From Cryobacterium sp. PH29-G1 (GTDB lineage Bacteria; Actinomycetota; Actinomycetes; Actinomycetales; Microbacteriaceae): a DNA stretch of 64,000 nucleotides. The number at the start of each line of letters is the position of its first letter. Position 1 is the first letter of the stretch. Shown piece by piece: positions 1 to 64,000 of the stretch. Location of the stretch: contig NZ_JASISY010000002.1 in assembly GCF_030063365.1 (NCBI RefSeq), forward strand, positions 372,001 through 436,000, in the 5' to 3' direction. The position numbers were made by a program, and so were the translations under genes. The notes under the pieces are model-generated. The model saw nothing but the letters and a program-made list of their open reading frames with translations. It was not told where the DNA came from and searched no databases.

Positions 1-840
1 GGGCACATAGACGGCCGGAATTCCGAGGGCACACAGCTCACTCACGGTGGCCGCACCGGCGCGGGTGACGGCAAAATCGCTCGCGGCCAGGGCGAGGTCC
101 ATCCGGTCGCAGTAGGCGAGAAGGTGGTAATGTTCCACGCCCGGGTCGGAGACTTCGGCGGTGTCGCCGGTGATGTGCATCACCTGCCAGCCCGCAGCGA
201 CCACGGCGGCGGCCGATTCGACCATGCTGGCATTGAGCCGGCGGGCGCCGAGCGAACCGCCCGTCACGAGCAGCACGGGGCGGTCCGGAACCAGGCCAAA
301 AAATGCCAGCGCTTCCGACCGGGTCGCCGCCCGGTCGAGTTCTTCAATTTCGGGCCGAAGCGGCATACCGACGAACCGGGCGTGGCGAATGGGCGTGCCG
401 GCGAAAGCGACCCCCACGTACCGCGTCAACCGGGCGCCGAGCTTATTGGCCAGGCCCGGCTTGGCATTCGCTTCGTGGATGACGATTGGTATGCCGGCCC
501 GGCGAGCGGCCAGATAGGCCGGTGTCGCAACGTAGCCACCGAAGCCGATGACGACGTCAACCCCGCGAGAACGGATGACATCGGTCACCGACCGCACCGC
601 GGCGTTGAAGCGCGCCGGAAAGCGCAGGGCAGCGCCATTGGGGCGTCTGGGAAACGGCACCCGCGGCACCACGATCAGTTCGTAGCCGCGCGCCGGCACC
701 AGTCGTGCTTCCAGACCCTCGCTGGTACCGAGCACCAACACCGTTGCATCCGCGTCACTCGCCCGGATTCGGTCGGCGACGGCGAGCAGGGGGTTGACGT
801 GGCCGGCGGTTCCGCCGCCGGCCAAAAGATACGTGGTCAT
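1..840 (-). CDS. murG: MurG, UDP-GlcNAc:lipid I transferase (C-terminus cut by window edge)
   Basis: This enzyme adds GlcNAc to lipid I on the inner face of the membrane, giving lipid II. The visible 280 residues open with the GT28 glycine-rich loop GGGTAGHVNP (about residues 8-17), which binds the diphosphate of undecaprenyl-PP-MurNAc-pentapeptide. GFGGYVATPAYLAA and IHEANAKPGLANKLG follow in the expected order. The family is usually about 360 residues, so roughly 80 C-terminal residues lie left of the window. The ATG overlaps the ftsW stop as ATGA, implying translational coupling at the downstream end of this dcw operon. Confidence 0.97.
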   Translation of the reverse strand, partial: MTTYLLAGGGTAGHVNPLLAVADRIRASDADATVLVLGTSEGLEARLVPARGYELIVVPRVPFPRRPNGAALRFPARFNAAVRSVTDVIRSRGVDVVIGFGGYVATPAYLAARRAGIPIVIHEANAKPGLANKLGARLTRYVGVAFAGTPIRHARFVGMPLRPEIEELDRAATRSEALAFFGLVPDRPVLLVTGGSLGARRLNASMVESAAAVVAAGWQVMHITGDTAEVSDPGVEHYHLLAYCDRMDLALAASDFAVTRAGAATVSELCALGIPAVYVP

Positions 841-2318
841 GCCCGGTCCGCCTCGATGGAGTCATTGTCATGGAAATCGTTGGGGGTGTTGCTGGATCGG
901 TCACCGCGCGCGAAAGAGAGCACAATACCGATCGCGACCAGGCTCGTGAGCAGAGCGGTGCCACCGGCTGAAATCAAGGGTAGCGGTACGCCCAACACGG
1001 GGAATACTCCCAGCACCACGGCGATGTTCACGAAGGCCTGGCCGATGATCCACACCATGACGGCGGCCGTCGAGACCTTGGCCTGCACGGTCGTGGCCGT
1101 TCGCATGATGCGCAGAAACGCGAAGGCCAGCAGGATGAACATGCCGAGCACGACGATGCAGCCGATCAGGCCGAGCTCCTCGCCGATGATCGCGAAAATG
1201 TAGTCGTTGTCCGCGGCGGGCAGCCAGGACCACTTGGCTTTGGAATTACCAAGGCCAACACCAAGAATGCCGCCGTTGGCCAGCGCCCAGGTGCCGTGCA
1301 GCGGCTGCCAGCAGCTACTGGAGATTTCGCCGCTCAACTCGGTGCAACCCTCATTGAGAAAGCTCATAATGCGGGTCATTCGGTTGGGGCTCACGACAGC
1401 CAGCGCCACCGCCCCGGCCACGCCGACCAGCAGGGGCACCGCAAGCAGCCGCAGCCTGACGCCGGCAAAGAACAGGGCGCCGAACAAAATACCGGCCATG
1501 ATCATGACCGTACCGAGGTCCCCACCGATCATGACGAGCATGACCGCGCCGCCGCCGACACCGAACACGGGAATGAACACGTGCTTCCAGTCGTCGAGCT
1601 GGTCCTGCTTGTCCTTCTGCGCGAGAATCATGCCCAGCCAGATCACGAGGGCAACCTTGATTCCCTCGGACGGCTGAAACTGGATGCCACCGATGTTCAA
1701 CCAGTTGGTGTTGCCACCCGTGCCACGACCGAGACCGGTGGCCACGACGAGAAACTGCAGAAAACACGTGATCAGCAGCGAGGGCCAGGCCACACGTCGC
1801 CAGAACGCCAGTGGCAACCTGCTCACCACGAGCATGAGCGGAATGCCGATCAGCGCGAACATGCCCTGACGCAGCAACCCGCCGAAGAAACCCATGTCGG
1901 CAAGATAGGAGTCCACCGACGACGACGACAACACCATGACCAGGCCGAAAATGACCAGAAACAGGGTGGTGCCCAGCAGAAGAAAGTAGTTGCCGCCCTC
2001 GGCTTTGAAGACCCGACCGAGGTTGATCCGAACGGATGCTCCACCCGGCATTTCCGGCGTGGCCGACGTGTCGGCGACTTTCGACGGTCGCCGGAACGAC
2101 CGTGCGGCCGCGGGGCGCGACGTACCGCGCTGCGTGGAAGGACTGCGCTGTCCGGAAGGACTGCGCTGTCCCGACGTGACGCGCGGCGCCGACGCCTTGG
2201 CGCCCGGTGTGGAGGCGCCCGGTGTGGAGGCGCCCGCTGTGGAGGTGCGCGCTGTGGGGGCGCCCGCTGTGGAGGTGCGCGGCGCGGGGTTGCGAGGCAC
2301 CTGTACCATCCGCGTCAC
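837..2318 (-). CDS. ftsW: FtsW, lipid II polymerase/SEDS division protein
   Basis: This SEDS-family glycosyltransferase polymerises lipid II at the septum together with the class B PBP encoded by ftsI. Its 493 residues begin with a disordered Ser/Thr/Ala/Pro tail of about 100 residues made of short repeats such as STAGAPTART and SGQRSP. About ten membrane segments follow, with SEDS signatures near the end (GVFPVLGVPLPLISAGGTAL and FARGDR). The start is GTG, overlapping the murD stop as GTGA; an ATG three codons later is the alternative. The N-terminal tail is encoded by approximate 15-bp tandem repeats and is the odd part, since typical FtsW proteins lack it. Confidence 0.96.
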   Translation of the reverse strand: MTRMVQVPRNPAPRTSTAGAPTARTSTAGASTPGASTPGAKASAPRVTSGQRSPSGQRSPSTQRGTSRPAAARSFRRPSKVADTSATPEMPGGASVRINLGRVFKAEGGNYFLLLGTTLFLVIFGLVMVLSSSSVDSYLADMGFFGGLLRQGMFALIGIPLMLVVSRLPLAFWRRVAWPSLLITCFLQFLVVATGLGRGTGGNTNWLNIGGIQFQPSEGIKVALVIWLGMILAQKDKQDQLDDWKHVFIPVFGVGGGAVMLVMIGGDLGTVMIMAGILFGALFFAGVRLRLLAVPLLVGVAGAVALAVVSPNRMTRIMSFLNEGCTELSGEISSSCWQPLHGTWALANGGILGVGLGNSKAKWSWLPAADNDYIFAIIGEELGLIGCIVVLGMFILLAFAFLRIMRTATTVQAKVSTAAVMVWIIGQAFVNIAVVLGVFPVLGVPLPLISAGGTALLTSLVAIGIVLSFARGDRSSNTPNDFHDNDSIEADRA

Positions 2319-3814
2319 CTGCCTAAGAAGTCGTGTACTGCCTGATTGAACAGCCGGCCGCGTTCGGCGTAGCTCTCGAACTGGTCCATCGATGCGGCCG
2401 CCGGAGCCAGCAGCACCGTGTCGCCTTCCCGGGCAAGTTCGGCGGCCAGCCGAACAGCCTGGGCCATCACCTGTTCAGTGTCGTCTGCGTCGATCTCGAA
2501 CACGGTCAGGTCGGGGGCGTGTCGCGCGAATGCCCGCCGTAATTCCAGCCGGTCCACGCCGATGATGATCGCTCCCCGCAGCCGGCCAACGTGCTTGAGC
2601 ACAAGGGCGTCGATATCGACCCCCTTGAGCAACCCGCCGACCAACCAGACCACCGATTCGTACGCGGCCAGCGAGGCGTCGGCGGCATGCGGATTGGTCG
2701 CCTTGGAATCGTCAATCCATTCCACTCCGTCACCGATGGCAACGGTCTCGATGCGGTGCGCGTCGAGGTGAAAGGTTTCGAGCGCGGTGTGAATGGTTGC
2801 CGGCAGCACGCCGAACGACCGGGCCAGCGCGCTGGCGGCCAGCACGTCCATGATCACGTGCGGGGCACCGAGACCGGCCGCTACGAGGTGCGGCACGGTG
2901 GTCAGCTCAAGGGCGCGTTCAAATCGGTCTTCGAGGAAGGCCCGATCGCAGACGATGCCGTCGACGATGCCCAACTCGCTCGGCCCGGGAACCCCGAGAC
3001 CGAAACCGATCGCTCGGGCGCCCTCCTGCACGTCGGCGTTCTGCACCATCGTGAGGGTGGCAGCATCCGCTGTGTTGTACACGCAGGCGACCGCGGTATT
3101 GAGGTAGACCGTTGCTTTGGCTGCTCGATAGGCCTCGGCCGAACCGTGCCAGTCCAGGTGATCGTCGGCGATGTTGAGGCAGAGGCTGGCCCACGGTTTG
3201 AGGGCGCCGGGGCCGCTGTGTGGCAGGTGGTGCAACTGGTAGCTCGACAGTTCAACGACGAGCACGTCCCAGCCCTGCGGGTCGCGGATGGCGTCGAGCA
3301 CGGGCACGCCGATGTTGCCGCAGGGAGCGACGCGGCTGCCGTGAGCGGCGAGCATGGTGGCGGTGAGCTGCACGGTCGTGGTTTTGCCGTTGGTGCCGGT
3401 GACGAGCATCCACTCGGCGGGAACACCCACCTTGTCACGCAGCCGCCAGGCCAGCTCGATATCGCCCCACACCGGCACCCCCTGTTCGGCCGCCCAGAGC
3501 AGCAGCGGATGGTCGGGGTGGAAGCCAGGCGACACGATGATGACGTCCGGATGCTGCGCGACAAGCTCGGCCGGCACCGTGCGCAGGTCGGCCTGCACGA
3601 ACGGCACCCCGAGCACCATGAGCAGGTCGAAACGTTCGTCGGGACCGGGCGACGCCAGCACGAGCACGTCAGCGCCGAGTTCGGCGAGGGTATCGGCGGC
3701 GGCGAATCCGGTCACGCCGAGCCCGAGCACGGCCACGCGCAGGCCCGTCCAGTCGGCGTGCCAGCTGGTGAGGGTGTCGAAGCGATCGGTGCCGGGCACG
3801 GTGCTCTCGCTCAT
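2315..3814 (-). CDS. murD: MurD, UDP-MurNAc-L-Ala:D-Glu ligase
   Basis: This cytoplasmic ATP-dependent Mur ligase adds the second stem-peptide residue, D-Glu. The 499-residue product has an N-terminal Rossmann-like domain (VAVLGLGVTGFAAA), the ATP loop GTNGKTTT around residue 140, the ELSSYQL motif, and the late IDDSKATNPHA motif typical of MurD. The chosen ATG at 3814 (protein MSESTVPG) overlaps the mraY stop as TAATG; an in-frame start five codons upstream would run 16 bp into mraY and is less likely. It sits between mraY and ftsW, the usual dcw order. Confidence 0.97.
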   Translation of the reverse strand: MSESTVPGTDRFDTLTSWHADWTGLRVAVLGLGVTGFAAADTLAELGADVLVLASPGPDERFDLLMVLGVPFVQADLRTVPAELVAQHPDVIIVSPGFHPDHPLLLWAAEQGVPVWGDIELAWRLRDKVGVPAEWMLVTGTNGKTTTVQLTATMLAAHGSRVAPCGNIGVPVLDAIRDPQGWDVLVVELSSYQLHHLPHSGPGALKPWASLCLNIADDHLDWHGSAEAYRAAKATVYLNTAVACVYNTADAATLTMVQNADVQEGARAIGFGLGVPGPSELGIVDGIVCDRAFLEDRFERALELTTVPHLVAAGLGAPHVIMDVLAASALARSFGVLPATIHTALETFHLDAHRIETVAIGDGVEWIDDSKATNPHAADASLAAYESVVWLVGGLLKGVDIDALVLKHVGRLRGAIIIGVDRLELRRAFARHAPDLTVFEIDADDTEQVMAQAVRLAAELAREGDTVLLAPAAASMDQFESYAERGRLFNQAVHDFLGR

Positions 3815-4905
3815 TAGCGTGACAGCCACTCGAGGTAGAACGATCCGACGCCGGCGGCGACGAGCATGCCGCCGATAATCCAGAAGCGCACGACGACCGT
3901 GACTTCGGCCCAGCCCTTGAGCTCGAAGTGGTGGTGGACCGGACTCATCAGGAAGATGCGTTTACCGTGCGTGATTTTGAAGTAAGCCCGCTGCACGATC
4001 ACCGATCCGGCTTCCATCACGAACAGGCCTCCGATGAGCACGAGGAGCAGTTCGGTGCGGCTGAGAATCGCGAGGGCGGCCAGCGCGCCACCGAGCGCGA
4101 GCGAGCCGGTGTCTCCGAGGAAGATCTTGGCCGGTGACGTGTTCCACCAGAGAAACCCGATCAGGCCGCCGACGATGGTGGCGGCGACAATGGCGAGGTC
4201 GAACGAGTCGGGGCCGAGGTAGCACTTGTACTGATCGGCGGCATCCGCTCCCCCAAAGCAGCTCTGGTTGGACTGCCAGAAGCCGATGACGACGAACGAT
4301 CCGATCGCGAAGATGAGGGCGCCGGTGGCGAGGCCGTCGAGGCCGTCGGCGACGTTGACGCCGTTCGAGGTCGCGGCGACGATCAGGCAGATCCAGACCA
4401 GGAAAACGGCGATACCGATGAAGGTACCCAGCTTCATGAAGTCCAGTGGCAGGTCGCGGATGAACGAGATACTCGTTGAGGCCGGCGTCTGGCCGTTACG
4501 GTCAACGAATTGCAGCGACATCACGGCAAAAGCAGCGGCGACGATGACCTGTCCGAGCACCTTGGACCAACCACCGAGCCCGAGGCTGCGCTGGTTGCGG
4601 GTCTTCAGGAAGTCGTCCAGAAAACCCACGAGTCCGAGCCCGACCATCATGAACAACACCAGTAGCGGCGAGGGCGTGAAGGGTCTTTGTTCGATCAACA
4701 TGGCGGTGAAATAGCTGATCAGCACGCCCAGAATGATGATGATACCGCCCATGGTGGCGGTGCCGCGCTTGGCATGATGGCTCTTGGGCCCGTCATCACG
4801 AATGAACTGGCCCCAGCCGAACTTCTTGAACAAGCGAATGAACAGCGGCGTCAAAAAGAGGGTGAAGGCGAGCGAAAACGCACCGGACAGCAGTAGGACT
4901 CTCAC
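3814..4905 (-). CDS. mraY: MraY, phospho-MurNAc-pentapeptide translocase
   Basis: This integral membrane enzyme transfers phospho-MurNAc-pentapeptide to undecaprenyl phosphate, forming lipid I. The 363-residue protein has about ten membrane helices. It shows the [17 protein letters not shown] region near residue 40, the Mg-binding stretch [24 protein letters not shown], and the late histidine motif MSPVHHHFE. Length and motifs are normal. It overlaps murF by ATGA upstream and murD by TAATG downstream. Confidence 0.97.
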
Positions 4906-6311
4906 GAGAACAAGTCTCCCAATCGATCGCCGAGATATCGCAGACCCGCGGAGTTGGATGACTTCACGAGCACCGTATCCCCCGGATTCACGCTGGTCCG
5001 CACCAGTTCGAAGGCTTCGTCCGGCGTGTCGACATAGGCCGACTCGCCGTCCCAGGAACCCTCATTGATGGTGCTGATGTGCATGCGGCGGGCGGCGGGG
5101 CCCACCACGATCATCTGGGAGATGTTCAGGCGCACCGCGAGCAGCCCGATGCGATCGTGCTCCTCACCGGCCTGTTCGCCGAGTTCGGCCATCTCGCCGA
5201 GCACCGCAATGGTGCGTCGGCCGGGAGTGCCGATCTGAGCGAGCGTCTTGAGCGCTGCGCTCATCGAATCGGGGCTGGCGTTGTACGCGTCGTTGATGAT
5301 GGTGACGTCGTCTTTACCGCCGAGTACCTCCATCCGCCAGCGTTCAGCGCGGGTGGTGGCTTGCAGCGCTGCGACGATATCGTGGAGCGAAACCCCCAGC
5401 ACCTCGGCGGCAGCGGCCGCTGCGAGGGCGTTCATGACGTGGTGTTCGCCGAGCACGGGAAACACGACCGGGGCACTCTGACCGTTGGCGAGGTGCAGGG
5501 TGAAGGTCGTTCCGGTGCGGCCGGAGTGGAGGTCGCTCGCGCGCACGTTGACCTGGCCGTATTCGCCGAACCGCACAATGCGGGCGGGCGTGACCTCGGC
5601 CATCTGCGTGACACGCCGGTCGTCGCCGTTCAGCACCGCGACGTCGGTGGCGAGCAGGTGCGTCACCATCTCCGATTTAGCCCGGACGGTGGCGTCGAGG
5701 TCACCGAACTCGCCGGCGTGGGCGAGGCCGACGGTGAGCACAATCCCGACGTCGGGGCGCGCGAGGCGCACGAGGCGTGCGATGGCACCCTCGCTGCTGG
5801 CCCCCATCTCAATGACCAGGAACCGGGTGTCGAAGGTCACCTCGAGCATCGTCATCGGCGCGCCGACCTGATTGTTGAAGGAACCCTGCGGAGCGACGGT
5901 GGGGCCGACCCGCTGCAGGATGCTGCGGAGCAGGTTCTTGGTGGTGGTCTTGCCGTTGGAACCGGTCACGCCGACGACCCGGAGTGTGCCGGCGGCGCGC
6001 ACCCGGGCGACGACCAGAGCGGCGAGGCCGCCGAGAGCTGCGACGGCGTCGGAGACCACGATCTGGCTCACGGGCAGGTCGAGCCGTCGTTCCACGATGA
6101 GCAGCGTCGCCCCCCGTGTGACGGCGACGGGCGCGAACAGGTGTCCGTCGGTGACCGCTCCGGGCTTGGCGATGAAGATGGAACCGGGTTCAACCAGGCG
6201 AGAGTCGGTCTGCACCGAACCGTCGACGAGGTCAGCGGCCGTGGCGCTGTCGGACAGGTGCAGGGCGCCGTCGACGGCCTGGCTGATATCGGCCAGAGAG
6301 AGGGCGATCAT
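4902..6311 (-). CDS. murF: MurF, UDP-MurNAc-tripeptide:D-Ala-D-Ala ligase
   Basis: This ligase adds D-Ala-D-Ala to the UDP-MurNAc-tripeptide, completing the stem peptide. Its 469 residues include the ATP-binding loop GSNGKTTTK near residue 120, the [11 protein letters not shown] segment characteristic of MurF, and the [11 protein letters not shown] signature in the C-terminal half. The ATG directly abuts the murE stop codon (TAA then ATG), with no gap. Confidence 0.97.
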
Positions 6312-7856
6312 TTACAGCCACCCCGCGTCTCTCAGCGCATGGCGCGAGTCGTCCCGGGCCGAGTAGGGCAGTTTCACGCCCTTCACCTCGTGGTAGTCCT
6401 CGTGGCCTGGTCCCGCGTACAGAATGGTGTCTCCTTCGTGTGCGAGTGACAACGCCGTGCGGAATGCCGCACGCGGGTTGGCCACCTCGTAAAACTCGCC
6501 GTCCGGCACGGCTTCGCGCGCGGCCTTCAGCAGAACGGCACGGATGCTCGCGGGGTCTTCAAACCGCGGGTGAAAGTCGGTCACCACCACGATATCGCTG
6601 CCTTGTGCCGCGATCCGGCCCATATCAGCGCGTTTCGTGCTGTCGCGGTCGCCGTCGGCGCCGAACAGCATGATCAGTTTGCCGGGGGTGAATTTACGCA
6701 GGGCAGCGAGCGTATTCAGGAACGCATCCGGGCTGTGCCCGTAGTCGATGTAGACGAGCGGCCCGCGGTCACCGGAGATGCGCTCGGCCCGACCTGGGAT
6801 GAAAGCGACGATGCCGTCGTCACGGTTCAGCGCATGCTGGATGGCCCCGAGGTCAAACCCGCTTTCTACGAGCATGACGATGGCCAGGGCTGCGTTGGCG
6901 GCCATATACCAGCCCAGCAACGGTACTCGTGTGTGCAGGCGGCGGCCATCGGGGCCCTCGAGCACGAAGTCGGTATGGGTGGCCGATTCGCCCACCACGG
7001 TCATGCGCCAGTCGGCGTCAACATCCGCTCGGTTGGTAATGGTTGTCACCGGAATGCGGCATTCGTCGGCGATACGACGACCCCACTCGGTGTCGACGGT
7101 GACAACGCCACGGTGCGAGCGGTCGGGTTGGAATAGCTCCAACTTGGCCTGAAAGTAATCGTCCATCGCCGCGTAGTCATCGAGGTGATCGTGGCTCAGG
7201 TTGGTGAACGCGGCCACATCGAAAACCAGCCCGTCGACCCGGTAGCGGCTCAGCGCCTGGGCGGACACTTCGATGCCGACAGCACGCACTTCGGCCTCGT
7301 TCATGCGGGCCAGGAGGGCGTGCAATTCGCTGGCTTCCGGCGTGGTCAGCGCGCTCGTGACGGCAAGGTCCCCGATGCGGCGTTCGGCGGTCGACGTGAG
7401 CCCGGAGACGACGCCGAGCTGGTTCAGAATGCCGAAGAGGAGGTAGACGACGCTGGTCTTGCCGTTGGTGCCGGTCACCGCGAACAGCGTCGCCGGGTTT
7501 TCGTCGGTGCGGTAAATCCAGGCGGCGACAGCCCCCAGCGCGGCACGGGCATCCGGCGTCACCAACACCGGCAGGCCGCTGGCCACGGCCAATGCCGCTC
7601 CGGCTTCGTCGGTCAACACAGCGACGGCGCCGGCTTCGGCGGCCGCGGCCGCGAAGGTGGCACCGTGCAGGTGCTGGCCGGGGACACCGACGTACAGGTC
7701 ACCCGGTTGCACCGTGCGGGAGCTCAGGCTCACCCCGGTGACCTCGAGACCATCGATGTCTCCACGTAGTTCTAGATCAAATTCGGCAACCAATCCCGAC
7801 AACGACCGCGGAACGGGATGCTCGGGACGGAGAGCCGACGGCGCCAATTCAGACAC
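6312..7856 (-). CDS. murE: MurE, UDP-MurNAc-dipeptide:diamino acid ligase
   Basis: This cytoplasmic Mur ligase adds the third stem-peptide residue. The 514-residue protein carries GTNGKTSV near residue 130, HLDDYAAMDDYFQAK in the central domain and a C-terminal SGPGHEDY-like segment (AGPGHEDYHEVKG). The substrate-selecting position, DNPR in meso-DAP-type enzymes, reads FHPRFEDP here (about 6560-6585), so the third residue is probably not meso-DAP; many Microbacteriaceae use diaminobutyrate, ornithine, lysine or homoserine. The start is GTG, 15 bp after the ftsI stop. Confidence 0.95.
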   Translation of the reverse strand: MSELAPSALRPEHPVPRSLSGLVAEFDLELRGDIDGLEVTGVSLSSRTVQPGDLYVGVPGQHLHGATFAAAAAEAGAVAVLTDEAGAALAVASGLPVLVTPDARAALGAVAAWIYRTDENPATLFAVTGTNGKTSVVYLLFGILNQLGVVSGLTSTAERRIGDLAVTSALTTPEASELHALLARMNEAEVRAVGIEVSAQALSRYRVDGLVFDVAAFTNLSHDHLDDYAAMDDYFQAKLELFQPDRSHRGVVTVDTEWGRRIADECRIPVTTITNRADVDADWRMTVVGESATHTDFVLEGPDGRRLHTRVPLLGWYMAANAALAIVMLVESGFDLGAIQHALNRDDGIVAFIPGRAERISGDRGPLVYIDYGHSPDAFLNTLAALRKFTPGKLIMLFGADGDRDSTKRADMGRIAAQGSDIVVVTDFHPRFEDPASIRAVLLKAAREAVPDGEFYEVANPRAAFRTALSLAHEGDTILYAGPGHEDYHEVKGVKLPYSARDDSRHALRDAGWL

Positions 7857-7871
7857 GCAGGGCTCGCTTTC

Positions 7872-9680
7872 TTACCAGGTGGATGGGAGGTCAGGCGCAG
7901 TCGCGCCGGAGGGAACCGCCCGGTACTTTTTCAACACTTGGCTCATGATCTCTTGAAAGACCGGAGCCGGCGCTGCAGACGTATTCAGTTTAACAGGGTC
8001 GGCGATGCTGACCGAGACGACATACTGCGGATCGTCGGCGGGGGCGAACCCGGAAACCGATACCAGGTACCCGCTGGAGTATCCGCCCTTGCCGTCGGGC
8101 ATTTGAGCAGTCCCGGTTTTAGCCGCAACGCGATACCCGGGAATTTCCCAGATGCTGGAGACCCAGCTGTTCTGATACACCATCTCGAGCACGTCGCTGG
8201 TTTCGTTCGCGGCCTTCTCCGACAGCACCCGGGTACCGGTTGTCTCTGGCACGTTGGTGATCGTGCCATCGGCCTGCCGACAGCCCTCAACCAGTTGCAC
8301 GGGCATGCGCACACCGTCGTTGGCGATTGTTTGGTAGATGCTGGAGACTTGCAGGGCGGTCGTGGTGAGGCCTTGACCGAACATGGTCGCGTAGCTGGTC
8401 TGGTTATCCCACTCCTCCACCGGGTGGAGGATTCCGCTGTCCTCACGGGGAAATCCACTTTCGGTCGCCGTGCCGACGCCAAACGCCTTCAAGTAGTCGT
8501 AGCGTTTCTGATTGGTGAGCATCTCGCCGAACTTGGACATTCCAGTGTTGCTCGAATCGATCAGAACACCGGTCAGGGTCATCCGCTGGTCCGCGTGGGC
8601 ATGGCTGTCATTGATGTTGGCGCCGTTAGCCGGAAGGTAGCGGTACGGCGCGACCACGCCGGTGTCGAGTGTCGCGACGCCGGCGTCCAGAACGGATGCC
8701 GCGGTGAGGGCTTTAAGCGTTGATCCCGGTTCGAAGGACTGGGTGAATGCGCGTGAGCCGCGGTCTTCCGGATTTTCGGTACCGCCGACATTGTTCGGGT
8801 CGACCGATGGATAGTCCGCGACGGCAAGAAGCTTGCCCGTCTTGGCGTCCTGCACGACCGCCGTCGCCCACGCTGCACCGGTCTCCTGAGCGCGAGCAGC
8901 CAGGGTTTGTTGCACGAACCAGTTCAGGTCGGAATCGATGGTGGTAATGACGTCGCCGCCGTCGACGGCTTCGGAGCCCGTCACGCTGCTGCCGGGGATT
9001 CGCACACCGTCGGCACCCTTTTCGTAGGTCTCGGAGCCGTTGGTGGAGGCCAGGCAGGCATCCTGCCCCGATTCGAGTCCGGCTTGCGGCACGCCCTCCC
9101 CCGACAAGTATCCCAATATGTTACCGGCGACCGCGCCGTTGGGATACACCCGGCTCGGGCTGTTTTCCGAGTAGGTCCACGGTATGTGCAGATCCTGCAC
9201 GGCCCGCAGCACATCAACGTCTACCTTCTGCGCGATGTAGGCGAAGTTCGCTTTGGCGTTGGCCTCAAGAGCGGTGGAGATCGTCAAGAGAATAGCGTCG
9301 CCGGTCTGACCGGTGGCCGCACCGATTTCGGCGGCCGCATCGGCCACCGAGATTTCCACCTTCTTACCGTCGACGGTGCGGGTAAACGGCGTGGCGTTCA
9401 CCGGAGACATGGTGATGTTGTAGCGCATGACCGTTGAGGCCAAAACGACACCGTTCGCGTCGAGGATCTCACCGCGCGAGCCATAGACCACCTGACCGAC
9501 CGAGCGGTTTCCCACCGAGTCGGCGGTCAGCGAATCGGCCTGCACGACCTGAATATCGACCAGGCGCACCAGAAACACGCTGACCACGACGAACAATACA
9601 AGAATGGTCGATACGGTGCGTCGACGACTGGACCGCGACGCGGTCGAGTTCTTTCGGGCACTGCTTGTGCGCACGCTCAT
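7872..9680 (-). CDS. ftsI: FtsI/PBP3-type septal peptidoglycan transpeptidase
   Basis: This class B penicillin-binding protein cross-links septal peptidoglycan. The 602-residue protein has a short basic N-terminus, one membrane anchor (about residues 24-45), a pedestal domain beginning near RGEILDANG, and a transpeptidase domain. That domain has the serine motif STLK (about 320-323), SSN (about 376-378) and KTGTA (about 521-525). The C-terminus is short. It has no PASTA domains. The gene starts with ATG 27 bp after ftsL and heads the mur ligases. Confidence 0.97.
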   Translation of the reverse strand: MSVRTSSARKNSTASRSSRRRTVSTILVLFVVVSVFLVRLVDIQVVQADSLTADSVGNRSVGQVVYGSRGEILDANGVVLASTVMRYNITMSPVNATPFTRTVDGKKVEISVADAAAEIGAATGQTGDAILLTISTALEANAKANFAYIAQKVDVDVLRAVQDLHIPWTYSENSPSRVYPNGAVAGNILGYLSGEGVPQAGLESGQDACLASTNGSETYEKGADGVRIPGSSVTGSEAVDGGDVITTIDSDLNWFVQQTLAARAQETGAAWATAVVQDAKTGKLLAVADYPSVDPNNVGGTENPEDRGSRAFTQSFEPGSTLKALTAASVLDAGVATLDTGVVAPYRYLPANGANINDSHAHADQRMTLTGVLIDSSNTGMSKFGEMLTNQKRYDYLKAFGVGTATESGFPREDSGILHPVEEWDNQTSYATMFGQGLTTTALQVSSIYQTIANDGVRMPVQLVEGCRQADGTITNVPETTGTRVLSEKAANETSDVLEMVYQNSWVSSIWEIPGYRVAAKTGTAQMPDGKGGYSSGYLVSVSGFAPADDPQYVVSVSIADPVKLNTSAAPAPVFQEIMSQVLKKYRAVPSGATAPDLPSTW

Positions 9681-9707
9681 CTGCCCATCATGGTCGACAC
9701 GGGGAAA

Positions 9708-10277
9708 CTATCGGGTAGTGGGCGCCGCGAGTCCCGCAGGAACTACCGGAGCGCTCGTGATTGCTACAGCGCCGGCCGAAGCCTTCGCGGCGGCGGGCGC
9801 CTGGGTCAGCGGTTCGCTTCCGGCCAGCAGTGCGTTGGGAACGAGGCTGGCCGCACCGGCCTGCGAACCCGACGCCGAAGCCGGCGCGCCCAAAACAGCG
9901 CCGTCGGACAGGCGCAGGTAGACGGGATTGGAGTTGCTCACCATGCCCAGTCCTTCGGCATTGGCAGCGAGGCTTTGCGGTGACGATACCCGCACCAGGT
10001 CTTCGTTCACACTGGCCGCCGTACGGCCCAGCTCGGCCTGGCTCGACTGCAGGCTCGAAATCTCATAGGCGCCCTGGGAGATGCCAACGCTCAAAAGCAG
10101 CTGGGCGACGATTATGGCGGCGACGCCAGCCACCGCGGTGAAGGCGTAGAAGATGCGCGGGCGCGCCCGGTGGTTCGGCGCGGAAGAGACGAGGCGGAAC
10201 CCGCGATGTGCCGGTGCCGGAGTTTCGAACTCAGCCTCGTCAACGGCAAAAGACACTCGTGCCAGGTTGTCGCTCAT
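9708..10277 (-). CDS. ftsL: FtsL-like septal membrane protein
   Basis: This small bitopic protein occupies the ftsL position between rsmH and ftsI. The 189 residues comprise a cytoplasmic N-terminus of about 45 residues, one transmembrane helix ([20 protein letters not shown]), an extracytoplasmic stretch that could form a short coiled coil ([21 protein letters not shown]), and an Ala/Pro/Ser-rich tail. FtsL sequences are poorly conserved, so the assignment rests on topology and position. It starts four bases inside rsmH (ATGA overlap). Confidence 0.85.
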
Positions 10278-11230
10278 GCGGCGGCCCTTCTCAGTCGTTC
10301 AGCAGCGCGCAGCCGTACCGGCGTCGCGCGGGGGTTGATTGCCTTCTCCTCGTCGGAGGCCAGTTCGGCTCCGCGCAGCAGCAGGGTGAAGAGTGGTTTA
10401 TGTTCGGGGAGTTCGACCGGCAAGCCAGCGGGAGCCGTGGAACCGGATGCCGCGGCGAGGGCCCGCTTGACGATGCGGTCCTCGAGCGACTGGTAGGCCA
10501 TGACGACGATGCGCCCGCCAACGGCGACCCGGTCCAGGGCTGCGGGAATGGCCCGTTCAAGCACGGCCAGTTCCTGGTTGACCTCGATGCGCAGCGCCTG
10601 AAAAACGCGCTTGGCGGGATGCCCGAGCCGCTGAATGGCCACCGGGGTGGCCTTGGTGATCACGTCAACGAGCTGGGCCGAGCGCACGAAGGGAGTCAGC
10701 TCGCGCGCTTCAACGATGGCTTTCGCGTACCGTGCGGCGAGTTTTTCTTCGCCGTAGTCCTGGAAAATTCGTTTCAGATCTCGCTCGCTGTAGTCAGCAA
10801 GGATGCTTTCGGCGGTCAGGCCGGCTGTCCCGTCCATGCGCATATCGAGCGGGGCATCCTTCGAATAGGAGAAGCCGCGTTCCACGCGGTCAATCTGCAA
10901 CGAAGACACGCCGAGGTCGAAGAGCACGCCGGCGACCTCGGTGATGCCGAGGCCGTCGAGCGCCTCGCCGATGCCGTCGTAGACGGTGTGCACCAGGTGC
11001 ACCCGGTCGCCGAAGCCCTTGAGCCGGTCCTCGGCGATAGCGAGGGCCTCGGTGTCACGGTCGAGACCGACGAGCGTCAGTTCGGGAAAGCGGGACAGGA
11101 TCGCTTCGGCGTGGCCGCCCATGCCGAGGGTGGCGTCGACGAGCACGGCGCCGGGTTTCGCCAGCGCCGGAGCGAGCAGCTCAACGCAGCGTTCGAGCAA
11201 AACCGGGGTGTGAATATCGTTGCTGGTCAT
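10274..11230 (-). CDS. rsmH: RsmH, 16S rRNA m4C1402 N4-methyltransferase
   Basis: This SAM-dependent enzyme methylates N4 of C1402 in 16S rRNA and is usually the second dcw gene. The 318-residue protein starts [15 protein letters not shown]. It has the SAM loop [15 protein letters not shown] near residue 32, [12 protein letters not shown], the [14 protein letters not shown] segment and the late SLEDRIVK motif. The ATG at 11230 is chosen because family members begin just before HTPVLL; a GTG 17 codons upstream keeps the frame open. Neither start has a strong Shine-Dalgarno sequence. Confidence 0.96.
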
Positions 11231-11329
11231 AATGCCGGGATAGTCCGTGAGGCCTGATTCCCCTCCATTTCGTCCTGGCACCGGGGAAGTGTGTCAGGGC
11301 AAAAACGGCTGGGAGTCAGGCACCAAGGG

Positions 11330-11761
11330 CTAGAAGAGTCCCGGAATCACCTCCTCCGTCGTGTTGGCGTACGAGGTTTCCTGCTCGGCGAGGTATGTGG
11401 CCCACGCTTCGCTGTCCCAAATCTCGACTCGGCTGCCAGCACCGATGACGGTCAGTTCCCGGTCAAGCCCCGCATAGCTGCGGAGGTTGCCGGGGATGGT
11501 GACGCGGTTTTGTTTGTCCGGTGTCTCCGAGCTCGCGCCCGACAAGAACACCCGGAGGTAGTCGCGAGCTTGCTTGCTCGTGACCGGCGCCTGGCGGATC
11601 TTGTCGTGCAGGGTTTCGAATTCGCGGGTGCTGAACACGTAGATGCAGTGCTCCTGCCCCCGTGTCATAACCACACCGGTGGAGAGCTCGTCCCGAAACT
11701 TCGCGGGAAGAATGATGCGTCCTTTTTCGTCGAGCCGGGGGGCGTAGGTGCCAAGGAACAC
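11330..11761 (-). CDS. mraZ: MraZ, dcw-operon transcriptional regulator
   Basis: This AbrB-like, ring-forming DNA-binding protein acts as autoregulator of the dcw cluster. The 143 residues contain two MraZ half-domains, beginning with [15 protein letters not shown] and a second [17 protein letters not shown] near residue 80. The start codon is GTG, preceded by an AAAGGGG ribosome-binding site about 7-8 bases upstream. Direct GTGGA-type repeats immediately upstream (11797-11827) look like its own operator. Confidence 0.96.
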
Positions 11762-11796
11762 GCATCACCCCTTTCTTCCGGCCAGATTCAGGTGTG

Positions 11797-11827
11797 GCTC
11801 CACTTTACTCCACCTTCAACCACCAAC
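11797..11827 (-). promoter_or_regulatory. MraZ-box operator (three 10-bp direct repeats)
   Basis: Read on the minus strand, this site is three decamers in tandem: TTGGTGGTTG, AAGGTGGAGT and AAAGTGGAGC. GTGG repeats at 10-bp spacing match the known layout of MraZ operators upstream of mraZ. They end about 36 bases before the mraZ GTG. No -10/-35 pair was clear enough to mark. Confidence 0.75.
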
Positions 11828-11950
11828 CTAAGAAATCGGAGCAATTTTCGGAAAGAATCAGCCAAACTACCTTGGAATCACTGGAGATTGCCAGTGGAGG
11901 AAAATGGAGCACTTGGACTTCAAATGGATGCTGCCGACTCGTTTTTGGAC

Positions 11951-11980
11951 ACAAAAAAGGGCCGATCAGATGATCGGCCC
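11951..11980 (-). terminator. Rho-independent terminator of the DUF3040 gene
   Basis: A perfect 10-bp inverted repeat (GGGCCGATCA / TGATCGGCCC, 2-base spacer) is followed on the minus strand by TTTTTTGT. This is a textbook intrinsic terminator, oriented to end transcription from the DUF3040 gene before the mraZ promoter. Confidence 0.85.
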
Positions 11981-12052
11981 TGTGAGGCGGAAGAATTCTT
12001 GAGTTATCAGCCCTCGGTGGAGGGGTGGATATCAGTGCCCGGTGTCACGGAT

Positions 12053-12145
12053 GACTCCAGCGGTACTGGCTATAGCGGTACTGCCGTAGCGGTACTGGCC
12101 GTAGCGTCATTGGCCGTAGCGGTACTGGCCGTAGCGTTACTGACC
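12053..12145 (-). repeat. 15-bp tandem repeat at the 3' end of the DUF3040 gene
   Basis: About six copies of a 15-mer, CGCTACGGCCAGTAC on the minus strand, lie at and just after the DUF3040 stop codon. Read in the gene's own frame the unit encodes RYGQY. The stop is itself a TAC-to-TAA variant of the unit, and a second in-frame stop (TGA) occurs one and a half units later. Confidence 0.85.
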
Positions 12146-12514
12146 GTCCTGGCGACGGTCCCACCGCTCATTCAAGCGGTCCATGAAACCCTGGTTGGAC
12201 TTGGCCTGCGTCGGGCGACGGCCGGGCGAGGACGGGCCCGAAACGGAGCGGATAGCTTTACCCGGTGTCACGGCGATGAGCACCCCGCCAAACATCACGA
12301 TGAAGCCCAGAACGCCGAGCCACAGTTGCGCAATGGCTACGCCCGCAATTAGGGCCACGATGCCGGCGACGGCGAGCAGAACCCCGATCGCGATAGAACG
12401 ATAGTTCGGGCGAAGTCGCGACGCTCCGACGCTGGCGACAAAGTCGGCATCGTTGTGATAGAGGCTGCGCTCCATCTCTTCAAGGAGTCGCTGCTCCTGT
12501 TCCGAAAGCGGCAT
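12137..12514 (-). CDS. DUF3040 small membrane protein
   Basis: This 125-residue protein starts MPLSEQEQRLLEEMERSL, the hallmark N-terminus of the actinobacterial DUF3040 family, and has two adjacent membrane helices (about residues 45-90). Its function is unknown. The ATG at 12514 is preceded by a good Shine-Dalgarno (GGAGGG, about 5-6 bases); the longer open frame upstream is not needed. The C-terminus is basic and ends at a stop inside a RYGQY-coding tandem repeat, so related strains may have a longer tail. It is divergent from the polyprenyl synthase gene. Confidence 0.88.
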   Translation of the reverse strand: MPLSEQEQRLLEEMERSLYHNDADFVASVGASRLRPNYRSIAIGVLLAVAGIVALIAGVAIAQLWLGVLGFIVMFGGVLIAVTPGKAIRSVSGPSSPGRRPTQAKSNQGFMDRLNERWDRRQDGQ

Positions 12515-12619
12515 CTCATTCCCTCCAGTAACGGGATCGAGCGGGTAGGTTGACAAATCTGAACCGGGTACGGTCCAACTACCCAATTCTAGCCCTGCCG
12601 AGATGGCTAGGCTATACGA

Positions 12620-13756
12620 GTGCATGAAAGCAAACGCCTGGTCGACTTGGTTCAATCTCGCATCGACGAGTTCATCATGTCCCGCGATCCAATTGTGACC
12701 CTGATCAGCCCCGATCTGACTCCTCTAATCGACTTCTCACGGCAGTTTCTCAGCGGTGGAAAGCGGTTTCGGGCCCAGTTCTGTTATTGGGGTGCGCAGA
12801 GCATTCTGCGGCCCGATTCGGCAGCTGAAACCGGCTCCGAAACCGACTTCTCGTCCCTGCCGGAAGCAGCGCAACTCGACGACGTCGTATCCGCTGCCAG
12901 CGCCCTGGAGATTTTTCACGCGGCCGCGCTCGTGCACGACGACATCATCGACAATTCCGACACCCGGCGCGGTGCTCCGAGCGCCCACAAACTGTTCGAA
13001 AGCTTGCACGCACGGGCGGGATGGGCGGGTGACCCCACCACTTTCGGGCGGGCATCCGCAATTCTGTTGGGCGATCTTCTGCTCGGCTGGAGCGATGAGC
13101 TCCTCGACGAGGGCCTCTACGGCGTGGCCGACCGGGCCGCAGCCCGACGAGCTCGACTCGAGTTCAACCACATGCGCACCGAGGTCACCGCCGGGCAGTA
13201 CCTCGACATTCTGGAGGAGCGCGCGTGGCTCGCCCAGCCCGAGGCCGAGCTGCTGGACCGTGCTCTGCGGGTCATTGTCTTCAAGTCGGCCAAATACAGC
13301 ATTCAAGCCCCCCTCGTGATCGGGGCTGCGCTGGCCGGCGCCTCCCCGGCCCAGCTCGCCGCCCTGCGCGCGTTCGGCCTGCCGCTCGGCATGGCCTACC
13401 AGCTGCGTGACGATTTGCTCGGCGTCTTCGGCGACGCGGCGGTGACCGGTAAACCCAGCGGCGATGACCTCACCGAGGGCAAGCGCACCGTCCTGATCGC
13501 GCTGGCTCGGGACGGCCTGGACGACGTTTCTCGAGCCTCGCTCGACGCTCAGCTCGGTAATCCCGCGCTCGACCAGGCTCAGATCCAAGCGTTACAACAT
13601 CTGATCACGGCCAGCGGCGCCGTCGACCGCGTGGAACGCCTCATCGAGTCGCAGGTGGCCGAGGCGCTGGTGGCGCTGGAGACCGCGCCGATCAGCGCCG
13701 TGGCACGTCAGAAATTGCGGGATCTGACCGAACGTGTGACGCGCCGAGCCTCCTGA
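12620..13756 (+). CDS. Polyprenyl diphosphate synthase (trans-isoprenyl type)
   Basis: This enzyme condenses IPP onto allylic diphosphates to make a prenyl chain. Its 378 residues hold both aspartate-rich motifs: DDIIDNSDTRRG near residue 112 and YQLRDDLLGVFGD near residue 260. GGKRFRAQFCYWG lies ahead of the first motif. Product length cannot be read reliably; a menaquinone side-chain role is plausible because the carotenoid cluster has its own GGPP synthase. The start is GTG with no clear Shine-Dalgarno. A TAGGCT hexamer ends six bases upstream, so a leaderless mRNA is possible. Confidence 0.9.
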   Translation: MHESKRLVDLVQSRIDEFIMSRDPIVTLISPDLTPLIDFSRQFLSGGKRFRAQFCYWGAQSILRPDSAAETGSETDFSSLPEAAQLDDVVSAASALEIFHAAALVHDDIIDNSDTRRGAPSAHKLFESLHARAGWAGDPTTFGRASAILLGDLLLGWSDELLDEGLYGVADRAAARRARLEFNHMRTEVTAGQYLDILEERAWLAQPEAELLDRALRVIVFKSAKYSIQAPLVIGAALAGASPAQLAALRAFGLPLGMAYQLRDDLLGVFGDAAVTGKPSGDDLTEGKRTVLIALARDGLDDVSRASLDAQLGNPALDQAQIQALQHLITASGAVDRVERLIESQVAEALVALETAPISAVARQKLRDLTERVTRRAS

Positions 13757-13764
13757 GCGCAGGA

Positions 13765-13820
13765 CACCGGTTCAGGCGGCCAGTTCAGGCGGCCAGTTCG
13801 GGCGGGCCGGTTCGGGCGCC
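13765..13820. repeat. Approximate 13-14-bp tandem repeat between convergent genes
   Basis: About four imperfect copies of a GGTTCAGGCGGCCA-like unit fill the gap between the convergent polyprenyl synthase and Rv2175c-like genes. No T-rich terminator tail is visible. Confidence 0.6.
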
Positions 13821-13837
13821 GGTGCGGCGCAAGCCGG

Positions 13838-14179
13838 TTAGGCGAGAGCCTGAGCGACCCGACGCACTTCGGCCTTGCGGCCGGCCCGGAGGGCTTCGAT
13901 CGGTGCAACTCCGAGGCTGTCGTCAACCTCGAGCAGCCAGGTCATGGCCTGCATGTCCGTGAAGCCGTCATCGGCCAACACAAACAGGGTTCCTCGGAGT
14001 TCGGGTACGGGGGCACCGTCACGCAGAAAAAGCGATGGGACCGATACGACGTTGTCCCGCCGGATAGCCAGCAGGTACTTGTCGTCGATCAGGTGCCGCA
14101 CGCGGCTCTGGCTCAGTCCGAGCAGGTTGACAAGGGCAGGAATAGTAAGCCACTCGGGCTCTGAAGACACGTCACTCAC
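13838..14179 (-). CDS. Rv2175c-like winged-helix DNA-binding protein
   Basis: The 113-residue product has an N-terminal helix-turn-helix-like segment (WLTIPALVNLLGLSQSRVRHLIDD) and a C-terminal domain ending EALRAGRKAEVRRVAQALA, as in the mycobacterial Rv2175c family. Rv2175c is a DNA-binding protein and a substrate of PASTA Ser/Thr kinases; a PASTA kinase is encoded 1.6 kb away, in keeping with that link. The GTG start (VSDVSSEPEWLT) is chosen because conserved sequence begins there; the longer open frame upstream reads as noise. Confidence 0.85.
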   Translation of the reverse strand: MSDVSSEPEWLTIPALVNLLGLSQSRVRHLIDDKYLLAIRRDNVVSVPSLFLRDGAPVPELRGTLFVLADDGFTDMQAMTWLLEVDDSLGVAPIEALRAGRKAEVRRVAQALA

Positions 14180-14389
14180 GCGTTTAGCTTCCCACGATTC
14201 GCCGCCGCGGCAAAACCTTCGGCTGCCTTTTATCATGATCAGTGCCAATTCGAGCTGCCCGTTTAATTGACTACCCCCCATTATTGTGGAAACCTCGCAG
14301 TAGGGATCGTTGTGGCGCACGCTGCTGCACGAGTTTTCTGTACACAATCAGCGAGTGCGTCCAGCGATGCGCACAGCGAACGGAGCAGC

Positions 14390-15649
14390 ATGACCAAGGT
14401 CAACACGAGCACGACGGATGCGGCAGCGTTCGCCGCCAGAAAACCGAGCGCGCTGCGTTCTCGTCCGGCATTGCTGACCGTGCCCATTGTGCTGGTCAGC
14501 ACGCTCGCCATCAGTCTCAGCATGGCCGCGCCCGCTCAGGCCCAGGCCCCGGCCAAGAAGCCGATTAAATCGAAGCTGGCCGAGAACACTGCGGCAGCAG
14601 CGACAGTTGCGGTCACCGCCGCCGTGCAGATCGCGCCGGCCCAGTACGAGGTCGCAGACGGAGACACCGTCAGCGGCATCGCCGCGCGCTTCGGACTGTC
14701 GACTGCCGCAGTGCTGGCCCAGAACGGTCTGGATTCCCAGGCCCTCATCTTCGCCGGCCAGGTTTTAACCCTGACCCAGTCGCCGGCAGCGGTCGCACCC
14801 AACGCATCCCCCGCATCCGCTGACAGTGCGCCCAGTGAGTACACCGTGCAGAACGGCGACACCATTAGCGGCATTGCCACCGCTCACGGCCTGAACACCT
14901 CCGACGTTCTCGGTGCCAATGGTTTGACCGCAAGCAGCGTCATTTTTCCCGGTCAAGTGGTGCTGCTCACCCACGCTCCCGCCATGGAAACGGCCGTCTT
15001 CGTAGCACCGGTGGCCGCCGCCGCAAGTCACACCATCGCGTCTGGCGAAACCATCAGCACCGTCGCCGGCGCTGCCGGGGTGAGCGTGCAAGCCGTGCTC
15101 GACGCCAATGGCCTCGGTTGGTCGAGCATCATCTACCCCGGGCAGATCCTGGTCTTGCCCTCGTCCGCAGCGCCGACGTCCGTTCCGACATCCGCTGCGC
15201 CGGCCACGCCCATCACTTCCGCTACGGCGGGCGTGGTGACCCCGCTGTCCAGTGAAATGCGGCAGAACGCCCAAACGATCGTCTCGGTTGGCCGCGGTGC
15301 CGGAGTGAGCGATGCCGGACTCGTCGTGGCGCTGGCCGCAGCGGCCCAGGAATCGGGGCTCCGCAATGTTCAGTACGGCGACCGGGATTCCCTCGGTCTG
15401 TTCCAGCAGCGGCCCAGCGCAGGCTGGGGCACCCCGGAGCAAGTCTTGGATCCGACCCGGGCCACCTTGGCCTTTTTCGGCGGCGCGAGCAACCCGAACC
15501 CTCAGGTAACTCGCGGTTTGCTCGATATCTCCGGCTGGGAAGCGATGACCGTGACCCAGGCTGCCCAGGCCGTGCAAATATCGGCTTACCCCGACTACTA
15601 CGCGAAGTGGGAAACATCGGCGCAGGCCTGGCTCAACGAAATCGGGTAG
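14390..15649 (+). CDS. Secreted triple-LysM peptidoglycan-binding protein
   Basis: The 419-residue exported protein has a basic N-terminus and signal segment (LLTVPIVLVSTLAISLSMA, cleavage probably after AQA). Three LysM domains follow (YEVADGDTVSGIAARFGL, YTVQNGDTISGIATAHGL, HTIASGETISTVAGAAGV), joined by Ala/Ser/Pro linkers. The C-terminal domain has DSLGLFQQRPSAGWGTPEQ, common in actinobacterial lysozyme/transglycosylase-like proteins. It probably binds, and may cut, peptidoglycan. The start at ATG 14390 has GGAGC just upstream and places the signal peptide correctly; the longer frame from 14267 has no supporting signal. Confidence 0.88.
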   Translation: MTKVNTSTTDAAAFAARKPSALRSRPALLTVPIVLVSTLAISLSMAAPAQAQAPAKKPIKSKLAENTAAAATVAVTAAVQIAPAQYEVADGDTVSGIAARFGLSTAAVLAQNGLDSQALIFAGQVLTLTQSPAAVAPNASPASADSAPSEYTVQNGDTISGIATAHGLNTSDVLGANGLTASSVIFPGQVVLLTHAPAMETAVFVAPVAAAASHTIASGETISTVAGAAGVSVQAVLDANGLGWSSIIYPGQILVLPSSAAPTSVPTSAAPATPITSATAGVVTPLSSEMRQNAQTIVSVGRGAGVSDAGLVVALAAAAQESGLRNVQYGDRDSLGLFQQRPSAGWGTPEQVLDPTRATLAFFGGASNPNPQVTRGLLDISGWEAMTVTQAAQAVQISAYPDYYAKWETSAQAWLNEIG

Positions 15650-15758
15650 CCGAGGTGCCGGTCCGATCACGGCAACCGTGCCCGGTTCTGCCCCACCAGG
15701 ATGCCCGCTCCTGCGCGCCGCGCGCGGGTGCCGCCGCCGTATTCCCTAGAATCAAGTA

Positions 15759-17729
15759 GTGAGCGTTCCCTCGACCGACCCGTTGATCGGCCGTCTAATA
15801 GACGGCCGATATCAAGTGCGCTCGCGGATCGCGCGCGGCGGCATGGCCACGGTCTACCTCGCCACCGATCTGCGGCTGGAACGTCGCGTCGCGATCAAGA
15901 TCATGCACGGTCATCTCGCCGACGACAGCGCCTTCAAGATTCGGTTCATCCAGGAGGCACGATCGGCCGCCCGGCTGGCGCACCCCAACGTCGTGAACGT
16001 CTTTGACCAAGGCCAGGACGACGATATGGCCTACCTCGTCATGGAATACCTGCCGGGGATCACCCTCCGAGACCTGCTCAAGGACTACGGCCGACTCACC
16101 CCGGAGCAGACCCTCGACATTCTCGAGGCGGTGCTCAGCGGGCTCGCGGCCGCCCATAAGGCTGGCATCGTGCATCGCGACGTCAAGCCGGAAAACGTGC
16201 TGCTCGCCGACGACGGTCGTATCAAAATCAGCGACTTCGGTCTCGCCCGCGCGGTCAACAACAACACGGCTACCGGTCAGGCCCTCCTCGGCACCATCGC
16301 CTATCTCTCCCCCGAACTTGTCACCCGCGGCATCGCGGATGCCCGCAGTGACATTTATGCCCTGGGCATCATGACGTTCGAAATGCTCACGGGCGATCAG
16401 CCCTACGTGGGCGAAGCACCCATGCAGATCGCGTACCAGCACGCCAACGACACGGTGCCCATGCCGAGCAGCAAGGTTGCCGACGTTCCCCGCGAACTCG
16501 ACGAGCTCGTGCTCTGGGCCACCGCACGCGATCCCGAAGAACGTCCTCGTGACGCACGGGTCATGCTCGACCAGCTGCACGATGTGAGTGCACTCGTGCG
16601 CGGCGGCACCCAGGAGCTGGCCATGCAGTCAACCATGGTGCTGCCCGCCAATATGCGCACCGGCGCCAACGCGCTGGCCGATGCTGAGACCCAGGTTCTC
16701 GGCGCCAGGCTCACGCCCACGAAACCTCCCGCAGCGACTCTGCTGGGCATCCACCCGGTCGGCACCGGCCCAGTCGGCCCGCCGGACAGCGGCGACCTGC
16801 TGAGCAAGAAAGCCGGCAAGCGCAAGCGTCGGGGCTTCTGGTTGTTCGCCCTCGTGATCATATTGGCCGCCATCTTCGGTGGAACCGGCTGGTATTTCGG
16901 CTCCGGACCGGGATCGGACGTAATGCTGCCCGACTTCGCATCCGCCTCCCCCGACACCGCTTCCTCGCAATTGACCGAGCTCGGCCTGAAACCCGAGCTC
17001 GGCGGTGCGTTCAGTGCCACGATTGCCGAGGGGCTCGTCATCGGCACCGATCCGGATGCCGGCAGCCGCGTTCCGATGGACAGCACGGTCACGGTCATTG
17101 TCTCCCAAGGCTTACAACCCATCACGCTGCCCGCGTTGGCCGGTACGACGCAGGCGGAAGCATCCGCTGCCATCGCCAACCTGAACGCACTGGTCGGCAG
17201 CATCGACCCGATCTTCAACGGCGACGTGCCGGAGGGCTCCGTCATTTCCGCGAGCAAAGAAAGCGACGGCACCGATGTCTCCGCCGGCGGCGACTACTTC
17301 GAAGGGCTCACGGTCAACCTCGTCGTCTCGCTCGGGCCTATCCCCAACGTCGACGGCAAGACCGTCGCCGCCGCCACGGACATTCTGGCCGGCAAAAATC
17401 TGCTCGTCGTGTCCGGAGAGCAGACCTTCAATGACACCGTAGCCAAGGGCGACGTCATCACCGCCCAGGTGCCGGAGGGCGCCATCCGTGAGGGAGCCAC
17501 CCTCACCCTGGTCATCTCCCGCGGCCCCGAGCCGGTCATCGTGCCCAACGTGGTCGGTATGTCCTGGAGCGACGGCAAAGATGCCCTGACCAATCTCGGG
17601 TTCAAGCTCACCTACAACCCGGGCGCCGATCTCGTTCCGGCGGCACTCCTCAAGGTCGCTGCGACCGACCCGGTTGCGGGAACGTCTTTGCCCAAGGGCA
17701 GTTCGATCGCGTTGACGCCCCAGTTCTAG
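15759..17729 (+). CDS. PASTA-domain Ser/Thr protein kinase (PknB/StkP type)
   Basis: This membrane receptor kinase senses muropeptides or lipid II and phosphorylates cell-wall and metabolic targets. The 656 residues hold a full kinase domain: ARGGMATVY loop, VAIK lysine about residue 47, HRDVKPEN about 139-146, DFG about 159-161 and an activation loop with threonines before YLSPE. A juxtamembrane region, one membrane helix (about 359-383) and roughly four extracellular PASTA repeats follow. The start is GTG. It stands alone rather than beside pbpA/rodA. The nearby FHA protein and the Rv2175c-like protein are plausible substrates by family precedent. Confidence 0.93.
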   Translation: MSVPSTDPLIGRLIDGRYQVRSRIARGGMATVYLATDLRLERRVAIKIMHGHLADDSAFKIRFIQEARSAARLAHPNVVNVFDQGQDDDMAYLVMEYLPGITLRDLLKDYGRLTPEQTLDILEAVLSGLAAAHKAGIVHRDVKPENVLLADDGRIKISDFGLARAVNNNTATGQALLGTIAYLSPELVTRGIADARSDIYALGIMTFEMLTGDQPYVGEAPMQIAYQHANDTVPMPSSKVADVPRELDELVLWATARDPEERPRDARVMLDQLHDVSALVRGGTQELAMQSTMVLPANMRTGANALADAETQVLGARLTPTKPPAATLLGIHPVGTGPVGPPDSGDLLSKKAGKRKRRGFWLFALVIILAAIFGGTGWYFGSGPGSDVMLPDFASASPDTASSQLTELGLKPELGGAFSATIAEGLVIGTDPDAGSRVPMDSTVTVIVSQGLQPITLPALAGTTQAEASAAIANLNALVGSIDPIFNGDVPEGSVISASKESDGTDVSAGGDYFEGLTVNLVVSLGPIPNVDGKTVAAATDILAGKNLLVVSGEQTFNDTVAKGDVITAQVPEGAIREGATLTLVISRGPEPVIVPNVVGMSWSDGKDALTNLGFKLTYNPGADLVPAALLKVAATDPVAGTSLPKGSSIALTPQF

Positions 17730-17799
17730 CTGCCAGAATCCCGGCCTCTGCGCCTGCCCCGGCCCCGGCCTCTGCCCCGGCCCCGGCCCGGCCCGGCCC

Positions 17800-17868
17800 G
17801 GCCCACCTTATGCAACCGGGCCCATGATCTATCGCGGGCCCACTTTCCGGGCCCGGGCCCGGAAAGAC
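17800..17868 (+). repeat. GGGCCC palindromic repeat, copy A
   Basis: The element reads CCCACCTTATGCAACC, then GGGCCCATGATCTATCG, then CGGGCCCACTTTCC, then two GGGCCC/CCCGGG palindromes. Internal GGGCCC words pair with each other, giving several alternative hairpins. Copies B, C and D share the same order. Confidence 0.85.
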
Positions 17869-18263
17869 ATAAGATCAGCGGATACGCCGCTTCTACCCCC
17901 GCGCACCGCGAGACGCGGCCACATACGGGGGCAGCACAGATCACCGGCAATTCGGCCAGGTTGGCGGACACTCGGTGCTTCGTCCCGCCGGAGCAACCGA
18001 TTTCACGTCGCGCGGCACTTGCGCCGCTGCGCGGGAGGCGAAACTCGAGCGCACCGGCGGAGGTCCCGCGCGACGTGCAGCGCGGGACTTCAGGCCAGGC
18101 CACAGCTCCCGCGCATTGGCGCAGCTCCCGCGCCGCGCGCGCCTTCGGCTCGGCCGCGTTGTTCAAACTCCCGCGCACTCGCGCAACTCGCGCGCACTGC
18201 CGCAACTGCCGCAATTGCCGCGCAGCAGCATCCACCCGCACGATTCTGCACATGTCCCTTGCT

Positions 18264-18330
18264 CGGGCCCACCTTGTGCAACCGGGCCCATGATCCATCA
18301 CCGGCCCAGTTTCCGGGCCCGGGCCCGGAC
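18264..18330 (+). repeat. GGGCCC palindromic repeat, copy B
   Basis: Same orientation and order as copy A: GGGCCCACCTTGTGCAACC, GGGCCCATGATCCATCA, CCGGCCCAGTTTCC and the terminal GGGCCCGGGCCC block. It differs from A at a few positions. Confidence 0.85.
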
Positions 18331-18403
18331 AAAAATGTGACCAGCGGATGCCGCGCCGCTGCCGCCACGCACCACACCCACTCCAGCCCACACGCGCGCA
18401 CCC

Positions 18404-18470
18404 CGGGCCCACCTTATGCAACTGGGCCCATGATCTATCACGGGCCCAGTTGCCGGGCCCGGGCCCGGGC
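18404..18470 (+). repeat. GGGCCC palindromic repeat, copy C
   Basis: Same orientation as A and B: GGGCCCACCTTATGCAACT, GGGCCCATGATCTATCA, CGGGCCCAGTTGCC and the GGGCCCGGGCCC block. It lies about 50 bases from the aroG stop codon. Confidence 0.85.
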
Positions 18471-18522
18471 AGAAATGGGACCCGGACAGAAGTGCGGCGC
18501 GGGGGCGCGAGGGAGCGGTACG

Positions 18523-19893
18523 CTAGCGGGCGGCGAGCTCCTCGGCCACCAGGAAGGCGAGCTCGAGGGACTGCATGTGGTTCAGGCGCGGGTCGCAGAG
18601 CGACTCGTAGCGGGTCGCCAGGGCGGCCTCGTCGATGTGCTCGGAGCCACCCATGCACTCGGTGACGTCGTCGCCGGTGAGCTCAACGTGGATTCCACCG
18701 GGGTGCGTCCCCACGGCGCGGTGCGCCTCGAAGAAGCCCTTGACCTCGTCGACGACGTCGTCGAACCGACGCGTCTTGTACCCGGTGGGCGTGGTGACGC
18801 CGTTGCCGTGCATCGGGTCGGCGACCCAGAGCGGCATGGCGTCACTGGCCTTGATGGCTTCCAGCAGCGGAGGCAGGGCGTCGCGCACCTTGCCGGCACC
18901 CATCCGGGTGATGAAGGTCAGGCGGCCGGGCTCGCGGTTCGGGTCGAGCTTGTCGACCAGGCGCAGCATGTCGTCGACCTTCGTCGCCGGGCCGAGCTTG
19001 ACACCGATCGGGTTGCGCACCCGCGACAGGAAGTCAACGTGGGCGCCGTCGAGGTCGCGGGTGCGTTCCCCGATCCAAATGAAGTGGGCCGAGGTGTTGT
19101 ACGGCGTTCCCGTGCGCGAGTCGATGCGCGTCATCGGACGCTCGTAATCCATCAGCAAGCCCTCATGGCTGGTGTAGAACTCGGTGCGGCGCATGGCTTC
19201 GAAGTCAGCGCCGCAGGCGATCATGAACTTGATGGCCCGGTCAATGTCCTTGGCCAGTCCCTCGTAGCGCACATTGGCCGGGTTCGCAGCGAAGCCCTGG
19301 TTCCAGCTGTGCACCTGGCGCAGGTCAGCGAAGCCACCCTGCGTGAAGGCACGAATGAGATTGAGGGTGGACGCGGAGGTGTGGTACGCCGTGACCAGTC
19401 GGTCAGGGTCGGCTTCGCGCGATTCGGGGGTGAACGGGTAGCCGTTGACGATGTCGCCGCGGTAGGCCGGCAGCGTCACGTCGCCGCGAGTCTCGAAATC
19501 GCTCGAGCGGGGCTTAGCGAACTGTCCGGCCATGCGGCCCATTTTGATGACAGGCATCGACGCACCGTAGGTGAGCACGACGGCCATCTGCAGCACGGTC
19601 TTGACCCGATTACGAATCTGGTCGGCCGTGGCGCCGCTGAACGTCTCGGCGCAGTCGCCGCCCTGCAGCAGAAAGCCATCGCCCCCGGCGGCCTGAGCGA
19701 GTCGGTCGCGCAGGATATCCACCTCACCGGCGAAGACGAGCGGCGGCTGGGTGGCCAGTTCAGCGGATGCTGCGGCTACCTTGTCGGCGTCGGGCCAGGT
19801 CGGTTGCTGCTTGATCGGCAGCGTACGCCAGTGGTCCAAACCCGTGATAACAGAGGCTTCTGCGGCAACAATGGGCTCGGTGGGGTCTACCAC
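18523..19893 (-). CDS. aroG: Class II 3-deoxy-7-phosphoheptulonate (DAHP) synthase
   Basis: This enzyme condenses PEP and erythrose-4-phosphate, the first step of the shikimate pathway. The 456-residue protein is a class II (plant/actinobacterial) enzyme. It shows WRTLPIKQQPTWPD near the N-terminus, GGDCAETF with the metal-binding cysteine near residue 76, RMAGQFAKPRS and SHEGLLMDYE. The GTG at 19893 is preceded by AGGAA, and conserved sequence begins there; a longer open frame upstream (to 20169) is not homologous. There is no fused chorismate mutase. Confidence 0.96.
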   Translation of the reverse strand: MVDPTEPIVAAEASVITGLDHWRTLPIKQQPTWPDADKVAAASAELATQPPLVFAGEVDILRDRLAQAAGGDGFLLQGGDCAETFSGATADQIRNRVKTVLQMAVVLTYGASMPVIKMGRMAGQFAKPRSSDFETRGDVTLPAYRGDIVNGYPFTPESREADPDRLVTAYHTSASTLNLIRAFTQGGFADLRQVHSWNQGFAANPANVRYEGLAKDIDRAIKFMIACGADFEAMRRTEFYTSHEGLLMDYERPMTRIDSRTGTPYNTSAHFIWIGERTRDLDGAHVDFLSRVRNPIGVKLGPATKVDDMLRLVDKLDPNREPGRLTFITRMGAGKVRDALPPLLEAIKASDAMPLWVADPMHGNGVTTPTGYKTRRFDDVVDEVKGFFEAHRAVGTHPGGIHVELTGDDVTECMGGSEHIDEAALATRYESLCDPRLNHMQSLELAFLVAEELAAR

Positions 19894-19999
19894 GGGATGG
19901 TTCCTGTTTTCTCTACTGGACCGGCAACGGTCTCCGGCCTGAAATGGACGAGGTGCTGCACCCACGACGCTAATCGGCGCAAACAGCACATCAAAGAGC

Positions 20000-20689
20000 C
20001 TATCGCGAAAGGCTGGCCCGCTTTTCTTTGACCGAGGAGGCGTAGACGTCGACGTACTCCTGCGTGCTGAGTCGCTGCAGCTCATACATGAGCTCGTCGG
20101 TAACGCTGCGCAGTACAAACCGGTCGCCCTCCATGCCGTGAAACCGGGTGAAGTCGAGGGGTTCGCCAATGACGATGCCGATCCGACGCACCTGCGGAAC
20201 CCGGGTTCCGGTCGGCATGGCCTTCTCGGTATCGATCATGGCCACCGGAATGACCGTGACACCCGATTCCAGCACCATCCGGGCTACACCGGTCCGGCCG
20301 CGATACAGGCGGGCGTCGGGGCTGCGCGTGCCCTCCGGGTAGATGCCGAGGATGCGGCCTTCGCCGAGCACCCGCAGGCCGGTATTGAGCGAGTCTTCCG
20401 AGGCCTTGCCGCCGGATCGGTCGATGGGCAGTTGTCCGGCCGCGGTCAGAAACTGCCGGGTTGCCCAGCCTTTGAGGCCCTTGCCGGTGAAATAGTCGCT
20501 TTTGGCCAGAAATGCCACGCGGCGCGGCACGACGAGCGGGAGAAAAACCGAATCAATAAACGACAGGTGGTTGCTGGCCAGAATCACCGGACCGGTCTTC
20601 GGAATGTTCTCCAGGCCGATAACCCACGGGCGAAACAGCGAGAGCAGCAGCGGGCCGATGACGATGTTCTTCATAATCCAATAGAACAT
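20000..20689 (-). CDS. plsC: 1-acyl-sn-glycerol-3-phosphate acyltransferase (PlsC family)
   Basis: This membrane-bound enzyme acylates lysophosphatidate in phospholipid synthesis. The 229 residues carry the HX4D catalytic motif (NHLSFID, about residue 41), the FLAKSDYF stretch and the acceptor-binding EGTRSPD motif. ATG 20689 is preferred because AAAGGAG lies six bases upstream; a GTG two codons earlier would abut the ribosome-binding site. It points away from the glucokinase gene upstream and is likely one operon with it. Confidence 0.92.
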   Translation of the reverse strand: MFYWIMKNIVIGPLLLSLFRPWVIGLENIPKTGPVILASNHLSFIDSVFLPLVVPRRVAFLAKSDYFTGKGLKGWATRQFLTAAGQLPIDRSGGKASEDSLNTGLRVLGEGRILGIYPEGTRSPDARLYRGRTGVARMVLESGVTVIPVAMIDTEKAMPTGTRVPQVRRIGIVIGEPLDFTRFHGMEGDRFVLRSVTDELMYELQRLSTQEYVDVYASSVKEKRASLSR

Positions 20690-20780
20690 TCGCACTCCTT
20701 TATCCGACTACGAAAGCTTAGTGCGCCCGCCGCAGCACAGCGGATGCCGCGCGCCGCCGCACCCATTGCCGCGCCTTGGG

Positions 20781-21725
20781 TCAGCGCACCGCGTGCAGTC
20801 GGGCGAGGTCGGCCGCTCCGACGACTCCCGCGTCGTTGACGAGTTGGGCAATGGCAAATTCGGCCTCCGGGTGGTAGCCGCGGGCGGGCAGATAGTCGAG
20901 GTAGGCCGCACGGATCGGCTCCAGCAGCAGCTCGCCGGCGGCGGCTACTCCCCCACCGAACACGAAAACCTGCGGGTCGAGCACCGCGCCGAGGCTCGCG
21001 CAGGCCTGCCCCAGGGTGCTGCCGAGCTGGCGCAGGGCAGCGAGGGCCCCACCGTCACCGTCTTGAATCAGTCGTCCCACCTCTTTGCCGGTGAGCTTGC
21101 CACGTCGCTCGCGGGCGGCGGCCAGACCGAGGCCGATGCCGCCGGCATCCGCAAATTCGTTGGCGATGCGCAGCAACGCCCGACCGGAACCGTACTGTTC
21201 CAGACAGCCGTAGGCCCCGCAGCCGCACGGCAGGCCATCGGGTACAAACCGCAGGTGGCCCAGCTCGGCTCCGGCCCCGAAACCGCCGCGGAACAGGGAA
21301 TTACCGGTAACAATGGCCCCACCGACTCCCGTGCCGATGGTCAAGGTGACCATATCGGAATAGTCCCGGCCGGCGCCGAAGCGGAATTCAGCCCAACCGG
21401 CGGCGTTGGCATCGTTCTCGATAATGATCGGCAGGTCGAGCCGAGCCTCGAGCTTGTCGCGGAACGGCTCATTACGCCAGCTGATATTGGGTGCGTAGTA
21501 CACGGTCGATTGGGCGGAGTCGATGAAACCGGCCGCGGCGACTCCCGCCGCGACGACGTCAGTACCTTCGGACAGGGCGAGGATCATCGCCACGACCGTG
21601 TCTTCGATCTCGCCCGGGTTACTCGGCGTGGTCGGCTGCCGATCAGAACGGATGATGCTGCCCGCCTCGTCGACGAGCGCCCCGGCAATCTTGGTGCCCC
21701 CGATATCGATACCTATGGCGTGCAT
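20781..21725 (-). CDS. ROK-family glucokinase
   Basis: This cytoplasmic sugar kinase probably phosphorylates glucose. The 314 residues begin MHAIGIDIGGTKIAG (phosphate-binding loop) and contain IENDANAAGWAE and the GTGVGGAIV loop. The ROK zinc signature CGCGAYGCLE lies at about residues 165-175. No helix-turn-helix precedes the kinase domain, so it is an enzyme rather than a ROK repressor. Exact sugar specificity is not visible. Confidence 0.9.
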   Translation of the reverse strand: MHAIGIDIGGTKIAGALVDEAGSIIRSDRQPTTPSNPGEIEDTVVAMILALSEGTDVVAAGVAAAGFIDSAQSTVYYAPNISWRNEPFRDKLEARLDLPIIIENDANAAGWAEFRFGAGRDYSDMVTLTIGTGVGGAIVTGNSLFRGGFGAGAELGHLRFVPDGLPCGCGAYGCLEQYGSGRALLRIANEFADAGGIGLGLAAARERRGKLTGKEVGRLIQDGDGGALAALRQLGSTLGQACASLGAVLDPQVFVFGGGVAAAGELLLEPIRAAYLDYLPARGYHPEAEFAIAQLVNDAGVVGAADLARLHAVR

Positions 21726-21897
21726 GAAGGCACCTTTCGTTCGGGGCGATCAGATGGTTGGGTGGAGACGCCGATGCTGATGCCCGACACCATCTAGAGT
21801 GTAGTAAACCAGTTTGCCGCTGCACGAAACACCCGCTCACTGCAGAAATTTGGTAGCCGAGCAGTTACTGCGTTCAGCCGGTACCAAAGGAGTTGCC

Positions 21898-23730
21898 GTG
21901 AAACAGTTCGATATGCCTGCCGTCGTTGCCGCCGACCCTGGCGCCAATGTCACCGACCTGCTCATGGAACGCCTCGCCGCGACTCCAGAACTCGTGCTGT
22001 TTTCGTTGCCCAGGGGCGGCCGATGGCTCCCCGTCACCACGCAGGAGTTCCACACGCAAGTGGTGGCTCTGGCTAAGGGTCTCGTCGCCGCCGGCATCGA
22101 GCCGGGCGACAAAATCGGGCTGATCTGCAAGACCCGCTACGAGTGGACCCTGATTGACTTTGCGGTTTGGTTTGCCGGCGCGGTTCTGGTTCCCGTCTAC
22201 GAGACCAGCTCGCCCAGCCAGGTGCAATGGAATCTCAGCGACTCGGGCGCCATCGCCGTCATCGTCGAAACCGCCGATCACTTTGCACGCTTCGACGAGG
22301 TGCATCCGGAACTCGCGGACATCCGTTCGGTCTGGCAGATCGATCTGGGCGACCTCGACAAGCTGGTCGCCGGTGGAGCTAAGGTGACCGATGCGGAGAT
22401 CGACCGCCGCCGTAACCTCGCTGTCGGCGACGACATTGCCACCCTCATCTACACGTCCGGGTCGACCGGCAAGCCCAAGGGCTGTGTGCTCACCCACGCA
22501 AACTTTCTCGAAACCAGCCGCAATGCCGCGGTCGCACTCAAGGAGGTCTTGGTTGCCCCCGGGGGCGCTTCAACCCTGCTCTTCATCACCACCGCTCACG
22601 TGTTTGCTCGTTTCATCTCGGTGCTGTGCGTGCACGCCGGCGTGCGGGTGGGACATCAGGCGGACACCAAGACGCTCCTGCCCGCACTGGGCAGCTTTCA
22701 GCCGACCTTCCTGCTGGCCGTGCCGCGAGTGTTCGAAAAGGTCTATAACTCGGCCCAGCAGAAAGCGATCACCGGCGGCAAGGGCAAGATCTTCGACGCG
22801 GCCGCGCACGTGGCGGTTGAGCATTCCAAGCTCGAGCAGGCCGGCTCAACGATTCCTCTGGGCATGAAGATCAAGTTCGCCCTGTTCGACAAGCTCGTCT
22901 ACAGCAAGCTGCGCACCGCCATGGGCGGCAAAGTCGTCTATGCGGTTTCGGGTTCCGCACCGCTCGGTGCCCACCTCGGCCACTTCTTCAAGAGCCTTGG
23001 CATTGTCATTCTGGAGGGCTACGGCCTGACCGAAACGACCGCACCGGCCACCGTGGGTCTGGCGACCCGTGCCAAAATCGGCACCGTCGGACCGCCGCTA
23101 CCCGGCGTGTCGGTGCGGGTCATGGACGACGGCGAGATCGAGGTGCAGGGCGTCAACGTCTTCAAGGAATATTGGAACAACCCGCAGGCCACGGCCGATG
23201 CCTTCGACGACGGCTGGTTCAAGACGGGCGACATCGGCGTCTTTGATGACGAGGGCTTCCTCACCATCACCGGACGCAAAAAAGAGATCATCGTCACGGC
23301 CGCCGGCAAGAATGTGGCTCCGGCGGCGTTGGAGGACCCGATTCGAGCGAATCCGTTGATCGGTCAGGTCATCGTCGTCGGCGACCAGAAGCCCTTCATC
23401 GGCGCGCTCATCACCCTGGACCCCGACATGCTGCCGGTGTGGCTGAACAACAACCAAGAGGATGCCGGCATGTCGCTCGCGCAGGCATCCGTCAACAAAG
23501 CCGTGCTCGCGGAGATTCAGCGCGCGGTCGACCACGCCAATGAGGGCGTGTCACGGGCGGAATCAATTCGCAAATTCACGCTGCTGCCGATTGAACTCAC
23601 CGAGGAGAGCGGACATTTGACGCCGAAGATGAGCATCAAACGCAACATCATCATGCGCGACTTCGCCGACGAGATCGCGACCATGTATTCCAATGCGCCG
23701 GCCACCGAGGGTATCTCGCTGCGCGAGTAG
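21898..23730 (+). CDS. Long-chain acyl-CoA synthetase (AMP-forming, FadD15-like)
   Basis: This enzyme activates fatty acids to acyl-CoA through an acyl-adenylate. The 610 residues have the ANL-family P-loop YTSGSTGKPKG near residue 185, GYGLTETTAP near 375, and the hinge/lysine region TGDIGVFDDEGFLTITGRKKEI. GTG 21898 has AAAGGAG at good spacing, so the upstream open frame is not used. The gene is divergent from glucokinase/plsC and convergent with def across a strong hairpin. Confidence 0.93.
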   Translation: MKQFDMPAVVAADPGANVTDLLMERLAATPELVLFSLPRGGRWLPVTTQEFHTQVVALAKGLVAAGIEPGDKIGLICKTRYEWTLIDFAVWFAGAVLVPVYETSSPSQVQWNLSDSGAIAVIVETADHFARFDEVHPELADIRSVWQIDLGDLDKLVAGGAKVTDAEIDRRRNLAVGDDIATLIYTSGSTGKPKGCVLTHANFLETSRNAAVALKEVLVAPGGASTLLFITTAHVFARFISVLCVHAGVRVGHQADTKTLLPALGSFQPTFLLAVPRVFEKVYNSAQQKAITGGKGKIFDAAAHVAVEHSKLEQAGSTIPLGMKIKFALFDKLVYSKLRTAMGGKVVYAVSGSAPLGAHLGHFFKSLGIVILEGYGLTETTAPATVGLATRAKIGTVGPPLPGVSVRVMDDGEIEVQGVNVFKEYWNNPQATADAFDDGWFKTGDIGVFDDEGFLTITGRKKEIIVTAAGKNVAPAALEDPIRANPLIGQVIVVGDQKPFIGALITLDPDMLPVWLNNNQEDAGMSLAQASVNKAVLAEIQRAVDHANEGVSRAESIRKFTLLPIELTEESGHLTPKMSIKRNIIMRDFADEIATMYSNAPATEGISLRE

Positions 23731-23823
23731 TTTGCGGTGCCGGCCTGGGGCTGGCTGAGGCGGCCTGAGGCGGGCCCGGGCAGAGGCGGGCCCGGGCAGA
23801 GCATTCCGCTCCCCGCTCAAACA

Positions 23824-23880
23824 TTGAGGTCGTCTGGGCGGATCCGAGAGGTGCGTTCGGACCCGCCCAGACGACCTCAA
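23824..23880. terminator. Strong hairpin between convergent fadD-like gene and def
   Basis: Two 24-base arms (23824-23847 and 23857-23880, starting TTGAGGTCGTCTGGGCGG) pair with a single mismatch around a 9-base loop. It lies between convergent genes and could stop transcription from both sides, but neither side has a U-tract. A GC-rich repeat (GGCGGGCCCGGGCAGA, twice) lies just to the left. Confidence 0.55.
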
Positions 23881-23986
23881 AACTCGCAACTCCGCGAAAC
23901 GCTCCGCCCGTGCCCTCACGTTACAGGGGACGCACGAGGCTCCGCCCGTGCGGGGGCGTGAACCAATGCATGAGGCTCCGACTGCA

Positions 23987-24478
23987 CTAGAACCAGGTGG
24001 ACTCGCGGATCTCTTTCATCGCCGCGCGCCGGTTTTCCTTGTCGAGTCGATCGATGTAGAGAAAGCCGTCGAGGTGGTCGGTTTCATGCTGCAGGGCCTG
24101 GGCCATGAGGCCGTCGCCGGAGAGCTCCACCGGGTTGCCGTCGAGGTCGATACCGGCGACCCTGGCGAAGGGATAACGCTTGGTCGGGTACCACAGTCCC
24201 GGAACCGACAAGCAGCCCTCTTCAACCAGGTCGGGTTCGCCGGAGAGCTCCACGACGGTGGGGTTGAGAATGTAACCGATAACACCGTCAACGTTGTAGC
24301 TGAAGGCCCGCAGATTCACCCCGATCTGCGAGGCGGCTACCCCGGCTCGGCCCGGCAAACCCACGCTGTCGACCAGATCCTGCACCAGGCCCCGCACCCG
24401 ATCGTCGATCTCGATGATGGGGTCAGAGACGGTCTTCAACACCGGATCTCCAAATAGTCGGATCTGACGTTCAGGCAC
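23987..24478 (-). CDS. def: Peptide deformylase
   Basis: This enzyme removes the formyl group from nascent N-terminal Met. Its 163 residues contain all three family motifs: GVAASQIG (about residue 47), EGCLSVPG (about 88, with metal-ligand Cys) and QHETDHLDG (about 130-138, HEXXH type). The start is GTG with GAGGAG upstream. It follows the MinD/ParA-like gene on the same strand after 60 bases. Confidence 0.96.
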
Positions 24479-24537
24479 GGTGAAACTCCTCGGTAAGGCG
24501 GGTAGCGGACAAAGTGAGCGAGTAGGGCCTGGACTCG

Positions 24538-25953
24538 CTACAGGCTGCGGTCTGCGGGCAGACCCTCGACGACGAGCTCGGCGAGCGTGCGTGCGGCCAG
24601 GCGCGTGATCGGCTTGAGGTCTTTGTACGACACCACGCTGCCGGCGGCGAGCTGCGGATCGTAGGGAATGCGCACGATTTCGCGCACCCGGGACCGAAAG
24701 TGTGACTCGATCTCTTCGAGCCGCACCAGGTTGGTGCCCTGGGTCGCCGTATTGAGCGCGACAACCGCGTTGCTCACCAGGTCGCCGTAGCCGTTCGCTT
24801 CCAGCCAGGTGAGTGTTTCTGAAGCCAAACGGGCCTCGTCAACGCTTCCGCCGGAGACGATCACGATGGAGTCGGCACGCTGCAGGGTGGCCCGCATGAC
24901 CGAGTGCACGATTCCGGTGCCGCAGTCGGTGAGCGCAATGGAATAGTACCGGGCGGCGAGGTCGGCGACGACGTTGTAATCGTTCTCGTCAAAGGCTTCG
25001 GAGAGCAGCGGGTCGGTGTCTGAGGCGAGAATGTCGAGGCGAGTTTCGTCGCGGGAGACGAGCGAGGAGAAATCGGTGAAGTTGCCGATCGACGCGGCCT
25101 TGGAGACAACGTCGCGCACGGTCGAGCGGGTCTGTTTACTGACCCGCTCCGACAAGGTTCCGCGGTCCGGGTTGGCATCGATGGCGATGATGCGATCGTC
25201 GCGGGCATCAGCCAAGGCCATGCCGAGCAGCGTGGTGACGGTGGTCTTGCCGACGCCGCCCTTGCGCGTGAGGATCGGCACAAACCGGGTGCCACCCTCG
25301 AACTGACGGCGAATTCGCTCGTCCATCTCCTTGTACGCCTGTACCTTGGCCGAGTCACCGAGATTCACCAGGTGGAGCGTCATCATATAAACGAATTCCG
25401 GCCAGGTACCCCGCGGCGGCTTGCGCGTTTTGCGGTTGACCGCGAGCAGACGATCAGAGGTCAGCATGGACGCCGATTCGGGTGCGGTGCTGCTGTCGGA
25501 ACGGGTGCGGTCGCGCCGAACGGTTGTGGCGGCATCCGTTTTCGACAGGGATTCGACGGCCGAGCTGGCACGGGCTGCCCGGGCCGGCGCGGGCGTGCTG
25601 ATTTCGACGGTGTGCGTGGCCGGGGTCGACACCACCCGGGTGGTCTGCATAGCGGTGTCGGCGCGGGAACCGGCGTGGGATCGGCCGGAGCCCGCAACCG
25701 CCCGGCGGGGCGCTGCCGGTACGGCGACCGGTACGCTCAGGCTTTCGGGCAGCGAGGCAGCGAGGTTGTCGATCGTGTGCGGTGGCAGCTCACTGTGGTA
25801 GTCATCACCGTGGTGGTCCTCACCGCGGCCGTCGTCACCGCGCCCGTCGCCACCGCGCCCGTCGCCACCGCGGTTCTCGTCGCGGGTACGCTTGGCGGCG
25901 GCGGACACCGGGCGTGCGGGCATGCCCGGGTCGTCAGTACTTTTGTCTGGCAC
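24538..25953 (-). CDS. MinD/ParA-like P-loop ATPase with long disordered N-terminus
   Basis: The 471-residue protein has about 170 low-complexity residues, including a Gly/Asp/Arg repeat ([12 protein letters not shown]) and many Ser/Thr/Ala. A short conserved segment follows ([31 protein letters not shown], given here by its ends at about residues 199-227), and then a deviant-Walker ATPase. That domain has [16 protein letters not shown], a DANPDRG switch and LTDCGTG. This architecture recalls MinD-like ATPases of actinobacterial ESX/secretion loci, but no such locus is nearby; its function is unknown. GTG start, GAGGA upstream. Confidence 0.82.
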
Positions 25954-25988
25954 GATTTATCCTCAACTGGTCGACAACGGCCCCCATC

Positions 25989-28900
25989 TTAGCGCGGACG
26001 CACCACCACGAGCAGATCGCCGGCGTCGACCTGCTGGGTGAGCGGAATGGCGACGCGTTCGATGGTTCCCGATATCGGCGAGGTGATTGCCGCTTCCATT
26101 TTCATGGCTTCGATGGAGGCGACGCTCTGGCCGGCTTCAACCTGGGTGCCTTCCTCCACCTGCAGGGTGACCACGCCGGAGAAGGGCGCTGCGATCTCGC
26201 CGGGCAGGTTGGCATCCGCCTTCTCAGCAATTTTGGTCTGCACGGTAATGCTGTTGTCACGCACGAACACGGGGCGCAACTGGCCGTTGAGAATGGTCAT
26301 AACGGTGCGCATGCCCTTGTCGTCGGCTTCACCGATCGCTTCCAGGCCCACGTACAGGCGCACACCCTTGGCGATTTCGACGGCGTGTTCCTGGCCCTGC
26401 TGCAGGCCGTAAAGATAGTCGACGGTGTCGATGACCGACAGGTCACCGTAGCTCTCCTTGACCTGTTCAAACTGGCGGGTGGGCGCCGGGAACAACAGTT
26501 GGTTGAGCATGGCCCGACGTTCGGCGCTCGTGGCGTTCAGCGCGCTGCGCTCCCCCTCGGTGATCTCGGTGATCCCGACGCGCACGTTGCGCCCGGCGAG
26601 CACCTTGGTGCGGAAGGGTTCCGGCCAGCCGCCCGGCAGGTCGCCCAGCTCGCCGGCCATGAAGCCGATCACAGAGTCGGGCACGTCGTACTTGTCCGGG
26701 TTCGCCTCGAAGTCGGCCGGGTCGGCTTTCACCGCGGCGAGGTAGAGTGCGAGGTCACCGACGACCTTCGACGATGGAGTGACCTTGGGCACCCGGCCGA
26801 GGATGGTGTTCGCGGCGGTGTACATGTCTTCGATCAGTTCGAAGTGGTCGGCCAGCCCGAGCGCGACCGCCTGGGTGCGCAGGTTCGAGAGCTGGCCACC
26901 GGGAATCTCATGTGAGTAGACCCGGCCGGTCGGCGCGGACAGCCCCGATTCGAACGGGGTGTACAGGGTGCGCACGGCCTCCCAATACGGTTCCAGGTCG
27001 GTCATGGCCTTGAGCGAAATACCGGTGTCCCGCTCGGTGTGGGCGAGGGCTGCTACGAGAGAGGATGCCGACGGCTGGCTGGTCGTGCCGGCCATCGGTG
27101 CGGAGGCCACGTCGACAGCGTCGGCGCCGGCGCGCGCTGCAGCGAGCAGCGTGGCGAGCTGGCCCCCCGGAGTGTCGTGGGTGTGCACGTGTACGGGCAG
27201 ATCGAACCGTTCACGAAAAGCGCTCACGAGTTTCTCGGCGGCACTCGGCCGGAGAAGTCCGGCCATGTCCTTGATGCCGATCACGTGGGCACCACTCTCC
27301 ACGATCTGGTCGGCCAGGTGCAGGTAGTAGTCCAGCGTGTAGAGCTTCTCCGCCGGGTCGAGCAGGTCGCCGGTGTAGCAGACGGCCACCTCGGCGACGG
27401 CGGTGCCGGTGTTCAGGACCGCGTCGATGGCCGGGCGCATCTGCGACACGTCGTTGAGTGCGTCGAAAATGCGGAAGATGTCAACGCCGGTAGCGGTTGC
27501 CTCACGCACGAATGCGTCGGTGACCTCCGTCGGGTACGGCGTGTAGCCGACCGTGTTGCGACCGCGCAGCAGCATCTGCAGGTTGATGTTGGGCAGCGCC
27601 TCGCGCAGTGCGGCGAGGCGATCCCACGGGTCTTCGCCAAGAAAACGCAGCGCCACGTCGTAGGTGGCGCCGCCCCAGGCCTCAACGGAGAGCAGCTGCG
27701 GCGTCAACCGGGAGACATACGGCGCCACGGCGACGAGATCCTTGGTGCGCACGCGGGTCGCGAGTAGCGACTGGTGGGCATCACGGAAGGTCGTGTCGGT
27801 CACGGCCAGCGCGGTCTGGGCGCGCAGATCAGCCGCGAATTTGGTCGGGCCGAGCAGCTGCAGCTTTTGGCGTGAGCCGTCGGGCGCCGGCTGGGTTACG
27901 TCGAGCTGCGGCAGCTTGTCGCGTGGGTGCACGGTGGTCGGCGGCACGCCGTTGGGCTGGTTGACGGTGACCTCGGCGAGCCAGTTGAGAATCTTCGTTC
28001 CGCGGTCTTTCGACTCGCGGCCACGCAGAAGCTCCGGGCGTTCGTCGATGAAGGAGGTGCTCAGGTCTCCGGCCGCGAAGTCCGGGTCGTCGAGCACGGC
28101 CTGCAGAAAGGAGATGTTGGTGGAGACGCCGCGAATGCGGAACTCCGCCAGCGCGCGCTTGGACCGCACGACGGCGGACGCGTAGTCACGCCCACGGCAG
28201 GTGAGCTTGGCCAGCATCGAGTCGAAGTGCGGGCTGATCTGCGCGCCCGGGTTAATCGTGCCACCGTCCAGGCGGATGCCGGCGCCACCGGGAGAGCGAT
28301 ACGTGGTGATCTTGCCGGTGTCGGGCCGAAACCCGGCCGCGGGGTCTTCGGTCGTGATCCGGCACTGCAGGGCGGCGCCGCGCAGGCGGATCTCGCCCTG
28401 GGTCAGACCGATCTGCCCGAGGGTCTCCCCCGCTGCGATTCGAATCTGGGCCTGCACGAGGTCGACGTCGGTGACCTCTTCGGTCACGGTGTGTTCTACC
28501 TGAATACGCGGGTTCATTTCAATGAACACGTGCTGCCCGGCACGTTCACCGACGGTGTCGAGCAGAAACTCCACCGTGCCGGCGTTGACATAACCGATCG
28601 ACCGGGCGAATTTGATCGCGTCGGCGTAGAGCTGCACCCGAATCTCATCGCTCAGGTTCGGTGCCGGTGCGATCTCAATGACCTTTTGGTGACGACGCTG
28701 CACAGAGCAGTCCCGCTCGAACAGGTGCACGGTCTCGCCGGAGGCATCCGCCAGAATCTGCACCTCAATGTGCCGGGGGCGAAGCACCGCGGCCTCCAGG
28801 AACATTGTCGGGTCGCCGAAAGCGCTGTTCGCTTCCCGCATGGCCTCTTCGAGCGCTCCACGCAGTTCGCTCTTCTTGGCCACGCGACGCATGCCACGTC

Positions 28901-29393
28901 CACCGCCACCGGCAACGGCCTTGGCGAAGATGGGAAAACCGATTTCATCGGCCTGGCTGATCATCAGCTCCACGTCGGTGGATGGCTGCGTCGATTTCAA
29001 CACGGGAACACCGGCCGCGATGGCGTGTTCCTTCGCGGTGACCTTATTGCCGGCCATCTCCAGCACGTCGGCGCCCGGGCCGATGAACGTGATTCCGGCA
29101 GCCGCAGCAGCGTCGGCCAGCTCGGGGTTCTCCGATAGAAAACCGTAGCCGGGATAGATGGCGTCGGCGCCGCATTCCTTGGCGACTCGAATAATTTCGC
29201 TCACATCGAGGTAAGCCCGAACCGGATGGCCGACCTCACCGATCTGATAGGCCTCGTCCGCTTTCAAGCGGTGCAAGGAGTTGCGGTCTTCGAACGGGAA
29301 CACCGCCACCGTCTTGGCTCCGAGCTCGTAAGCCGCACGCATGGCACGGATCGCGATCTCTCCGCGGTTGGCAACAAGAATCTTTTCAAACAT
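25989..29393 (-). CDS. pyc: Pyruvate carboxylase
   Basis: This biotin enzyme carboxylates pyruvate to oxaloacetate, replenishing the TCA cycle. The 1134-residue protein starts MFEKILVANRGEIAIRAMRA. It has a biotin carboxylase domain (GGGGRGMR loop, EMNPRIQVEHTVTEEV), a carboxyltransferase domain (about 530-830, starting at TDTTFRDAHQS) and a C-terminal biotinyl domain with EAMKMEA (lysine near residue 1097). ATG 29393 has AAAGG upstream; the earlier in-frame start would extend into the parA-like promoter. It is divergent from the ParA-like gene. Confidence 0.97.
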   Translation of the reverse strand: MFEKILVANRGEIAIRAMRAAYELGAKTVAVFPFEDRNSLHRLKADEAYQIGEVGHPVRAYLDVSEIIRVAKECGADAIYPGYGFLSENPELADAAAAAGITFIGPGADVLEMAGNKVTAKEHAIAAGVPVLKSTQPSTDVELMISQADEIGFPIFAKAVAGGGGRGMRRVAKKSELRGALEEAMREANSAFGDPTMFLEAAVLRPRHIEVQILADASGETVHLFERDCSVQRRHQKVIEIAPAPNLSDEIRVQLYADAIKFARSIGYVNAGTVEFLLDTVGERAGQHVFIEMNPRIQVEHTVTEEVTDVDLVQAQIRIAAGETLGQIGLTQGEIRLRGAALQCRITTEDPAAGFRPDTGKITTYRSPGGAGIRLDGGTINPGAQISPHFDSMLAKLTCRGRDYASAVVRSKRALAEFRIRGVSTNISFLQAVLDDPDFAAGDLSTSFIDERPELLRGRESKDRGTKILNWLAEVTVNQPNGVPPTTVHPRDKLPQLDVTQPAPDGSRQKLQLLGPTKFAADLRAQTALAVTDTTFRDAHQSLLATRVRTKDLVAVAPYVSRLTPQLLSVEAWGGATYDVALRFLGEDPWDRLAALREALPNINLQMLLRGRNTVGYTPYPTEVTDAFVREATATGVDIFRIFDALNDVSQMRPAIDAVLNTGTAVAEVAVCYTGDLLDPAEKLYTLDYYLHLADQIVESGAHVIGIKDMAGLLRPSAAEKLVSAFRERFDLPVHVHTHDTPGGQLATLLAAARAGADAVDVASAPMAGTTSQPSASSLVAALAHTERDTGISLKAMTDLEPYWEAVRTLYTPFESGLSAPTGRVYSHEIPGGQLSNLRTQAVALGLADHFELIEDMYTAANTILGRVPKVTPSSKVVGDLALYLAAVKADPADFEANPDKYDVPDSVIGFMAGELGDLPGGWPEPFRTKVLAGRNVRVGITEITEGERSALNATSAERRAMLNQLLFPAPTRQFEQVKESYGDLSVIDTVDYLYGLQQGQEHAVEIAKGVRLYVGLEAIGEADDKGMRTVMTILNGQLRPVFVRDNSITVQTKIAEKADANLPGEIAAPFSGVVTLQVEEGTQVEAGQSVASIEAMKMEAAITSPISGTIERVAIPLTQQVDAGDLLVVVRPR

Positions 29394-29424
29394 GCAAGCC
29401 TTTCGAGGGCGGCGGGGCGCACAG

Positions 29425-29445
29425 CTAACGGTTAGGTTCTCTAAC
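29425..29445. promoter_or_regulatory. CTAAC/GTTAG inverted repeats between pyc and the ParA-like gene
   Basis: CTAACGGTTAG (29425-29435) is a palindrome, and a further CTAAC follows five bases after it. It lies in the divergent pyc/ParA-like promoter region. A similar CTAAC-GTTAG palindrome occurs in the carotenoid promoter region at 35688. Confidence 0.4.
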
Positions 29446-29470
29446 ACTAGCCAAGGTAACGTTGACACAC

Positions 29471-30283
29471 ATGCACGTACTAAGCGTAAGTTCCCTTAAG
29501 GGCGGCGTTGGCAAGACCACGGTGACCCTTGGTCTGGCTTCTGCCGCCTTCGCCCGTGGCGTGCGAACACTCGTTGTGGATCTTGATCCACAGTCCGACG
29601 TGTCCACCGGCATGGATATCCAGGTCGCGGGTCACCTCAACGTCGCCGATGTTCTCGGTTCGCCCAAAGAAAAGACCGTGCGCGCGGCGATCGCCCCGAG
29701 CGGGTGGACCCGCAACCGTCCCGGCACCATCGATGTCATGATCGGCAGCCCGTCGGCGATCAATTTCGACGGACCGCATCCGAGCATCCGCGACATCTGG
29801 AAACTCGAAGAAGCGCTCTCCACGATCGAGAAAGACTATGAGCTCGTGCTCATCGACTGCGCCCCCTCACTCAATGCGCTCACTCGCACCGCGTGGGCCG
29901 CCAGCGACCGCGTTGCCGTTGTTACCGAGCCCGGACTGTTCTCCGTCGCTGCTGCCGACCGCGCCCTGCGTGCGATCGAAGAGATTCGGCGTGGTCTCAG
30001 CCCGCGCCTGCAGCCGCTCGGCATCATCGTAAACCGCGCCCGCTCGGCTTCGCTCGAGCACCAGTTTCGCATCAAAGAACTCCGTGACATGTTCGGCCCG
30101 CTCGTGCTCAGCCCGCAATTGCCGGAGCGCACGTCGCTGCAGCAGGCTCAGGGCGCTGCGAAGCCCCTGCACATCTGGCCCGGTGACAGTGCACTCGAAA
30201 TGGCCGGCTACTTTGACCAGCTGCTTGACCGCGTGCTGCGCACGGCACGCATCGGCGAGTACGCCGAGGTTCCCGCGAATTAG
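29471..30283 (+). CDS. ParA/Soj-family ATPase (orphan)
   Basis: The 270-residue protein has the deviant Walker [15 protein letters not shown] at residues 7-20, VDLDPQSDVSTG, and the Walker B stretch LVLIDCAPSLNALT. It belongs to the ParA/Soj group, whose members partition DNA or position cellular cargo. No parB gene or parS-like site lies beside it, so it is probably not the chromosomal parA of a parAB pair. ATG 29471 is chosen because KGGVGKT then sits at the usual distance; TTG three codons earlier is possible. The intergenic region with pyc has CTAAC/GTTAG inverted repeats. Confidence 0.88.
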   Translation: MHVLSVSSLKGGVGKTTVTLGLASAAFARGVRTLVVDLDPQSDVSTGMDIQVAGHLNVADVLGSPKEKTVRAAIAPSGWTRNRPGTIDVMIGSPSAINFDGPHPSIRDIWKLEEALSTIEKDYELVLIDCAPSLNALTRTAWAASDRVAVVTEPGLFSVAAADRALRAIEEIRRGLSPRLQPLGIIVNRARSASLEHQFRIKELRDMFGPLVLSPQLPERTSLQQAQGAAKPLHIWPGDSALEMAGYFDQLLDRVLRTARIGEYAEVPAN

Positions 30284-30294
30284 CTGTACCCCGC

Positions 30295-30475
30295 CATCAG
30301 ATCGGTGACACTCGCTGGCGCGGGATGGTCCAATGCCCGTGTGGACGCGGTCAGTGTTGTAGTAGCTGAGCCACAGGTCAAGAGCGTGGGTGCGTTCAGC
30401 ACTGCCGGTGAGTACCTGCCGGTAGGCGCACCCGGCTTGGAGGTGCGGTTGAAGCGTTCGACCTTCCGGTAGGTC
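30295..30475 (-). pseudogene. Remnant of an IS481-type transposase (C-terminus only)
   Basis: Translated on the minus strand, TGKVERFNRT is followed, after a frameshift, by AYRQVLTGSAERTHALDLWL and SYYNTDRVHTGIG. This is the end of an IS481-type integrase-core transposase. The N-terminal catalytic part is missing, and no terminal inverted repeats were found. The fragment lies just after the ParA-like gene. Confidence 0.75.
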
Positions 30476-30501
30476 TACGGGCCGTGCCGCTGCTCGCGCC
30501 G

Positions 30502-30635
30502 GCGAGATGCCGCATTCGGCCCCATGATCTTCGCGAGATGCCGCATTCGGCCCCATGAACCCGTCCCAAGGGGCCGAAGCTGTCCCCTCGCGTGCGGGCG
30601 GGCTGCCCCAAGGGGCCGAAGCTGTCCCCTCGCGT
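30502..30635 (+). repeat. Two short duplicated blocks (26 bp twice, then 29 bp twice)
   Basis: The block starting GCGAGATGCCGCATTCGG occurs at 30502 and again about 30 bases later. The block starting CCCAAGGGGCCGAAGCTG occurs at 30565 and again at 30607. Both lie in the gap between the transposase remnant and the first MerR gene, where no coding sequence is evident. Confidence 0.75.
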
Positions 30636-30832
30636 TATCCCCGATCCATGAAGACCCCGCCTCGGCCTCGATAGCTTGCCCAGATCCAGCGCGAGCCGCG
30701 CCTGCGAGCCGCCGAGGGCCGGGCTATCCGCGGGATTGCGAGTTTTGCAATGTTTCGGGAGCTCTGCGCACACCGGTTGTTGAGCCTGTCGATTCCGATG
30801 GTGCGGCCGGGCTCGGGGCCTCGGGGCTCGGG

Positions 30833-31384
30833 CTAGGAGATTTTGCGAGCGGGGCGCCGGGCGGCGAGTTCGTCGGCCGGGTCGATCGCCTGCATGTCGA
30901 GTTCGACCAGGCTGGTTTCAACCTCACGCAAGACCTTGCCGACGGCAATGCCGAAGACGCCCTGGCCGCGGCTGACTAGATCGATGACCTCATCGTTCGA
31001 GGTGCACAGGTACACGCTTGCGCCGTCGCTCATGAGTGTGGTCTGGGCGAGGTCGCTGATGCCCGATTCGCGCAGTTGATTGACCGCCGTGCGAATCTGC
31101 TGCAGGGAGATGCCGGTGTCGAGAAGACGTTTCACGAGCTTGAGTACGAGGATGTCGCGAAAGCCGTAGAGGCGCTGGGAGCCGGAACCGGCCGCACCGC
31201 GCACTGTCGGTTCGACCAGGCCGGTACGAGCCCAGTAGTCGAGCTGGCGGTAGCTGATCCCGGCCGCACGCGCGGCGACAGCGCCGCGGTAGCCGGAGTT
31301 TTCGTCAAGCTCGGGCATGCCATCGGTGAACAGCAGTCCTAACGAGTAACGCGAAGCGTCAGCGTCAGGCTTTAGCTCACTCAT
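30833..31384 (-). CDS. MerR-family regulator (Rv1830-like)
   Basis: The 183-residue protein has an N-terminal winged helix-turn-helix (GYRGAVAARAAGISYRQLDY, then RLYGFRDILVLKLVKRLLD). A C-terminal domain of unknown ligand contains SDGASVYLCTSNDEVIDLVSRG. It corresponds to the second MerR gene of the conserved garA-merR-merR actinobacterial locus. The bifunctional-nuclease gene that separates the MerR genes in mycobacteria is absent; the 307-bp gap instead holds a 15-bp tandem repeat in this gene's upstream region. Confidence 0.9.
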   Translation of the reverse strand: MSELKPDADASRYSLGLLFTDGMPELDENSGYRGAVAARAAGISYRQLDYWARTGLVEPTVRGAAGSGSQRLYGFRDILVLKLVKRLLDTGISLQQIRTAVNQLRESGISDLAQTTLMSDGASVYLCTSNDEVIDLVSRGQGVFGIAVGKVLREVETSLVELDMQAIDPADELAARRPARKIS

Positions 31385-31450
31385 ATGGTTGCCTCTCGGG
31401 GGTTACATCCTGCGATGACGGATTACGCGATTAAGCGAGCCTGCGTCACG

Positions 31451-31540
31451 GTTGTGCAGAAAACAGTTGTGCAGAAAACAGTTGTGCAGAAAACAGTTGT
31501 GCAGAAAACAGTTGTGCAGAACAACGGTTGTGAAGAAACA
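31451..31540 (+). repeat. 15-bp tandem repeat upstream of the MerR gene
   Basis: GTTGTGCAGAAAACA is repeated four times without change from 31451 to 31510, then twice more with changes (to about 31540). It sits 65 bases upstream of the minus-strand MerR gene, within its promoter region. The rest of the 31385-31691 gap shows no gene. Confidence 0.92.
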
Positions 31541-31691
31541 GTGCTGGAACGGGATTACCGCGGTTGAACGGATGCTGCGAGCCGCCCTGCTGCGGACCGC
31601 TGTATCTACGGTACCGAGGTGGAACGCTTGCATCCTTGACATTCGTCTGACTGGTTTGGCGTGTCGTTTTGCGCCTGAGCCAGTCTACGAC

Positions 31692-32426
31692 CTATTGGGT
31701 GAGTCGGCCCAGTGCAGATCGAATGAGGCTGCCGCGAATGACCTCGAGCTGCCCGGCAATCTCGACGGCCATTTCGGCGGCCTTGGCTCGACTGGAGGCA
31801 TCTTTGCGACGCGCGAGCGGCACGAGTGCACTCTCAATCAGCCCGAGTTCGCGTTCGGCGGCCCCGCGAAAACCGCGCAGGTGCCGCGGCTCGATGCCGC
31901 TGCGCTGCAGTTCCACCAGGGCGCGCAGTACGTGCAGTACGCCCTCACCGTAGTAATCTGCCGGTAAAATGATCGACGCCGAGACGGCATCGTGCAGCAG
32001 GGTCGCAGACGCTCCGGCTTCTCGCAGCAGTTCCTCGCGGCTGAGACGTCGCATCGTGCCGAGCATCGACGGCCCAGGAGCGGCACCGCCGGGCAATACC
32101 GGCGACAGTCCGGCATCGAGATCATCGAGGTAGGAGCGGATGACTTTCAACGGCAGGTAGTGATCGCGCTGCATTGACAGAATGAGTCGCAGTCGGTCGA
32201 CATCACCCGCGCAGAACTTGCGATAGCCGGACTCCGTGCGCGCCGGGGAGACCAGGCCCTGTTCTTCGAGAAAACGCAGCTTCGACGGAGTGAGGTCGGT
32301 GAATTCCGGGGTGAGGCGCGCCAGAACCTGGCCGATGCTCAGCAGCGGGGCTGATCCCGCGGTCTGCCCCTTCGCCGCCGACACGGGCACAGGGGAAGAC
32401 CGAGCCTGAGCGGAATTCGCCGCCAC
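31692..32426 (-). CDS. MerR-family regulator (Rv1828-like)
   Basis: The 244-residue protein has a MerR DNA-binding head (LSIGQVLARLTPEFTDLTPSKLRFLEEQGL, ends given at about residues 29-58), YRKFCAGDVDRLRLILSMQRDHYLPL, and a larger C-terminal dimer/effector domain. It follows the FHA gene with a one-base overlap (TAGTG), as in the conserved garA-merR arrangement. Its start is GTG. Confidence 0.9.
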   Translation of the reverse strand: MAANSAQARSSPVPVSAAKGQTAGSAPLLSIGQVLARLTPEFTDLTPSKLRFLEEQGLVSPARTESGYRKFCAGDVDRLRLILSMQRDHYLPLKVIRSYLDDLDAGLSPVLPGGAAPGPSMLGTMRRLSREELLREAGASATLLHDAVSASIILPADYYGEGVLHVLRALVELQRSGIEPRHLRGFRGAAERELGLIESALVPLARRKDASSRAKAAEMAVEIAGQLEVIRGSLIRSALGRLTQ

Positions 32427-33085
32427 TACTCGCTCGCTGCGCGGGCGAGGTCGAGGCGGGAGGCGTAGAAGGTGAGGCGGAACTTGCCGACCTGCACCTC
32501 GGCGCCATCGGACAGCGCGGCGGTTTCGATCCGCTCACCGTCGAAATAGGTGCCGTTGAGTGAGCCGAGGTCTTTGACCGAAAATGACGTGCCATTGCGC
32601 AAGAACTCGGCATGGCGCCGCGACACGGTGACATCGTCAAGAAAAATATCGGCGTTGGGATGACGACCGACACTGGTCAGGTCGGCATCGAGCAAAAACC
32701 GGGCGCCGGCGTTGGGCCCGCGGCGAACGACCAGGAGGGCCGAACCGGAGGGCAAAGCCGCAATGGACTCTTGCTCCTCGGCCGTGACGTTGGAGTCGAT
32801 GGACGCGATCTGAGCTGCGAACTCCTGACTGAAGTTCATCGTTGTGTCGGTGCTGAGCATGTCGTGCACCGTCGTCGATTCGCCGGTCGTGTCGTCAGCG
32901 GCTGGTGTGGCGCCAACCGGTTGGGAGCTAACCGAATCGGGGTTCACTGGTTCAGGGCTGGACGATGCTGGAGTGGACTGCGCCTTGCTGGGCATTGCTT
33001 CGCCTGTCGTCGGGTTTTGGGGCTGATCTGGGGGCACGGGCTCGTTTCGCTTCGCGGATTCGTTCATTCCGGATAGTTCGACCAT
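32426..33085 (-). CDS. garA: GarA/OdhI-type FHA protein
   Basis: FHA phosphoprotein of the GarA/OdhI family, which controls 2-oxoglutarate metabolism. The 219-residue protein has a disordered first half. A phospho-acceptor-like DTTMNF at about residues 80-85 corresponds in position to ETTSVF of GarA. The C-terminal FHA domain has GRHPNADIFLDDVTVSRRHAEF and LGSLNGTYFDGERI. ATG 33085 has a strong AGGAGG. A PASTA kinase that could phosphorylate it is encoded at 15.8 kb. The N-terminal tail is longer than in mycobacterial GarA (about 160 residues). Confidence 0.9.
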   Translation of the reverse strand: MVELSGMNESAKRNEPVPPDQPQNPTTGEAMPSKAQSTPASSSPEPVNPDSVSSQPVGATPAADDTTGESTTVHDMLSTDTTMNFSQEFAAQIASIDSNVTAEEQESIAALPSGSALLVVRRGPNAGARFLLDADLTSVGRHPNADIFLDDVTVSRRHAEFLRNGTSFSVKDLGSLNGTYFDGERIETAALSDGAEVQVGKFRLTFYASRLDLARAASE

Positions 33086-33095
33086 CACGCACCTC

Positions 33096-33713
33096 CTATC
33101 GCTCCAGCGTATCGGAAGATACACCCTCCGAGACCCTCGGAAGTCGAATCACTCGCATCGTTTCGATCGCGTAGATGATGCCCGCCCACCAGTACAGGAA
33201 AGCACCCCAGATCGCGAAGGCCCACCCCACCGGCTGTGACCACCAATCGAGCTGGGGAAAGGCTTGACCCAGCATGAGCAGGGGCAGGGCGTAGAACAGG
33301 TAGAAGGTGGCCACCTTGCCCAGTTGATGCACCGGCAGCGGGCCGAATCCGAAGTTCGCGAGGATCACTCCGAGGACCAACATGAAGACGTCGCGTCCCA
33401 CCACGATCAGCACAATCCACCACGGCACGAGGTCACGCCAGGCGAGGCCGATCAGCGCGGCGAAGATGTAGAGACGATCAGCAGCGGGGTCGAGCAACTG
33501 GCCCAACCGGGTGATCTGATTCCAGCGGCGGGCCAAAACCCCGTCGAGCCAGTCGGTGAAGCTGGAGACGCTGAGCACGACGAGCGCCCAGCCATCCGAT
33601 CCCTGGGCGAGCAACACGAGAAAAACCGGTACCAGAACAAGGCGCAAAAAGCTCAATATATTGGGCAGGGTCAGTACCCGATCACTCACCGCCCCGTTCG
33701 CTGCCCCAGTCAC
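33096..33713 (-). CDS. CDP-alcohol phosphatidyltransferase (PgsA-like)
   Basis: This membrane enzyme transfers a phosphatidyl group from CDP-diacylglycerol to an alcohol, most likely glycerol-3-phosphate. The 205 residues contain the full family signature DWLDGVLARRWNQITRLG plus QLLDPAADR (D-x2-DG-x2-AR-x8-G-x3-D-x3-D) and several membrane helices. GTG 33713 is preferred; there is no Shine-Dalgarno, but TAGACT lies just upstream, so leaderless initiation is possible. The longer open frame upstream overlaps the Nudix gene antisensely in frame and is not real. Phosphatidylinositol-phosphate synthase is an alternative. Confidence 0.88.
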   Translation of the reverse strand: MTGAANGAVSDRVLTLPNILSFLRLVLVPVFLVLLAQGSDGWALVVLSVSSFTDWLDGVLARRWNQITRLGQLLDPAADRLYIFAALIGLAWRDLVPWWIVLIVVGRDVFMLVLGVILANFGFGPLPVHQLGKVATFYLFYALPLLMLGQAFPQLDWWSQPVGWAFAIWGAFLYWWAGIIYAIETMRVIRLPRVSEGVSSDTLER

Positions 33714-33783
33714 AGATCTGAGTCTATCGAGTGCCAGCGGATCACCCACAAAGTCACCCGTGACACGGCGACGTCCGCCGGGA

Positions 33784-34296
33784 TCAGCCGAGCCGCTCGC
33801 GCAGCGCCGGCCAGCTGGCCGCGAAACCCGGATGGAGTGCCAGCGTCGACACCGTATCGGCCTGCACCCAACGCAGGGCAATGCTCTCCTCGTCACCAAT
33901 GACGGGTTCAAATTCCTGGGTCGCTTCCACGACGACGGTGGTGTACGACCAGAATCCGAGGTCAAACAGGGAGGTGAATTTGAGCTGCACCAGGTGCGCC
34001 GGCACGCCGGCCTCTTCCTTGGCTTCGCGCAGGGCGGCCTCGACCGCCGTTTCATGCTCGTGGCGAGCGCCGCCGGGGAGGCCCCAGGTATCGCCGAAAT
34101 GGCTCCACACGGCGCGGTGCTGCAGCAGCACCCCCCGCCGCGGGTGGTGCACGAGGAGTCCTGCCGCACCGAATCGGCCCCAATATTTGCGGCCGTCGGG
34201 GGCATGGATCCAGGCGTCTCCGCTGTCACGGTTCGGTCCGGGCGGTGGAACCGCGGATCCGCGTGCGAGGTTTACGTCACCCAAACTCTCAGTCAT
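33784..34296 (-). CDS. Nudix hydrolase
   Basis: The 170-residue protein has a complete Nudix box (GGARHEHETAVEAALREAKEEAG, ends given at about residues 77-99) with the REAKEE core. Members hydrolyse nucleoside diphosphates linked to another moiety; the substrate is not visible. The start at ATG 34296 (MTESLGDVN) keeps the conserved fold. The longer open frame upstream is arginine-rich noise. Confidence 0.9.
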   Translation of the reverse strand: MTESLGDVNLARGSAVPPPGPNRDSGDAWIHAPDGRKYWGRFGAAGLLVHHPRRGVLLQHRAVWSHFGDTWGLPGGARHEHETAVEAALREAKEEAGVPAHLVQLKFTSLFDLGFWSYTTVVVEATQEFEPVIGDEESIALRWVQADTVSTLALHPGFAASWPALRERLG

Positions 34297-34446
34297 CCTT
34301 CTAGCATGCCTCACGCACACCCGGGGCGATGCGAAAACGTCGCGGAGCAGGTGAACTCGGAACCTGTATCGTCCCAGAACCTGCATCGTCCCAGAACCTG
34401 ATCAGATCCAGACCCCGAAAAAGTCTGAAGCTACTTGAACGCAGAA

Positions 34447-35013
34447 CTACATCGAAATGATCGCGTGTACCGGAGCGGCCGCGAGCCGATCCCGACCGTG
34501 CAGGTCGCCGAGTTCGAGCACGACGCCGACACCGGTGAGGGTGTAACCGGCCCGTTCGATCAGGCGAGTCGTAGCGGCAATGGTGCCCCCGGTCGCCAGA
34601 ACATCGTCGAGGATAAGCACGCGGGTGCCGGCCGGCAGCTGGCCGACTTCGAGTTCGAGTCGCGCCGATCCGTACTCCAGGTCGTATTCTTCGGTCAATA
34701 CGGTGCCCGGTAGTTTGCCGCCCTTGCGCACGGCGAGGACAGCGGCGTTGGCTGCGTATCCGACGGCGGCGGCCAGCAGAAAGCCGCGGGCCTCGATGCC
34801 GGCCACGGCGTCGAACTGGCCGCGATAGCGCTCGGCGAGGTCATCGATGATCGCGCGAAAGGCAATGGCGTCGGCGAAGACCGGATTGAGATCGCGGAAC
34901 ACAATGCCCGGCTGCGGAAAATCCGGGTAGGACGCCAGTAGGGCCTCGACGTGGGCGACGGCCGATGACGGCGCAGCAGAGGGCGCAGAAGGAGGAGTAG
35001 AGAGTTGAGTCAC
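34447..35013 (-). CDS. apt: Adenine phosphoribosyltransferase
   Basis: This enzyme salvages adenine to AMP with PRPP. The 188-residue protein has PGIVFRDLNPVFAD, GIEARGFLLAAAVGY, and the PRPP-binding loop VLILDDVLATGGT near residue 130. It starts with GTG (VTQLSTPPS). An Ala/Pro/Ser stretch precedes the fold. Confidence 0.95.
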   Translation of the reverse strand: MTQLSTPPSAPSAAPSSAVAHVEALLASYPDFPQPGIVFRDLNPVFADAIAFRAIIDDLAERYRGQFDAVAGIEARGFLLAAAVGYAANAAVLAVRKGGKLPGTVLTEEYDLEYGSARLELEVGQLPAGTRVLILDDVLATGGTIAATTRLIERAGYTLTGVGVVLELGDLHGRDRLAAAPVHAIISM

Positions 35014-35064
35014 TGATCCATCGTAGGCGGCTCTCCGGTCGGGCGCCCACGTCAGGCACCCGCG

Positions 35065-35670
35065 TCAGGCACCCGCGTCCAGCCCAGCCCCTCCCTCACC
35101 GGGCGCCACTTCGACGGGCGCTTCGTGCCCGCGCGCCGCTTCGTGCACATCGTCTTCGCGCGGCGTGATCGCGATCGCGCTCATCGCGTCCAGAAAATGC
35201 ACCACGGCTGCCTGCTGATCGACGGTGAGGTCCAGGGCGACCTGAAGCATTTGATCGTGCGCGTCGTCCAAAGCGCGATGAAGTTCATCGTGCGACGACT
35301 GCGTGGCAAAGAGTCGTTGCGCCCGGCCGTCGTCGGGGTTCACCTCGCGCCGGATATGACCGGAAACCGACAGCCTCGCGAGGAGCTTGGCTGTGGCCGC
35401 CGACGAGATATTCAGGACTTCGCTGAGATCCTTGGGGCTGGCTACCGTGTGCCGGCGTTCACAGGCGATGAGATGACGAATCGCCATCAGGTCGGTTTCA
35501 TTGATCTGCATCTCTGCCTGAGCGCGGTGCCGCATCGTGGTATCGGCCACCCGAAAACGGCGCACGGCCTGCAGCACGTGCAGGGCTGAAGAAATACCCT
35601 CATTTTCTGGTTCGTACCAGTACGTCCCGTGCGTTGGGGGGTTACTCTCATCGTGAGACATATGTCCCAT
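35065..35670 (-). CDS. crtR: MarR-family regulator, probable CrtR
   Basis: The 201-residue protein has a winged-helix MarR core (ETDLMAIRHLIACERRHT, PKDLSEVLNISSAATAKLLARL, then a wing with NPDDGRAQRLF). A Glu/Ala/Gly-rich tail follows. It is divergent from idi and the C50-carotenoid operon. In Corynebacterium glutamicum the MarR-type CrtR sits in the same divergent position and represses crt genes until isoprenyl diphosphates relieve it; the same job is inferred here. A CTAAC-GTTAG palindrome lies between the two genes. A second ATG lies three codons into the frame. Confidence 0.82.
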   Translation of the reverse strand: MGHMSHDESNPPTHGTYWYEPENEGISSALHVLQAVRRFRVADTTMRHRAQAEMQINETDLMAIRHLIACERRHTVASPKDLSEVLNISSAATAKLLARLSVSGHIRREVNPDDGRAQRLFATQSSHDELHRALDDAHDQMLQVALDLTVDQQAAVVHFLDAMSAIAITPREDDVHEAARGHEAPVEVAPGEGGAGLDAGA

Positions 35671-35685
35671 GGTAACGTCAGTAGT

Positions 35686-35704
35686 CGCTAACTAGGTTAG
35701 TTAT
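35686..35704. promoter_or_regulatory. Probable CrtR operator
   Basis: Two interlocked palindromes, CTAACTAGGTTAG and AACTAGGTTAGTT, lie 15-35 bases from both divergent start codons (MarR-type gene at 35670, idi at 35732). Size and symmetry suit a MarR dimer. Regulation is inferred. Confidence 0.55.
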
Positions 35705-35731
35705 TCCTAGCAGTATCCGGTTGTACCGAGA

Positions 35732-36283
35732 ATGAGAGCCCACGTGCAGACCGTCAACACTCTTGCTGAACACGTCATCCTGCTCGACGAAGAAGGTCGT
35801 CACATCGGCACCGCACCGAAATACAGCATGCACGGATCGGACACCATGCTGCATCTGGCCTTCTCGTGTTACGTTTTCAATCCGCTCGGCGAAGTTCTCG
35901 TCACGCGCCGAGCGCTGACCAAGAAGGCGTGGCCGGGCGTCTGGACCAACTCCTTCTGCGGGCATCCGCTGCCGGCTGAACCCCTCCCTCAGGCGGTCGA
36001 CCGCCGCGCGCGCCATGAACTCGGGTTGGAGATCACCGAACTCAACCTGGCACTCCCCCTGTTTCGGTACCGAGCCACCGACAGCAACGGCATTGTCGAA
36101 AATGAAATATGCCCGGTGTACCTGGCCTCCACCGACCAGGAGCCGATGCCCAACCCCGACGAAGTTGCCGAATACGCCTGGACCCGGCCGACCGAACTTT
36201 TTCGTGCGGTCACCGATGCTCCGTGGGCGTTCAGCCCCTGGATGGCCCTGCAGGTGCAGCAGCTGGACAGTTTTCATGCTTGA
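35732..36283 (+). CDS. idi: Isopentenyl-diphosphate delta-isomerase, type 1
   Basis: This Nudix-fold enzyme interconverts IPP and DMAPP and supplies the allylic primer for the carotenoid operon it leads. The 183 residues show catalytic Cys76 in TNSFCGHP and catalytic Glu125 in VENEICPVY. WPGVW and RRARHELGLE also mark the family. Type 1 Idi needs divalent metal and no flavin. Its end overlaps crtE by eight bases. Confidence 0.96.
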   Translation: MRAHVQTVNTLAEHVILLDEEGRHIGTAPKYSMHGSDTMLHLAFSCYVFNPLGEVLVTRRALTKKAWPGVWTNSFCGHPLPAEPLPQAVDRRARHELGLEITELNLALPLFRYRATDSNGIVENEICPVYLASTDQEPMPNPDEVAEYAWTRPTELFRAVTDAPWAFSPWMALQVQQLDSFHA

Positions 36284-37322
36284 CACGGTTGCGGTCGGCG
36301 TGGAAACCGAACTGGCCCGCTTTTTCGCGGCAGCACGGTTGCGCGCGACCGACTACGGAGAGCACTACGTGGAGCTCTGGGACGCTCTGGAGCAGGCCAG
36401 CAGCGGAGGCAAGCGCGTGCGCCCGGCCCTGGTCGTGGCGGCCTTCGCCGGTTTCGGCGGTCGAGACCACGCTCTGGTCGCACCCGTGGCCGTGAGTTTT
36501 GAACTGCTGCACACGGCGTTTTTGATTCACGACGATGTCATTGACCGCGACCTCACCCGGCGCGGCGTGGCCAACATCGCCGGCCGGTTCAACGACCGCG
36601 CCCTCGCGCACGGTGCCGCACCCGACCAGGCCGTGGTATGGGCCGCCGCCGCCGCAATTCTCGCCGGTGATCTCGCCCTGAGTGAAGCGCATCGCGCGCT
36701 GGCCAAGCTCCCCGTTGACGTGCACACCCGGCTGCGGCTGCTCGATCTGCTCGACCGAGCGGTGTTCGTCTCGGCGGCCGGGGAACTGGCCGACGTCACG
36801 AACAGCTCGGCGCGGCATCCGCTCACGGTCGAGGAGGTCATCGCCACCCTCCTGAACAAGACGGCCGTATATTCCTTCGAAGCGCCGCTGCAGGCTGGGG
36901 CCGTGCTCGCGGGGGCATCGGCCGAGGCGATCCGCCTGCTCGGGCAATATGGACGCCTCGTCGGTGTGGCGTTTCAGCTCACCGACGACGTACTCGGTGT
37001 GTTTGGTGACCCCCTGCAAACTGGCAAGAGCGTGACGGCCGACCTGCGAGAAGGCAAGCAGACCGCGCTGATCGCGCACGCCGGACACACCGCGAGCTGG
37101 TCACTGATTGAGCCCTATCTGGGCAAGGTCGACCTGAGCGAAGCAGAAGCCGACCGGGCCAGGGAGCATCTGCGCGCCTGCGGTGCCAAAGCGGCCGCCG
37201 AGGGGCTGGCCTATGACCATTCACGACAGGCCGTTGACACGCTCGACCCCGCAATCATTCCCGCCGAACTGCGCGCGAATTTGATCGAACTGGCCGATGC
37301 CGCCGTGAATCGTTCACGCTGA
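36276..37322 (+). CDS. crtE: Geranylgeranyl diphosphate synthase (CrtE)
   Basis: This enzyme extends FPP or shorter diphosphates to C20 GGPP for phytoene synthesis. Its 348 residues have the first Asp-rich motif in FLIHDDVIDRD (near residue 85) and the second in FQLTDDVLGVFGD (near 235), plus GGKRVRPALV. ATG 36276 lies inside the end of idi; the open frame starting at 36015 is antihomologous sequence read in another frame of idi. It is a separate enzyme from the polyprenyl synthase at 12.6 kb. Confidence 0.95.
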   Translation: MLDTVAVGVETELARFFAAARLRATDYGEHYVELWDALEQASSGGKRVRPALVVAAFAGFGGRDHALVAPVAVSFELLHTAFLIHDDVIDRDLTRRGVANIAGRFNDRALAHGAAPDQAVVWAAAAAILAGDLALSEAHRALAKLPVDVHTRLRLLDLLDRAVFVSAAGELADVTNSSARHPLTVEEVIATLLNKTAVYSFEAPLQAGAVLAGASAEAIRLLGQYGRLVGVAFQLTDDVLGVFGDPLQTGKSVTADLREGKQTALIAHAGHTASWSLIEPYLGKVDLSEAEADRAREHLRACGAKAAAEGLAYDHSRQAVDTLDPAIIPAELRANLIELADAAVNRSR

Positions 37323-38329
37323 TGCGCCCGCTCATCGGTGCACGACTGGGCCCGCTCCGAGCCTCGCCTCGAACGGGTGGCGCCAGCCCGAAACCGGCCC
37401 CCAGCACGCCGGCCAACACCAATTCTGTGCACACCACCCCGGCGGACACCGCTCCGGCCCACAGCAATCTGCTCAAGTACGCCGCGACGGCCAGGGCCAG
37501 CTCGACGACGGTTATCGGCCACTATTCGACCTCGTTCGGACTCGCCACTCGCCTGCTCGAGGCTCGGGTGCGCACCCCCGTGCGCACGATTTACGCCCTC
37601 GTGCGCATCGCCGACGAGATCGTGGACGGAGCCGCCACCGAGGCCGGAGTCTCGATCGAAGAACAACGGCAGCTGCTCGACGAGCTCGAACTCGAGACCG
37701 AGCGGGCAATTATTCGCGGCTACAGTACCAATCTCGTGGTGCACGCTTTCGCCGCTACGGCCAGACAGTGCGGCATCGACTCCGGCTTGATCGCCCCCTT
37801 CTTCGCCTCGATGCGTCGGGACCTCGACCCGGCACCGTTCACAGCGCAGGGCGTCACCGAATACATTTACGGCTCCGCTGAGGTCATCGGGCTGATGTGT
37901 CTGCGCTGTTTCGTGCAGACCACCCCGCGCAGCGCCGCCGAGCTCGGCGTGCTCGAAGACGGCGCCTGCCACCTCGGTGCCGCTTTTCAGAAGATCAATT
38001 TTCTGCGCGACTTGTCGTCGGACCAGGAAGTGCTCGGCCGCAACTATTTTCCGGGAATCGACCCGCTGCACCTGACCGAAGCACAGAAGAACACGATCCT
38101 CGATGACATCGATGTCGACCTCGCCATCGCCATCGCCGTGCTGCCGTTGCTGCCCCTCGGCTGCCGCCGAGCCGTGGCCGCCGCTCAGGGTCTGTTCACG
38201 CGGTTGTCCCAGCGCTTGCGGTCGACCCCGGCCGACCAAATACTGGGCTCCCGCATTCGGGTTCCGGATGGAGAGAAACTCATGATCGCCCTGACTAAAT
38301 GCCTCGGCCCCGGTGCGTGGAAACGATGA
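37322..38329 (+). CDS. crtB: Phytoene synthase (CrtB)
   Basis: This enzyme joins two GGPP head to head, giving phytoene. The 335 residues carry the substrate-Mg motifs YALVRIADEIVDGAA (near residue 95) and FLRDLSSD (near 230), with YFPGIDP downstream. The first 45 residues are a Pro/Ala/Thr-rich extension not usual in the family. It overlaps crtE by one base (TGATG). Confidence 0.96.
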   Translation: MRPLIGARLGPLRASPRTGGASPKPAPSTPANTNSVHTTPADTAPAHSNLLKYAATARASSTTVIGHYSTSFGLATRLLEARVRTPVRTIYALVRIADEIVDGAATEAGVSIEEQRQLLDELELETERAIIRGYSTNLVVHAFAATARQCGIDSGLIAPFFASMRRDLDPAPFTAQGVTEYIYGSAEVIGLMCLRCFVQTTPRSAAELGVLEDGACHLGAAFQKINFLRDLSSDQEVLGRNYFPGIDPLHLTEAQKNTILDDIDVDLAIAIAVLPLLPLGCRRAVAAAQGLFTRLSQRLRSTPADQILGSRIRVPDGEKLMIALTKCLGPGAWKR

Positions 38330-39993
38330 CACGCGACACCAAGACGGGTCCCGGGTCAGCGACGCCGCACGACAATCGTTCCACGCGTACTACCGTGATC
38401 GGCGGCGGCATCGCCGGCCTGGCCAGCGCCGCGCTGCTCGCCCGGGAGGGCCACGAGGTCACCCTCCTGGAATCCCGCTCGGAACTCGGCGGACGGGCCG
38501 GACTGTGGAACAGCAACGGGTTTCGCTTCGACACCGGTCCATCCTGGTACCTCATGCCGGAAGTTTTCGAGCACTTCTACCGGTTGTTCGGAACCACCGC
38601 GGCCGAGCAGCTTGAGCTCGTGAAGTTGGATCCCGGCTACCGGGTGCTCTTTGAGGGCGATCCCGTTCCGGTGGACATTCGCTCGGACCGGGCAGCGAAC
38701 ATCCGCTTATTCGACAGTGTGCAACCCGGAGCCGGACGCGCGCTCGGGCGCTACCTCGACTCGGCGACCGAGACCTACGACATGGCTGTGAAGCGGTTTC
38801 TGTACTCCAGCTTTGAATCGTTCCGACCGTTTCTGGTTCCCGACGTGCTGCGACGTCTCGGTCGACTGGCCCGGCTGCTGCTGCAACCGCTCGATAAATT
38901 CGTCGCCGGGTATGTGCGCGACCCCCGATTGCGGCAGATCCTTGGCTACCCGGCGGTTTTTCTGGGTTCCGCGCCCAACCTGACGCCGTCGATGTACCAC
39001 CTGATGAGCCATCTCGACCTGACCGACGGGGTGCTCTACCCGCAAGGCGGGTTCGGCACGCTGATCGACAGCGTTACCGCCATCGCCCGCGCCGAGGGTG
39101 TGCGCATCGTGACGAATGCCACGGTCACCGCCATTCGCGTCAACGACCAAAAAACAGTGTGCGGCGTGCGCTACACCGACGGGCACGGCACGTCGAAAGA
39201 ACTCGACGCCGACGTCGTGGTGTCCGCCGCCGACTTGCACCACACCGAAACCGAGCTGATCCCGGCCGATCTGCAGACCTACCCCGAACGCTGGTGGGAT
39301 AAGCGCCGGTCGGGACCCGGTGCCGTTCTGGTCATGCTGGGAGTGAGCGGCGACCTCCCGCAACTGCAGCACCACTCCCTGTTCTTCACGACGGACTGGG
39401 GTAAGAATTTCAGCCAGATCTTTGGCAAGAAAACGTCGGTGCCGTCCCCGGCATCGCTCTACGTCTGTATGCCCAGCGCGACCGACGCTTCGGTGGCACC
39501 GGCCGGCGATAGCAACCTGTTTGTGCTCGTGCCCGTTCCGGCTGATGTAGCGATCGGTGGCGGTGGCATCAACGGGGCCGGATCGACCACGGTCGAATCC
39601 ATTGCGGATGCCGCTATTGAGCAAGTCTCCCAATGGGCCGGAATTCCCGACCTGGCCGCCCGGGTCACGGTCCGGCGCACGGTCGGCCCGGCCGATTTCG
39701 CCGACGAGCTGAACAGTTGGAAGGGCGGCGCCCTCGGCCCCGCCCACACCCTGCGACAAAGTGCTTTCATGCGGGGATCCAACATGTCCAAGAAGATTTC
39801 AGGCCTGTATTACGCCGGCGGCACCAGCATTCCCGGTATCGGCCTGCCGATGTGTCTGATCAGCGCCGAAATTCTGCTCAAACGCATCCGTCATGACACC
39901 ACCACCGGGCCGTTGGCCGAACCGCTGCCCGCTCGCCCCGCACCGCCCCGCGCAACCGTAGCCCCGCTGGAGTCTGCGCCACAGCGATCGTGA
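38326..39993 (+). CDS. crtI: Phytoene desaturase (CrtI)
   Basis: This FAD-dependent desaturase converts phytoene to lycopene. Its 555 residues open, after a short tail, with the dinucleotide-binding motif VIGGGIAGLASAALLAREGH and LLESRSELGGRAG. The C-terminus carries the bacterial CrtI signature YYAGGTSIPGIGLPMCLISA. ATG 38326 gives an ATGA overlap with crtB. The last 35 residues are Pro/Ala-rich. Confidence 0.96.
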   Translation: MTRDTKTGPGSATPHDNRSTRTTVIGGGIAGLASAALLAREGHEVTLLESRSELGGRAGLWNSNGFRFDTGPSWYLMPEVFEHFYRLFGTTAAEQLELVKLDPGYRVLFEGDPVPVDIRSDRAANIRLFDSVQPGAGRALGRYLDSATETYDMAVKRFLYSSFESFRPFLVPDVLRRLGRLARLLLQPLDKFVAGYVRDPRLRQILGYPAVFLGSAPNLTPSMYHLMSHLDLTDGVLYPQGGFGTLIDSVTAIARAEGVRIVTNATVTAIRVNDQKTVCGVRYTDGHGTSKELDADVVVSAADLHHTETELIPADLQTYPERWWDKRRSGPGAVLVMLGVSGDLPQLQHHSLFFTTDWGKNFSQIFGKKTSVPSPASLYVCMPSATDASVAPAGDSNLFVLVPVPADVAIGGGGINGAGSTTVESIADAAIEQVSQWAGIPDLAARVTVRRTVGPADFADELNSWKGGALGPAHTLRQSAFMRGSNMSKKISGLYYAGGTSIPGIGLPMCLISAEILLKRIRHDTTTGPLAEPLPARPAPPRATVAPLESAPQRS

Positions 39994-40307
39994 CTTTTCT
40001 GTACCTGCTCACCCTGCTGCTCTCGCTCGGCGGTATGACGGTGTTGGACTGGCGCTTTCGCCTGTTCTTCTGGCAGTCCCCCGTTCGCGCAGCCCTCGTG
40101 CTCGGAGTCGGCGTGCTGTTCTTTCTCGGTTGGGACCTGGTCGGCATTGGCCTGGGCATCTTCTACCGCGGCGAAACCGCGCTGATGACGGGTCTTCAGC
40201 TCGCACCGGAATTACCGCTCGAGGAGTTCTTCTTTCTCACTTTTCTGTGTTATCTCACCATGAACCTCGTGCAAGGTGCCCGGCTCGTATTCGAGCGGCG
40301 GCGCTGA
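39990..40307 (+). CDS. crtYe: C50 carotenoid epsilon-cyclase subunit CrtYe (LbtB-like)
   Basis: This small membrane protein has three helices and the heterodimeric lycopene-cyclase motif PELPLEEFFF near residue 75. With CrtYf it cyclises the ends of the C50 chain made by the elongase. The 105-residue length is normal. The start is GTG, overlapping the crtI stop (GTGA). Confidence 0.9.
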   Translation: MTFLYLLTLLLSLGGMTVLDWRFRLFFWQSPVRAALVLGVGVLFFLGWDLVGIGLGIFYRGETALMTGLQLAPELPLEEFFFLTFLCYLTMNLVQGARLVFERRR

Positions 40308-40308
40308 G

Positions 40309-40629
40309 ATGACCTACCTGATATTGAACGCGGTCTTTCTCGTCGTCGCCGCGCTCGTGGCCGCCGTAGCCCTTCTGCGCCGTGCAATTTCTGTTCGTTT
40401 CGTGCTGTCAGTGAGCGTTGCCCTCCTACTGACCCTTCTGCTGACGGCCGTGTTCGATAACCTGATGATCGGGGCTGGACTGTTCAGCTATGACCCGGAG
40501 CACATCTCGGGTCTGTTCATCGGTCTCGCCCCGATCGAAGATTTTGCTTACCCGCTCGCCGCTGCCATTCTGCTGCCAGCGTTGTGGGTGCTGTCGGGCG
40601 GTACCAGGTTAGGAAGCACGGATGACTGA
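40309..40629 (+). CDS. crtYf: C50 carotenoid epsilon-cyclase subunit CrtYf (LbtA-like)
   Basis: The 106 residues form about three membrane helices and contain GLAPIEDFAYPLAAA, the counterpart of the PxE-type cyclase motif. It is the second half of the two-subunit cyclase. ATG 40309 follows the crtYe stop by one base. The ring type formed (epsilon or gamma) cannot be settled by eye. Confidence 0.88.
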   Translation: MTYLILNAVFLVVAALVAAVALLRRAISVRFVLSVSVALLLTLLLTAVFDNLMIGAGLFSYDPEHISGLFIGLAPIEDFAYPLAAAILLPALWVLSGGTRLGSTDD

Positions 40630-41521
40630 ACAGCTCGGCACTGCATCATGGAAGATGCGGCAGGTTGTGCTGTCGTCGCGCCCGCTCAGCTGGATCAATA
40701 CGGCGTTTCCGTTCGCCGCGGCGTACGTGCTGACCATCGGACGCGTGGATGCACTGCTGATCTGGGGCACCCTGTTCTTTCTGATTCCGTACAACCTGCT
40801 CATGTACGGCATCAACGATGTCTTCGACTACGAATCCGATCTGCGCAATCCACGCAAGGGCGGTGCTGAGGGGGCGCTGCTGCACCCCGCGCTGCACCGT
40901 ACGGTGATAACCGCCGGAGTGGTGAGCGTGACAGTTGTGGGCGGGGCGATGCTGGTACTGGCTGGGGCCGGGCATCCGCTCTCGTGGTTGGTGCTCTTCG
41001 TGAGCCTGTTCGCGGTTGTCGCCTACTCGGTGCGTGGCCTGCGGTTCAAGGAACGCCCCATTCTGGACTCGATCACCTCAAGCAGCCACTTTGTCACGCC
41101 GGCCGTTTACGGCCTCGTGGTAGCGGGAGCCACGTTCGACTTCGGGCTGTTGGCCCTGCTCGCGGCATTCTTTCTGTGGGGCATGGCCAGCCATGCCTTC
41201 GGCGCCGTGCAGGATGTTGAGCCGGACCGCCAGGCCGGAATCGCGTCGATCGCGACCGCCCTCGGCGCCTGGCCGACCGTGCGGCTCGCGATCACGTTCT
41301 GGGCTCTGGCCGGCCTGCTCATGCTGGCGACGCCGTGGCCCGGGCCGCTCGCCGCCGTGCTGGCCGTTCCGTACATGCTTGCGGCAGCACCGTTCTGGTC
41401 GATCAGTGATCAACGCTCCGACAGCGCCAACCGGGGCTGGAAACTCTTTCTTTGGCTCAATTTCTTCACCGGATTTCTCGTGACCATGCTGCTGATTTAC
41501 TCGGTGCGGCAGGGCGGCTGA
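40622..41521 (+). CDS. crtEb: Lycopene elongase (CrtEb, UbiA-type prenyltransferase)
   Basis: This membrane prenyltransferase adds two C5 units to lycopene, making the C50 carotenoid flavuxanthin type. The 299 residues have many helices and the UbiA aspartate motifs NDVFDYESD (near residue 61) and DVEPDRQAG (near 200). Its place after crtYe/crtYf matches the decaprenoxanthin operon of Corynebacterium glutamicum and sarcinaxanthin operons. It overlaps crtYf by eight bases. Confidence 0.93.
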   Translation: MTEQLGTASWKMRQVVLSSRPLSWINTAFPFAAAYVLTIGRVDALLIWGTLFFLIPYNLLMYGINDVFDYESDLRNPRKGGAEGALLHPALHRTVITAGVVSVTVVGGAMLVLAGAGHPLSWLVLFVSLFAVVAYSVRGLRFKERPILDSITSSSHFVTPAVYGLVVAGATFDFGLLALLAAFFLWGMASHAFGAVQDVEPDRQAGIASIATALGAWPTVRLAITFWALAGLLMLATPWPGPLAAVLAVPYMLAAAPFWSISDQRSDSANRGWKLFLWLNFFTGFLVTMLLIYSVRQGG

Positions 41522-41525
41522 GACT

Positions 41526-41541
41526 TCGGGCTTGCGCCCGA
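41526..41541 (+). terminator. Short hairpin after the carotenoid operon
   Basis: TCGGGC-TTGC-GCCCGA forms a 6-bp stem with a 4-base loop five bases past the crtEb stop. There is no U-tract, so it may only attenuate transcription or stabilise the mRNA end. Confidence 0.3.
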
Positions 41542-41553
41542 TAGAGTCAACTC

Positions 41554-41931
41554 ATGGAGCTTACTTCCGCCCGGGTCGATAGTTGGAGCTGGGGCGTGCG
41601 TCTGTTCAAGACCCGCTCGATGGCTACGACCGCCTGCCGCGCCGGGCACGTGAAGGTGAACGGTGACAAGGCCAAGGCCGCGCAGGCCCTGCACATCGGG
41701 GACGAGGTGCGCGTGCGCTCGGACGGCTTCGACCGGGTTCTGATCGTGTCGCGTCTCGTGGTCAAACGGGTGGGAGCGGTCGTCGCCGCCGAATGCTACG
41801 TCGACAAGACTCCCCCGCCTCCGCCGCGCGAAGAAGTCGCCCTGGTTCCCATGCGTGACCGTGGCGCCGGGCGGCCGACCAAGCGCGAGCGGCGCGAGAT
41901 TGACGAACTGCGCGGACACGTCAACGAATAA
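41554..41931 (+). CDS. S4-domain RNA-binding protein (Hsp15-like)
   Basis: The 125-residue protein has an S4 RNA-binding fold at residues 4-65 (RVDSWSWGVRLFKTRSMATTACRAGHVKVNG, ends given) and a basic Pro/Arg-rich tail. Hsp15 relatives bind stalled 50S subunits carrying peptidyl-tRNA. It is convergent with csrA, only eight bases apart. Confidence 0.9.
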   Translation: MELTSARVDSWSWGVRLFKTRSMATTACRAGHVKVNGDKAKAAQALHIGDEVRVRSDGFDRVLIVSRLVVKRVGAVVAAECYVDKTPPPPPREEVALVPMRDRGAGRPTKRERREIDELRGHVNE

Positions 41932-41939
41932 CGGGCCGC

Positions 41940-42275
41940 CTACGACTGTGCGGGCGGCTGCGGCAGGTCCGGTTCGATACCCGTTGCGGTGTCGGCAGCC
42001 GGGTGCGACGCGGTCTCGTGAAGCGACGGGGCGGATTGCAGCGCAGCCAGAACGCCGAGCGACCGTTTGATGCGGTCTTCCGCCGTCGTGTCGGTGCGGC
42101 TTGCCGCGAGATTCGCGTCGCTGACAGCGCGTACCACCTCGTCGCGCTGTATCTTCACGCCGCGGGGGGCGTCGATTCCAATGCGAACGCTGTCTCCGCG
42201 AGAGTCGAGCACGGTGATGACAATATCGTCACCGATGAGGATCTTTTCCCCCGGTTTGCGTGTCAGAACGAGCAT
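41940..42275 (-). CDS. csrA: CsrA/RsmA RNA-binding regulator
   Basis: This post-transcriptional regulator binds GGA motifs in mRNA leaders. Residues 1-60 are a standard CsrA (MLVLTRKPGEKILIGDDIVI, GIDAPRGVKIQRDEV). It extends about 45 residues beyond the usual 61-75, with an acidic/Pro-rich tail. It is divergent from a truncated flgL and fliW. In flagellated bacteria CsrA, FliW and flagellin form a switch, with FliW binding CsrA. Here its neighbours suggest a remnant flagellar locus with csrA inverted relative to flgL-fliW. Confidence 0.93.
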   Translation of the reverse strand: MLVLTRKPGEKILIGDDIVITVLDSRGDSVRIGIDAPRGVKIQRDEVVRAVSDANLAASRTDTTAEDRIKRSLGVLAALQSAPSLHETASHPAADTATGIEPDLPQPPAQS

Positions 42276-42778
42276 CGTTCCAGCTTACCGTTCGCCGTCG
42301 CGGCGTCGGCGATTCGTACGCTCCGGCGGCCTTCACCGCGGCCTACGCCTTCACCGGTGACTCCAGCAGCGTCGATCGGCGCATCAGCGCCACGAGCACG
42401 GTGCGGGTCGACGCTGACGGCGGCGCAATCTTTGGAACGGCAGACCAGTCGGTTTTTGCGCTGCTCGACACCATCGTCACCGATCTGCGATCGACCACGA
42501 ACGTCAATGTGGCCACGCACCTCGACGCTCTCGACAAACGGATGGCGATTATGACCGGACAGCGCAGTGAAATCGGTGCCCGCCAAGTGCAGCTGGAACG
42601 CGCCCAATCTACTCTGCTCGAAAAATCCGCCACGCTGGATGCCCAACGGTCCGGCATCGAAGACGCCGACCTTGGCCAGGTCATCCTGGATTTGAAATTG
42701 CAGGAAGTGACCTATCAGGCCGCCCTCGCTGTGACCGCCCGTGTTCTTCAACCAACCCTGATGGATTTTCTCTCATGA
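42276..42778 (+). pseudogene. flgL: flgL remnant (C-terminal half of hook-filament junction protein)
   Basis: The reading frame encodes about 165 residues: AFTGDSSSVDRRI, VFALLDTIVTDL, LDKRMAIMTGQRSEIGARQV, LEAQRSGIEDADL-like sequence, and TYQAALAVTARVLQPTLMDFL. This is the conserved second half of FlgL. The N-terminal D0/D1 region (about 130-150 residues) is missing; homology begins where csrA starts on the other strand, so the join is probably an inversion or deletion breakpoint. A chance GTG at 42260 could start translation. The stop overlaps fliW as ATGA. Confidence 0.8.
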
Positions 42779-43170
42779 GCACTACCCTCACCAGCCCGCT
42801 CCTCAGCTTCGTCGCGCCCCCGCCCGGGTTGGCACCGCTCACCGACTTCTCCCTCAACGAGATCGAAGGAGCCGCGGGCCTGTACTCGCTGCAGGCATCC
42901 GCTCAGCCGGCCACACGATTGTTCGTACTCGACGCGGCCATCTTTCTGCCGAACTACACCCCGGCGATCTCCAGCGAGCAGTCGAACGCGCTGTCGCTGA
43001 CCACGCCCGACGATGCCCTCGTGCTCGTGGTCGTCAACCCGGGCGATAGCACCACCGTGAACCTGATGGCTCCGATCGTGGTCAACGCCCGCACCGGTTC
43101 CTGCGCGCAGCTGATTCTCGACGACCAGGACTGGCCCCTGCACGCCGAACTCGGTACCGGCGAACACTGA
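42775..43170 (+). CDS. fliW: FliW, flagellar assembly factor/CsrA antagonist
   Basis: The 131-residue protein matches the FliW family: FVAPPPGLAPLTDFSL, LFVLDAAIFLPNYTP, VLVVVNPGDSTTVNLMAPIV and VNARTGSCAQLIL in order. FliW binds flagellin and also CsrA, blocking CsrA action. Flagellin is not encoded nearby. The frame is intact and its start overlaps the flgL remnant. Confidence 0.9.
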   Translation: MSTTLTSPLLSFVAPPPGLAPLTDFSLNEIEGAAGLYSLQASAQPATRLFVLDAAIFLPNYTPAISSEQSNALSLTTPDDALVLVVVNPGDSTTVNLMAPIVVNARTGSCAQLILDDQDWPLHAELGTGEH

Positions 43171-43185
43171 CGCTGCCCCCACTGT

Positions 43186-43253
43186 GCGGGCCCGGGCCCG
43201 GAAAGTGGGCCCACGTTAGATCATGGGCCCGGTTTCCGGGCCCGGGCCCGGTC
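43186..43253 (-). repeat. GGGCCC palindromic repeat, copy D
   Basis: This copy lies about 25 kb from copies A-C and in the opposite orientation. Its minus strand reads GGAAACCGGGCCCATGATC, TAACGTGGGCCCACTTTCC, then GGGCCCGGGCCC, matching the core of copy A. A further GGGCCCGGGCCC block lies on the other side. Confidence 0.85.
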
Positions 43254-43258
43254 GATCT

Positions 43259-43300
<42 letters not shown>

Positions 43301-43304
43301 CAAA

Positions 43305-43853
43305 CTAGTGCGACTCGGCCTCGACCAGCGCCGCCTCGAACGCGACCCAGGGCAGCATGGCGCACTTCACCCGGGCGGGGTAGCGCGAGACTCCCCCGAA
43401 GGCGGCGGCATCGCCGAGAATCTCTTCGTCGGGCTCGATCTTGCCGCGAGAACGCAGCATCTCCCGAAAATTGTCGAGCAGAGCGCGCGCCTCGGTCGTG
43501 CCCAAACCCAGCAGGGTGTCGGTGAGAATCGAAGCGGATGCCTGCGAAATCGAGCAGCCCTCACCGGCCCAGACCAGTTCGGTCACCGCGGTATCCGCTG
43601 TGTCGTCGGCACCGTTGGCGTCGTTGGCGCCGGTGTCGGCGACCGCGCCGGTGCCGGCGTCGGCACCCAGCGAGACGCGCAGCGTGATCTCGTCGCCGCA
43701 GGTCGTGTTGATCTGGTGCGATTCGGCCACCCGCAGGCCGCTCGCGGCCCCGGCAGCGACGGCCTCGGCCAGCGGCGTAAGTTCGACCGCTCCGTGCCGG
43801 CCCTTGGAGTGTTCCAGAATGATCGTCTGGTACAGCTGCTGCAGTTCACTCAT
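43305..43853 (-). CDS. sufU: SufU-type sulfur relay/Fe-S assembly protein
   Basis: SufU accepts sulfur from SufS in Fe-S cluster assembly. The 182 residues have the three Cys ligands and the Asp: C52 and D54 in TTCGDE, C100 in GEGCSISQAS, C164 in VKCAMLPW. The usual NP(L)CGD is TTCGD here. An Ala/Asp/Gly-rich insert at about residues 64-90 is encoded by simple sequence and is not typical. It overlaps sufS by ATGA. Confidence 0.93.
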   Translation of the reverse strand: MSELQQLYQTIILEHSKGRHGAVELTPLAEAVAAGAASGLRVAESHQINTTCGDEITLRVSLGADAGTGAVADTGANDANGADDTADTAVTELVWAGEGCSISQASASILTDTLLGLGTTEARALLDNFREMLRSRGKIEPDEEILGDAAAFGGVSRYPARVKCAMLPWVAFEAALVEAESH

Positions 43854-45217
43854 CGCTTGACTCCAAAGAAAGGACCGACCTCAGCGAGGGTGGCTAGAAA
43901 CAGGTCGACCTCGTCGGTCGTGTTGTACAGGTATGTGCTCGCCCGGGTAGACGCGGTCACGCCAAGTCGACGGTGCAGCGGCTGGGCGCAGTGATGGCCG
44001 ACCCGCACGGCGATGCCGGCATCGTCGAGAAGCTGACCAACGTCGTGGGCGTGCACACCGGCCACATCCACGGCGGCGAGGCCGAGACGTTCAACGCCGA
44101 GTCCGGGGCCGAGCAGGCGCACACCGCCGATTTCGGCGAGGCCGGCGACCAGGCGCTGGCCCAGCTGGGCCTCCCACTCGGCGACCCGGTGCATGCCGGT
44201 CTCGCGCAGGTAATCGACGGCCGCGGCCAGCGCGATCGCCTGCGAGATGCGCTGGGTGCCGGCTTCAAAACGCTGCGGCGGCGCCAGAAACTCGGCTTTC
44301 TCCATATCCACCGTGGTGATCATCGACCCGCCGGTGAGAAAGGGCGGCATGTCGGCGAGCAGTTCGGCCTTGCCGTAGAGCGCGCCGATTCCGGTGGGGC
44401 CGAGCATTTTATGACCGGAGAAGACGGCGAAGTCCACGTCGAGCACCTTCAGGTCGACCGGCAGGTGCGGCACGGTCTGGCAGGCATCGAGCACAACCAG
44501 TGCGCCGACCGTGCGTGCCAAAGCCACCAGTTCGGCTACCGGGTTGATGACACCGGTGACATTGGAGGCGTGCGTGAAGGCGAGGAGTCTCGTTTTGGTG
44601 CCGACGACATCCGCTGCAGCCTGCAGGTCGAGGGTGCCGTCGTCGAGCACCGGAATGAAGCGCAAGGTGGCGCCGGTGCGCAGCGCAAGCTGCTGCCAGG
44701 GAATGAGGTTGGCGTGGTGTTCCATCTCGGTCACCACGATTTCGTCGCCGGCGCCGAGGCTGAATCGGCGGGCCGCCGGGCCACCGAGGCCGAGCGAGGC
44801 GTTGGAGAAGCTGTAGGACAGAAGATTGATGCCCTCGGTCGCATTGGAGGTCCAGACAATTTCATCGGTCTGGGCGCCGACGAACGCGGCGACGGTCTCC
44901 CGAGCGGCTTCGAACGCCTCGGTCGCCTCCACAGCGAGCGTGTGGGCGCCGCGGTGCACGGCAGCATTGCGCTGCTCGTAGTACTCCTGCTCGGCTTCCA
45001 ACACGCTGATCGGGTTCTGCGAGGTCGCGCCCGAGTCGAGGTAGGTAAGCGGATGCCCGTTCACCTGCTGGTGCAGCACCGGAAAGTCATTGCGAATACG
45101 TTCAATGTCGATGTTGGTCAGCGGGGCTGACTCGGCGTGCGGGGAACCGGGCTCGGTGGTTGCAGGCGCAGTGGTTTCAGATGGCGTAGCGGCGGACGAT
45201 GGTGCAAAAGACATCAT
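43850..45217 (-). CDS. sufS: SufS-type cysteine desulfurase
   Basis: This PLP enzyme releases sulfur from cysteine as a persulfide for SufU. The 455 residues include SGHKMLGPTGIGALYG with the PLP lysine (about 270), ATSQNP, NATEGINL and the persulfide Cys in GHHCAQPLHRRLG (about 410). The first 30 residues are a Ser/Thr/Pro-rich extension. The other suf genes (BCD) are not in the window. Confidence 0.95.
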   Translation of the reverse strand: MMSFAPSSAATPSETTAPATTEPGSPHAESAPLTNIDIERIRNDFPVLHQQVNGHPLTYLDSGATSQNPISVLEAEQEYYEQRNAAVHRGAHTLAVEATEAFEAARETVAAFVGAQTDEIVWTSNATEGINLLSYSFSNASLGLGGPAARRFSLGAGDEIVVTEMEHHANLIPWQQLALRTGATLRFIPVLDDGTLDLQAAADVVGTKTRLLAFTHASNVTGVINPVAELVALARTVGALVVLDACQTVPHLPVDLKVLDVDFAVFSGHKMLGPTGIGALYGKAELLADMPPFLTGGSMITTVDMEKAEFLAPPQRFEAGTQRISQAIALAAAVDYLRETGMHRVAEWEAQLGQRLVAGLAEIGGVRLLGPGLGVERLGLAAVDVAGVHAHDVGQLLDDAGIAVRVGHHCAQPLHRRLGVTASTRASTYLYNTTDEVDLFLATLAEVGPFFGVKR

Positions 45218-45311
45218 GCCTCAAGGATATTCCCTCACCCTGAACTCGGGCACCGTTCGGTTCCCCGACCGGGCGGTGGAAAACCCGCGGCCAGCGTGGG
45301 AGGCTTAAGGC

Positions 45312-45596
45312 GTGACCAAGACTGCCGAACACACGGAGCTACGCCAGGACGTGCAACTCGACCGACCGTGGGTGACACTGGTGTGGGACGACCCGGTGAA
45401 TCTCATGTCTTATGTCGCCTATGTTTTTCGCAGCTACTTCGGGATCACCCCAAAGCAAGCCGAACGGCTGATGCTGCAGGTACACAACAATGGCCGGGCC
45501 ATCGTGGCCAAAGGCAACCGCGAATCGATGGAACGCCACGTCGAAGCCATGCACGGTTATGGACTCTGGGCGACGCTGGCCAAGGTCGACGAATGA
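45312..45596 (+). CDS. clpS: ClpS, ClpAP/ClpCP adaptor
   Basis: ClpS delivers N-degron substrates to a Clp AAA+ unfoldase. The 94 residues contain [19 protein letters not shown] and [16 protein letters not shown]-type conserved segments. The start is GTG with GGGAGG nine bases upstream. It overlaps the DUF2017 gene by ATGA, the usual actinobacterial pairing. Confidence 0.96.
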
Positions 45597-46144
45597 GCGA
45601 GCCCCGACGCTTCACCCCGCACGAGTCCGGCGTGCTGCTCGCGCAGTTCGAGCCGATCGAGGTGGATCTGCTCCGCCTGGTCACGAGCCAGCTCGTGGAC
45701 CTGCTCGAGGACGGCGCCGCCGATCTCGCCCTCGCCCACAGCGACGGCGTCTTCGGCCGTCTGCTGCCGGACGCCTACCATGACGATGACGAGGCGGCAG
45801 CCGAATTTCGCCGCTTCACCGCTCCGGATCTACTCGAACGTAAAACGCACAACGCACAGGTCGTGCTGAGCACGCTGGCAGCCGAGCTGCACGAACCAGA
45901 CCCGACCAGCACAGCGGATGCCGCCGACGAGGAACGCCAGCCGGTCACCATCAGCCTGGACAGCGACGCCGTGCAAGCCTGGCTACGCTGCCTCACCGAT
46001 CTGCGGTTAACCCTCGCCGACCGGCTGCAGATCTCTCCCGACGGGGTCGTGCACCTCGCCGGCGACGACGCCCCGTTTTTGCGCGAACTCTACGAATGGC
46101 TCGGCATGCTGCAAGAAGAACTCGTCTACGCGATCGACGTGTAA
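45593..46144 (+). CDS. DUF2017 protein
   Basis: The 183-residue acidic protein belongs to DUF2017, found beside clpS in actinobacteria. Its function is unknown; the pairing hints at a role with Clp proteolysis. The ATG at 45593 overlaps the clpS stop. The longer open frame upstream reads through clpS in another frame and is not real. Confidence 0.88.
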
Positions 46145-46273
46145 CCGCAGCGGTTCACCCAGGCAAGACCCCCCACGCGGACACAATCGGGCCGGTAGCT
46201 TCACGTCATTATGTAATGCTCCGCGTGCGGTAACCTGCTCTATGAAATTGGCCCCCGCATTGCACGGAGACAC

Positions 46274-47134
46274 ATGGACCTCAGCACCCTGACCCAGGTC
46301 ATCGCCGCACGGCAGCGCAGCGACCTCGACGCGCTCGGGCCGACCGTGCTGCCGCTTGCCGGCGGATCCGAACTGTTCGCTGATCCGCGCCCCCACCTCA
46401 CCGGCCTCGTCGATCTGCAGGCCTTCGGCTGGCCGGCGCTCACGGTGACCGACGGTCCCAACGCCGGCCTCGTGATCGGAGCGACCTGCACGCTGGCCGA
46501 ACTGGCCCGGCTGCCGCTGCAGGCGGGATGGTCGGCGCATCCGCTGTTCTATCAGTGCTGCACGGCGCTGTTCGGCTCGTTCAAGGTGTGGAACGTCGCG
46601 ACCGTCGGCGGCAACCTGGCCACCTCGCTGCCCGCCGGGCCCATGATCACCCTCGCCGTGGCACTCGACGCAGAGCTGCTGGTCTGGCGCGCTGGCGGGC
46701 GCAACGAGGTCGTGCCGGCTCGTTCGTTCGTCACCGGCAACATGACCAACGTGCTCGAACCCGGAGACGTGCTGCGCTCGATTCACGTGCCACTCGCCTC
46801 GCTGCGGGCCGACACCGCGTACCGCAAGATCGCACTGTCACCGCTCGGCCGCTCCGGCGCGGTGCTCGCCGGGCGCTTGGATACCGCCGATACCGCCGAT
46901 TCGGGCAGACCGTTCGTGCTCACCGTGACGGCGGCTACGCTGCGCCCGGTGCAACTACGCTACCCTGCTCTGCCCGCCGCCGACATTCTCGCCCACGATA
47001 TTGCGGGGATCGACTGCTGGTTCACCGATGCCCACGGCGCCGCCGACTGGCGGCGCGCCATGGCTTTCCTGCTCGGTGAAGAGATCCGAAGTGAACTGGA
47101 TAGTGCGACGACCACAACAGGAGCCCGCCCATGA
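46274..47134 (+). CDS. Xanthine dehydrogenase FAD-binding subunit
   Basis: This is the medium, FAD-binding subunit of a xanthine-oxidase-family molybdoenzyme. The 286 residues have the FAD loop LAGGSELF (near residue 28), [10 protein letters not shown], and the second FAD motif [14 protein letters not shown] (near 111). Start ATG has GGAG upstream. ATGA overlap couples it to the fused Fe-S/Mo subunit. It lies upstream of guanine deaminase, supporting a purine role. Confidence 0.9.
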
Positions 47135-50052
47135 TCTTCGAGGTCAATGGCATCACGGTCGATGCCATACCGACACCCGGCCAATGCCTGCGCACCCTGC
47201 TGCGCGAACACGAGCACTTCGAGGTGAAGAAGGGCTGCGACACCGGCGATTGCGGCGCCTGCACCGTGCAGGTCGACGGCATGCCCGTGCACTCCTGCAT
47301 CTACCCCGCCTTTCGCGCGGCCGGCACACAGATCACGACGGCGGCAGGACTCGGCCAGCCCGGCAATCTTGCCCCGGTGCAGCAGCGCTTCGTCGACGCC
47401 GCGGGCTTTCAATGCGGCTTTTGCACGCCCGGCATGGTCGTCACGGCCGCAGCCATCACCCCCGCCGATAGCACCAACGCCAGCGGCAGCGGCAGCGGCA
47501 GCGGCACTGCGGATGCCGATATCACCCTCGACGACCTGCCGCGCCTGCTCAAGGGCAACCTCTGCCGCTGCACCGGCTACCGCTCGATCACCGATGCCAT
47601 TCATGACCGGCATACCCCGCAGGGATCCGGCCAGACCGCGCCGCAGCGTGAGCACCAGAAGACATCGAGCCTCGGTCCGGTGCGCGCGACCGGCCGGGCG
47701 GCGACCAGCCCCGTAACGGCCGACCCCGCGACCACCGACCGCGCTGCTCGCAGCCGGCCTTCCGGCAGTGCCGGCACCGTCGGCACCTCCCCCGGCGCGC
47801 TCGCGGGCGAGCGTGTGGTGAGCGGGCTGGAACCGTACACTCTCGACGCGGTCGTCCCCGGGCTGCTGCACCTGTCCGTGCTGGGCAGTCCGCACGCACA
47901 CGCACGCATCCGCTCGATCACGACGGAGACGGCAGCCGCGCTGCCCGGCGTGCACCGGGTGCTCACCCACGCCGACTCCCCCACTACCCTGTTCTCGACG
48001 GCGCGGCACGAAAGCCGGTTCGACGATCCCGACGACACCCTGGTCTTCGACCGGATTCTGCGCTTTCACGGCCAGCGCGTCGCCGCGGTCGTGGCCGACT
48101 CGGTCGCCATCGCCGAGGCCGCCTGCCGGCTCATCGACGTTGAGTACGAGCTGCTCGACGCCGTGTTCGACCCGCATCTAGCCATTCAACCCGGCGCGCC
48201 GCTCGTGCACGGCGATAAAGACCCTGTTGTTTCGCGCCTGGCCGACCCTAAGCGCAACCTCGTAGCCGAACTGCACGGTGAATTCGGCTCTGTCGATGTC
48301 GGCCTCGCCCAGGCGAACACCGTGGTCTCCGGAAGCTGGCAGACCCAGCGCATCTCGCACACCCACCTCGAAACGCACGCCACCATGGGCTGGCTCGACA
48401 ACGACCGGCTGGTACTGCGCACCAGCTCGCAGGTGCCCTTCCTGGTGCAGAAAGAAATCTGCCGCCTGTTCGACCTCGACCCGGCCGGGGTGCGCGTGTT
48501 CACCGCGCGAGTCGGCGGCGGCTTCGGCGGCAAGCAGGAACTGCTCACCGAAGATCTCATCAGCCTCGCCGTGCTCACCACCGGACGCCCCGTGCAGTAC
48601 GAATTCACCCGCACTGACGAGCTGACGATCGCCCCGGTGCGGCACCCGATGACCATCAACGTCACCCTCGGCGCCCGCAACGACGGCCGCCTCACCGCCC
48701 TGAAACTCGGCGTGCTCGCCGACACCGGCGCCTACGGCAACCACGCGCCCGGTGTCATGTTTCACGGCACGAGCGAATCCGTCGCGCTCTACAACGTGCC
48801 CAATAAGAGAGTGGATGCCCAGAGCGTCTACACCAACAACCCACCGTCGGGCGCCTTCCGCGGCTACGGCCTCGGCCAGATCATCTTCGCGATTGAGTGC
48901 GCGCTCGACGAGCTGGCGCGCGAACTCGGCGTGGATCCGTTCGAGCTGCGCCGCCTCAACTCGGTGCGGCCGGGCGACCCCCTCGTGGTGACACACGAAG
49001 AAGGGCCCGATCTCGTGTTCGGCAGCTACGGTCTCGACCAGTGCCTCGACCTCGCCGAAGCGGCACTGCACCGCGGCAACGGGGCGTTGATACCGACCGG
49101 GCCACAATGGCGGGTCGGCACCGGCATGGCCTCATCGATGATCGCGACCACACCACCACGCGGCCACCGCTCGCAGGCATCCGTTCAGCTGACCGCCGGC
49201 GGCCGCTATCTGGTGCGAGTCGGCACGACCGAGTTCGGCAACGGCACCACCACCGTGCACGCCCAGATCGCTGCCACGGCGCTTCGCACCACCGTGGACC
49301 GCATTGACCTCGTGCACTCCGATACGGATGCCGTCGGCTACGACACCGGAGCGTTCGGCTCGGCCGGTGTCGTCGTGGCCGGCAAAGCCGTGCTCGCCGC
49401 GGCAACCGCGCTGGCCGAGTTGCTCGTTGAAGCTGCGGCGTCGTGCCGCGGCCCGGGCCCGGCTACCGATCCTCGCGCGGGCGCCTGGCAGCTGGAGCGC
49501 AACGAGCTGCGCTCGGCCGGCCAGATTCTCCCGCTCGACACCCTGGTGCACTGGGCCGAAGCGAACGACGTGAACCTGACCGTCGAACGGCGCGAAGACG
49601 GGGCGCTGCGCTCCCTGGCGTTCAACGTGCAGGCCTTTCGGGTGGCCGTGAACACCGCTACCGGCGAGGTGCGCATTCTGCAGTCCATTCAGGCCGCGGA
49701 TGCCGGCTTCGTCATGAATCCCGAGCAGTGTCGTGGGCAGATCGAGGGCGGGGTCGCGCAGGCTCTCGGCACCGCCCTGTTCGAAGAGGTCGTGCTCGAC
49801 GGCGCCGGAACCGTGACGACCCGGGTGCTGCGTAACTACCACGTGCCCCAGCTGGCAGACCTGCCGATCACCGAGGTCTACTTTGCCCAGAGCCACGACG
49901 TGCTCGGCCCCTACGGCGCCAAGTCGATGAGCGAGTCCACCTACAACCCGGTCGCACCGGCGCTAGCCAATGCGGTGCGCGACGCGATCGGCATCCGTCC
50001 CACCGAACTACCGATGTCACGCGACCGTATCTGGCGCCTGCTGCACGGCTAG
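47131..50052 (+). CDS. Xanthine dehydrogenase, fused 2Fe-2S and molybdopterin subunit
   Basis: Electron-transfer and catalytic parts are fused in 973 residues. Residues 1-170 hold two [2Fe-2S] sites ([11 protein letters not shown] and QCGFCTPGM ... CRCTGYRS) with a Ser/Gly repeat insert. A variable linker follows to about 225, then the molybdopterin domain ([35 protein letters not shown], ending with GAKSMSEST, which holds the likely catalytic Glu). Small and large subunits are usually separate genes in bacteria, though fusions are known. Xanthine is inferred from the neighbour; another purine or aldehyde is possible. Confidence 0.9.
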
Positions 50053-50130
50053 CTACGAACGCCCAGTGAATTCTGTGGACTGCAGCGGCGGCGGGTTGTT
50101 TGCAAGGTTGCGACGATAAGCTCCGCAGAT

Positions 50131-51543
50131 ATGCATCAGTCACGGGGTTCGCAGGTTTTTCGAGGCCACATTTTTCACGTCGCCGGTGCTCCGACGGTCG
50201 CCGAAGCTCGCAAGCACCTCGTGTCGGTGCCCGACGGTGCGCTCGTGATCGCGGTCGACGGCACGATTGCCTGGGTCGGACCGTTCGCCGAGCTACCGGC
50301 GGCGTTCGCGGCGCTGCCGGTGACTCGAACCGGTTTTATCGTGCCCGGGTTCGTCGATACCCACCTGCATTTTCCGCAGACCTACACAACGGATGCCTAC
50401 GGTGGCGGTCAGCTGCTCGAGTGGCTCGACGAGTGCGTGTTTCCGGCGGAGTCACGGCTGGAGGACCCGGAGTTTGCCCGCAAGGTCGCGCACGATTTCA
50501 CCAAACGACGGGTATCCGTGGGCACAACCAGCGCCCTGGTCTTCGGGTCGGCGTTTGCACCAGCGCAGCACGCCCTGTTCGAAGAGACCCAGGCGGCCGG
50601 CCTGCGGCTGGTGAGCGGGCGTGGCATTCAAACTGTCGGCACCGACAGCGCCCGCGCCCTGCTCACGAGCGAGCAGGTGGCGATCGAGCTCACGGCCGCC
50701 GAAATCGACCGCTGGCACGCCGTCGACACCGGCAACGCCCAGACCGCGCTGCTGCAGGTCGCCATCGTGCCGCGGTTCAGCCTCTCGGTCACCCCGACGA
50801 CCCTGGCCGCATTGGGCGAGCTCTACGATGCGGTGCGCGGTCGCGGTGTCTATTTTCACAGTCATCTTAATGAGAACAACCGGCCGGGCACGGGCGAGAT
50901 CGACGCGGTGCGATCGGTGTTCGGCACCGAAACCTACCTCGACACCTACGACGGATGCTTTCTGCCGGGCTCGGCCCGCGGCGGCCAGTCTCTGCTGGGG
51001 CGCCGCAGCATCCTCGCCCACGCCGTGCACTGTCAGGACAGCGAGCTGGCCCGCCTCGCCGACACCGGAACCTCGATCGCGCATTGCCCGACGTCGCAGT
51101 TTTTTCTCGGCTCGGGCACGATGCCGTGGCGCCGCACGACCGCGTTCGGCGTGAACGTGGCCATCGGAACGGATGTCGGCGGCGGCGACGAATGGCTCAT
51201 CCCGCGGGTGCTCAACGACTGCTACAAGGCGCACCTGTCTGAGCCGGGTGATGCCGGGGTGGCGCTCGACCCGGCCGCGCTGCTCTTCACCGGCACGCTC
51301 GCCGGAGCCCGCGCGCTGGACATGGAGGACCGGTTCGGCAACTTCGACCTCGGCAAAGACGCGGACTTTCTGCTGATCGATCCCGACCGCTGGGAGCCGC
51401 TCGCGGTGGTGCTGCACAACGCCGTGCGCGCCGACGATGCCCGGCTCGCCGCCGAACAGACCCTGTTCGCGCTGCTCCTCGCCCTGCGCGAACCCGCGAT
51501 CACCGGAGTCTATGTGCGCGGCCATCGCGTGAACGTGGCGTAG
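50131..51543 (+). CDS. guaD: Guanine deaminase
   Basis: This amidohydrolase converts guanine to xanthine, the substrate expected for the upstream dehydrogenase. The 470 residues include metal-binding GFVDTHLHFPQ, HLNENNRPG, HAVHCQDSE and the Asp in GTDVGGGDEW, in family order. The start is ATG. No clear Shine-Dalgarno stands out. Confidence 0.93.
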   Translation: MHQSRGSQVFRGHIFHVAGAPTVAEARKHLVSVPDGALVIAVDGTIAWVGPFAELPAAFAALPVTRTGFIVPGFVDTHLHFPQTYTTDAYGGGQLLEWLDECVFPAESRLEDPEFARKVAHDFTKRRVSVGTTSALVFGSAFAPAQHALFEETQAAGLRLVSGRGIQTVGTDSARALLTSEQVAIELTAAEIDRWHAVDTGNAQTALLQVAIVPRFSLSVTPTTLAALGELYDAVRGRGVYFHSHLNENNRPGTGEIDAVRSVFGTETYLDTYDGCFLPGSARGGQSLLGRRSILAHAVHCQDSELARLADTGTSIAHCPTSQFFLGSGTMPWRRTTAFGVNVAIGTDVGGGDEWLIPRVLNDCYKAHLSEPGDAGVALDPAALLFTGTLAGARALDMEDRFGNFDLGKDADFLLIDPDRWEPLAVVLHNAVRADDARLAAEQTLFALLLALREPAITGVYVRGHRVNVA

Positions 51544-51559
51544 TGCGCATCTGCTCGTC

Positions 51560-51639
51560 GAGCCGTGAGTTTCGGCCCATTTTTCGCGCTTTTTGGGCCG
51601 GGACTCACGGCTCGGGAGCCGGAAGTCACGGCTCGGCAC
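51560..51639. repeat. GAGCCGTGAGT inverted repeat, copy 1
   Basis: GAGCCGTGAGTTTCGGCCC pairs with GGGCCGGGACTCACGGCTC across an AT-rich loop, and a third AGTCACGGCTCGG follows. A related cluster occurs at 56505-56614. Confidence 0.8.
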
Positions 51640-51724
51640 GATTGTCCTTTTGCGGGAACGCGTAAAACCGCTGCTTCCGCCCACCGATACGCTCCACGTG
51701 GGATGTGCGCCAATTCGCGGGGGT

Positions 51725-51955
51725 TACGCCAGTGAGCGGCACTTGTCGCCGTGGGCATCCGCTGGGCCAGGGCACACTTCGCGGGGGTACGCCAGTGCGC
51801 GGGACGTACGTCGACCGAGCCTGACCGGTCCCGCTCGCTGCGCTGGACCTGCGCCAGTACGCGGGAGTTCAAGGTTGGCGAGAACTCCCGCGCCACACGC
51901 CGCGCTGCACCTGCGCCAGTGCGTGGGAATTCCGCCTGCAGCGCAGTGGCGCAAC
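51725..51955. repeat. GCGCCAGTGCGCGGGAGTT repeat cluster
   Basis: At least four variants of a word near GCGCCAGTGCGCGGGAGTT occur, for example TACGCCAGTGCGCGGGACG, GCGCCAGTACGCGGGAGTT and GCGCCAGTGCGTGGGAATT, with an inverse AACTCCCGCGCC between. The inverse words AACTCCCGCGCACTCGCGC and GCTCCCGCGCATTGGCGCA occur at 18105-18185. Confidence 0.65.
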
Positions 51956-51984
51956 GCCCACGCGAGGCGAAAGCGGAGCCGCGC

Positions 51985-52187
51985 GGCGACTGACCGATGC
52001 GCGGATGCTGCGCGAGGGCTTCATCCACCTCGGCGCGGGGCAGGGTGGTCGCGGCCAGCCGCGCGGCATCCATCAGAGTGTCGGCGTCGAGGCAGGGAGC
52101 TCCCATCGCGACTTCGTTGGCCCAGCGCTCGACACCGAGGCAGGCATATAGCCGAATTCGCAGGTCCAGCACGTCAGAGGTCAGCAC
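51985..52187 (-). pseudogene. uraD fragment (OHCU decarboxylase N-terminal half)
   Basis: From GTG 52187 the frame reads VLTSDVLDLRIRLYACLGV, ERWANEVAMG, then PRAEVDEALAQHPRIG, the N-terminal half of 2-oxo-4-hydroxy-4-carboxy-5-ureidoimidazoline decarboxylase. Family resemblance ends after HPRIG, where the repeat cluster begins, and the C-terminal half is missing. UraD acts in uric acid breakdown, consistent with the purine genes around it. Confidence 0.7.
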
Positions 52188-52212
52188 GGTGCCCAATCTC
52201 GAAATAACATTG

Positions 52213-53064
52213 TTACCACGGCACCTCGAGTTCCTCCAGGTCTTCATACACCTGCGTAATGGCCGCGATGCGGGTGCGGGTCTCGCGCACGTGCACGCCC
52301 ATCGCACCGGTCGCGAGCAGGTTGATCAGGCTCATCGCGGCGGCATAGCTGTCGAAGGCGGAGTCGCTGTCGATCGGGCATTCCAGCCACACCGCCGCGC
52401 CGTCGGCGTGCCGCCGGGCCGAGGCGTCGGCGATCAGCACGAGCGGAATCCGTCTGCGCTGGATTGCTGCGACCAGCTGACCGAACCCCGCGGTACGACG
52501 ACGAAAACCGAAGAGAACGACCACGTCGTGCGGTCCGAGCCCGGCCAGGTCCTCACCGATCGACTGCCCGGGCAGCGGGGCAAGCCGCACGTTCGCACAG
52601 GCCTGCGCGAGTTGTTGGCGCAGGTGCAGGGCCAGCGGATAACTGCCCCGCAGCCCGATCACGACCACGTTGCCGGCGTGCGCGATCAGCCGCGCCGCGG
52701 CATCCAATCGGCCGTCTTCGAGGGTGTGCAACAGCAGCCGCAGATTTTCCTGCTCACCCTCGAGGTGTGTGGCCAGGCGCGACGGCGTGCCGGCGGATGC
52801 TCCCGGCCCACCGACCGGGGCACCGTGGCGGCGCAGGGTGCGTGCGTGTTCGCGCACCTCGGCGGAATCCTGAAAGCCCAGCCGGCGAAAGAGCCGCGAC
52901 ACCGTGGCCTTGGAGACACCGCTGAGCCGGGCCAGTTCCGACGCGTTGTAGACCGCCAGGTCGCTCAGGTGGTCGAGGATGAAGTCGGCCACCCTCTGTT
53001 CCTGCGGTGACAATTCGCCGTAGCGACCGTCGATGCGCTGCCCGATATTCATCGTGTCGGTCAT
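52213..53064 (-). CDS. RpiR/MurR-family transcriptional regulator
   Basis: The 283-residue protein has an N-terminal HTH (LSPQEQRVADFILDHL, SELARLSGVSKATVSRLFRRLGF) and a C-terminal SIS domain (VVVIGLRGSYPLALHLRQQL). RpiR proteins respond to phosphosugars or related ligands. It overlaps the damaged aminotransferase gene by ATGA, so it probably regulated the purine-catabolic genes here. Confidence 0.9.
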   Translation of the reverse strand: MTDTMNIGQRIDGRYGELSPQEQRVADFILDHLSDLAVYNASELARLSGVSKATVSRLFRRLGFQDSAEVREHARTLRRHGAPVGGPGASAGTPSRLATHLEGEQENLRLLLHTLEDGRLDAAARLIAHAGNVVVIGLRGSYPLALHLRQQLAQACANVRLAPLPGQSIGEDLAGLGPHDVVVLFGFRRRTAGFGQLVAAIQRRRIPLVLIADASARRHADGAAVWLECPIDSDSAFDSYAAAMSLINLLATGAMGVHVRETRTRIAAITQVYEDLEELEVPW

Positions 53065-53756
53065 GGCGTGGCCGCACGCGCGTCGAGCGCGGAGTCCGGC
53101 CCCTCGGCGTCGTACTCGTCGGCGAGGTGGAGCACGGCGTCATCGATGATGTGAACCGGGTCGAGGCCAAACGACCGGTACGCCGTCTCGAGACGGACGC
53201 TATTCTGATCGCGGAGCTGCCCCCCTTCGCTCTGCACTCCGACGAGCATCGCCGATCCGTGCACATGGTGCCGGTCGACCGCTTGTGGCAGGCCTTCGTC
53301 TACCAGCAGCCGGGCACATTCGCGGGCACCGTAGAGCATGGTCGTGGCCTCGGTGTGGTGGTTGAGGCGCTTGGGTCCCCAGTGGTCGAACAGCATCGAC
53401 AGGTCGAAGTAGTTGGAACGAATCGGGTTGGTCGACACCGGATCCCCCGGTTCGCGCAGGCCCGCCTCGACGCTGCTGCGCGCCATGATCGCGGCGGCGG
53501 CGCGCGGCGAGACCAGAGCGGCCTCGATGCCTGCCCGAGCGGTGCCGTCCACCAGCAGCGTGTGCTCATTCGCGGTGCCGAACACGCTGCGATAGAGCTC
53601 TTGCGTCTCGGTCATGTAGCTGGTCATGGCCGGGTCGAACTGGCCCACGAGCTGGGCTGCCATGGCACGCAATACCTGGGGATCCGGGTTGATCGGACCA
53701 GGGCCCCTGAGGAGCCGGGTGGGCGGGTTTATCGGAAGGCTGGAAATGTGTTTCAC
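53061..53756 (-). pseudogene. Damaged class V aminotransferase (ureidoglycine-glyoxylate type)
   Basis: The frame starts PPTRLLRGPGPINPDPQVL and reaches LLVDGTARAGIEAALVS, then jumps to SNYFDLSMLFDHWGPKRLNHHTEAT. The middle domain with the PLP-binding lysine is absent. The last 55 residues (from GGQLRDQNSVRLE) do not resemble the family and I do not recognise them. At 231 residues it is a little over half the normal length (about 400), so it is almost surely inactive, although the frame is open. GTG start with GAGGGA upstream. Confidence 0.72.
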
Positions 53757-53930
53757 TCCCTCGGCACCGGAAACAGCTGTTTCAAATGCAAGTTTAGGCA
53801 GCACACGTTTCACGCACGTTACGGGCGTGGAAATCAGCAACTTTCGCGTCTACAAGGAGCGAGGCGGTGCTGAAGCCGCTTCAACCGCTTTGCGGATGAG
53901 ACCAGCTCTCCCATCGACGCCGAGGTCTCT

Positions 53931-54101
53931 TCACTCCGAATTCTGGCCGTAATCTGCAACGTCTGGTTTTGACCGCGCAGCGTCGGCGATTTCTTCCTCC
54001 GGCCGCGGCGGGATGGTCTGGTCGACCTCGAGCTCGGGGATGGACGGCTCATCCGGGCCGGGAATGTGGTTCTGATGGGAGCGCTCGAAGTGGAGAGACA
54101 C
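53931..54101 (-). CDS. Small hypothetical protein, 56 residues
   Basis: The short frame starts with GTG, preceded by AAGGAG at ideal spacing. It encodes MSLHFERSHQNHIPGPDEPS, followed by IPELEVDQTIPPRPEEEIAD and an acidic end. The protein is Pro/Glu-rich, has no signal peptide or membrane segment, and matches no family I know. The good ribosome-binding site and non-random composition argue that it is a real gene. Confidence 0.55.
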   Translation of the reverse strand: MSLHFERSHQNHIPGPDEPSIPELEVDQTIPPRPEEEIADAARSKPDVADYGQNSE

Positions 54102-54809
54102 GGTGACTCCTTCGGTCGGTTAACACGACAGCGTAGGCGATTTCACTGCCGGGCAGGCTAGAGCAGATGGAAAAGAAGAGCCGAAACTGGCCGACCAGCT
54201 CGGGCGAGTCGTCGGCAGCTGTCGCCTCGGGTCCCGCTTCAAAGGCGACCCGGTCGATCGGCCGGCCGGCCGCGAACAAACCGTGCGGCTATTCGCTACG
54301 GAATTCCAGAGCAGGACGAACACCGCGACCGCTCCCCAGGTGTTCCCGGTGAACTTTCTGGCCAGGGTGATGCAACGACCGCGGACCATTGGCCGCGTTC
54401 GGCGTGCTCTACACAACTCCTTCTCTACCGGGCCTTCCATGCGGTCCGGCGCCTGCGCCGAACGACCGACGAGTCGGTGGCACCGGTAATCACGGCCGCG
54501 TAACGGACTCCGGCCCGGTGGCCTCATAGAACGTGACGGGTCAATCGTTCTGCATGGGGACCGTGACGTGACAGTCGCAGGCTTCGATGCCATCGAGCTT
54601 GTTCACGCAGACCGTGTTGTCGCCACCCGAAAATTTTCCAGCAGCGTGCTGAGAAATCGGCGTCCCGACAGTCCTAGCACGCACGAACGTGCACATGTAC
54701 TGGAGGTTTCCCGGTGGGAACCTGGTCATGTGCCGGAATTCGATTCAGAGATCCCATACGCCCGTGCAAACGGGCCTCGGCGTCCGCTCAGGGTGTGAGC
54801 ATCGTCACG
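54102..54809. other. Interval with no recognisable gene
   Basis: Base composition is less GC-rich than its neighbours and six-frame translation gives no known family. A 62-codon minus-strand frame (54541-54729), which includes a C-D-C-H cluster, is the best candidate for a small protein but has no convincing ribosome-binding site. Confidence 0.6.
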
Positions 54810-55277
54810 TCAAGCGCGGGCGTAGCGCGACGCGAGTTGGCGCAGGGTGGCTTCGATGCCGGCGGCGTTCTGACGAGGAACGCCGAGCAACTCGAAGACC
54901 TTGCCCTGAAGGGCTGGAACGGTGCTGTAGTCGAACGTCTCGGTGACGCGCGTAGACGTGGGCGTGAGCGGCGTGAGTTCCCAGCGCCACCGGTGTCCCG
55001 CGGGGTGACGCCACTCTAGAAGCCGACCGTCTTCGATGCGCGTCACCGTGCTGGTGATGCGATACGGAACGCCGAACTGCTTCATCGCTACCGAGAATTT
55101 CGCGCCCTGGGTGAGCCGCCGCGGCCCCGACACCATACCGCCGACGGTGCCCGAGCCGTCCAGCTCACCGTGACGGTGCGGATCAGCCACCAACGCAAAG
55201 ACGTCTTCGGCCGAAGCCGGCACCTCAACAGAGCGCGCGACTTTGCGAGGCCCTTGCTCAACCTGTTTCACCGTCAT
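54810..55277 (-). CDS. SRPBCC (START/polyketide cyclase-like) family protein
   Basis: The 155-residue protein begins with the SRPBCC pattern RSVEVPASAEDVFALVADPHRH and ends in a long C-terminal helix with LASRYARA. The fold forms a hydrophobic pocket for lipids or aromatic ligands; the ligand is unknown. It has no clear operon partner. Confidence 0.85.
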   Translation of the reverse strand: MTVKQVEQGPRKVARSVEVPASAEDVFALVADPHRHGELDGSGTVGGMVSGPRRLTQGAKFSVAMKQFGVPYRITSTVTRIEDGRLLEWRHPAGHRWRWELTPLTPTSTRVTETFDYSTVPALQGKVFELLGVPRQNAAGIEATLRQLASRYARA

Positions 55278-55377
55278 ACTGCTCAGCCTAGGTGGGGACT
55301 GTCACTTAGACGGTGTTTCCGGCCTGACGCGCTGCACGTGGGTCTTTCGGGAGTCGCATCGATGCAGCGAATCGCCG

Positions 55378-55902
55378 CTACGCGGGGTCGACAAGGTCGC
55401 CGTCATCCTCATCGCCCCAGGACTCAACAAGCGTGATCTGCCCGCGCGAATCGCGAATCGAAAGCACGAGCGCAATGATTGCGGTCGCGATTCCGATAAC
55501 GCCCAGGGGGTTCGCGATACCAATAGCGATACCCAACGCAGGCTCTGTGGGGCCGCTGACGATTGTCTGCAAACCGCGAGGTGTTGAATCTGGAAGCGTG
55601 AGTCCCAACAAGAGTCCACTCACGCCTGATGCAATGAAAAACGCGTATGTTATCGCGCGAGTTTCGAACCCTCGACGCGCCGTGCGTCGTACCGCGAGCC
55701 CCGTGAACACCAGCAAGGCGGCAAAAATCACACCCAGCGTTGCCGCGTAGATGATGGTGAGGTCGCCACCGATCCCGAAGAGGTGGCGGCCGAAAGAGAT
55801 CCACGCGGCGACCGCGATACCAGCAACCACGACCACACCACCCGTGTGCCCTGAGCGCGAGGCACCAGGCGTCGCGCGAACTCGAATTACGCTGTACGTC
55901 AT
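55378..55902 (-). CDS. Hypothetical membrane protein
   Basis: The 174 residues contain four hydrophobic segments (GVVVVAGIAVAAWISF, IIYAATLGVIFAALLVFTGL, AITYAFFIASGVSGLLLGL, NPLGVIGIATAIIALVLSI) and an acidic C-terminus. I do not recognise the family. The ATG at 55902 follows an in-frame GTG by one codon. Confidence 0.65.
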   Translation of the reverse strand: MTYSVIRVRATPGASRSGHTGGVVVVAGIAVAAWISFGRHLFGIGGDLTIIYAATLGVIFAALLVFTGLAVRRTARRGFETRAITYAFFIASGVSGLLLGLTLPDSTPRGLQTIVSGPTEPALGIAIGIANPLGVIGIATAIIALVLSIRDSRGQITLVESWGDEDDGDLVDPA

Positions 55903-55995
55903 CACGCGCTCTCAATCACTGTGCTCGCCACAATCGTAACCATGGAAGTGCGTGCGCATGCGCACCTCCAAAGATGGACAAGCCGAACGGCCAAT

Positions 55996-56034
55996 TGGTC
56001 GGGCTGACAGGATTTGAACCTGCGACCCCCTGAC
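55996..56034 (-). repeat. tRNA-Pro 3'-end fragment (possible att site)
   Basis: On the minus strand the sequence gives GTCAGGGGGTCGCAGG, then the T-arm GGTTCAAATCC and acceptor end GTCAGCCCGACCA. This is the 3' half of a proline tRNA with encoded CCA. The 5' half does not precede it. Such fragments are left at the far end of elements that integrate into tRNA genes. Confidence 0.75.
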
Positions 56035-56097
56035 TCGCGGTGCAAGCTCTTAGCCGGTACGGGCCGCAGTGCTACGCGAGCGCTTATGCCGGCGCGG

Positions 56098-56334
56098 TGG
56101 CGCTATCCACGAGTGCCAGATCGCTGAACGATGCCCGACCAGGCACAAACCGAGTGGGGCTCCGTCGACATCGAGCAGCGGAGCCGACAGCGCTGGGTAG
56201 CCGCCGATGGCCGCGAGACAGGTCAGCGCGAGGGTGGCGCTGCGGGCATGGTCAAGGGTTTCCGGGTCGCTGGGCGCCGTCGACGCGGTGCTCGGCAGCA
56301 GCAACACGCGACCGTTCGTAATCTGGTCGAGCTC
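56098..56334 (-). pseudogene. Amidase C-terminal remnant
   Basis: The minus strand encodes GRVLLLPSTASTAPSDPETL, then LTCLAAIGGYPALSAPL and VDGAPLGLCLVGHRSA, the end of an amidase-signature protein. The catalytic Ser-Ser-Lys part is absent, and upstream sequence runs into repeats. It lies next to the tRNA fragment. Confidence 0.65.
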
Positions 56335-56504
56335 GCGCGCGACCCCGCGCGACCGCAGCCGTTGGCGGCGAAAAAGACTGCGGCTGAAGAATCTGAGGGC
56401 ACATCGGGCACCTTCCGAGCCGGGACTTTGCTTTGGTCGAGCGTATCGGCACCATTGTCTACTCGTGAGCGCGCACAAGTCACGGCCGCTGACCTGTCCC
56501 CCTG

Positions 56505-56614
56505 CCGAGCCGTGAGTTTCGGGCTGAAAGCGCCACCGAGTCGTGAGTTTCGAGCTGAAAAAGCCGCGATCGAGGCTCAGACTCACGGCTCGCCGCACGA
56601 AACTCACGGCTCGG
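56505..56614. repeat. GAGCCGTGAGT repeat cluster, copy 2
   Basis: Two direct words (GAGCCGTGAGTTTCGGGCTG and GAGTCGTGAGTTTCGAGCTG) are followed by two inverse ones (ACTCACGGCTCG, AAACTCACGGCTCGG). The same words form the inverted repeat at 51560-51639, about 5 kb away. The 56335-56669 interval has no other feature. Confidence 0.8.
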
Positions 56615-56669
56615 CGCACAACGCACACGACGCGCACCACCCGAGCAGGAACGGCCGCAAAACCCTACG

Positions 56670-57305
56670 ATGGCAGGCATGCAGACGCCGCCTCTCCGTA
56701 CCGCCGGGCTCGTGCTGGCCGCCGGAGCCGGCACGCGCTACGGTCAGCCCAAAGCGCTCGTGCACGATGCAGGGCACTCCTGGCTGCGGCATGCCGTCGA
56801 CGTGCTTATCGCGAGCGGATGCTCCCCCGTGATCGTCGTTCTGGGTGCCCGCGGCACCGAGGCCGCGCAGCTGCTGGCCCAGACCGAACCGGCATCGCCC
56901 CGACCGGAACCGACGCCATCCGTTTTGGTCGTGCAGGCTGACGACTGGGCGGAGGGACTCTCCGCCTCGCTGCGTGCCGGGCTGCGCTGCGCCCTCGATC
57001 AGCCCGACCTGCTCGCCGTCGCGGTGGTTCCGGTGGATGTGCCCGATTTAACTACGGCCACGATCGCTCGGATGCTCGGCGCGGCACCGCAGACGCAGAC
57101 GCGGATCAGCGAGCACACCCTGCGTCAGGCCCGGTTTGCCGGCCGGCCCGGGCATCCGGTGGTGATCGGTCGCGCCCACTGGGCGCCGCTGATTGCGGTC
57201 GCAACGGGCGACACCGGTGCCGGCCCATACCTCCGCGCCCATGACACAGAGGTGATTGAGTGCGGCGATCTGGGCACCGGACGTGATGTTGACCGACCGC
57301 GCTAA
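56670..57305 (+). CDS. MocA/MobA-like molybdenum-cofactor nucleotidyltransferase
   Basis: The 211-residue protein has the nucleotidyltransferase loop GLVLAAGAGTRYGQPKALV near the start and VVPVDVPDLT at the metal-binding region. MocA relatives attach CMP to molybdopterin, as needed by xanthine-dehydrogenase-family enzymes like the one at 46.3 kb. The guanylyl (MobA) or another sugar-nucleotide role cannot be excluded. ATG at 56670; another ATG three codons in. It converges on the glycosyltransferase gene with a 4-bp overlap. Confidence 0.75.
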   Translation: MAGMQTPPLRTAGLVLAAGAGTRYGQPKALVHDAGHSWLRHAVDVLIASGCSPVIVVLGARGTEAAQLLAQTEPASPRPEPTPSVLVVQADDWAEGLSASLRAGLRCALDQPDLLAVAVVPVDVPDLTTATIARMLGAAPQTQTRISEHTLRQARFAGRPGHPVVIGRAHWAPLIAVATGDTGAGPYLRAHDTEVIECGDLGTGRDVDRPR

Positions 57306-58615
57306 CTCCCGGCCGGAACCCGGCTGAAAGCCGCATAGGCCCGCGCTGCGCCGGGGTGCGCGGTCAGGGCCTCCGCGAGAGTGTCGAGGCGCGCACGCGG
57401 GTCGCCGGCCAGGCGCAGCATCCGCTCACAGGCGTCACGCAAATCGGCAACGGTGGCCGTGTTGGGCGGCAGAGAGGTGCCCACGCCCGCCGCGTCGAGT
57501 GCGGCCGCACCGGCGAACTGGTCGGTGGAGAACGGCAGCACCACGAGCGGCACCCCCGCCGTCATCGCCTCGGTGACCGAATTGTTGCCGCCGTGCGTCA
57601 CGGCGAGGGCGGCCTGCTGCAGCAGCCGCACCTGCGGGAGGAACCCGCGCACCAGCCAGGAGTCGGGCACGGGCCCCAAATCGGCGGGCGACGTCGCCCC
57701 GACAGCCAGGGCCACCCGCACCGGCAGGTCGCGCAAGGCCGAAGTAACACGCGCGAGCACATCGCCGCGCACCGAGAGAAAACTTCCAAAACTCACGTAG
57801 ACCACGGGTAGCGAACTCTGCGCCAACCAGGCTTCGACCTCGGGATCTTCGGCCTCCGACCGCACGGCCGACCCGAGAAACACGTGCGGTGGCAGCACAT
57901 CCGTGCGCGCCTGCGGATGCAGTTCGGACGGGTAGTTCAGCAGCAGCAGGTCTCCGCATTCCTGAAAAGCATCCCGGCTGGGCGCCGCGTTCGGGTCCAG
58001 CTCGCGCAGGGCATCGTTCCACTGGGCGGTGAACTCATCGCGCACGGCCTCGCACTGCAGTTCCAGCAGGGCGAGTTCCTGTGGTTCCGGCGAGAACACG
58101 GCCGGCCAGGCCGGCGGGTAGCCGTAGACTTCCCTGCCAACGGGCAACGCCGACGGATGTCCCAGTAGGACGTCTGCGTACGGTACGCCGGCGCTCAGCA
58201 GGCCGAGCCGGGCGCTGAAAGCGAGGTGATCCACGATCACCTGATCCGGCTGCACCCGGGCGACGATGCGCTGCACCGCACGGGCGATCGCAACCGGGTT
58301 GTAGAGCAGATCGTTGCTGCGAGCCTGGGCTTGAAACCGCAGGGTGTCGACCATACCGCGGCGGGTGGCGTCGAAGAACCCGCGCAGAGCATCGTCTTCG
58401 CCGGTGGGCTGCTGGTCGACCCGGATCGTGCCGGGGTTGGACCCGCGCCCCAATTGCAGGTGCTCCCGCTCGAACCCGAACTCGGTCACAATATGGGCCG
58501 TAGCCGGTCCGCTCGCCACCACGACGCGTTCGCCGGCCTGCGCCCAGGCGGTGCCGAGGGTTGCCAGCGGATACAGGTGGGAGGCGTAGTCCGGGCTGAT
58601 GATCAGCAGGGTCAT
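57302..58615 (-). CDS. GT1/MGT-family glycosyltransferase
   Basis: The 437-residue GT-B enzyme has an N-terminal acceptor domain (LLIISPDYASHLYPLATLGT) and the donor signature VTHGGNNSVTEAMTAGVPLV plus LPFSTDQFAGAA near residues 345-380. Relatives glycosylate lipids, polyketides or carotenoids. The acceptor is not visible. It is co-transcribed with the upstream HEAT/GT4 gene (ATGA overlap). Confidence 0.88.
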   Translation of the reverse strand: MTLLIISPDYASHLYPLATLGTAWAQAGERVVVASGPATAHIVTEFGFEREHLQLGRGSNPGTIRVDQQPTGEDDALRGFFDATRRGMVDTLRFQAQARSNDLLYNPVAIARAVQRIVARVQPDQVIVDHLAFSARLGLLSAGVPYADVLLGHPSALPVGREVYGYPPAWPAVFSPEPQELALLELQCEAVRDEFTAQWNDALRELDPNAAPSRDAFQECGDLLLLNYPSELHPQARTDVLPPHVFLGSAVRSEAEDPEVEAWLAQSSLPVVYVSFGSFLSVRGDVLARVTSALRDLPVRVALAVGATSPADLGPVPDSWLVRGFLPQVRLLQQAALAVTHGGNNSVTEAMTAGVPLVVLPFSTDQFAGAAALDAAGVGTSLPPNTATVADLRDACERMLRLAGDPRARLDTLAEALTAHPGAARAYAAFSRVPAGS

Positions 58616-60933
58616 GAGGCGCTCAATTCCCAGGCGATCGGCTCGGTCGTCACAGCCACGTCGCGGTATACCTCGGTGAGAGTTCGTGCCATGGCCTCAA
58701 TCGTAAAGTTATTCGCCACCATGCGGCGGCCTCGGTCCGCATTGGCTCCTCCCCGCACTCCGGCCGCCTCCGTGAGAGCCTCGGCGATGGATCGCGCCAG
58801 GGCGTTGCCGTCACCGGTATCGACCAGAAAACCGGTCACGCCGTGCTCGACATAGGTGGCCGGTCCGCCGCCGTTGGGCGCGACGACCAAAAGCCCGGTG
58901 GCCATCGCCTCGAGCAGCGCGATGCCGAACTCCTCCTTCATGCTCGCGCAGACATACACCCCGAACGGTGCCGCCAGTCCTGGCCGCCCATACCGCACGG
59001 CCGCCAGCCACCGGGCCACCGTGTCGTTGGCCCGGTGCCCGGCCAGCAAGAGCCCCCGCGCGGCAGCCGCAGCGCCCGCCGAATCCGCAATCCCCGCCGA
59101 ACCCGCCGAACCCACCGGGCCGGCCAGGGCAGCGTGCATGCGCCGCAATTCTGCACGTTCATCAGAAGACGGATGCCGCAGGTCGCCGCCCACAATCAGC
59201 AAATTGCAGCGGCCCTGCAGGATCGGGTCCTGGCTCCACGCCTCAACCAGGGCAGCCATGCCCTTCACCCGGTGCAGTCGACCAACGCTGATCAGCACCG
59301 GCAGGCCGCGCCGCTCGGGCGGAAGGGTAGCCAGTAGCTCGTCGAGCTGATCGAGTGCCACGGCAGCGGGTTCAAGCGCAGCCCGGGCATGGTCATCGCT
59401 GGCGACCAGCAAACCCCCACCGGTCAGACCGAGCGATCCGAGCACATCGGTGCGGGAGCGGTCGATCACAGCGAGGTCGATCCCCTCGGGAATGACGGAG
59501 TGCCGTTCCGGGTCGGCCTCGATGTCGATGCCGACCAGCCGCTCGATGTCCTGCTTCAGCTGCGGACGCGGAAACAGCACGGTGTGGGCGGCATCCGCTG
59601 CAAGCCGTTGCACCAGGCGGGCGCGAAACCAGAAGTGCTCGGTGGTATCGACAGAGCCGAAGTTGGCCCGGGTGAGCGCGCCGGTGGACTCGAGTGAGTC
59701 GATCACGCCGTGCGGGTCCGGCGCTACGGTGAACACCACGGGAATGTCGAGGTCGCGAGCCACGGTCGCCGCCGCGAGGCTGCCGACATCCGCCATGCGC
59801 AGGTGAATCGCGTCGACCAGACCGGCCGAGCGCAGGATGCGGCGAATCCCGCGCTGGGCAGCGACCCGGCGCGGCCACGCGTCGATCGACGCCACGGCAC
59901 CGCCGACAAACGGCACGGCCGCGAAGGAGTGCCCCGGTCGGGTTGATCCGACATCGGCAAGGTTATCGAGGGCGCTTTCGTGGGAGCCGCGGGACATCGT
60001 GATGACTCGATCTATCTCGGCCGATCCCCGCCGTTCATTTGGGCTGTCCGGCCTGCCCACGAGGGCGTCGCCGAGGCGTACCAGCAGGGTGGCGATGCCA
60101 CCGTTGTCCCCGGCACCCACCTGGGAGAGCTCACCATCGATATCGGCGTGCAGAAACAACTGGGCGATCGTCGCGCCCTGGCCGGCGCTCTGCCATGGCG
60201 CTTGGGATTCCGGCGTCGGCGTCGCCGTGAGGTCGAACAGGGCCAGTCGGGCGACGGCTGCGAGAGCGCTGCTGTCGCCGTTGCCCGATGCCACGGCATC
60301 CGCTTGTGAGATTTCGCTCAAGAGGGCCATGACGGCCGAGTTCGGGGCGCGGTCCCCTAGCGCCGCGATCGCGGCGACACGAGCGTGCAGGCTCTCGGTG
60401 ACATCGGCGGCGACCCGCCGCAGCAGGCGTTCCGGAACCCGGCCGGGAACAAGGCCGATGGTTTCCACCAGTCGAGCCCGGGCATCCACCGTACGGGTGC
60501 CGAGCAGCGTGCCTTCGAGAAACAGGCCCACCTGATCGGCCGCCGATGAACCCCACTGCTCCAGGGTGCGCTGGGCGAGCATGCCGGTGAAACCCCCCTC
60601 CCGCACGAGCGTGACCAGACCCGCAATCGCGTCGTAGCGGGGCAGCCGGGTGCCGAACGCCCACGCTGCGTGCTCACGCAGAAACGCCTCATCGTGGTGC
60701 AGCAGAGCAACGAGGACCTCGTCGGCGGAATCGTCGAAAACCTGCGCGAGGGCATGCACCGCCGCGATGGCCGTGAGCTGGTCACTCGTGTCGGTCGCCG
60801 CCTGGGCCAGCAGTCGCACGGCCCGCGGGCCCCCATCACGGGCAGCAGCCACCGTGAGGTCGTCAGCGCGACGGATGCCATCCAGAATGGTTGCGGCAGC
60901 GCGCTGCGCGTCCAGGGCGGTGTGAGTTGACAC
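58612..60933 (-). CDS. HEAT-repeat/GT4 glycosyltransferase fusion
   Basis: The 773-residue protein combines about 270 residues of HEAT-like helical repeats (ATDTSDQLTAIAAVHALAQV and LLRRVAADVTESLHARVAAI are examples) with a GT4 glycosyltransferase. The GT4 part has VPEGID-like VIPEGIDLAVID, LISVGRLHRVKGM, and EEFGIALLEAMATGLLVVAP near 670. GTG 60933 has GAGGAGGAG at ideal spacing, so the further 30 codons upstream are not used. The fusion is unusual. A near-palindromic AT-rich site lies about 130 bases upstream (61063-61082). Confidence 0.85.
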   Translation of the reverse strand: MSTHTALDAQRAAATILDGIRRADDLTVAAARDGGPRAVRLLAQAATDTSDQLTAIAAVHALAQVFDDSADEVLVALLHHDEAFLREHAAWAFGTRLPRYDAIAGLVTLVREGGFTGMLAQRTLEQWGSSAADQVGLFLEGTLLGTRTVDARARLVETIGLVPGRVPERLLRRVAADVTESLHARVAAIAALGDRAPNSAVMALLSEISQADAVASGNGDSSALAAVARLALFDLTATPTPESQAPWQSAGQGATIAQLFLHADIDGELSQVGAGDNGGIATLLVRLGDALVGRPDSPNERRGSAEIDRVITMSRGSHESALDNLADVGSTRPGHSFAAVPFVGGAVASIDAWPRRVAAQRGIRRILRSAGLVDAIHLRMADVGSLAAATVARDLDIPVVFTVAPDPHGVIDSLESTGALTRANFGSVDTTEHFWFRARLVQRLAADAAHTVLFPRPQLKQDIERLVGIDIEADPERHSVIPEGIDLAVIDRSRTDVLGSLGLTGGGLLVASDDHARAALEPAAVALDQLDELLATLPPERRGLPVLISVGRLHRVKGMAALVEAWSQDPILQGRCNLLIVGGDLRHPSSDERAELRRMHAALAGPVGSAGSAGIADSAGAAAAARGLLLAGHRANDTVARWLAAVRYGRPGLAAPFGVYVCASMKEEFGIALLEAMATGLLVVAPNGGGPATYVEHGVTGFLVDTGDGNALARSIAEALTEAAGVRGGANADRGRRMVANNFTIEAMARTLTEVYRDVAVTTEPIAWELSAS

Positions 60934-61269
60934 GGGCAGCTCCTCCTCGCGAACTTCTCCGCGGATCGAACACGGCAATTCGGGATCGCCGCGAGTGAAC
61001 GGGGGTTGATTGGGCAGTTCCACGCCGACGGTGCGACCGACCGCAGGTGCAACCGGATGATCTAGCTAGCTTAGTTAGCTAAAGCATCAATCGTCATCAT
61101 TGCATGAATGAACGCGCCCAGGCTGGGAGACTTCCGATATTGCCGCTCGCACTCCCCGATCCCTCCCGGGCATAAATGGAGCGATATTCTATCCACTAGA
61201 GCGTGACTCCATTCAATCTATTGTCCGCCGGGCGACAATTTACGCTTCAGGGCAGGGCAGGATGGAGGT
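60934..61269. promoter_or_regulatory. Divergent promoter region with two inverted repeats
   Basis: The 336-bp gap between the divergent HEAT/GT4 gene and the molybdo-oxidoreductase contains TAGCTAGCTTAGTTAGCTAA (61063-61082) and ATTGTC-N8-GACAAT (61220-61239). The first resembles the carotenoid-operon operator in its TTAGTTA word; the second lies 31 bases before the oxidoreductase start and suits a repressor or activator site. Confidence 0.5.
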
Positions 61270-63585
61270 ATGACACGCTCAGCTCCCATCGAAGACATCA
61301 ACGAAGGCGATCTGGTCGTCACGGCGCCCAAGAAGCAAGCGGCGGGTGTTGAAGCCGTACTGGTGGCACTTGACCGGGGAATCGCCCAGGCCGGTGTGGC
61401 GCGCACCGCCCGTTCGCTGTTGCGTTTGAACCAGCGCGATGGCACGGACTGCCCCGGATGCGCCTGGCCCGAGTCCCAGGGCCACCGCAAGACCGCGGAA
61501 TTCTGCGAAAACGGCGCGAAAGCCGTTGCCGAAGAAAGCACGCTGCGCACGGTGACGCCGGAGTTCTGGGCCGAGCATTCCATTGCCGAGCTGGCCACCA
61601 AGACCGAGTATTGGCTGGGTAATCAGGGTCGAATCACCCACCCGGTTGTAATTCGACCTGGCGACACGCATTACTCGCAGATCTCGTGGGATGACGCCTT
61701 CGAGCTCATCGGTGAGCAGATTCGCGCCACCGTGCCCGATCGCACCGTCTTCTACACTTCGGGCCGCACCGCCAATGAGTCGGCCTTTCTCTATCAGCTG
61801 TTCGCCCGGTCGATCGGCACGAACAACCTGCCGGACTGCTCCAACATGTGCCACGAATCCTCGGGTTCGGCGCTGAACCCCACAATCGGAATCGGCAAGG
61901 GAACGGTCTCGCTGGAAGATATTCATCAGGCCGAGCTCATTCTGGTGGTCGGCCAAAACCCGGGCACCAACCACCCGCGCATGCTTTCGGCCCTGGCCGA
62001 ATGCAAAGACAACGGCGGCCGGATCGTGGCCGTCAACCCGCTGCCCGAAGCTGGATTGTTCAACTTCATGGATCCGCAGACTCCGAAGGGCATTCTCGGC
62101 AAGGGCACCAACCTGGCCGATGAGTTTCTGCAAATCAAGGTCGGCGGCGACCTGGCCCTGTTTCAGGCGCTCGGCCACCTGCTGCTCGAGCACGAGGCGC
62201 GCGTGCCCGGATCGGTCATTGACCACGAGTTCGTCGCGGCGAACACCGACGGAATCGAAGCCTACCGCGCAGCCCGCTCCGTGATCGACTGGGCGGAGAC
62301 GAAGAAGGCCACCGGACTTGAACGCGCCGCCATTGAGACCGTGGCGGAGTTGCTCGTGGCGAGCAGGGCCACGATCATCTGCTGGGCACTCGGTCTCACG
62401 CAGCAGCCGCACTCCGTGAACACCCTCAAGGAGATCATCAACCTGCTTCTGCTGCAGGGAAACTTCGGCAAGCCCGGCGCGGGTGCCTGCCCGGTTCGCG
62501 GTCACTCCAACGTGCAGGGCGACCGCACCATGGGCGTTTGGGAGAAGCCGAAGGAGGACATGCTCGCCGCGCTCGACGCCGAGTTCGGCATCATCTCCCC
62601 CCGCAAGCACGGCCTCGACTCCGTCGACACAGTGGATGCCTTTGTGCACAACCGGGTAGACGTCTTCGTGTCAATGGGCGGCAACTTCGCCCTTGCCTGC
62701 TCCGATACCGACATGCTCGAGAAGGCGATGCAACGTGTCGGCCTCACCGTACACGTGTCGACCAAGCCCAACCGCTCGCACGTGATGCACGGCAAGACCT
62801 CACTCATTCTGCCCACCCTCGGCCGCACGGACACCGACGACAAGCATCCGTCTGGTCGGCAGGTACTCTCGGTGGAAGATTCCATGTCGGTCGTGCGTAC
62901 CACCCAGGGCCGACTGGATCCGGTCTCCGACCACCTCCTCGCCGAACCGGTGATCGTCGCGCGTATGGCCAGGGCCACGCTCGGCGACGACCACGCGGTC
63001 GACTGGAAGGCAATGTCCGAGAACTACGACGTCATTCGCGACCACATCTCCCGCGTGCTGCCCGGCTTCGACGATTTCAACACCCGGCTCAAGACCAAGA
63101 ACGGGTTCGTGCTGCCCAACCCGCCGCGCGACACGCGCACCTTTGCCACCGACATCGGTCTGGCCCGGTTCACGGTGAGCCCGATCGAGTACCTGTCGGC
63201 CCCCGAGGGCCACCTGATTCTGCAGACCATCCGCAGCCACGACCAGTACAACACCACGTTCTACGGGCTCGACGACCGGTACCGCGGCATCAAAAACGGG
63301 CGTCGGGTCATTCTCATCCACGAAGACGACGTCACCGAGCTGGGCTTTGCCGACCGCGACATGGTCGACGTGATCAGCACCTTCCAGGGCGTGGAACGTC
63401 GGGCGAACGAGTTTCGTCTGGTGGTCTATCCCACCCCGCGCGGCTGCGCCGCAGCGTATTTTCCGGAGGCGAACGCTCTGATGCACCGCGAGCTCGTGGC
63501 CCGTGAGTCGAACACCCCGGGCTACAAGGCCATGACCGTGCGGTTCATCGCGCACGAACCGGTCGCAGCGCCGCAGCCCCGATGA
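61270..63585 (+). CDS. FdhF/YdeP-type molybdopterin oxidoreductase
   Basis: The 771-residue protein is the TIGR01701/YdeP-like group of formate-dehydrogenase alpha relatives. It has CPGCAWPE near residue 59, in place of the usual four-Cys cluster motif. NMCHESSGSAL, VVGQNPGTNHPRML, PVRGHSNVQGDRTMG and SHDQYNTTFYGLDDRYRG are further signatures. These proteins bind a bis-MGD cofactor; the substrate is not firmly known (formate, or stress-linked functions). GGAGG lies directly before ATG. No fdhD is visible here. Confidence 0.9.
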   Translation: MTRSAPIEDINEGDLVVTAPKKQAAGVEAVLVALDRGIAQAGVARTARSLLRLNQRDGTDCPGCAWPESQGHRKTAEFCENGAKAVAEESTLRTVTPEFWAEHSIAELATKTEYWLGNQGRITHPVVIRPGDTHYSQISWDDAFELIGEQIRATVPDRTVFYTSGRTANESAFLYQLFARSIGTNNLPDCSNMCHESSGSALNPTIGIGKGTVSLEDIHQAELILVVGQNPGTNHPRMLSALAECKDNGGRIVAVNPLPEAGLFNFMDPQTPKGILGKGTNLADEFLQIKVGGDLALFQALGHLLLEHEARVPGSVIDHEFVAANTDGIEAYRAARSVIDWAETKKATGLERAAIETVAELLVASRATIICWALGLTQQPHSVNTLKEIINLLLLQGNFGKPGAGACPVRGHSNVQGDRTMGVWEKPKEDMLAALDAEFGIISPRKHGLDSVDTVDAFVHNRVDVFVSMGGNFALACSDTDMLEKAMQRVGLTVHVSTKPNRSHVMHGKTSLILPTLGRTDTDDKHPSGRQVLSVEDSMSVVRTTQGRLDPVSDHLLAEPVIVARMARATLGDDHAVDWKAMSENYDVIRDHISRVLPGFDDFNTRLKTKNGFVLPNPPRDTRTFATDIGLARFTVSPIEYLSAPEGHLILQTIRSHDQYNTTFYGLDDRYRGIKNGRRVILIHEDDVTELGFADRDMVDVISTFQGVERRANEFRLVVYPTPRGCAAAYFPEANALMHRELVARESNTPGYKAMTVRFIAHEPVAAPQPR

Positions 63586-64000
63586 CCGCCAACCCCACCT
63601 GGACCGGCCACGTCTTCATCGCGACGAGCGTCGACGGCTACATCGCCCGACCGGACGGCGCACTCGACTGGCTGATCGACCGACCGGGGCCAACCGGAGA
63701 CGGCGGTTACGCTGAGTTCACGGCCAGGATCGATCATATGCTGATGGGTCGCGGCACCTACGAAGCTGTGGCGGCCTTCGATCCCTGGCCGTACACGAGG
63801 ATGCAGGTCCTGGTGCTCAGCAGCACCCTGAGCACGACCGACGATCGCGTCACCGTAGTGCGCAGCCTCGATGAGGCAGTCAAGGCACTCACCGCCGCCG
63901 GCGCCGAACGGGTGTACGTCGACGGCGGCCGGGTCATCACCTCCTGCCTGGCTGCCGGCCTCATCGACGACCTCGTGGTCACCCGCGTTCCGGTACTGCT
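63582..64000 (+). CDS. DHFR/RibD-C-like reductase (C-terminus cut by window edge)
   Basis: The 139 visible residues run VFIATSVDGYIARPDGALDW, MLMGRGTYEAV and RVYVDGGRVI, typical of the dihydrofolate-reductase-like RibD C-terminal family. The enzyme probably reduces a small heterocycle with NADPH, but its substrate is unknown. It overlaps the molybdo-oxidoreductase stop by ATGA, so the two are translationally coupled. The end is beyond the window. Confidence 0.88.
   Translation, partial: MTANPTWTGHVFIATSVDGYIARPDGALDWLIDRPGPTGDGGYAEFTARIDHMLMGRGTYEAVAAFDPWPYTRMQVLVLSSTLSTTDDRVTVVRSLDEAVKALTAAGAERVYVDGGRVITSCLAAGLIDDLVVTRVPVL

Follow-up and report, generated by a model that had tools for sequence, protein, structure and literature searches.

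Is a pair of intact csrA and fliW genes, lying on either side of half an flgL gene in a genome where no flagellin gene was found, still a regulatory switch, or is it what remains of a flagellar cluster? In Bacillus subtilis the flagellin mRNA is repressed by CsrA, which attaches to a GGA hairpin and to the Shine-Dalgarno GGA; once flagellin has been consumed, FliW becomes free to bind CsrA, and the repression ends. A preliminary description of a 64,000-nucleotide stretch of the genome of Cryobacterium sp. PH29-G1 (the stretch, C22:372001-436000, is called the window below, and its genome G000) had proposed that the pair might have been rewired for another purpose. The reading favoured here, to which we give a probability of roughly 0.87, is that the flagellar cluster was recently deleted and that csrA, the flgL stub and fliW are leftovers and not a rewired regulator.

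Structure of the csrA-flgL-fliW locus

The features of the locus, in window coordinates, are as follows.

41554..41931, plus strand: S4-domain protein, left neighbour (Pfam S4; tblastn 95-99% in 11 flagellated relatives)
41940..42275, minus strand: csrA, 111 aa, intact (Pfam CsrA), left end gene of the lost flagellar cluster
42276..42309, minus strand: remaining upstream sequence of csrA with the ribosome-binding region (ungapped comparison with 10 relatives)
42305..42309, no strand: deletion junction, placed within about 10 bp by comparison with 10 relatives
about 42305..42778, plus strand: flgL stub, the C-terminal half from the hypervariable domain on, stop codon kept (Pfam Flagellin_C)
42775..43170, plus strand: fliW, 131 aa, intact (Pfam FliW), right end gene of the lost cluster
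43305..43853, minus strand: SufU-type protein, right neighbour kept beside fliW (Pfam NifU_N; tblastn 77-83% in 11 relatives)
43850..45217, minus strand: right neighbour, from its sequence presumably a SufS-type cysteine desulfurase (tblastn 88-92% in 11 relatives)

It is clear that csrA and fliW are both intact, as the preliminary description had stated. The CsrA profile (PF02599) is matched over positions 1-51 of 53 with E=4.2e-24 and 84.7 bits against a cut-off of 27, and the FliW profile (PF02623) over positions 2-121 of 122 with E=3.8e-23 and 82 bits against a cut-off of 25. Comparison of the window FliW with named genomes gave 43 loci, 27 of them from Cryobacterium, including the 11 best (85-93% identity). 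The statement that flgL is present as its second half only was likewise borne out; the Pfam scan finds Flagellin_C (E=1e-08) without Flagellin_N, so that the two flagellin-like domains of FlgL, both present in the flgL of the flagellated relative G068, are not found together in the window. The extent of the stub was taken from a protein alignment with the flgL of 11 relatives, in which the N-terminal half is seen to be deleted. The open frame begins mechanically at 42260, inside the csrA-side sequence, and flgL-derived bases start only at about 42305. At the other end the fliW ATG overlaps the flgL stop codon, as it does in relatives. Between fliW and sufU a GC-rich stretch at 43187-43250 matches its own reverse complement and is followed by 6.8 perfect copies of GAGCAC at 43259-43299; the same GC-rich stretch also aligns, inverted, to sequence that follows fliW in G036 (L030).

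The window CsrA has Arg44, which we take to be an RNA-binding residue, and Asn55, as do all 11 relatives aligned. Asn55 is needed for FliW binding in Geobacter sulfurreducens, according to an excerpt of the relevant study (PMC13407953). The C-terminal extension of the protein, which had been thought to add to the case for rewiring, can be ruled out as a novel feature: variable tails follow the conserved part in 11 of 11 flagellated relatives aligned (98-125 aa, against 111 aa in the window), and elsewhere in the genus open frames around CsrA matches range from 50 to 158 aa, so that the tail is variable. Since the tail is common to all 11 relatives, it gives no sign of a new role.

Comparison with flagellated relatives

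The whole flagellar cluster was fetched in 10 relatives (G010, G013, G014, G018, G020, G029, G032, G036, G063 and G068). In every one of these csrA and fliW are the two end genes of the cluster, with the same orientation and the same outer neighbours as in the window, and in the close flagellated relatives that were aligned the S4 gene likewise adjoins csrA. Not every genome of the genus is arranged in this way: the order of csrA, FlhA and fliW differs in G021, and in several drafts csrA and fliW lie on separate contigs.

Alignment with these relatives, the route foreseen in the preliminary description, defines the breakpoint at about 42305-42309. Homology from the left reaches to about 42309 and homology from the right, in the flgL frame, begins at about 42305; the bases between (GTCGG) align to either side, with one mismatch on the flgL side. 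The junction is therefore separated from the csrA start codon, on its upstream side, by about 29-34 bp, and flgL-like sequence does not begin exactly at csrA, as had been thought. By the coordinates, 27,757 to 32,089 bases present in the 10 relatives are missing from the window. The flanks are collinear with those of the relatives, there is a single junction, and the intervening DNA was not found in the genome; a single deletion thus appears, from these alignments, to join the cluster ends. A deletion or an inversion had been envisaged, and the first of these stands. Inversion was ruled out: csrA and fliW are oriented as in the 10 relatives compared and therefore no inversion is needed.

The arrangement in G068 indicates what lay next to the two genes. 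Upstream of csrA is a frame of 339 aa with no Pfam match, which stops 9 bp before csrA and belongs to a same-strand run of frames including flhA; on the other strand flgK, flgL and fliW are directly consecutive. With the upstream DNA of both csrA and fliW deleted in the window, the operon context of both is lost. Their promoters have probably gone too, and the remaining upstream sequence at 42276..42309 probably also holds the last codons of the deleted frame. A scan found no sigma-70-like promoter at 41900-43300, which is weak evidence in a GC-rich actinobacterium.

Search for further flagellar genes and for the flagellin leader

The assembly comprises 3.80 Mb in 31 contigs and is 99.93% complete. 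Searches gave no match in it to Flagellin_N or to FlhA, and one match each to CsrA and FliW, both at this locus; the flagellin gene which a working flagellin-FliW-CsrA checkpoint requires was thus not found. The cluster DNA of G068, divided into two pieces (16,751 and 14,300 bases), was also compared with the genome; with 40 of 294 and 40 of 269 initial candidates scored, the pieces gave 1 and 3 matches respectively, of 30-55 bp, which is too short to be genes. These searches thus found no flagellar cluster elsewhere in the assembly. What the cluster contains can be seen in G068, where 24 of 30 frames were matched by Pfam: FlhA, FlhB, FliR, FliP, FliN, FliM, MotB, MotA, a FlgE-type hook protein, FlgD, FliK, FliJ, a FliI-type ATPase, FliH, FliG, FliF, two rod proteins, FliS, FliD, flagellin, a sigma-70 factor, FlgK and FlgL. 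Some of the 6 frames without a match may not be genes.

All 16 flagellin copies of the 10 relatives have a leader in which a GGA lies inside an inverted repeat (mostly GGCCCATGGATGGGCC) and a GGAGGA immediately precedes the start codon. Consensus folding of 14 of these leaders (the second G018 copy and that of G014 were omitted) predicts a hairpin, with low covariation: one of 11 pairs is changed on both sides, in 2 of the 14 sequences. By analogy with B. subtilis the leader is probably a CsrA target under FliW control. A scan allowing up to 3 mismatches found the hairpin motif nowhere in the window, and the searches of the genome did not recover the flagellin cluster either, so that the flagellin-leader target has probably gone. 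Occurrences of CANGGA in the window number 85, against 140 expected, a comparison that is not informative.

Codon models and the age of the deletion

Two-omega codon models with the window branch as foreground were fitted to 11 taxa, the 10 relatives and the window, for the flgL stub, fliW and csrA and for S4, sufU and ubiA as controls; G078 was left out, as its flgL and fliW are divergent (72%) and its cluster is split over two contigs. On the window branch omega was 0.150 for the stub (background 0.143), 0.070 for fliW (0.053) and 0.085 for csrA (0.102), and for the controls 0.091 for sufU (0.070), 0.092 for ubiA (0.085) and 0.007 for S4 (0.022). A separate omega on this branch gains at most 1.6 lnL units (the maximum being at S4), and setting it to 1 costs 9-42 units depending on the gene, the cost for the stub being 13.9 units.

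The stub has no evident function and yet is unrelaxed, which indicates that the deletion is recent. The grid interval of the stub omega on the window branch is 0.09-0.25, and the time since the cut would then be at most about one eighth of that branch (0.25 against 0.143), or about one sixth if the coarse grid is interpolated, provided that the headless stub was neutral after the cut and that omega mixes linearly. This is a rough estimate because the branches are long: neutral changes per codon number about 1.3 in the stub and about 2.1 in csrA. Since the deletion is young, intact csrA and fliW prove little about function; they can be intact simply through the youth of the event. They too are unrelaxed, an outcome to be expected from functional retention as well, so the omega test dates the deletion while being compatible with function of csrA and fliW since then.

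Retention of csrA and fliW in the genus and family

In the genus (57 genomes, including that of the window) FlhA was found in 52, CsrA in 53 and FliW in 52. CsrA is present in 52/52 FlhA-positive genomes and in 1/5 of the FlhA-negative ones, FliW in 50/52 and 2/5; FliW was not matched in two FlhA-positive genomes, G028 and G076, both of which are fragmented drafts (270 and 300 contigs). The FlhA-negative five are G000, with csrA, the flgL stub and fliW; G016, with an flgL stub and fliW and no CsrA match; and G011, G066 and G070, in which neither CsrA nor FliW was matched. Even sampling of the family gave 219 genomes, of which 68 have FliW, 68 have FlhA and 67 have both. FliW without FlhA occurs in one genome, the window's own, and FlhA without FliW also in one, G285. 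FliW therefore seldom outlives the flagellum in this family.

Several further observations were made in these genomes. The interval between S4 and sufU holds, by inspection, apparent sugar ABC-transporter, LacI-type regulator and glycosidase-like genes in G066 (L100:3300-14500) and G070 (L101:3400-15300). G005 has an intact FliW and two FliW-like matches with in-frame stops (C1:557315-557647 and C1:2995804-2996028). G078 groups with the window genome by its flanking genes (support 80), and yet its flgL-fliW region is only about 72% identical, a contrast between the two sequence sets suggesting that flagellar clusters have recombined within the genus. G010 carries FlhA, flagellin, csrA and fliW. 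In the excerpted description, C. suzukii is non-motile and without flagella (PMC10067761).

A second scar is present in G016 (L099:6917-9372), where the order is S4, a further gene which we take to be lipase-maturation-like, the flgL stub and fliW, with no csrA. In its relative G017, S4 and the same further gene are followed by csrA, and fliW stands at the opposite end, next to the outer neighbour found in G016. The end points in G016 differ from those in the window and a separate deletion is therefore indicated; G016 has independently kept an flgL stub and fliW, so that fliW has been spared twice. The G016 stub is without the hypervariable middle domain, in frame. In models of 12 taxa neither gene was relaxed, the best grid omega being 0.08 for the stub (background 0.106, interval 0.05-0.20) and 0.05 for fliW (background 0.064, interval 0.03-0.12).

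Discussion

The locus is best explained by one recent event in this Cryobacterium lineage, a deletion of about 28-32 kb that would have begun a little upstream of csrA, ended about halfway into flgL, and left csrA, headless flgL and fliW as a scar at the edges of the cut. In the flagellated relatives the pair most likely worked as in B. subtilis, judging from the conserved leader. The deletion would have taken flagellin and its leader from the window lineage, together with the sigma factor of the cluster and the operon surroundings of csrA and fliW; with these gone, the switch would have lost its known input and output, and it is most likely in early decay.

Alternatively, CsrA and FliW could still operate as a switch, with a partner other than flagellin or with different mRNA targets, in line with the rewiring that the preliminary description considered. 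That both proteins are intact and constrained, and that CsrA retains the Asn55 needed for FliW binding in G. sulfurreducens (excerpt of PMC13407953), is consistent with this, and there is a precedent in the non-motile clade 5 of Clostridioides difficile, which keeps FliC, FliW and CsrA (excerpt of PMC11898703). However, the flgL stub, without evident function, is as unrelaxed as csrA and fliW when each is compared with its own background, the upstream operon context of both genes is deleted, and clade 5 retained its flagellin, of which none was found in the window's genome. Furthermore, csrA is absent from 4 and both genes from 3 of the 5 FlhA-negative genomes of the genus, and a single genome among the 219 of the family has FliW but no FlhA. 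Rewiring is therefore judged very unlikely.

It could also be that selection keeps the flgL C-terminal stub together with fliW, either because the stop-start overlap serves fliW translation or because the stub is a FliW ligand. Two separate deletions, in the window and in G016, end inside flgL and spare fliW, neither stub is relaxed, and in both the flgL stop overlaps the fliW start. These are two cases only, however, and the same omega test makes both deletions young; G011, G066 and G070 retain neither CsrA nor FliW, and the failure to find a promoter-like site at 41900-43300 counts weakly in the same direction. We regard this explanation as very unlikely, and it is slightly less likely still that FliW and the flagellin-like FlgL stub form a minimal flagellin-free module which was selected twice, with CsrA in the window and without it in G016. 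An assembly artefact, in which the cluster is present in the cell and its flanks were wrongly joined, is barely credible even for a draft of 31 contigs, given that cluster DNA was found on no contig, that the junction is internal to a 491,680-base contig, that no long repeat common to both ends was seen by eye in relatives, and that completeness is 99.93%.

A recent deletion thus remains the preferred reading, and it can be set beside systems already described. The flagellin-FliW-CsrA homeostasis checkpoint is known as Hag-FliW-CsrA in B. subtilis (PMC6529632, in excerpt) and also from C. difficile (PMC11898703, in excerpt). The same two protein families are present here, and the flagellated relatives have the expected GGA hairpin and Shine-Dalgarno GGA in the leader; in the window's genome, by contrast, neither flagellin nor leader was detected, so that the circuit would be open. 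C. difficile clade 5 has lost early flagellar genes and kept fliC, fliW and csrA, which affect toxin production and carbon use, according to the same excerpt (PMC11898703). The window resembles it in having lost flagellar genes and retained fliW and csrA, so that retention with function is possible, but in clade 5 flagellin was kept and expressed and the genes act, whereas the genome studied here appears to have lost flagellin, its deletion is young and any action of the genes is hypothetical. Massive and repeated flagellar loss has been reported in Actinobacteria (PMC10746217, in excerpt), and the window represents one more loss among flagellated relatives; unlike the losses in the excerpted part of that survey, the cut itself is visible here, with remnants. 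The main text of that paper nowhere uses the word Cryobacterium, and a literature search covering titles and abstract openings found no description of a csrA-flgL stub-fliW scar.

The locus offers a clean record of flagellum loss that can be dated: the headless flgL acts as an internal clock, and the intact neighbours need no new function. It cautions against taking orphan csrA and fliW genes for rewired regulators. If the pair is expressed, this strain would be a natural case in which to see the role of CsrA once its flagellin input is gone.
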